From the IMG/VR virus record IMGVR_UViG_3300007708_000028, positions 1 through 23,066 of that record: DNA of 23,066 nucleotides; one strand, given 5' to 3'. This stretch comes from a virus. Shown piece by piece: positions 1 to 23,066 of this stretch (its first letter is position 1; each line of letters opens with the position of its first letter). The notes beneath the pieces are model-generated. The model saw nothing but the letters and a program-made list of their open reading frames with translations, was not told the DNA's origin and ran no database searches. Made by a program: the position numbers and the translations under genes.

Positions 1-334
1 TGATCACAGTGTCAACATCTTTATAGATACCAAAAGGCACAAAGGAACGATCAACCGCGGGAATCATTGCGATTGTGTCAAAAGAGATGGAAGTTGCGGC
101 AGCTGGCGATTGCTTCACCATCGGCACAACGTTTTCAACAGTAACTTGTTCGTGTACACCGGGTACACGGTACGCGCCACGGCCCACGCGATTTTGCTCT
201 TTCATAATCCAAGTCGGCCACTTAGATTCGCCAAGCTTTTCCATCACTTCGATGATTTGCTTACGGGTAACACTGCCTGAGGCTTTAACATCGGGAAAAT
301 GCTCGAGCAAAGCATTCAAAAACACATTATTCAT
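1..334 (-). CDS. cobS: CobS-like MoxR-type AAA ATPase, N-terminal part (partial)
   Basis: The first 111 codons are present and the gene continues past the left edge of the window. The reading starts MNNVFLNALLEHF and has an N-terminal helical region containing TRKQIIEVMEKLG, then WPTWIMKEQNRVGRGAYRVPG, a low-complexity linker, and a VPFGIYKDV segment. The last resembles the lead-in to the AAA core of phage and bacterial CobS proteins. The Walker motifs lie outside the window, so ATPase activity is inferred from family likeness only. In bacteria CobS is an AAA+ subunit of aerobic cobaltochelatase that works with the VWA protein CobT. Here a VWA gene lies about 450 bp upstream on the same strand, which suggests a working pair. 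GC of the lines checked is about 48-53%, clearly above the neighbouring DNA, hinting at acquisition. No strong ribosome-binding site precedes the ATG. Confidence 0.72.
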   Translation of the reverse strand, partial: MNNVFLNALLEHFPDVKASGSVTRKQIIEVMEKLGESKWPTWIMKEQNRVGRGAYRVPGVHEQVTVENVVPMVKQSPAAATSISFDTIAMIPAVDRSFVPFGIYKDVDTVI

Positions 335-347
335 AATATAGTCCAAT

Positions 348-446
348 TCAAGGTTTCATCACAAAAAGAAAGTAGTAAAACAGAGGCCCAAAAAACAACG
401 ATGCGATCACTGTAGCTTGGAAGAGTTCAACAATAAATTTTTTCAT
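348..446 (-). CDS. Putative 32-residue single-pass membrane peptide
   Basis: This short frame reads MKKFIVELFQATVIASLFF and continues GPLFYYFLFVMKP before a TGA stop 13 nt ahead of the cobS-like ATG. The whole middle is hydrophobic and could form one membrane helix, with a lysine pair at the N end. The -10 box at 452-457 lies only five bases before the ATG, so a transcript from this promoter would start almost on the start codon. The peptide would then be made from a leaderless mRNA, or the frame is only the untranslated leader of the cobS-like gene. No Shine-Dalgarno sequence is visible. No family is recognised. I consider it possible but unproven. Confidence 0.35.
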   Translation of the reverse strand: MKKFIVELFQATVIASLFFGPLFYYFLFVMKP

Positions 447-451
447 AGTTT

Positions 452-480
452 ATTATACATCAAGTTAGATTTACTGTACA
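452..480 (-). promoter_or_regulatory. Sigma70-like promoter (TGTACA-N17-TATAAT) before the cobS region
   Basis: Read on the minus strand, TGTACA (475-480) is followed after exactly 17 bases by TATAAT (452-457). It sits immediately after the stop of the 65-residue gene and drives the small membrane ORF and the cobS-like gene. It is one of five near-identical promoter-like sequences in the window. Confidence 0.7.
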
Positions 481-487
481 CAGAAAA

Positions 488-685
488 TCAAAGAAAGTCG
501 TAGGAAGTTTCAGTGCCGCACTTGCCGAAAGACAAAGCAGCAGTGACTTTTTCGCAGAGTTCGTTGAAGACATCTACAGCAATCTTGGAGTCATGTGTCT
601 CCAAGAACAAAGTGCCGTTGAAGAAATATGCTGGAGTGACAGTGATGCTTTTAACAACTTCGAGAACTTTAACTTCGTTTATCAT
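488..685 (-). CDS. Hypothetical 65-residue protein
   Basis: The product is not recognised. It is a small soluble protein with an alternating beta-like N-terminal half (EVKVLEVVKSITVTPAYFFNG) and a helix-like C-terminal half (KIAVDVFNELCEKVTAALSFG). It has two cysteines and no membrane segment. The start is supported by an AAGGAAA Shine-Dalgarno sequence just upstream, and a TGTACA-N17-TATAAT promoter lies at 711-739. The gene therefore forms its own transcription unit between the VWA gene and the cobS region. T4-like phages commonly carry such small early genes, many of unknown function, but nothing in the sequence assigns one here. Confidence 0.7.
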   Translation of the reverse strand: MINEVKVLEVVKSITVTPAYFFNGTLFLETHDSKIAVDVFNELCEKVTAALSFGKCGTETSYDFL

Positions 686-710
686 TTGGTTTCCTTGTTT
701 TGATAGATCA

Positions 711-739
711 ATTATACCACGAATTTGATTTATTGTACA
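711..739 (-). promoter_or_regulatory. Sigma70-like promoter (TGTACA-N17-TATAAT) before the 65-residue gene
   Basis: On the minus strand TGTACA is at 734-739 and TATAAT at 711-716, with a 17-base spacer ending in GG. It lies 26 bp upstream of the ATG at 685 and directly downstream of a hairpin that follows the VWA gene. Confidence 0.75.
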
Positions 740-742
740 CTA

Positions 743-767
743 ATAGTTGACAGTTTTAGTCAACTAT
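743..767. terminator. AT-rich inverted repeat between VWA gene and next promoter
   Basis: ATAGTTGAC and GTCAACTAT form a perfect 9-bp stem around a 7-base loop. On the minus strand it lies just after the stop of the VWA gene and just before the promoter at 711-739, a natural place for a terminator. No long U-tract follows in the minus direction, while four Ts follow on the plus strand. It may be a weak or bidirectional terminator, or an mRNA-stabilising or operator hairpin. Confidence 0.45.
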
Positions 768-785
768 TTTATGTACACCTTGGTA

Positions 786-2879
786 TTACGCGATCTCAGC
801 AACAAAGTTATTCAGAATGATTCGAGAAGTTTTATTTTTATTCATTACTTTTCCAAGAGCTTTTGATACTGCCGCGGCATTCATATCATTATTAACTGTA
901 TCCAAATTTATATCATTTTGAACACCAATAGATTTATTATCTGCCAGATAATATTTTGAATATCCACTTACTGCAATTTCAGTAAATTTATTTGCTCGTA
1001 GTTTAGATTGAATATCATATGTATTAATTGATTTATTGCCGCTGGTTTTAACAACAAAACGATTAACAGAACTATAATTATTATAGATCAAATTAAATCC
1101 AATATTAATTGTATTATATCTATCTTTAATGATATTTAACAAAGCGTGTGCCTGAACTTCTGCATCCTCTGTAATCTGATATTGTTTACCAGTACGTGAA
1201 TCTTTAATAAAGTTTTTATTAACGGTTCTTCTAGAGTCTGTGTAAGAAGACTCATATAATGTTTTTTTATTGTGAGCAGATAACGACCCACCTTCACCAT
1301 CAGTGAGAGTAATAAAAATAGTCTTTTCAACAGCATTATTACCAATAAACTTACCAACATAATCCGTCATAAATACGAGTGCTTCATTTAATGGAGTACC
1401 TGACAAACTGAATTGACCGTTACCGCAATTCAACCAGATTTTATTCAGCAAATAAGAAGACATCTCACTTGTTTCACGCTCGTTCATTTTACTAGAAAAC
1501 AATTCAAAGAGAGTGAATTGATAAGATTTACCAATACCGTTTTCATTTTCAATCAACGACTCATAATTAATGTCTTTAAAATAATTAGAACTAAACGCAA
1601 ATACTTGAAATGGCACATTAATACGACGAGCAAACATGACTAAATTGATTAACTGAGCAACAGTATTAGACATATAAGAGTCCATTGAGCCAGACCAATC
1701 TAACAGCAAAATCATTCCATGTTGTTTACCATCTTTCACAACTGTTAATTGTTTAAACAATTCATCTTTGATTCTATAGCCAAAGAGTTTCTTAGCATCC
1801 AATTGACCTGTTTTAGAAGTCTGTGCACGCTTCCAATTGGAAGCAGATTTACGCATTTCAAACTCTTTAACCATGTTATTCACAACAGAGTTATTTTCTT
1901 CGCGAAAAGTTTGTGCTTTTCTATTAACAGCAATAAGATTATCATGACGACGAAGCATTTCGTCTTTCATTTCAGAAAGAACTCTTTTATAAGCAATGAT
2001 TGGATTATCAGAAGTAGTATAAGAAAACGCTGGTTCAAAATACTGATAATTAGTATTAGCATCAGCACTTGATTGAAGATTATTTTCAAGAGCACTTACT
2101 GTAGTAGCTTTGATTTTTTTATCTATTTCAGCTTTTTCAATATTATCTTTAACTTCTTGCTTACGCTCTTCAATGGCAGCTTTTTTGCCACTATTATCAC
2201 CAACATCTTCTTCTTCAGATTCAAAATTACCACCTTCTAACTGATTGTCAAAATCATCGTAATCTTCATCTTCAAAATCATCACCATCGTCAGAATCAAT
2301 GTTCTCCAACATTTGCAATCTAACTTGTGTTTCAGCATTTTCTTTGCAATATTGATACAAGCGATCAGAGACATCAATAACTTCTTTAAGTGATTCTACT
2401 TTATCAATTTCATTGATAAACTTCATCTCATTACTATTAAATTTAATGCCGCAACTAACTCCAAGCTTATAAAACAAGTTAATGCGATCAATAAAACTCA
2501 TTGTTTGAACATCAGTATCTTTGATTTCAAAGAAATCGCGTGCCATTAGTTCTTTATAACCAGCAGTAAATGATTTGCGCGCACCAGGATAACGGTGTTT
2601 CATTTTACGCTCAATACGAGCGTCTTCAACCACATTTAAGTAGTGACCATAAGCACGATCTTTACCTTCTTGGGCATTGCCGTATTCTGTAGTGGTGTAG
2701 AGTGCGTGGCCGACCTCGTGAAGAATAAGCATTTCTTCAGTGGTGTTGGCAATTTCTTTCCATTGCGGAAGAACCAGCACACGCTTGTCAATTTGAAAAG
2801 ATGCTGTGGTCACATTGCCACGTACTACAGTGAGGTCTTCGTTGGCCAGCAGCTTAGCCAGCAGATCATTGGAATTCAT
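786..2879 (-). CDS. Zincin (HExxH)-VWA domain protein, CobT/NorD-like architecture
   Basis: This 697-residue protein combines three recognisable parts. Residues about 50-100 hold HEVGHALYT (HExxH at 54-58) followed by NVVEDARIERKM, where the ED/RIE segment could supply the third zinc ligand of a gluzincin-type site. Residues about 195-229 are a strongly acidic linker. Residues about 385-560 form a VWA domain with an intact metal-ion-dependent adhesion site: DWSGSM at 394-399, the threonine of SGTPL at 495, and the aspartate of LTDGEG at 527. CobT, ChlD and NorD have a comparable acidic-linker plus VWA layout and act with MoxR-type AAA ATPases. The nearby cobS-like gene fits that pairing. I infer an ATPase-assisted protease or remodelling factor; the substrate is unknown. 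The start is set by TAGGAGATTGT before the ATG and a promoter at 2902-2930. The first 80-90 codons are much GC-richer than the rest. Confidence 0.8.
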   Translation of the reverse strand: MNSNDLLAKLLANEDLTVVRGNVTTASFQIDKRVLVLPQWKEIANTTEEMLILHEVGHALYTTTEYGNAQEGKDRAYGHYLNVVEDARIERKMKHRYPGARKSFTAGYKELMARDFFEIKDTDVQTMSFIDRINLFYKLGVSCGIKFNSNEMKFINEIDKVESLKEVIDVSDRLYQYCKENAETQVRLQMLENIDSDDGDDFEDEDYDDFDNQLEGGNFESEEEDVGDNSGKKAAIEERKQEVKDNIEKAEIDKKIKATTVSALENNLQSSADANTNYQYFEPAFSYTTSDNPIIAYKRVLSEMKDEMLRRHDNLIAVNRKAQTFREENNSVVNNMVKEFEMRKSASNWKRAQTSKTGQLDAKKLFGYRIKDELFKQLTVVKDGKQHGMILLLDWSGSMDSYMSNTVAQLINLVMFARRINVPFQVFAFSSNYFKDINYESLIENENGIGKSYQFTLFELFSSKMNERETSEMSSYLLNKIWLNCGNGQFSLSGTPLNEALVFMTDYVGKFIGNNAVEKTIFITLTDGEGGSLSAHNKKTLYESSYTDSRRTVNKNFIKDSRTGKQYQITEDAEVQAHALLNIIKDRYNTINIGFNLIYNNYSSVNRFVVKTSGNKSINTYDIQSKLRANKFTEIAVSGYSKYYLADNKSIGVQNDINLDTVNNDMNAAAVSKALGKVMNKNKTSRIILNNFVAEIA

Positions 2880-2901
2880 ACAATCTCCTAAGTATGGGTC
2901 A

Positions 2902-2930
2902 ATTATACCACACTCAGGAATTATTGTACA
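2902..2930 (-). promoter_or_regulatory. Sigma70-like promoter (TGTACA-N17-TATAAT) before the VWA gene
   Basis: On the minus strand TTGTACA (TGTACA at 2925-2930) precedes GGTATAAT (TATAAT at 2902-2907) by a 17-base spacer. It lies 23 bp upstream of the VWA ATG, between the gp46 stop and that gene. Confidence 0.78.
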
Positions 2931-2953
2931 ATCTTTTTTCTGTTACCTTTAGT

Positions 2954-4666
2954 TTACACAATCGTAGAGAAGTCGTTTTTCTTCTCTACCCGTATCACAG
3001 AGTGAAATTTGTCAAAGAGTTGATCGCCTTTGTGCGAGATCACAAAGATGTTTGACTTGTCATTTGGTGCGTTCATAATCGAAAGAAAGTAATCAGTGCC
3101 AGATACATCCAACGAAGAATCAAAAATCTCATCTAGAATTAACAAGTTAGTGTTTACAGAGTTCTTCATCTTCGCAATTGATCTCCATGTAAAAAGAATT
3201 GCCAAATCTATTCGCATCTTTTCGCCTTCACTGAATGAAGCATAAGTAAACTCATCTCGGAATCTAGACTTGATAACCTCATTAAACGATTCATCTAATT
3301 CAAAGTGAATATAGAAATCCATTGCAGATAAGTAACCATTGATAAGCTTATTCATCACGGGTAGATACTCACGAATAATCGCGGTCTTAACACCGGTGTC
3401 TTTCAATAAAAGCGAAGCAATCTCTTGCACATGCTTGTCTTCAAACAATTGGTTTTTAGTTTCTATTAGTTTTAAAGCTTCACCTGCAATATCTTTTAGT
3501 CTTTGCTTTTCAGCATCGATGTTATCAGTGTTAGATTCAGCAGTAGAAATATCTTCGTTAAGCTTTTTGTTTTGCTTAATAAGATTAGAAACACTCATAT
3601 TAATAGCATTACACTCAATATTAATTGAAGTAAGTTGCTTATTGATTATATTCTGAGACTTTTGGCGTTCAATAAGTTTTTCATATGCATCTTCAACAAT
3701 CTTAATATTATTCTCTAAATTAATCTGATCAGTAGAAAGAGTTTGAACAATAGAAGCTTTATGTTCATGTGGTATACCTTGAGAACATGAAGGACACGTT
3801 TCATTCTTATTAAAAAATCCAATAGTCTTGTCGTTGTTCTCAATCGTTTGTGTGAAGAGAGTTTTAGCTTTTACAGCTGAGTTGATAAGTTTCTCAAGTT
3901 CAGGAGAATTTTCAGATGCAACTAACAAGCTGTTAACTTTATCGTTTAAATCTTCCCAGCGAGCCTCATTGATTTTAATCTCTTCTTCATTATCCTTAAT
4001 TTGCTTACGTATTTGATCCACCTGATCTTTTTTAGAGTTAACCATTGTCCCAATGAGTTTTTTCTGAGCCTCAACATTGTTTTTCGCCCCCTCAATCTTA
4101 TTCTCAATTGTTTTGATGAGATCTTTGGTGTCATTAATACGCTCCTTAAGAATAGTGTTCATTGTAGAGAACACACTGATGTCTAGAATATCTTCAATTA
4201 CTGCTCTACGTTGAGCAGCAGGCAACTGCATAAATGGAACAAACGAAGCAGAGCCAAGGATAACTACCTGAGTGAATGACTTATAGTTAAGTTTAAGAAT
4301 TTGTTGTTCAAGAATTTTTTGATAATCTTTTGCCGCTGCATCTTGGTTAAACAACACGCCATCACACCAGATTTCAAAGATGTTTGGCTTCAAACCGCGA
4401 GATATCTTGTATTGAGAAGTGCCGATCTGAAATTCAATATCAACAAGACAGTTCTTGCCATTGATACTATTAACAAGCTGAGGCTTATTGATATTACGAA
4501 ATGGTTTACCAAACAGAACAAAGGTAATTGCATCCAATATAGTCGACTTACCCTCGCCATTCTTTCCTACGATAAGAGTAGATACAGATTTGTCTAGCAA
4601 AATAGTGTTAGCAACGTTACCTGTAGATAGAAAGTTTTTGTATGTTATTTTTTTAAATACAATCAT
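2954..4666 (-). CDS. 46: Recombination endonuclease subunit gp46 (SbcC/Rad50-like)
   Basis: This 570-residue ABC-type ATPase corresponds to T4 gp46, which with gp47 forms the Mre11/Rad50-like complex that resects DNA ends for recombination-dependent replication. Walker A is GKNGEGKS at 34-41. A central coiled coil (about 170-410) is interrupted by a zinc-hook motif CPSC at 291-294, used for dimerisation. The ABC signature FSEGEKMR is at 478-485, Walker B LLILDEIFD at 508-516, and the switch histidine is in ISHKG at 543-547. All catalytic motifs are intact and the length is typical. The ATG comes 6 bp after the gp47 stop, so the pair is cotranscribed and probably translationally coupled; its own Shine-Dalgarno is weak. 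No separate promoter is visible. Confidence 0.96.
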   Translation of the reverse strand: MIVFKKITYKNFLSTGNVANTILLDKSVSTLIVGKNGEGKSTILDAITFVLFGKPFRNINKPQLVNSINGKNCLVDIEFQIGTSQYKISRGLKPNIFEIWCDGVLFNQDAAAKDYQKILEQQILKLNYKSFTQVVILGSASFVPFMQLPAAQRRAVIEDILDISVFSTMNTILKERINDTKDLIKTIENKIEGAKNNVEAQKKLIGTMVNSKKDQVDQIRKQIKDNEEEIKINEARWEDLNDKVNSLLVASENSPELEKLINSAVKAKTLFTQTIENNDKTIGFFNKNETCPSCSQGIPHEHKASIVQTLSTDQINLENNIKIVEDAYEKLIERQKSQNIINKQLTSINIECNAINMSVSNLIKQNKKLNEDISTAESNTDNIDAEKQRLKDIAGEALKLIETKNQLFEDKHVQEIASLLLKDTGVKTAIIREYLPVMNKLINGYLSAMDFYIHFELDESFNEVIKSRFRDEFTYASFSEGEKMRIDLAILFTWRSIAKMKNSVNTNLLILDEIFDSSLDVSGTDYFLSIMNAPNDKSNIFVISHKGDQLFDKFHSVIRVEKKNDFSTIV

Positions 4667-4672
4667 AGGTTC

Positions 4673-5722
4673 TTATTTAGATTCATAGTTAAGAGCTTCT
4701 GTGTAAAGAGTCTTCATAAAAGATTTGATTTTATCTTTACTAGTGTCTGTTTCTAGCGAATCAATGTAGTTCATTAAAACAGAAGAAGTGTCTTCGAGAT
4801 TGATAGTTTCATCAACCTGACCTTCACTAAACTCCGAGAAGTCTTCTATAATTTTAACATCTTGTGGATTAGATTTATATACTGAAGTGATGAATTGGTC
4901 AAACTTATAGTGATTTGTTTTATTCACTACAATGATCTTTACGTATTTGTCTGTGAAAACATCAAAATCTGTAATCAAGTCTTGTGTATCATCATATTCA
5001 TGGCGCATAAACATTGTATATGTGTTCTGAATAAATTCTAACTCTTCAGTAAACAGATCAAAGATATGGAATCCACGTGGATCGTTGTAATCTTGCCATG
5101 TTAACTCATAAGGGTTACCAAGGTAATGGATAGAACCTTGAGAAGATTTGTGGTGATAGTGACCTGAGAAGGTTTTGTTGAATTTATTAAAGATACCCGC
5201 GGATAGACCACCATGCGATTCAGCACCACGATACATTACAAATCCGCTAATCTCTAGATGACCCATACAGATTTTAGCTTTGGTGTTTTCAATCTCTTGC
5301 ATGCTAGATTCATAGTTATCTGCACAAATCCAAGGGAGGAAACATACGTCATAGCCATTGATATCGAGTGTCGTTGGCTCATCGATGATTTCAACATTGT
5401 GATAACCCATGAGTAACAGATCAGGAGAATTGACTTCGTTAGTATTCTTGAAGTACGTGTCGTGGTTACCCGCAATCATAACAATGTTGATCTCAGCGCG
5501 CTCAGCTTTATCAAAGAACATTTGCTTAGATCTAGCAAGTGTGTTGAAGTTAACATACTTACGACGATCAAAGGTATCACCAAGGATTAAAATCGTGGAA
5601 ATATCTCTTTCTTTAAGAGTAGGAAAGAAAATATTGTCATAAAAGTTTTGATAGTAGTCTAGACACTGTACACTATCTCCGCGAGCACCAAAGTGCTGAT
5701 CAGTTATTAACGCTACTTTCAA
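4673..5722 (-). CDS. 47: Recombination endonuclease subunit gp47 (SbcD/Mre11-like)
   Basis: This 349-residue calcineurin-like metallophosphoesterase corresponds to T4 gp47, the nuclease partner of gp46. The metal-binding motifs appear in order: DQH (8-10), GDTFD (48-52), GNHD (85-88), GHLE (154-157) and GHYH (187-190). The start codon is TTG at 5722, because the frame runs into a TGA a few codons upstream and the DQH motif needs this N-terminus. A GGAAAAG Shine-Dalgarno sequence lies just before it. The TTG overlaps the stop of the 44-residue upstream gene as TTGA, implying coupled translation. The acidic C-terminal region (about 290-349) is less conserved and may contact gp46. Confidence 0.95.
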   Translation of the reverse strand: MKVALITDQHFGARGDSVQCLDYYQNFYDNIFFPTLKERDISTILILGDTFDRRKYVNFNTLARSKQMFFDKAERAEINIVMIAGNHDTYFKNTNEVNSPDLLLMGYHNVEIIDEPTTLDINGYDVCFLPWICADNYESSMQEIENTKAKICMGHLEISGFVMYRGAESHGGLSAGIFNKFNKTFSGHYHHKSSQGSIHYLGNPYELTWQDYNDPRGFHIFDLFTEELEFIQNTYTMFMRHEYDDTQDLITDFDVFTDKYVKIIVVNKTNHYKFDQFITSVYKSNPQDVKIIEDFSEFSEGQVDETINLEDTSSVLMNYIDSLETDTSKDKIKSFMKTLYTEALNYESK

Positions 5723-5853
5723 TTCTTTTCCAATTCATATCCATATTGTTTATACAGCCATTCTACAAATTTATCCACCTCAGCCGCTTGAAAGTCTCGG
5801 TGCATTCTACCTTCATTATACACTTGTGCTTCATATTTTAACAAGTCAAGCAT
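5719..5853 (-). CDS. Hypothetical 44-residue protein between gp55 and gp47
   Basis: The frame starts MLDLLKYEAQVYNEGRMHRD and ends KQYGYELEKN. It is charged, predicted helical and not hydrophobic, with three tyrosines near the C end. No family is recognised. Evidence that it is real comes from packing: its ATG overlaps the last codons of gp55 by 8 bases, and its TGA overlaps the TTG start of gp47, so it fills the gap between the two without spare bases. Its own ribosome-binding site is poor, so it may depend on ribosomes finishing gp55. T4-like phages often carry small unnamed genes next to gene 47. Confidence 0.6.
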   Translation of the reverse strand: MLDLLKYEAQVYNEGRMHRDFQAAEVDKFVEWLYKQYGYELEKN

Positions 5854-6412
5854 CTTTTTGTTCAATATCGTCTGATCCATTGAATTCTCCTTCATCGAAA
5901 AATATTTCTAAAGCTTTTGGTTCAACTTCTTTCTTTTCTTTTTTCTTCATAAATGAGTCGTCAAAGTTAGAATTCATTTGAACAAAGCTCATATAAGCAT
6001 TTGTAAATTCACCTGTTTCATCATGCCCTTGAAGTTCAAATGCTTCAAATGGCATCTCTTGAATTAGTTTACCTTTAATGTAAGACTGTTTCTTTTCTTT
6101 TTGAATACGTCGAAGAAATGCAAAATAGATAACTTGTGTAAAATACGAAAAAGGATTCGAAGATTTCTCTGGATCAAAACTGTGCATACACATCATACAG
6201 TTTTCAATTCCATCAAGAATCATATCATCACGATATGAATAGTTGATAAAGTTTGGCTTATACGAAAGACGTGTAGAGATTTTTAGAATACATTCACCAA
6301 GATATTCTGGGATGCGAGGTTTTTCAGTGCCGTTTGCTTTTGCGTCAGCAACACCCTGTCTGTATATTTTAATAGCCTCGAGCATCTCGGCGTTGTTTAC
6401 GTAGTGTGCCAT
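5846..6412 (-). CDS. 55: Late-transcription sigma factor gp55
   Basis: This 188-residue protein matches T4 gp55 (185 residues), the divergent sigma subunit that lets host RNA polymerase use TATAAATA late promoters together with the gp45 clamp. The diagnostic core is the region-2-like stretch at about 57-110, including YRDDMILDGIENC, SFDPEKSSNPFSYF and FLRRIQKEKKQ. The C-terminal tail contains ALEIFFDEGEF, a hydrophobic-acidic segment that could be the clamp-binding element (inferred). It starts with ATG behind AAGGGAT, and a TGTACA-N17-TACAAT promoter lies at 6441-6469. The window contains its likely targets: TATAAATA motifs before structural genes. It overlaps the next small gene by 8 bases. 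Confidence 0.95.
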   Translation of the reverse strand: MAHYVNNAEMLEAIKIYRQGVADAKANGTEKPRIPEYLGECILKISTRLSYKPNFINYSYRDDMILDGIENCMMCMHSFDPEKSSNPFSYFTQVIYFAFLRRIQKEKKQSYIKGKLIQEMPFEAFELQGHDETGEFTNAYMSFVQMNSNFDDSFMKKKEKKEVEPKALEIFFDEGEFNGSDDIEQKDA

Positions 6413-6440
6413 GTGAATCCCTTATTCGTTTGATATTACT

Positions 6441-6469
6441 ATTGTAACATAGAATCAAATCAATGTACA
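6441..6469 (-). promoter_or_regulatory. Sigma70-like promoter (TGTACA-N17-TACAAT) before gp55
   Basis: On the minus strand TTGTACA (TGTACA at 6464-6469) is followed after 17 bases by TACAAT (6441-6446), one base from the consensus -10. The -35 box overlaps the end of the upstream LSm-like gene, so gp55 and the genes after it can be expressed separately from uvsY-uvsW. Confidence 0.7.
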
Positions 6470-6852
6470 ATTTTAGATTTGTCAAGGTCAACAATAGTGA
6501 ATGTTGACTCTTCTTTTAACGCATCAATACCTTGGTCATATTCTTTCATGCTAACATTAGTAACTTCAACTTCATACATATCGTTTGCAGTTTTAATGTA
6601 AAACGGAACTATACTATTAATCAGAGGCTTGCAAAAAACAACCATTTCATGTTTAATATCAAAATCTTCTTCGTATGTAAATTGACAATAGATACTAATG
6701 ACTGGCTCTTCTGCAATCCGACCATCCTTCATTATAGGTACCATTCTAACTTGAACTGGCCTTTTTAAGTAAATTCTATATTTGTCGGAATTTACCACTT
6801 CAGCCATGAGAGTTTCGCCACTTAGTAACTTTGTAATGACATAATTATTCAA
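6460..6852 (-). CDS. LSm-like small beta protein downstream of uvsW
   Basis: The 130-residue product opens with YVITKLLSGETLMAEVV, followed by a run of short strands and an RPVQVRMVP segment. This beta pattern, with a leading K-LLSGE turn, recalls LSm/Hfq-type domains found in small proteins of aquatic T4-like phages. The assignment is by pattern only, so RNA binding is an inference. The start codon is TTG at 6852, supported by GGAGATAGAAA just upstream and by an 8-base overlap with the uvsW stop; no in-frame ATG is available nearby. It is cotranscribed with uvsW. The C-terminal third (YDQGIDALKEES onward) looks helical and acidic. Confidence 0.7.
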   Translation of the reverse strand: MNNYVITKLLSGETLMAEVVNSDKYRIYLKRPVQVRMVPIMKDGRIAEEPVISIYCQFTYEEDFDIKHEMVVFCKPLINSIVPFYIKTANDMYEVEVTNVSMKEYDQGIDALKEESTFTIVDLDKSKIVH

Positions 6853-8326
6853 TTTCTATCTCCACAATTTTATATTTAAACTGTTCCTCAGAGTAAATCT
6901 TAAGGCGCTCAGTAAAATGGTTGAGTGTATGGTTCTTCTTAGATTTCCAAGACATATCGTCGGATATGTCAAACAAGTTGCAATGTGTTTTACCATTCTT
7001 TAAGCGTAAGCCTCGGCCGATGGACTGCAAATTTCTAATCTTAGACTTTGAAGGGGACGCAAAGATAACATTTTCAATTGATGGAATATTTACACCAGTA
7101 GAAAACACGCCAAATGAAGCAATAATGATAGCATCGTCTAGATCGTCAGCGAGTTTACGTGCTTCTTCACGAGCTTCAACATCTGTGCCGCCATAGATAA
7201 AGAAGACTTTGCGGCCGTCTTTAACTTTATCAAGAATCATCTTATGGAGTACTTTACCATGCTTCTCAACCATTTGAAATAAAATTAAAGTGTTGCCAGC
7301 ACAGCTTACAGCAAGATTACGAATAATTTTGTTACGCTTCTCATGCGCAATAATATATTGTAGTTCATTCTGATAGGTTGCACCTTTAAGTAGTTGACGA
7401 GTTTCAGTGTCGTACTTAAGCATCAAGCACGTAATCTTTAAATTAGCAACCTGGTTGTTATCCATCAACTCTTTTGTTGTGATAACCTTATGGACCGCTC
7501 CAAAGACTCCTTCTAGAACGAGCTTATGAGCATTCTTATTGTCGATAGTTCCTGTAGTACCAATTCTGTAGCGAACATCAGTCATCTTATTCATAACAGA
7601 AGTAAGCGAGTTAGCTTTAAACAAGTGAGCTTCATCGCCGAACACTACATCAAAGTGTTTAAACCATGATGCAGGCTGTTTATATATCGATTGCCATGTG
7701 GTAATTAGGACACTAGCATCGAACTCTTTAGTGAATCCGCTGTAAAGCTTTTGACAATGTCTATCAACTCTCCATCCATTTCCAGTAGAGTAGTCAGTAA
7801 AGTCTGCATGCATTTGTTCAACAAGACTGGTTGTTGGAACAATGATGATACATTTTCTGCCTTGCTCTAAGTGATAACGCATAGCACTATAGATGATCAG
7901 AGACTTGCCAGATGCTGTAGGAGATAACAACAGTGTGCGTTCGTTTCTAATAGCATGATAGATAGCGTCATGCTGGTACTCGCGTACTTCAATAGGGTTA
8001 CCCTTTGAGCATGGGTTTAACCACTCAACAAACTCTTTGATCGTTTCTGGCTTTTCATCCGTGACACATCCTGGATCGCCTACAACTTCAAAATCATAAG
8101 CATTGCGATCACAAAACTTAACAACATAATCATACAGCCCGCGCATGAGAGTCTTACGTTGAATATCATACAGTCGAATCTTTCCATCCCACATCTTAGC
8201 TTTGAAAGCAGGAGTGAATTTAGCGCCTGGAACCTCAAACGTAAAATGGTCTCTTAGCTCTGATTCGATGCCAGAATCCCCATAGATTCTTATTGTAGCT
8301 TCGTTAAGTTTTTCAATTGTTATCAT
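6845..8326 (-). CDS. uvsW: UvsW recombination DNA/RNA helicase
   Basis: This superfamily 2 helicase, 493 residues from the chosen start, corresponds to T4 UvsW, which unwinds branched DNA and R-loops and shifts replication from origins to recombination. Numbered from the ATG at 8326: an N-terminal domain with MWDGKIRLYD (about 45-54), the Q-like REYQHDAI (115-122), Walker A SPTASGKS (135-142), DEAH at 231-234, GTTGT about 256-260, and motif VI QSIGRGLR (434-441). All are intact. I prefer the ATG at 8326 over one 24 bases upstream, because it makes an ATGA overlap with the uvsY stop and matches the T4 N-terminus better. It is cotranscribed with uvsY and the LSm-like gene. Confidence 0.95.
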   Translation of the reverse strand: MITIEKLNEATIRIYGDSGIESELRDHFTFEVPGAKFTPAFKAKMWDGKIRLYDIQRKTLMRGLYDYVVKFCDRNAYDFEVVGDPGCVTDEKPETIKEFVEWLNPCSKGNPIEVREYQHDAIYHAIRNERTLLLSPTASGKSLIIYSAMRYHLEQGRKCIIIVPTTSLVEQMHADFTDYSTGNGWRVDRHCQKLYSGFTKEFDASVLITTWQSIYKQPASWFKHFDVVFGDEAHLFKANSLTSVMNKMTDVRYRIGTTGTIDNKNAHKLVLEGVFGAVHKVITTKELMDNNQVANLKITCLMLKYDTETRQLLKGATYQNELQYIIAHEKRNKIIRNLAVSCAGNTLILFQMVEKHGKVLHKMILDKVKDGRKVFFIYGGTDVEAREEARKLADDLDDAIIIASFGVFSTGVNIPSIENVIFASPSKSKIRNLQSIGRGLRLKNGKTHCNLFDISDDMSWKSKKNHTLNHFTERLKIYSEEQFKYKIVEIEIE

Positions 8327-8760
8327 TGGCCAGCTATAAATTTTTTCCATTCAATGGTGTTTCGAATCTGCCAGTCACGAGCTTTGACTTGATTCATAAT
8401 AGACTCCACACCTTGGATCATGTTCTGTAGATACTCGCATTTTATAGTTATACGATTTAAATCAGCGTCTCCTTCGAGGAACTCATTCATTTCGTTTTTA
8501 AGAGGTTTGATACCCTGCCACTGTTCCCATCCATATTGTTCTAACTCAACCTTTCCCATCTCACCGCGATAGTAGCGAAATTTATTTTGACGTAGCACGT
8601 TATACTCTGTCTTGAGCGCAGAGTATTTCATCTTGTATCCCATAAGAATACGAAGATATTTTGAATGGATGTTGGGGGTTCTAATAGACTCGGTGTCTAG
8701 ATGGTGATCATCGATCTTGCAATCAATTTCCCATTGGTCGTACAGTTCTTCAAGGTTCAT
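8323..8760 (-). CDS. uvsY: UvsY recombination mediator
   Basis: This 145-residue, largely helical protein matches T4 UvsY (137 residues), which loads the UvsX recombinase onto gp32-coated single-stranded DNA. Recognisable segments are NIHSKYLRILMGYKMKYSAL near 30-49, the basic NKFRYYRGEMGK, and the C-terminal RDWQIRNTIEWKKF, where family members end similarly. The ATG follows GGAG, and a promoter-like TTTACT-N17-TATAAT lies at 8782-8810. It overlaps uvsW by an ATGA junction. In T4 uvsY and uvsW are also adjacent, supporting the call. The gene marks the boundary between the late structural block and the DNA-metabolism block. Confidence 0.92.
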   Translation of the reverse strand: MNLEELYDQWEIDCKIDDHHLDTESIRTPNIHSKYLRILMGYKMKYSALKTEYNVLRQNKFRYYRGEMGKVELEQYGWEQWQGIKPLKNEMNEFLEGDADLNRITIKCEYLQNMIQGVESIMNQVKARDWQIRNTIEWKKFIAGQ

Positions 8761-8781
8761 AATCTACTCCGTCAATAGAAC

Positions 8782-8810
8782 ATTATACCCTATCTTTGAT
8801 ATAAAGTAAA
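8782..8810 (-). promoter_or_regulatory. Sigma70-like promoter before uvsY
   Basis: On the minus strand GGTATAAT (TATAAT at 8782-8787) lies 17 bases after TTTACT (8805-8810), which fits the -35 consensus less well. The -10 is 22 bp upstream of the uvsY ATG. It faces away from a plus-strand promoter at 8835-8863. Confidence 0.6.
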
Positions 8811-8834
8811 ATCAAATTCCTTGTAAAAATAAAT

Positions 8835-8863
8835 TGTACAAGTTCCTAGACTGTTGGTATAAT
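8835..8863 (+). promoter_or_regulatory. Plus-strand promoter, antisense to the tube-like gene
   Basis: TTGTACA (TGTACA at 8835-8840) is followed after 17 bases by GGTATAAT (TATAAT at 8858-8863). It is the same promoter type as those before the minus-strand metabolic genes, but points the other way, into the 3' end of the gp19-like gene. No plus-strand gene follows, so it may make an antisense RNA. Confidence 0.65.
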
Positions 8864-8882
8864 GTATCTCTGGATACTAATC
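8858..8882 (+). repeat. Promoter-linked stem-loop repeat, copy 1
   Basis: The -10 box is followed by GTATCTCTGGATACTAATC. GTATC and GATAC form a 5-bp stem with a TCTG loop. Almost the same string, one or two bases shorter, follows the plus-strand promoter at 19607-19635. The likeness stops on both sides, so the two copies form a compact dispersed element. Confidence 0.7.
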
Positions 8883-8892
8883 TATAAGAGTA

Positions 8893-9429
8893 TTAATCAA
8901 ATTTGTACATTGTATAGCTGAATGTTGCGCTACCAACTAGATATTGTACATCTGTGTTAGTGGAACTAAAGGTAAGAGATTGAATAGATGATGGAAAAAC
9001 ATCCGTGAATGACACTGTCTGAATCGGATTGTTTGTGTTATCTAAGATAGTGAGAGTAGCATCCGAAAACATTGTTTCATTCATTCTTGTAGCTAAACCT
9101 AGATTAGCCGCAGCATAGTCTACAGCATCAGCGTTATCTTTAGGGTAACCTAAAGCATACAACCAATCGTAGACAGCTCGGTAATTGCTCATTTTGTTAT
9201 CTACTAGGAATTGAACCTGTAGCGGATCAAAGTCTAGCATTTCACCAGGCTGAGGGATTTTTACATATGGGTTGGCTTGTTCAATAGTAACCATACTAAT
9301 CCCTGGCAGAGTTACTTCTTGGCAAAAGAATGTTAGTTCAGGTAATTTTGCAATTGAAAACAGATAGCCATTTGGCGACAATGGATTAATGTTTTCCGGA
9401 ATCGGACAAGATAAAGTTCTAACGGTCAT
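8893..9429 (-). CDS. gp19-family tail tube-like protein
   Basis: The 178-residue protein belongs to the T4 gp19-like tube family by its order of elements: a short N-terminal arm, FSIAKLPELTFFCQEVTLPG, a PYVKIPQPGEMLDFDPLQ segment, then FLVDNKMSNYRAVYDWLYALG. It ends with strands leading to TFSYTMYKFD. It is distinct from the canonical tube gene at 15005-15598. Proteins of this form serve in phages as tube, tube-cap or baseplate-hub adaptor subunits, and which applies here is not visible. It has its own late promoter (TATAAATA at 9451-9458), a strong GAGGAG ribosome-binding site, and a terminator upstream that isolates it from gp23. It is therefore an independent late gene. Confidence 0.82.
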   Translation of the reverse strand: MTVRTLSCPIPENINPLSPNGYLFSIAKLPELTFFCQEVTLPGISMVTIEQANPYVKIPQPGEMLDFDPLQVQFLVDNKMSNYRAVYDWLYALGYPKDNADAVDYAAANLGLATRMNETMFSDATLTILDNTNNPIQTVSFTDVFPSSIQSLTFSSTNTDVQYLVGSATFSYTMYKFD

Positions 9430-9450
9430 ATGAGCTCCTCACGTATACAC

Positions 9451-9458
9451 TATTTATA
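9451..9458 (-). promoter_or_regulatory. T4-type late promoter (TATAAATA) before tube-like gene
   Basis: TATAAATAG is read on the minus strand, 21 bases upstream of the ATG at 9429 and immediately after the gp23 terminator. It matches the T4 late promoter core recognised by gp55 polymerase. Confidence 0.82.
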
Positions 9459-9463
9459 AGCGT

Positions 9464-9491
9464 AAAAAAAGGAGCCCCGAAGAGCTCCTTT
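9464..9491 (-). terminator. Rho-independent terminator after gp23
   Basis: On the minus strand GGAGCTC and GGGCTCC pair around a TTCG tetraloop, with flanking A/T pairs, followed by seven Ts (9464-9470). It lies about 30 bases after the gp23 stop and just before the late promoter of the next gene. Confidence 0.93.
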
Positions 9492-9522
9492 AAAGTACCT
9501 ATCTTGCGTAGGTTTCTTGATA

Positions 9523-10764
9523 TTACATCAAGTTAGTAACAGTAACTTTACGGTAGTAAACGTTAGTGCCAGAAGACAAGCTAGTGAATGGGTTTGCAAC
9601 CATACCGTAACGAGTCTTGAAACCAATTTTTGGTTGGAATGTAGCTGGATCGATAGCACGTACTTTCTCTAGTGGAACGTATGGGCAATAGAACATACCA
9701 GCGTCAAAAGCAGAAGTGCCTTTGTAACCAACTAAGAAGAATTGATCAGCAGCAGTAGTGCTGAAGTATGGATCAACATACACACGATACTTACCGTTCA
9801 ACACACCCGCGAAAGTAGATGAAGACTCATCAACGTTCAAACCAGTTGAAAGAGCAGGAGTGTAATCTAACACGCCAGCCATTGCCAATGCAGAAGCTAC
9901 GTCAGAAGAAGTAACTAAGAAGTTACCTTTGCCACGACGAGTTTCTTTAGCGATCAAGTTAGCTTCACGTTCGATTTGGAACATTAGACCCTTGAACTTT
10001 TCAACAGACCAACGACCGTTAGCGTCGACGTCAAGGTTGAAAGTACCAGCAACTGCAGTACCGTTAACAGCACCTGCTTTAGCAGCAGAGTACATAGTAC
10101 GAACAACTTCACGGTTGATTTCTTGGGAGATTTCAGTTGAAAGAATGTTGCTTAGTTCGCCTTCAGCGTCCAAGCCATGAACTGCTTTCAAGTCTTGAGC
10201 AAGTTCAACAGTGTACTCTGCACGTAGGGCACGTGTCTTAGCAACAACTGATGTACGCTCGATAGAGAAAGCCATTTCACCGAAGTCAACGTTTTCGCCT
10301 AGGTCTTCAGCACTAGCCGTAGACAAACCAACACCAGCTGGGTGAGTACCTGTACCAGCGAAACCAGTGTTAGCTTCGTTGAACAACGCTTCAGTTCCAC
10401 CTTGGCTAGTATACTTGCTCTTCATAGCGAAGATCAAACCTGTTGGTTGTGTCATTGGTTGAACACCGCAGATATCATAAGCGATCATCTGTGGAGCTGC
10501 ACGACGAACCAAGCTGATAAGAACTGGATCATAACCAGCCATATTAGCATTAGCACCTGCTTGACCTGAAGCAATACCGCCACCGCCTTGGTTAGCAATA
10601 GAGCTAACTTCGAACAATGCTTGTGCGCCTTCAGCCATTGCACGCTCTTGGTTTTCTAGAAGTTGAGCTGTAACTTCTTTGCGATATGAGTCGCCAATTT
10701 TTTGAACGCCTTCAGCTTCTAGAACTGGGGCCCATTTTTTTAGTAATTCTGGACGTGTTGCCAT
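9523..10764 (-). CDS. 23: Major capsid protein gp23
   Basis: The 413-residue product is the HK97-fold capsid subunit, recognised from PELLKKWAPVLEAEG at the N-terminus, NMAGYDPVLISLVRRAAPQM, and the C-terminal FKTRYGMVANPF. T4 gp23 loses its N-terminal 65 residues to the gp21 protease after an (L/I)xE site; here LFE at 50-52, just before VSSIANQGGGG, is the likely site. The protein is about 100 residues shorter than T4 gp23, so surface-loop insertions of T4 are probably missing. Codon use is GC-richer and more regular than in its neighbours, as often in very highly expressed genes. The ATG follows AAAGGAAA, a possible late promoter (TTTAAATA) overlaps the gp22 stop, and a strong terminator follows. 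Confidence 0.96.
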   Translation of the reverse strand: MATRPELLKKWAPVLEAEGVQKIGDSYRKEVTAQLLENQERAMAEGAQALFEVSSIANQGGGGIASGQAGANANMAGYDPVLISLVRRAAPQMIAYDICGVQPMTQPTGLIFAMKSKYTSQGGTEALFNEANTGFAGTGTHPAGVGLSTASAEDLGENVDFGEMAFSIERTSVVAKTRALRAEYTVELAQDLKAVHGLDAEGELSNILSTEISQEINREVVRTMYSAAKAGAVNGTAVAGTFNLDVDANGRWSVEKFKGLMFQIEREANLIAKETRRGKGNFLVTSSDVASALAMAGVLDYTPALSTGLNVDESSSTFAGVLNGKYRVYVDPYFSTTAADQFFLVGYKGTSAFDAGMFYCPYVPLEKVRAIDPATFQPKIGFKTRYGMVANPFTSLSSGTNVYYRKVTVTNLM

Positions 10765-10790
10765 TTTATTTCCTTTGAGGTTAATTAAAA

Positions 10791-11636
10791 TTATTTAAAA
10801 GCGCGAAGATAGCCTGCCATAATCGGATCGATCTTCTTTTCTTCAGTTAGTTCTTCAATAACTGGTTCGTCCGACACGACTGATTTTACAGATGCCGACT
10901 GTTTCTTAGCACCAAAGTATGACTCTTTGATAGTCTGAAGTTTAGCAGCAAATGATTCAGAATCATCGAAAACTAATTCTTCAGCCAATCCAGTAAACTT
11001 CTCAGCGTCAAGATCCGAAAGATCTTGAGCTGCTTCAGCGATTGAAGACTCACGAGTCATCGTATTTACAATACCATTAAGTTCAACGCTAATAGCTAGT
11101 TGCTCGTCAAGCTTAGACTTAAGAGTCTCAACTTCTTCTTGCATCTGGCCAAGCACGTCGAATTTTTCTTCTGGAACTTCAATATAATGTTGTTCGAATA
11201 GTCCCTTCATGCCGCTTACGAAGCTTTCTAGGATTTCATTTTTCATACCATTTTCAAGGGCGATTTCATTATCTGTCATCCACTGCTCAACTACATAGTT
11301 AAGGTATCCATCAACTTTTTCAACTAACCCTTCTTTGATTGTCTCAACTTGTTCTGCAAGTTGAAGTTCAAACTGTTCTTCGAGTTTAGACATTTCTGAC
11401 TTAACACGAGTTACTACAGCAGCTTCGAAAATAGTAGCTGCTTTAGTTTTAAATTCTTCTGATAGCTCTTCGCCATCTACAAGAGCTGCGACGTCTTCAG
11501 AAACGTCTATGGTTAACTTGTCTTCAGAAATTACTTCTTCAGAAATTTCTTCTGAAACAACTTCATCAGTTGTTTGATCTTCTTGTAGCTCTTTACCTTC
11601 AGCTACAAGTTGCGCGATTTTTTGTTCAATTGACAT
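10791..11636 (-). CDS. 22: Prohead core scaffold gp22
   Basis: This 281-residue, very acidic, mostly helical protein sits between the protease and the capsid gene, as T4 gp22 (269 residues) does. It begins MSIEQKIAQLVAEGKEL and has long Glu/Asp-rich coiled stretches. It contains LSEEFKTKAATIFEAAV (about 70-86), and ends IMAGYLRAFK, all like gp22. It forms the inner scaffold of the prohead and is later cut to small peptides by gp21; several LxE sites are present. The start at 11636 is chosen because TAGGAGATT stands just before it. An ATG ten codons upstream has no ribosome-binding site. A possible late promoter overlaps the gp21 stop. Confidence 0.93.
   Translation of the reverse strand: MSIEQKIAQLVAEGKELQEDQTTDEVVSEEISEEVISEDKLTIDVSEDVAALVDGEELSEEFKTKAATIFEAAVVTRVKSEMSKLEEQFELQLAEQVETIKEGLVEKVDGYLNYVVEQWMTDNEIALENGMKNEILESFVSGMKGLFEQHYIEVPEEKFDVLGQMQEEVETLKSKLDEQLAISVELNGIVNTMTRESSIAEAAQDLSDLDAEKFTGLAEELVFDDSESFAAKLQTIKESYFGAKKQSASVKSVVSDEPVIEELTEEKKIDPIMAGYLRAFK
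10792..10799 (-). promoter_or_regulatory. Possible late promoter before gp23
   Basis: TTTAAATA on the minus strand is one base from TATAAATA and overlaps the gp22 stop codon, 28 bases before the gp23 ATG. T4 gene 23 has its own late promoter in the same position, which makes this plausible, but the motif is weak. Confidence 0.4.
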
Positions 11637-11677
11637 TTTTAATCTCCTATCGATTGGATATACCAAATAAGTTTATA

Positions 11678-11685
11678 TATTTATT
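11678..11685 (-). promoter_or_regulatory. Possible late promoter before gp22
   Basis: AATAAATA on the minus strand, one base from TATAAATA, overlaps the gp21 stop and is followed by TATAAAC. It lies about 42 bases before the chosen gp22 start. Confidence 0.4.
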
Positions 11686-12337
11686 ACTTTAAAGAATTCA
11701 AGAATTTTTCAAAAGCTTGAGTAGAAACTGCTTGTAGTTTATTAGACTTAGTAGATTCAATTAGCTTTTTAGTTTCTTCTATCTGCTTTCCCACAAATTT
11801 ACCATCAACATATACCCATTCGTGACCTTCCATAATACCTCTTACGAAAGCATCTGGGGCTGAAGGATCGGCGACAATATCAGCAGCTGTGGATAGAATG
11901 AAGTCGTCTTGTACAACCTGCACTCCATCGCGATTCGATTTTAAAGAACCCAACGCTCTACTAGACACGCCTAAATTAGCACCACCATCTAACAGACCCT
12001 TCGCGATCTGTCCCATTGGAGTGTTAAGAATCTTTGCTTTACCAATATAGTTAGTGCCTTCTTTTTTAAGGCCAACTATAAGATGAGAAACTCTATCTAA
12101 ATTAATAGATGGTGTGTCTGGATGACCTAGTTCACCATATGCTCTATTGTTTTTAACTTGTTCTTGCATGTAACGAGCAACTTCTTTATCCATAACTGCT
12201 TCTGGATAAACTCGGCCGTTGCGGTTCTTTAATTCTGATTGAAGGAAGATACCTTCAATGAAATAATCTTTTTCTTTACCTAACTTGTTTTCAGTGATAA
12301 ACTTAGTTTGTTCGACTGTTTCTCTAATAAGTTTCAT
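11684..12337 (-). CDS. 21: Prohead core protease gp21
   Basis: This 217-residue protein is the T4 gp21 maturation protease, a serine protease of the herpesvirus-assemblin fold. Recognisable features are IFLQSELKNRNGRVYP (30-45), AYGELGHPD (66-74) with a probable catalytic histidine at 72, and LGVSSRALG (122-130) containing the likely nucleophilic serine. STAADIVADPSAPDA (149-163) follows. It cleaves scaffold, core and capsid subunits after (L/I)xE sites before DNA packaging. Length agrees with T4 gp21 (212). The ATG follows AGGAGCATTT, and it lies 11 bp after the preceding unknown gene. Confidence 0.95.
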   Translation of the reverse strand: MKLIRETVEQTKFITENKLGKEKDYFIEGIFLQSELKNRNGRVYPEAVMDKEVARYMQEQVKNNRAYGELGHPDTPSINLDRVSHLIVGLKKEGTNYIGKAKILNTPMGQIAKGLLDGGANLGVSSRALGSLKSNRDGVQVVQDDFILSTAADIVADPSAPDAFVRGIMEGHEWVYVDGKFVGKQIEETKKLIESTKSNKLQAVSTQAFEKFLNSLK

Positions 12338-12348
12338 AAATGCTCCTA

Positions 12349-12741
12349 TTAGTATGGAAGAGCTGTATACTGCTGTGGATCTGCCAAGATGTATCCGCTC
12401 TCTTTTCTTAGAACTAAATACACTGCCATTTCACCAGAAGTTGTTACAACGATGTTTTGATCTGACTGAATGTTTTCATTATACTCTGCATCAGTAAAAT
12501 CTAATACGCTTGCAGCATTACCTTGTAATACCATAATCACAACAGAATTTCTAGTGATAGTGGCAATTGCATCTGCAGCGCCAGTCCATTTTACACTTTG
12601 AATAGAAACACGTTGAGTTGACCCTAAAGTCTCGTCTGCATGCTTACAGTCGACATTAAGACTGATAGTATCATTTGCGGCGTTGCCTGCAATTTTTACT
12701 GCAACCTTTTTATTTGTTTTCTTTAAGATATTTTTTGCCAT
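12349..12741 (-). CDS. Hypothetical structural-block protein, 130 residues
   Basis: The product is not assigned to a family. It has a basic N-terminus (MAKNILKKTNKKVAVKIAG), then a run of predicted beta strands (TISLNVDC, RVSIQSVKWTG, SVVIMVLQG, NIVVTTSGEMAVYLVLRK), and ends PQQYTALPY. The all-beta pattern and the position between prohead-core genes and the gp21 protease suggest a small virion or prohead protein, for example a decoration or neck-adaptor subunit; this is inference. An AAGGGTTAAC site precedes the ATG and includes the stop of the previous gene. T4 has no gene at this place. Confidence 0.75.
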   Translation of the reverse strand: MAKNILKKTNKKVAVKIAGNAANDTISLNVDCKHADETLGSTQRVSIQSVKWTGAADAIATITRNSVVIMVLQGNAASVLDFTDAEYNENIQSDQNIVVTTSGEMAVYLVLRKESGYILADPQQYTALPY

Positions 12742-12742
12742 G

Positions 12743-13270
12743 TTAACCCTTAAGAGTTCTTATTATTTCCATGAAATTGTCTTTAGACTCATTCATATGT
12801 TCTACTAACTTATATTTATCAAACTTTAGAGAGTTCAACTCATCTAAAGTCGACTCATCAATAGCAACAATAGAACCATCACATAAAGTAAACTGTAACT
12901 TATTTGTAATAGATGCTAAATGCGACTTCATTTCAAGTATAACAGGATCTAAAGTAAATGCGTTAGAGGAAATCAATTCTTCATATGCTTCTAATAAAGT
13001 ATTAGTAACCCTAGTACTGTGATGTTTTTCAATCAACTGCGCTAACTTATCTTTAATTACTATTGTGTTTTCGCCAATATGTTGTACGTTACCAATGTAT
13101 GACTTAGCATACTCTACAGCATCTGTGTATGACACAGCGTTTTCTAGAATTAAATCATCATTAATTTTAACATTTAACGCTTCATCAATAGACACGTCAA
13201 ACCCTCTAAAAGAAAACTCTCTTAGATTAGAAAAATCGATTTTATTCTTAAACCTGTTATAACCTATCAT
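12743..13270 (-). CDS. Prohead-core-position protein (gp68 place), 175 residues
   Basis: T4 has gene order 20-67-68-21, and this gene occupies the place of gene 68, whose product is a prohead core component. Sequence likeness to T4 gp68 (141 residues) is not obvious to me, so the call is positional. The protein is mixed alpha/beta and charged, with FSNLREFSFRGFDVSIDEAL near the N-terminus and a helical middle (VTNTLLEAYEEL). It ends ESKDNFMEIIRTLKG. Several (L/I)xE tripeptides could serve gp21. It starts by an ATGA overlap with the gp67 stop, so the two are translationally coupled. Confidence 0.7.
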   Translation of the reverse strand: MIGYNRFKNKIDFSNLREFSFRGFDVSIDEALNVKINDDLILENAVSYTDAVEYAKSYIGNVQHIGENTIVIKDKLAQLIEKHHSTRVTNTLLEAYEELISSNAFTLDPVILEMKSHLASITNKLQFTLCDGSIVAIDESTLDELNSLKFDKYKLVEHMNESKDNFMEIIRTLKG

Positions 13271-13452
13271 TCTACTTCTTCTGAACTTGTTTCTTCTTCA
13301 GTTTCTTCTGGATTAAACATACTTGTTGCAACATATGTTTTTAAGTCGTCAAGATTTGCCGAAACTTTTTGTGTCATTACAGTATCAAATGCTGTTTCAA
13401 TAGCAAGAGAATCTCCTGCAACTAGCGCATCAACTAATTCACGTGTACTCAT
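13267..13452 (-). CDS. 67: Prohead core protein gp67
   Basis: The 61-residue product begins MSTRELVDALVAGDSLAIE, a form typical of gp67 in aquatic T4-like phages, and ends in a glutamate-rich tail (EETEEETSSEEVE) as T4 gp67 does. T4 gp67 is an abundant prohead core protein needed for correct head shape and is cut into internal peptides. The gene overlaps the gp20 stop by ATGA and has AAGGTG as ribosome-binding site. It in turn overlaps the following gene by ATGA, giving a tightly coupled 20-67-68 cluster. It is slightly shorter than T4 gp67 (80 residues). Confidence 0.88.
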   Translation of the reverse strand: MSTRELVDALVAGDSLAIETAFDTVMTQKVSANLDDLKTYVATSMFNPEETEEETSSEEVE

Positions 13453-14987
13453 TTTTCATCACCTTTATTTTTCATTTGTTCAATTTCAGCTTGAGCCTGA
13501 CCTTTAGTTTTCATGTCATTAACTTCAGACTCTAATTCATTTTGATTATGATCTTCATTCTCAGCATTGATTTCTTCAATCTCTTCATCATTGAGTCTAA
13601 GAATATTTTTCTTGACATATGAAGGAGAGTAGTACTTACCAACGAATGGATCGATAGTAGCTAGAATGTTCAGACGACCTTGGAGAATTTCGTTATCTTT
13701 GATTTCCGAGAAGTGATTATCTCGCATGAAGTCAAATCTAATGTCTTGAACAATAGCATCCCAATCATCTGGATTGATAACACCCTTAGCAATAAGTTGA
13801 ACTCGTAGCGCTTCTGAAAATAAGCTTGAGAACTTATTACGAATGCGCGATACAAATTTAGTAAACTTTACTTCATCACGAGTAATTTCGGATGATCTGC
13901 CAATGTTAAATCCGCCATCGCCTTTTAGACGAGACATAGGAACATTCAATGCCTGATATAATTTATTCTGGAAGAACTCAATGTCTTCAATCTGACCTAA
14001 TGTTTGTCCGCCTGGCAGTGTGGTGATTTCTGTACCTTTACCACCTTCACGACGCGGCATCCAGAAATCTTCCATCATTGATAGATGTTTACGGTCATCT
14101 CGTACTTCACCAGTTGTAGCATCATAAACAATTTTGTTTTTAAACTTATTCATTAAGTCATTAACATATTGCTCTGCTTTCATCTTTGGAAGGTTACCAA
14201 CGTCTACATAGAAAATACGACGTTCTGGTGCACGACTGATACGATAGATTACAAGAGCATCTTCCATCATCTTTAATTGGTTAACGAGCTTAATAGACTT
14301 ATGCAAATAAGATAAACTCATACCGGTGTTACTATCAGTAACACCCGATGGAACGTGTACAACTGAATCTATTGGAAGTTTAACTCCCTTATCGTTAGCT
14401 TCAGTAATACCTTTATCATTGTAGATATAGTACTCTTCAACCGAAGTAACAATTTCTACGCCTTGTTGATTGCGTTCTCTCTTAACATTCTTAATTTTAC
14501 GAATTTTACGAGGATCAACTTGTCGCAATTCTACAATACCATCTTTGATGTTATTTTCATCGATCAAGATATGATAGTACAATCTTCCGTCAATGTACCA
14601 ATTGCGGAAAATATCATGTCCTTTAGCATTAAACTTTAAAAGTTTTAACACCGTTTCAAATTCATCCGTGATCTTTTTCTTCATTCCCGCGGAAAGCTTT
14701 AGATCGTCAAGGATAATTTCTACTGGAGGCTTCTCGTCGTCGACAACAATAGCTTCATTACAGATATCATCAATCGCAGCATCACAATCTGGATACTGCG
14801 CAATCTCACGATAGCGACGAATGATGTCATTTTCATTCTTAATTGTCGCTTCGAGGTTAACTACTTGGGCGTAATAACCCGCCGCAGAGTTAACAAGAGT
14901 AGAGCCGTCATCAATGTTCGGGCTAACTACTGATTGTAATTCCTCTTGCGGTTTATTACGCTTAATTTCAAAGCCAAATATTTGCAT
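13449..14987 (-). CDS. 20: Portal vertex protein gp20
   Basis: The 512-residue protein matches T4 gp20 (524 residues), the dodecameric portal that starts prohead assembly and through which DNA is packaged. Clear family segments are IIRRYREIAQYPDCDAAIDD (about 56-75), a GHDIFRNWYIDGRLYYH stretch, and LRQVDPRKIRKI. MPRREGGKGTEITTLPGGQ and FFQNKLYQALNVPMSRL follow further on. It ends in a charged helix (NELESEVNDMKTKGQAQAEI). The upstream ribosome-binding site is a weak AGG spaced widely from the ATG, so expression may depend on read-through from gp19, whose stop is 17 bases before. Confidence 0.96.
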   Translation of the reverse strand: MQIFGFEIKRNKPQEELQSVVSPNIDDGSTLVNSAAGYYAQVVNLEATIKNENDIIRRYREIAQYPDCDAAIDDICNEAIVVDDEKPPVEIILDDLKLSAGMKKKITDEFETVLKLLKFNAKGHDIFRNWYIDGRLYYHILIDENNIKDGIVELRQVDPRKIRKIKNVKRERNQQGVEIVTSVEEYYIYNDKGITEANDKGVKLPIDSVVHVPSGVTDSNTGMSLSYLHKSIKLVNQLKMMEDALVIYRISRAPERRIFYVDVGNLPKMKAEQYVNDLMNKFKNKIVYDATTGEVRDDRKHLSMMEDFWMPRREGGKGTEITTLPGGQTLGQIEDIEFFQNKLYQALNVPMSRLKGDGGFNIGRSSEITRDEVKFTKFVSRIRNKFSSLFSEALRVQLIAKGVINPDDWDAIVQDIRFDFMRDNHFSEIKDNEILQGRLNILATIDPFVGKYYSPSYVKKNILRLNDEEIEEINAENEDHNQNELESEVNDMKTKGQAQAEIEQMKNKGDEK

Positions 14988-15004
14988 TATATATCAATAC
15001 CTAA

Positions 15005-15598
15005 TTAGATTGGAAGTGGGAAAGTGCCAATAGGTGTATCAACTGAGACATTTACACCGGATCCACTTGGTGTAGATGTATTAGAGATCCAATAGTTATA
15101 CGTGAATGTAACATCGAATGTTTCTAAAGCGCCAGTAGATTCATACGATAGAGCAATTGCACCAATTTCTGTTGGGAACGAATCTACGAATTTATAAACT
15201 TTAACTGTTGCACCATTACGATCTAACTGATGAACTTCTAAATCGATCTGATAATCAGCTGGATTTGTAAGACCATTTGTATCGCCAATATTTTGGATAC
15301 CATTTGACCATTGTTCTAAAGCATTACGGATACCAAAGTTGGTATCGTTGTAAATGCTAACAGTCCAAGGAGCAAAAGTACGTTCGCCAGCAAAGTTAAT
15401 TGGACGACCTCTATATTGTACTGTAATTGGATTAATTGTGGATGCTGGCAACTGAGCTGCATTACACAAGAATTGAGCCTGATTACCCGCGACCTGACCA
15501 CCAGGCACGAATGATGGGAAATTTAAAAAAACTTTGAATTGGTTGGCGCGTGCACCTCCACCAATTAATCTAGATTTAAAATCTGTGACGTTTGCCAT
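15005..15598 (-). CDS. 19: Tail tube protein gp19
   Basis: This 197-residue protein is the canonical T4-type tail tube subunit, beginning with FKSRLIGGGARANQFKV and FLCNAAQLPAS. It continues with VQYRGRPINFAGERTFAPW, IRNALEQWSNGI and DSFPTEIGAIALSYES. It polymerises inside the gp18 sheath and forms the DNA channel. It is somewhat longer than T4 gp19 (163); the extra length is mostly a Ser/Gly/Pro-containing C-terminus after YNYWISN. It follows gp18, as in T4, and has an exact TATAAATA late promoter (15620-15627) and an AAGGAG ribosome-binding site. A hairpin separates it from gp18. Confidence 0.94.
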   Translation of the reverse strand: MANVTDFKSRLIGGGARANQFKVFLNFPSFVPGGQVAGNQAQFLCNAAQLPASTINPITVQYRGRPINFAGERTFAPWTVSIYNDTNFGIRNALEQWSNGIQNIGDTNGLTNPADYQIDLEVHQLDRNGATVKVYKFVDSFPTEIGAIALSYESTGALETFDVTFTYNYWISNTSTPSGSGVNVSVDTPIGTFPLPI

Positions 15599-15619
15599 GA
15601 AAAACTCCTTATTTTTTAT

Positions 15620-15627
15620 ATTTATAT
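15620..15627 (-). promoter_or_regulatory. T4-type late promoter before gp19
   Basis: TATAAATATA on the minus strand lies 21 bases before the gp19 ATG and directly after the post-gp18 hairpin. It is an exact match to the T4 late core. Confidence 0.82.
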
Positions 15628-15648
15628 GAGGGGACCGAAGTCCCCTTC
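15628..15648 (-). terminator. UUCG hairpin after gp18
   Basis: GGGGAC and GTCCCC pair around TTCG (15631-15646), with an extra flanking A-T pair. It starts a few bases after the gp18 stop. No U-tract follows, so it may be a partial terminator or a 3'-end stabiliser of the sheath mRNA. Confidence 0.7.
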
Positions 15649-15654
15649 ATAATA

Positions 15655-17961
15655 TTAGCCGCCGATTTCGTCAAAACTTACACTCGAACGTGCTGCCACG
15701 AAGTTTAGAGTGATGAAGTTGATAGAACGATTTGGCTTAATAAAGATGCTAGCGACAAACTCGTTACGATCGATAACATCGCCAGTATTGTTTGTTGTAT
15801 CACAACGGACTCTGAAGTCAACAATACCACGACGTCCTTGAACGTTACGTAAGAATGGTTCCACTAAGTTACGGAATTGAGCTCTTGTGAAGTCATCGTT
15901 GAACTCGAATAGTTGGAACTTAGCTGCTGTAGCAACGGCTTTCTCTAACACAATGAACAATCTACGTACGTTAACACGATCAAATGCTGTTGGGTTAGTT
16001 GTGAAAGTCTTATCACCAAATAGAACAGTACCTTGACCAGGGAATGTCACAACAGGGTTAATACCATAGCTGTACAATGCATCTCTGTCAACTTGTGTTG
16101 GATTGAACGCCAACTTAACAACGTTCTTAATCTGTCCACGGTTAAAACCACCTGGTGAGAACCAAGGATCATTAGTGTAATCTGTACGTGCACATAGACC
16201 AGCAACGTCGCCATTCAATGGAATCCAACGGTATTGATCAGTGTAACGGTCATATTGGTACTTAGCACCAGAGTCCATTACCGCGTAAGTTGATCTATAG
16301 TTTACGGCATCAGCAAAAGCTTTAACAGCAGTAACTGCAGCAGAAGTTGAACCAACGATAGGCGAACCATCGCTATTACGTGGAGAGAAGAACACTACGC
16401 AGTCTTTACGAACTTCAGCAACGTTAGCAATAACGTAATTTACTGTAGCGGCGCTTGCATCTCCAACCGCGATTAACGAGATATCAAATTGATCGGCGTC
16501 AGCGAATTGAAGATAAGCAGCCTCATAGTTACCAGCTGTTGCTGCATAGTCATCAACACCACCGTTTAACACGATTGCTGCTGGAACAGAGTTAAGATCG
16601 CGCAGGTTGGTACCAACCGTAACAGTAGAAATATCGCGATCCCAATCAGCGTTCTGCAAATCGTTGATTTGAGCACTAACTGGAGTAGAGATAACATACA
16701 CATACTTAGAACTTGCAGCGATTGTATCTCTAAAATATACGTTTGTGCCATCATTGCGAGTAACACCTTTGATCTTTGATAGATACGAGAATTTCTCTAA
16801 AACTGAGCCAGGTGTTCCTGTCCACTTACCAGTTGAATCATCTAGAATCAAGATGTGCAATTGATCGTCAGCGATACTTTTCTTAGCAGCTTGATCAGAA
16901 GTTCCTGGAGCGCCTGTAAAGTTTTTGGTAATTACTGATGAATAAGTGCTAGAAGGATTAGCAACAGCATATGTCCAAACAGCTTTATCGATAACTAATA
17001 CTGTTAAGCCATTGCCTAGAGCACCAGGATAGCGAGCAGCAAACATACCATAAACAGACGTTTCATAGTTTCTGAAGTCTTCTATGTATGTAGTAGAATT
17101 CTGAATTTTTACACCAGTTGCAGTAACAAACACAGAAGCTAGTGTTGGAGCAGTTGGAGTACCTAGTGTACCAGTGTTAGAATTAGTGATCGTAACTGTT
17201 GGAGCTGATGTGTAACCTGAACCAACATTAGTAATTCTAACTCCTAACAGTGCGCTTGTAGCAAGTTCAATAGTTGCAGCAGCACCAGTACCTGTAGTAT
17301 CACTCGAAGCACGAGTAATTGTTACAGTTGGTGTGTTAAAGTAACCAGAACCAGATTGTACAATAGTGATAGCAGTAATGGCGCCAGCGACAACAGTAGC
17401 TGTTGCTGTAGCTCTTACTCCACCTTCTAAATCAGGCGCAGAAATTGTTACAGTTGGAGCTGCTGTATATAAAGTGCCGTTGCTTGTGCGTGTAATATTA
17501 GCAGTGATAATACCAACACCCTGAAATACAGGAACACCAGTAGCAGTTACACCACCTTCTATTTGAGGAGCACTAAAGGCAATAGTAGTTTCATGACCTG
17601 GTTTATAACCAAAATTTTGTACAACACCTGAAACTGTAGTAGCGGTGACTGTAACAGCACTGATAGATCCAGAAACTAAAGAGGTTGCGTTTCTTAAACC
17701 AGCAGTATCAACGCGGTTTACGATTAAATTGTTTGTGTAAGCCAGGAAGTTAGCAGCAGTAAAGAATGACTTGTAATTGCTATCATTAGGGCCACCAAAA
17801 GTCTGAATCAATACATCTTCAGAAGTTACTGTTGTAGGCTCGGACACCGGTCCCCATTGGAAAGTACCGGCAACGGCACCTGCTGATGTAGAAACTGATG
17901 GAATGATAGACGAAAAGTCTTTTTCAATGACTGTAACGCCTGGAGATAGTGCAAATGGCAT
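15655..17961 (-). CDS. 18: Contractile tail sheath protein gp18 with inserted repeat domain
   Basis: The 768-residue product has the sheath N-terminus SPGVTVIEKDFSS with TFQWGPVSEPT, and the C-terminal core VNVRRLFIVLEKAVATAAK and FLRNVQGRRGIVDFRVRCD. It ends FITLNFVAARSSVSF, as in T4 gp18 (659 residues). Between residues about 100 and 285 it carries roughly four copies of a 40-50-residue beta repeat with the core PTVTI or similar (for example LYTAAPTVTISAP, SGYFNTPTVTI, SGYTSAPTVTI). This part is absent from T4 and is probably a surface-exposed insertion on the sheath. The start follows AAGGAGAAC. A late-promoter-like AATAAATA lies at 17996-18003. A hairpin follows the stop. Confidence 0.95.
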   Translation of the reverse strand: MPFALSPGVTVIEKDFSSIIPSVSTSAGAVAGTFQWGPVSEPTTVTSEDVLIQTFGGPNDSNYKSFFTAANFLAYTNNLIVNRVDTAGLRNATSLVSGSISAVTVTATTVSGVVQNFGYKPGHETTIAFSAPQIEGGVTATGVPVFQGVGIITANITRTSNGTLYTAAPTVTISAPDLEGGVRATATATVVAGAITAITIVQSGSGYFNTPTVTITRASSDTTGTGAAATIELATSALLGVRITNVGSGYTSAPTVTITNSNTGTLGTPTAPTLASVFVTATGVKIQNSTTYIEDFRNYETSVYGMFAARYPGALGNGLTVLVIDKAVWTYAVANPSSTYSSVITKNFTGAPGTSDQAAKKSIADDQLHILILDDSTGKWTGTPGSVLEKFSYLSKIKGVTRNDGTNVYFRDTIAASSKYVYVISTPVSAQINDLQNADWDRDISTVTVGTNLRDLNSVPAAIVLNGGVDDYAATAGNYEAAYLQFADADQFDISLIAVGDASAATVNYVIANVAEVRKDCVVFFSPRNSDGSPIVGSTSAAVTAVKAFADAVNYRSTYAVMDSGAKYQYDRYTDQYRWIPLNGDVAGLCARTDYTNDPWFSPGGFNRGQIKNVVKLAFNPTQVDRDALYSYGINPVVTFPGQGTVLFGDKTFTTNPTAFDRVNVRRLFIVLEKAVATAAKFQLFEFNDDFTRAQFRNLVEPFLRNVQGRRGIVDFRVRCDTTNNTGDVIDRNEFVASIFIKPNRSINFITLNFVAARSSVSFDEIGG

Positions 17962-17995
17962 TATATGTTCTCCTTAGATAATGTTGAACTCTTTT

Positions 17996-18003
17996 TATTT
18001 ATT
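17996..18003 (-). promoter_or_regulatory. Possible late promoter before gp18
   Basis: AATAAATA on the minus strand, one base from the T4 late core, lies 34 bases before the sheath ATG between the gp17 stop and gp18. Confidence 0.5.
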
Positions 18004-18015
18004 AAATAATACATT

Positions 18016-19626
18016 TCAAGAAGAAAGCAACTGTCTTATTGCCACTTCCTCGCTTGTATCTCGACCGTCATTATAAAAACCAAACGGGGTCAATTGATCT
18101 TCAATCGCCTTCATATGGTTCTCATAGATCGCTTGTCTTATATTTATATTACTTAGATCTGCAAAATAATTACTTCTCGAAGCCCAAGCAAATAAGACCA
18201 AACACATAATCAAATCATCATGATACCCATCATCCGCTGCATATGTACCCTTAGTTTCAATAAAAGTCGAAACTTCTGAAATAATATCTGCATCTTGTAT
18301 TAAGAGTCTCTGATTTTCTAAAAGACTTTTTAGGTTAAAGCAACCTTGCCTCTTTGTCTTTTTATCAGTATAGACTCCTAATTGAGTTTTTCCACCACCA
18401 AAACCACCCGAGAGTGTTTGACCCTTGGTAGTTCTAGTTATCATTAGGATGTTTTCATACTCAAGATCATTGTATAAAATATCCGCAACTTGTTCGCCTG
18501 CGTTAAGTTCAACTAGAACATACGCATCGTTGAATCGTTTTCCAAGCGATTGAATAACGCTTGGAAATAACATTGGCGCAATTTTATTATTTCTATATTT
18601 ACCAACAACTCTATAAGGTGGTGCTGTAACATCTACTAATACCATTGCTGAATAGTCTCCGCCAACACCTTTGGCTGGATCAACCACTATAGTATATAGG
18701 TGATTCTCTTCAGGCTTTTCGTATAAGTCTAATCCTTCTTGTGACGAGAATGCTGGAGGTATCGCGGACATTCTTGCAATAGTGTCTGCCGCAATTAAAG
18801 TTAAACTTGAACCAAGGAACTTACACAGCACCTCTTGGTTAAACTTAACTTCGCCAAGCATTCTGCGTTGTTCGTCAGCCCATTTTTCAGTACGGCCAGG
18901 AATTTCCCAGTAAGGAATGAATAGAGTTCTAAATCCATTTCTACCTTGTTCTGCTTCATTCCAAAATTTCCAGAAGTGATTGTATCCTAATGGAGTAGAA
19001 GATAGAAGAATCTTTGTAGTTTCGCCCGCGGAAATTGTAGGATAGACGGAAGTAAAGAATGCTTCAGCAATATTGTTCGGAATAATCGCGGCCTCGTCAA
19101 CATACAATAGGTTAACAGACTTACCACGAATACCAGATGCAGATGTTGCCGCGGTGAAAACTTTTGAACCATTCTCTAGTTCAATATCACCTTTGTTCCA
19201 TGTAGTAACACCTTGTTGTAACCAGCTTGGAAGACTTTCAAACATAGTCTGATAGCGGTCAAGCACTTCTCGAGCTGCTGCAGCTTTGTTAGCAAGAATA
19301 GCAACTGTCTTAGAAGATTGAAATAGTGTATACCAAAGTATGTAAGCAGCAGAGGTAGTAGTTTTACCCTGCTGACGTCCTTCCATGAGAATAACTTTAC
19401 GATTCTCATGAATTACTTTGATTTTATTTACTTGACATGGGTATAGATCGAAAGGCTGCAAGCCATGATCTAGTGTTACTATTTTACAATAACTTCTAAT
19501 AAAATATACAGGATCATCAGCACATTTGACGTATTCACTGATTTGATGTTCAGTATACGAGATCTGTTGACCTGCACCCTTTAGGTTAGAATTGTTGTTA
19601 TAAAATTTTACAAGTGCTGAAATCAT
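18016..19626 (-). CDS. 17: Terminase large subunit gp17
   Basis: The 536-residue packaging motor has both expected halves. The ATPase holds GRQQGKTT (83-90, the T4-type Walker A), LLYVDE (173-178, Walker B with catalytic glutamate) and the coupling motif SSTP (209-212). The RNase H-fold nuclease has D316 in VVDPAKG, E373 in LVELNAG, and the YHDD aspartates at 470-471. Residues before the ATPase are fewer than in T4 (610 residues in total), so the N-terminal region is shortened. The ATG at 19626 lacks a clear Shine-Dalgarno sequence and lies inside the plus-strand promoter element. gp15 ends only 28 bases upstream, leaving no place for gene 16. Confidence 0.96.
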   Translation of the reverse strand: MISALVKFYNNNSNLKGAGQQISYTEHQISEYVKCADDPVYFIRSYCKIVTLDHGLQPFDLYPCQVNKIKVIHENRKVILMEGRQQGKTTTSAAYILWYTLFQSSKTVAILANKAAAAREVLDRYQTMFESLPSWLQQGVTTWNKGDIELENGSKVFTAATSASGIRGKSVNLLYVDEAAIIPNNIAEAFFTSVYPTISAGETTKILLSSTPLGYNHFWKFWNEAEQGRNGFRTLFIPYWEIPGRTEKWADEQRRMLGEVKFNQEVLCKFLGSSLTLIAADTIARMSAIPPAFSSQEGLDLYEKPEENHLYTIVVDPAKGVGGDYSAMVLVDVTAPPYRVVGKYRNNKIAPMLFPSVIQSLGKRFNDAYVLVELNAGEQVADILYNDLEYENILMITRTTKGQTLSGGFGGGKTQLGVYTDKKTKRQGCFNLKSLLENQRLLIQDADIISEVSTFIETKGTYAADDGYHDDLIMCLVLFAWASRSNYFADLSNINIRQAIYENHMKAIEDQLTPFGFYNDGRDTSEEVAIRQLLSS

Positions 19627-19635
19627 GTGTATAAT
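19607..19635 (+). promoter_or_regulatory. Plus-strand promoter, antisense to gp15
   Basis: TTTACA (19607-19612) is followed after 17 bases by TATAAT (19630-19635). It overlaps the 5' end of gp17 and points into the 3' end of gp15, with no plus-strand gene downstream. It is followed by the same stem-loop element as the promoter at 8835-8863. Confidence 0.62.
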
Positions 19636-19653
19636 GTATCTTGGATACTAATC
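19630..19653 (+). repeat. Promoter-linked stem-loop repeat, copy 2
   Basis: TATAAT is followed by GTATCTTGGATACTAATC; GTATC and GATAC can pair with a three-base loop. It aligns with 8858-8882 with a one-base gap. Both copies sit between two minus-strand genes just after the upstream gene's stop codon. Confidence 0.7.
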
Positions 19654-19654
19654 A

Positions 19655-20389
19655 TTAAGTGTTTTCTACTATTAATTCTACAATAGTTCCATCACTAGAT
19701 TCTCCTTCAGCCTCATGTAAGAAGAAATTAGTATCAATATCTAAACTAGCATTACGGACATCTACAAACGTATGATTAATTACCTTGCCGTTAGTTAGAG
19801 GTCCATACATATTAGCTTTAAGAGTGAATGTCAACGAGTAAGTAACAAATCTTCTTTGATTAAAATCTCCGTCATAGTCATCTTGGATAGACACACTATT
19901 CATAATGATAGGCACATCCATGATAAAATCTGTGTCATCAATAGGTTTCAATGACAGAGTGTATTCTGGCGTGAAGAATGGAAGAATCTGTTCTACGATT
20001 TGAAGAGCGTCTTCTTGTGTCTTTGTTAAAATATACAATGATATGTCAAAGTTATATGGTACTGGTGAATACACCTTGCCAACGCTGTCGGCTCCATCTC
20101 CACATGTGATGTAAGACATTCTGTTAGCTTTGCGTGCTGCGTCATAACTCATTGAAGTAATTTCAAATGACATACGCGGCAGTGTTGTATATGTGTGAGA
20201 ATCTAAATTTGGATCTTGATCTATACGAACGATCCATTTTTCTTTTGGAGCATAAGAGATAGGAATCTGAAGAGTCTGTATAACAACTCCATCTTTCTGT
20301 CGAGCAATCTTTACGTCGCTGAATAAGCTACCAAAGGCTACAATTAGCTTTCGTGTAATTTGATGATAGAAAATATTGTTGCTAATCAT
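19655..20389 (-). CDS. 15: Tail sheath stabiliser / tail terminator gp15
   Basis: The 244-residue protein, from the ATG at 20389, matches T4 gp15 (272), the hexameric ring that caps the tail and joins it to the neck. Typical segments are NIFYHQITRKLIVAFGSLF at the N-terminus, QTLQIPISYAPKEKWIVR, LPRMSFEITSM, and VPYNFDISLYILTKTQEDAL. QRRFVTYSLTFTLKANMYGP follows. The start is chosen for CGGAGAATAAG just upstream; an ATG 13 codons earlier lies inside gp14 and has no such site. Only one base separates the gp14 stop from this ATG, so translation is coupled. Confidence 0.93.
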   Translation of the reverse strand: MISNNIFYHQITRKLIVAFGSLFSDVKIARQKDGVVIQTLQIPISYAPKEKWIVRIDQDPNLDSHTYTTLPRMSFEITSMSYDAARKANRMSYITCGDGADSVGKVYSPVPYNFDISLYILTKTQEDALQIVEQILPFFTPEYTLSLKPIDDTDFIMDVPIIMNSVSIQDDYDGDFNQRRFVTYSLTFTLKANMYGPLTNGKVINHTFVDVRNASLDIDTNFFLHEAEGESSDGTIVELIVENT

Positions 20390-20390
20390 C

Positions 20391-21296
20391 TTATTCTCCG
20401 AATGGATTGCCAGAATCGAAGACAACATTTACAGCTTCTGTCTTAAACGAATTATTGTCACCATATGAATTAGGTTTATCTATGTTCACATGTACTGTAG
20501 CTGTAGCGGTTGCAGTAACTCCTGATGTTGGAGCTGACATTGTTACAGTTGGAACAGACGTGTAACCAGATCCGGGATTTGTGACAGTAACTTTAATAAC
20601 TTTTCCAGCGGTAGATGCAATTCCTAGCGTTGCTACAGCAGTAGCGCCTAGTCCACCACCGCCGCTTATTGTCACAGTTGGAACAGACGTGTAACCAGAA
20701 CCTTGATTAGCTACGCTTATACTCAAGACTTCACCATATGCAGATCGTGCAACATCAGTTGAAAAGGTCTTTAGGGATTCAAATGCATCAAGAGTATCAA
20801 TACCTGTATCAATGTTTTCAGATGCGTATTGGAATAGTTCTACTTCAAGACGGAAGACATATAGTTTACCAAGCTGATAGAACGGATCTTGATGTTCAAC
20901 AAACTTTATTTCAAACAACCCGTTAGTCAATGGAAAGTATAGTAGGTCACCTTCGGCTGGTCTATTAGGAAGAATAGCATCAGCATGCTTACCAACTAGT
21001 CGTTGCCATGTGCGGCGTGCTACAGTAAGAGTAGCAGACTGTTCCATCATAAGACCAAACTTATTGATAAATGCTCCTTGACCTTCGAATCCAGAAACAG
21101 ATTCAAGATACATTTCAATTGGATATGCATTCTTAAACTGTGATAGTCTATCTTCTCCGAGGATTTCATCCTTTGCAATAAGGATCCTCGGGATATAATA
21201 CATATCCTGACCATAAATTGTGATAGACTCTATAACAAGATCTTCTAAAAGATTCTGTTCGTTTCTAGTGCCATTGCTAAAATATACACTTCTCAT
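20391..21296 (-). CDS. 14: Neck protein gp14 with inserted repeat domain
   Basis: The first 170 residues follow the gp14 neck pattern: NEQNLLEDLVIESITIYGQD, IPRILIAKDEILGEDRLSQF, and EGDLLYFPLTNGLFEIKFVE with LYVFRLEVELFQY. T4 gp14 with gp13 forms the neck that seals the filled head and accepts the tail. Residues about 193-270 carry two copies of a glycine-rich beta repeat (GSGYTSVPTVTISG and GSGYTSVPTVTMSAP). These are related to those in the sheath protein here and not part of T4 gp14. A 26-bp exact DNA repeat underlies them. The gene starts 3 bases after gp13 and ends one base before gp15. Confidence 0.92.
   Translation of the reverse strand: MRSVYFSNGTRNEQNLLEDLVIESITIYGQDMYYIPRILIAKDEILGEDRLSQFKNAYPIEMYLESVSGFEGQGAFINKFGLMMEQSATLTVARRTWQRLVGKHADAILPNRPAEGDLLYFPLTNGLFEIKFVEHQDPFYQLGKLYVFRLEVELFQYASENIDTGIDTLDAFESLKTFSTDVARSAYGEVLSISVANQGSGYTSVPTVTISGGGGLGATAVATLGIASTAGKVIKVTVTNPGSGYTSVPTVTMSAPTSGVTATATATVHVNIDKPNSYGDNNSFKTEAVNVVFDSGNPFGE
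20545..20699. repeat. Pair of 26-bp exact direct repeats inside gp14
   Basis: The 26 bases at 20545-20570 recur exactly at 20674-20699, spaced 129 bp start to start. They encode the conserved GYTSVPTV core of both repeat units, and near-exact DNA identity suggests recent duplication or gene conversion. Confidence 0.85.
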
Positions 21297-21299
21297 CTT

Positions 21300-22040
21300 T
21301 TATCCCAGGAAGAATTCTAATGGAGCAGATTTGCGCTCAATCGTGTCTTCAAGATCTTTTACTTCTTGCGTTGCTTCTGCGTATAGTTTATCGCCGTCGA
21401 TAGTAACACCACCAGGTAGTTGTAAACCACTAAACTTCTTGATGTTTGTTGCCCATTGCTTTTTTAACAGCGCAGTAGAGTAATGCTTTAACCAAGAGTC
21501 GCCATACACTGATGTGTAAGTAACTGGATCTAACGCGCGATAGCATTCGACTAAAATATACGTGCCTACTGGAATATTGTCTACCCACGAGTCGTCTATA
21601 TAAAGCCTTCCAGTTCTACGATTAAATCTATAGAGTGGATTACCGTTAAGTGTATAGTCTAACAGAGAAAGATGATTCATCACCTGCTGGTAATAGATCA
21701 CCGACACCGAAGTCAAGTCGTACAAATCATTCAAACGAAGCTGATACTGCAAGTTAAACATCGACTTTGAAGTACCAGTGCCTGCTGCAACTGGAAACAC
21801 ACGAGTTACACCATAGACGTAATCTGGAATTGGAATCCATCCGTTAGTTACATTCTCCGCGGTAACTAAATGCTTCAAGTATAATTTTTCAATACCATCA
21901 TAATGGTAAACTCTGTAGTGCTCGATTGCTTCGTCAATACGATCTTCAATCTGTTGTTCATCTAAGTTAGTCTCAATGACGGGTTCGCCAAGAGCTCTTA
22001 AGCAATAATCGATTAAACCTTGTCTTGATGCTACTGCCAT
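21300..22040 (-). CDS. 13: Neck protein gp13
   Basis: The 246-residue product begins ASRQGLIDYCLRALGEPVIE, followed by NLDEQQIEDRIDEAIEHY and a WIPIPDYVYGVTRVFP segment. DPVTYTSVYGDSWLKHYSTA and QLPGGVTIDGDKLY come later. This is the gp13 pattern of T4-like phages, the neck subunit that binds the portal after packaging. It is shorter than T4 gp13 (309). AAGGTACC precedes the ATG. Two TATAAATA-like late promoters lie upstream (22067-22074 and 22099-22106). It heads the minus-strand morphogenesis block 13-14-15-17. Confidence 0.93.
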   Translation of the reverse strand: MAVASRQGLIDYCLRALGEPVIETNLDEQQIEDRIDEAIEHYRVYHYDGIEKLYLKHLVTAENVTNGWIPIPDYVYGVTRVFPVAAGTGTSKSMFNLQYQLRLNDLYDLTSVSVIYYQQVMNHLSLLDYTLNGNPLYRFNRRTGRLYIDDSWVDNIPVGTYILVECYRALDPVTYTSVYGDSWLKHYSTALLKKQWATNIKKFSGLQLPGGVTIDGDKLYAEATQEVKDLEDTIERKSAPLEFFLG

Positions 22041-22066
22041 ATTGGTACCTTATAGTTCTTGTCTAC

Positions 22067-22074
22067 TATTTATT
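22067..22074 (-). promoter_or_regulatory. Possible proximal late promoter before gp13
   Basis: AATAAATAG on the minus strand is one base from the T4 late core, 26 bases upstream of the gp13 ATG. It may act with or instead of the exact match at 22099-22106. Confidence 0.4.
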
Positions 22075-22098
22075 CATCTGAAAATATGTGCTATCAGA

Positions 22099-22106
22099 TA
22101 TTTATA
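22099..22106 (-). promoter_or_regulatory. T4-type late promoter before gp13
   Basis: TATAAATAT on the minus strand is an exact late core, 58 bases upstream of gp13. It faces away from the plus-strand copy at 22148-22155. Confidence 0.75.
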
Positions 22107-22147
22107 TGCTTTGCCAGAATTTGCATCGTAGACTTAAAAGCAAGACA

Positions 22148-22155
22148 TATAAATA
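22148..22155 (+). promoter_or_regulatory. T4-type late promoter before the repeat protein
   Basis: TATAAATACT on the plus strand matches the T4 late consensus over ten bases, 39 bases before the ATG at 22195. With 22099-22106 it forms a divergent late promoter pair. Confidence 0.82.
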
Positions 22156-22194
22156 CTTTGTAGAACACTTTTTAATAACAGATAGAGTAAAGCT

Positions 22195-23066
22195 ATGGCA
22201 ATAACACTAGGACTAGGTGTCACTTATCATGACACCTCTGTAGAAACATCAGCTAAATCACCTATTCGTGCTATTTTTGGGTATGGTAATGGTGCTACTA
22301 ACAAAACAAACTTAGTTAATAATTATGGTGGTGTCGCGTTAGATACAACAGGTGTTGGAACTGCTAGGGCCGAGTTAGCGGCAGCAGGCTATGGTGGCGA
22401 TAAAGCCATTTTTGGTTATGGTCAGATTGGAGCATACGTATCAATGACCAATCTTGTATCAAATATAGGTGTTGTTGCAGGTGATATCACAGGTGTTGGT
22501 ACAGGCAGAAAGGCTCTAGCAGCAGCCACTTACGGTGGTGATAAGGCTATATTTGGATATGGAGAAAAAGCAAACAACACCGCTGAGGATTTTACTGCTG
22601 TAACAAACAAGGTATCCAACACAGGTGTTGTTGTGACAGATACAGCTGGTATTGGTATAGCAAGACGGAGTCTTGCTGCTGCTAGTTATGGTGTCGATAA
22701 AGCTATTTTCAGTTATGGTGCAGGCAACACCGGCGGCGGTGGAGGTGTGAGCACTTTTAATATTCCCACTAACTTAGTATCAAATACAGGCGTTGTTGGT
22801 GCTAGTGTAACTGGGGTCGGTACTGGAAGATCATCTCCAGCGGCAGCAGGCTATGGTGGCGATAAGGCTATTTTTGGTTATGGGGCTGTTATTGGCGCGG
22901 CATCTATGACAAATTTAGTATCAAACACAGGTATTATTGCTGCTGATGTTACTAATATTACTACTGCTAGATATATTTTAGCGGCAGCAGGATATGGTGG
23001 TGATAAGGCTATTTTTGGATATGGTACTAACAACACTGGTACTCCACCAAGTTTTTCATTAACAAA
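22195..23066 (+). CDS. Kelch-like YG-DKAIFGYG repeat protein, probable virion adhesin (partial)
   Basis: The only clear plus-strand gene in the window runs off the right edge after 290 codons. After MAITLGLGVTYHD it consists of about five repeats of 45-55 residues. Each reads roughly IFGYG, a variable Gly/Asn/Thr-rich stretch, TNLVSNTGVV, D-TGVGTAR, then LAAAGYGGDK. IFGYG or IFSYG recurs at residues 27, 72, 119, 171, 226 and 273. The arginine followed by AAA-YG and a short strand resembles kelch beta-propeller blades, so a propeller or beta-solenoid on a tail fibre or capsid surface is likely; this is inferred. The variable stretch after IFGYG carries the length differences, including a GGGGG run at 180-184. 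A late promoter lies upstream, while the ribosome-binding site is weak (AGAG). No stop is reached. Confidence 0.85.
   Translation, partial: MAITLGLGVTYHDTSVETSAKSPIRAIFGYGNGATNKTNLVNNYGGVALDTTGVGTARAELAAAGYGGDKAIFGYGQIGAYVSMTNLVSNIGVVAGDITGVGTGRKALAAATYGGDKAIFGYGEKANNTAEDFTAVTNKVSNTGVVVTDTAGIGIARRSLAAASYGVDKAIFSYGAGNTGGGGGVSTFNIPTNLVSNTGVVGASVTGVGTGRSSPAAAGYGGDKAIFGYGAVIGAASMTNLVSNTGIIAADVTNITTARYILAAAGYGGDKAIFGYGTNNTGTPPSFSLT

Follow-up and report, generated by a model that had tools for sequence, protein, structure and literature searches.

Genes annotated as cobS have been counted as auxiliary metabolic genes in more than 90% of T4-like cyanophages (PMC10665884), and their presence in cyanophages is read as evidence for phages raising the vitamin B12 production of their hosts. 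The databases label the gene pair to which this cobS belongs either as a 'vitamin B12 gene' or as a 'peptidase', which raises the question of whether the pair takes part in cobalt insertion or in the remodelling of proteins. The window analysed here, the whole stretch of 23,066 nucleotides of IMG/VR virus record IMGVR_UViG_3300007708_000028, belongs to a phage of a separate, uncultured lineage and carries both genes on the minus strand, next to two conserved upstream neighbours:

1-334, minus strand: first 111 codons of the AAA+ ATPase gene ('cobS', PHROG 249), with the ATG at 334, cut by the window edge
488-685, minus strand: open reading frame of 65 residues between the AAA and VWA genes, no family match
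786-2879, minus strand: zincin-like and VWA protein of 697 residues, PHROG 459 'peptidase'
2954-4666, minus strand: gp46, upstream neighbour in a conserved setting
4673-5722, minus strand: gp47, upstream neighbour in a conserved setting

The profile match of the 697-residue protein to PHROG 459 spans nearly its whole length (residues 6-697, E 1.7e-167), and relatives are held by 463 phage records. Its parts are arranged as follows, and the motifs named in the initial annotation (HEVGH, EDARIE, an acidic linker, DWSGSM, SGTPL ending at residue 497 and LTDGEG near residues 525-530), together with the placement of both genes on one strand, were all found as described there, although the annotation does not name this strand as the minus strand:

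2346-2879, minus strand: N-terminal zincin-like domain, residues 1-178 (AlphaFold2 pLDDT 92.3, pTM 0.87)
2706-2720, minus strand: HEVGH, residues 54-58, in helix 45-61, with predicted zinc ligands H54 and H58 and catalytic E55
2610-2627, minus strand: EDARIE, residues 85-90, in helix 75-96, with E85 as putative third zinc ligand
2175-2294, minus strand: acidic low-confidence linker, about residues 196-235 (pLDDT <50 at 197-235)
1080-1727, minus strand: VWA domain with MIDAS, about residues 385-600, fold match to the NorD VWA
1683-1700, minus strand: MIDAS motif 1, DWSGSM, residues 394-399 (D394, S396 and S398 in 118/118)
1389-1403, minus strand: MIDAS motif 2, SGTPL, residues 493-497 (T495 and P496 in 115/115)
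1296-1304, minus strand: MIDAS motif 3, TDG, residues 526-528 (D527 and G528 in 115/115)

The N-terminal domain was recognised neither by Pfam nor by sequence searches of the PDB, and was therefore tested by fold. A zincin-like fold around HEVGH, which had been set as a test of the metalloprotease proposal, was indeed predicted by AlphaFold2 (pLDDT 92). The best eight PDB folds for this model were all zincins with probabilities of 0.72-0.99, led by minigluzincins and ArdC, although the best E value was 0.1 and none was significant (E<=0.001); the likeness to the DNA-linked zincins ArdC, PprI/IrrE and Wss1 was likewise weak and non-significant. The histidines, whose loss in homologues had been named as a refutation, are retained, as HExxH is kept in 117/117 homologues, the HEVGH site is invariant among 98 N-terminal domains, and E85, D86 and R88 are kept in 119/119. 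An origin of this conservation as a selection artefact was rejected, since all 29 homologues outside the HEVGH pattern of the search keep HExxH. The site also occurs in Pelagibacter, Stenotrophomonas and Ochrobactrum phages. Shuffling the protein 20,000 times never gave HExxH followed by ED.R.[ED], while HExxH alone arose in 0.6%. The domain presumably binds zinc, with E85 as its likely third ligand.

The VWA domain matches the NorD VWA of NorQ-NorD complexes by fold (E 2e-5 to 7e-4), as well as the MIDAS domain of MDN1, and its MIDAS is intact, with D394, S396, S398, T495 and D527 invariant in homologues. The identity of the AAA partner was set through an independent contig, L002, whose DNA is 100% identical over window positions 1-2826, because the window fragment alone matched nothing: 1-334 showed no family match, and no match to phages by tblastn at E<=0.01. 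The full gene (L002:2496-3629) encodes a protein of 377-382 residues with Walker A GPTGNGKS and Walker B LLLDELD, matching Pfam AAA_5 (7.7e-11) and CbbQ_C (4e-5) as well as phrog_249 (E 4.6e-101); Walker A is kept in 91 of 92 AAA relatives. The earlier description of 1-334 as a CobS-like N-terminus is hence right that the gene is an AAA gene, but the AAA module itself is absent from the fragment. The N-terminus of the AAA protein appears winged-helix/HTH-like by eye and by a weak Pfam match (HTH_30, E 0.047). Part of this HTH-like region recurs in a small downstream protein.

The association of the two genes in related phages, a further point on which the initial annotation had staked its proposal, proved strong. 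The AAA gene was found in 63 of the 66 VWA-protein loci with enough flank, and whole phage genomes (n=11) contained both genes (7) or neither (4), never a single one. Loss of the association in L046, one exception at the locus, was rejected, as its AAA gene sits elsewhere on that contig. The pair lies nearly always between gp46 and gp45, with gp46 (77/77), gp47 (61/61), gp55 (48/48) and uvsW (34/34) upstream and gp45 (77/77) and gp44 (55/55) downstream, and the gp46/gp47 order is kept in every locus reaching both genes. Its neighbours are recombination, late-sigma and clamp genes, not head or tail genes. In S-CRM01 the pair stays together in a rearranged position, and a Pelagibacter phage carries it too. 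The statement that S-CREM2 lacks cobS (PMC10665884) was checked and not reproduced, both genes being found there at 31.0-34.2 kb. A literature search on the expression timing of cobS and the peptidase gene gave nothing usable.

Judged from sequence and predicted structure, the pair is probably an AAA-driven remodelling machine of a proteolytic kind. The explanation preferred here, to which somewhat better than even confidence is attached, is a single machine consisting of a MoxR/NorQ-type AAA+ motor and a VWA co-factor with a gluzincin-like metalloprotease domain, cutting a threaded protein inside the infected cell and not serving as a cobaltochelatase. The motor would be expected to form a hexamer, on whose ring the VWA/MIDAS domain would dock; powered by ATP, the motor would open up or thread its target, a protein of phage or host origin, and hand this to the zincin domain, which would cut the protein presented. 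Such action would fall in the phase of replication and late transcription within the infected cell and would not occur in the virion. The complex, the cleavage and the moment of action are all inferred, and the zincin-like domain could bind zinc or substrate without cutting.

The competing reading of the phage protein as CobT, under which a viral CobST pair together with host CobN would insert cobalt and raise cobalamin production, has been proposed for cyanophages and haloviruses (PMC8651126). The AAA protein resembles CobS (TIGR01650, 82.2 bits) and the VWA domain resembles CobT (E 3.8e-7), and this relatedness of both parts was counted against the protease machine. However, the CobS similarity covers the AAA core only and lies far under the equivalog cut-off of 558.55, the window protein matches neither the CobT equivalog TIGR01651 nor PF06213, and HExxH is absent from 30 true cobaltochelatase CobT proteins. 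A direct profile comparison of the phage N-terminal domain with true CobT was too weak alone (E 0.02), and intermediates were therefore needed; HExxH-bearing proteins of other bacterial genomes bridge the two, CobT keeping a related N-terminal domain without HExxH. CobN-family genes occur in all three cyanobacterial genomes holding the pair, where a chelatase-assisting role is possible, but 15/15 phage records lack CobN, as do 7/7 assemblies with the pair that are not cyanobacterial, some of these being bins that may be mis-assigned. Moreover, the host of the Pelagibacter phage is not known to synthesise cobalamin. Viral CobST is accordingly considered improbable, and the initial view that the pair acts instead of inserting cobalt is favoured, in that the sequence comparisons point to protein remodelling over vitamin B12 synthesis and the 'CobT' of phages seems to be a relative of CobT whose zinc site is intact.

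The MoxR-VWA pairs known so far remodel their protein targets and do not cut them, and a non-proteolytic chaperone of the NorQ/NorD, CbbQ/CbbO or RavA/ViaA type, with the zincin-like domain as a structural zinc or substrate-binding module, would agree with the NorD-like VWA fold and with the CobT N-terminal domain minus HExxH. This is nevertheless rather unlikely, as the catalytic-type Glu55 is invariant in all homologues along with the histidines, and a purely structural site is unlikely to need it. Phage head proteins mature by proteolysis, and the protease machine could differ in timing and target, acting as a chaperone-protease that processes structural proteins during virion assembly. This variant was proposed for jumbo phages with the AAA-VWA precedent of Acidianus two-tailed virus (PMC7824862); it is distinctly improbable here, given the position of the pair away from head and tail genes, the gp21-type prohead protease that these phages already own, and the 52 virion proteins of S-CREM2 (PMC10665884), which include none from the pair region. 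A specific form of the protease explanation, a DNA-associated enzyme guided by the winged-helix-like AAA N-terminus and freeing replicating phage DNA of protein roadblocks or cross-links, would suit the proximity to gp46/47, gp45/44 and uvsW, the fold likeness to ArdC, PprI/IrrE and Wss1, and the HTH-like segment with its partial recurrence downstream. It is very improbable, since those fold matches are non-significant and the HTH assignment depends on inspection and one weak match.

The protein-cutting AAA-VWA machine is not a new idea at its core. In 2021, jumbo phages were described as having a MoxR AAA together with a VWA protein that is fused at its N-terminus to a metallopeptidase (PMC7824862), and cyanophage annotations already give the gene as 'peptidase'; the reading offered in the initial annotation is not new. 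Should the two genes encode a protease that remodels proteins, the B12 inference would be wrong for one of the ocean's commonest phage genes. More broadly, and tentatively, phage 'CobT' across virus families may be active AAA-driven zinc proteases of a CobT superfamily, targeting a replication or late-transcription factor, with cellular cobaltochelatase CobT as a derived lineage whose zinc site has been lost and the cyanophage core gene 'cobS' as no B12 gene.

Among known systems, the minigluzincins (jannalysin, abylysin, selecase) provide the best, though not significant, PDB folds, with an HExxH helix followed by a Glu-bearing helix; unlike the phage protein, they are small stand-alone zymogen-type peptidases without VWA or AAA partner. 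NorQ/NorD and CbbQ/CbbO likewise combine an AAA_5 and CbbQ_C motor with a NorD-like VWA fold, whereas here the VWA partner bears a zincin-like domain. The aerobic cobaltochelatase CobS/CobT has related AAA and VWA domains and a common N-domain register (VEDARIE / VEQARVE), but its CobT lacks HExxH, the phage pair scores far below the CobS/CobT equivalog cut-offs, and the phages lack CobN; the two published readings that conflict, metallopeptidase chaperone and mis-annotated CobT, are reconciled here in a single superfamily in which some members have the zinc site and others lack it. Full-length membership and gene order are shared with PHROG 459 'peptidase' and PHROG 249 'porphyrin biosynthesis' (cyanophage T4-GC 146, 150), the window protein having about 30% identity to the cyanophage members. 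The group 2.2 jumbo phages (ASV44729.1 / ASV44728.2; PMC7824862) have, by description, the same architecture and gene pair, whereas the phages considered here are T4-like and of ordinary size, with the pair placed among replication genes.

The source of the window is an uncultured T4-like phage, present as a fragment (virus record, 23,066 bases), in which the genes of interest are ordered as follows:

terminase, sheath, tail tube, portal, prohead protease, scaffold and major head protein genes, minus strand
uvsY, uvsW, a late-sigma-like gene, gp47 and gp46, minus strand, after the structural genes and before the 697-residue gene
786-2879, minus strand, 697-residue zincin-like and VWA protein, after gp46
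334-1, minus strand, first 111 codons of the second gene (the AAA partner), after the 697-residue gene

There are two genes for tail-tube-like proteins of phrog_45, at 8893-9429 and 15005-15598, one in the usual place and the other past the gene for the major head protein. Repeats of the GSGYTSxPTVTI type, which matched many unrelated phage structural families, are present in both the neck protein (20391-21296) and the tail sheath protein (15655-17961). An opposite-strand ORF (22195-23064, plus strand), built of repeats such as GYGGDKAIFGYG, runs off the window and gave no match in the family search.

In the 697-residue protein, HEVGH (54-58) and EDARIE (85-90) lie at the residues named in the initial annotation, and the MIDAS motifs that it listed, DWSGSM (394-399), SGTPL and TDG, are present; HExxH and ED.R.[ED] occurred together in none of 20,000 shuffles. 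The protein belongs to PHROG 459 'peptidase' (profile match, 1.7e-167), and tblastn detected related proteins in 463 phage records. Almost all of these are T4-like cyanophages, with Pelagibacter, Stenotrophomonas, Ochrobactrum and Pseudoalteromonas phages also represented. A relative is encoded in at least 585 IMG/VR stretches. In the homologue set, H54, E55 and H58 were conserved in 117/117 members and E85, D86 and R88 in 119/119, and the key MIDAS residues were equally invariant. As one search pattern contained HEVGH, members not fitting it were checked separately, and all 29 retained both motifs, which argues against a selection artefact. Phages HTVC008M, DLP6 and OspM_OC also kept both, while in the 'CobT' of Rhizobium phage X66 HExxH is intact and the second motif takes the variant form EDVMIE. 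Pseudoalteromonas phage vB_Psh_XG4 (L014:4884-7126) encodes the VWA domain and the HExxH domain in two genes, whose order is reversed, with an AAA reading frame in pieces after them; this arrangement suggests that the two domains work as separable modules.

The second-gene fragment in the window found no matches in family profile searches or in the phage search. A CobS-like N-terminus had been proposed at 1-334; the AAA gene is borne out by a full copy on another contig, L002, whose sequence agrees exactly with that of the window for 2,826 bases, and the AAA module itself is absent from the window, which holds only the part upstream of it. The L002 protein has GPTGNGKS as its Walker A and LLLDELD as its Walker B motif, along with AAA_5 and a CbbQ/NorQ C-terminal domain, and matched phrog_249 at 4.6e-101. 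Against the CobS equivalog model it scored 82 bits, where the cut-off is 558.55. Part of its N-terminal winged-helix-like domain is repeated (E 6.5e-7 to 0.02) in a small separate protein, perhaps a shared adaptor, encoded directly downstream of the AAA gene on the following contigs:

L002:3630-3971
L017:9641-10024
L019:9516-9980
L020:5302-5763
L023:3307-3813
L024:3309-3848
L025:6012-6404
L055:9476-10003

Association of the two genes in related phages proved consistent. The AAA gene was present in 63 of the 66 loci having at least 3.5 kb downstream, on the strand of the VWA gene in 97 of 99 found, and elsewhere on the same contig in one locus (L046). Every locus reaching them had gp46 (77), gp47 (61), gp55 (48) and uvsW (34) upstream of the pair and gp45 (77) and gp44 (55) downstream. 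Counted per genus, the records with the one gene and those with the other were near-identical in number, and among eleven complete genomes seven held both, four neither (S-B68, S-H34, S-N03 and MA01) and none a single gene; in S-CRM01 and S-CREM2 the pair lies away from its usual position, still together. This linkage, conserved setting, joint presence or absence and integrity after relocation strongly support a joint function of the two proteins.

The AlphaFold2 model of the N-domain (residues 1-178), built on 98 aligned N-domains, was confident (pLDDT 92.3, pTM 0.87) and showed three strands, with HExxH in one helix (45-61) and E85 in another (75-96). Its eight best PDB matches were all zincins, namely ArdC and the minigluzincins jannalysin, abylysin and selecase (probability 0.72-0.99), but none reached E 0.001. 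Among viral predicted structures, 16 matched at E<=0.001, the named ones including 'cobalamin biosynthesis' or CobT proteins. Matches of the full-length model (pLDDT 77.9) included, among other VWA domains, that of NorD as seen in NorQ-NorD complexes (E 2e-5 to 7e-4) as well as the MIDAS domain of MDN1, both of which are partners or components of AAA motors.

Viral CobST has been proposed to borrow host CobN, with 'peptidase' called a mis-annotation (PMC8651126), and whether cyanophage cobS has the function of the host gene was stated as unknown (PMC9983427). CobN was found in none of the 15 pair-bearing phage records searched, four of them phage genomes of the isolate collection, while control genomes were positive in the same search. 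Of the cellular assemblies with both genes, the cyanobacterial ones had CobN-family genes (3/3) and in the others none was found (0/7). Phage contigs may have been assigned to the wrong MAG bin; the Nonlabens contig is plainly T4-like phage. Compared directly with CobT, the phage protein matched only in the VWA region (E 3.8e-7) and marginally in the N-domain (E 0.02). HExxH was absent at the equivalent position from all 30 top-scoring CobT (PF06213) loci of a bacterial phylum sample (one chance match lay far outside the domain), and nearly all kept the second-motif register (VEQARVE or similar). Four weaker PF06213 hits in that sample retained HExxH and EDxRxE, and profile comparison aligned them with the greater part of the phage protein (E 1.5e-23) and, from end to end, with CobT (E 6.9e-25). 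On the simplest reading of these alignments, the phage protein and CobT would form one superfamily whose chelatase branch lost the zinc site, a direction of change that we infer. Three of the four intermediates adjoin DUF3150 (PF11348) genes (L157:1497-4683, L158:1752-5180 and L161:2034-5262), and L157 is also near a CbbQ-type AAA gene; given these neighbours they may be mobile-element genes, forming a related cassette. The ATPase and HExxH-VWA pair of the initial annotation is confirmed, and its protease-like, non-chelatase interpretation is supported in part; active proteolysis by the pair is likely.

No expression data for the cobS/peptidase genes were found in the literature. Although S-CREM2 was reported as lacking cobS (PMC10665884), both genes were found in its record (OR473000.1, in which L169 also lies) at 31.0-34.2 kb (31023-34226). 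None of its 52 virion proteins (PMC10665884) maps to that region, hence the pair is probably not packaged in the virion. From its unvarying position amid genes for recombination, a late sigma factor and the clamp, the pair may have a role inside the cell, in replication or late transcription.

The present analysis adds conservation across the whole family, the strict co-occurrence of the two genes, their setting, and HExxH intermediates that connect the phage protein with CobT. The present pair resembles, as far as the published description goes, one in jumbo phages (ASV44729.1 and ASV44728.2): a MoxR AAA protein and a VWA protein that carries a metallopeptidase at its N-terminus, for which virion assembly with proteolytic processing was proposed (PMC7824862).
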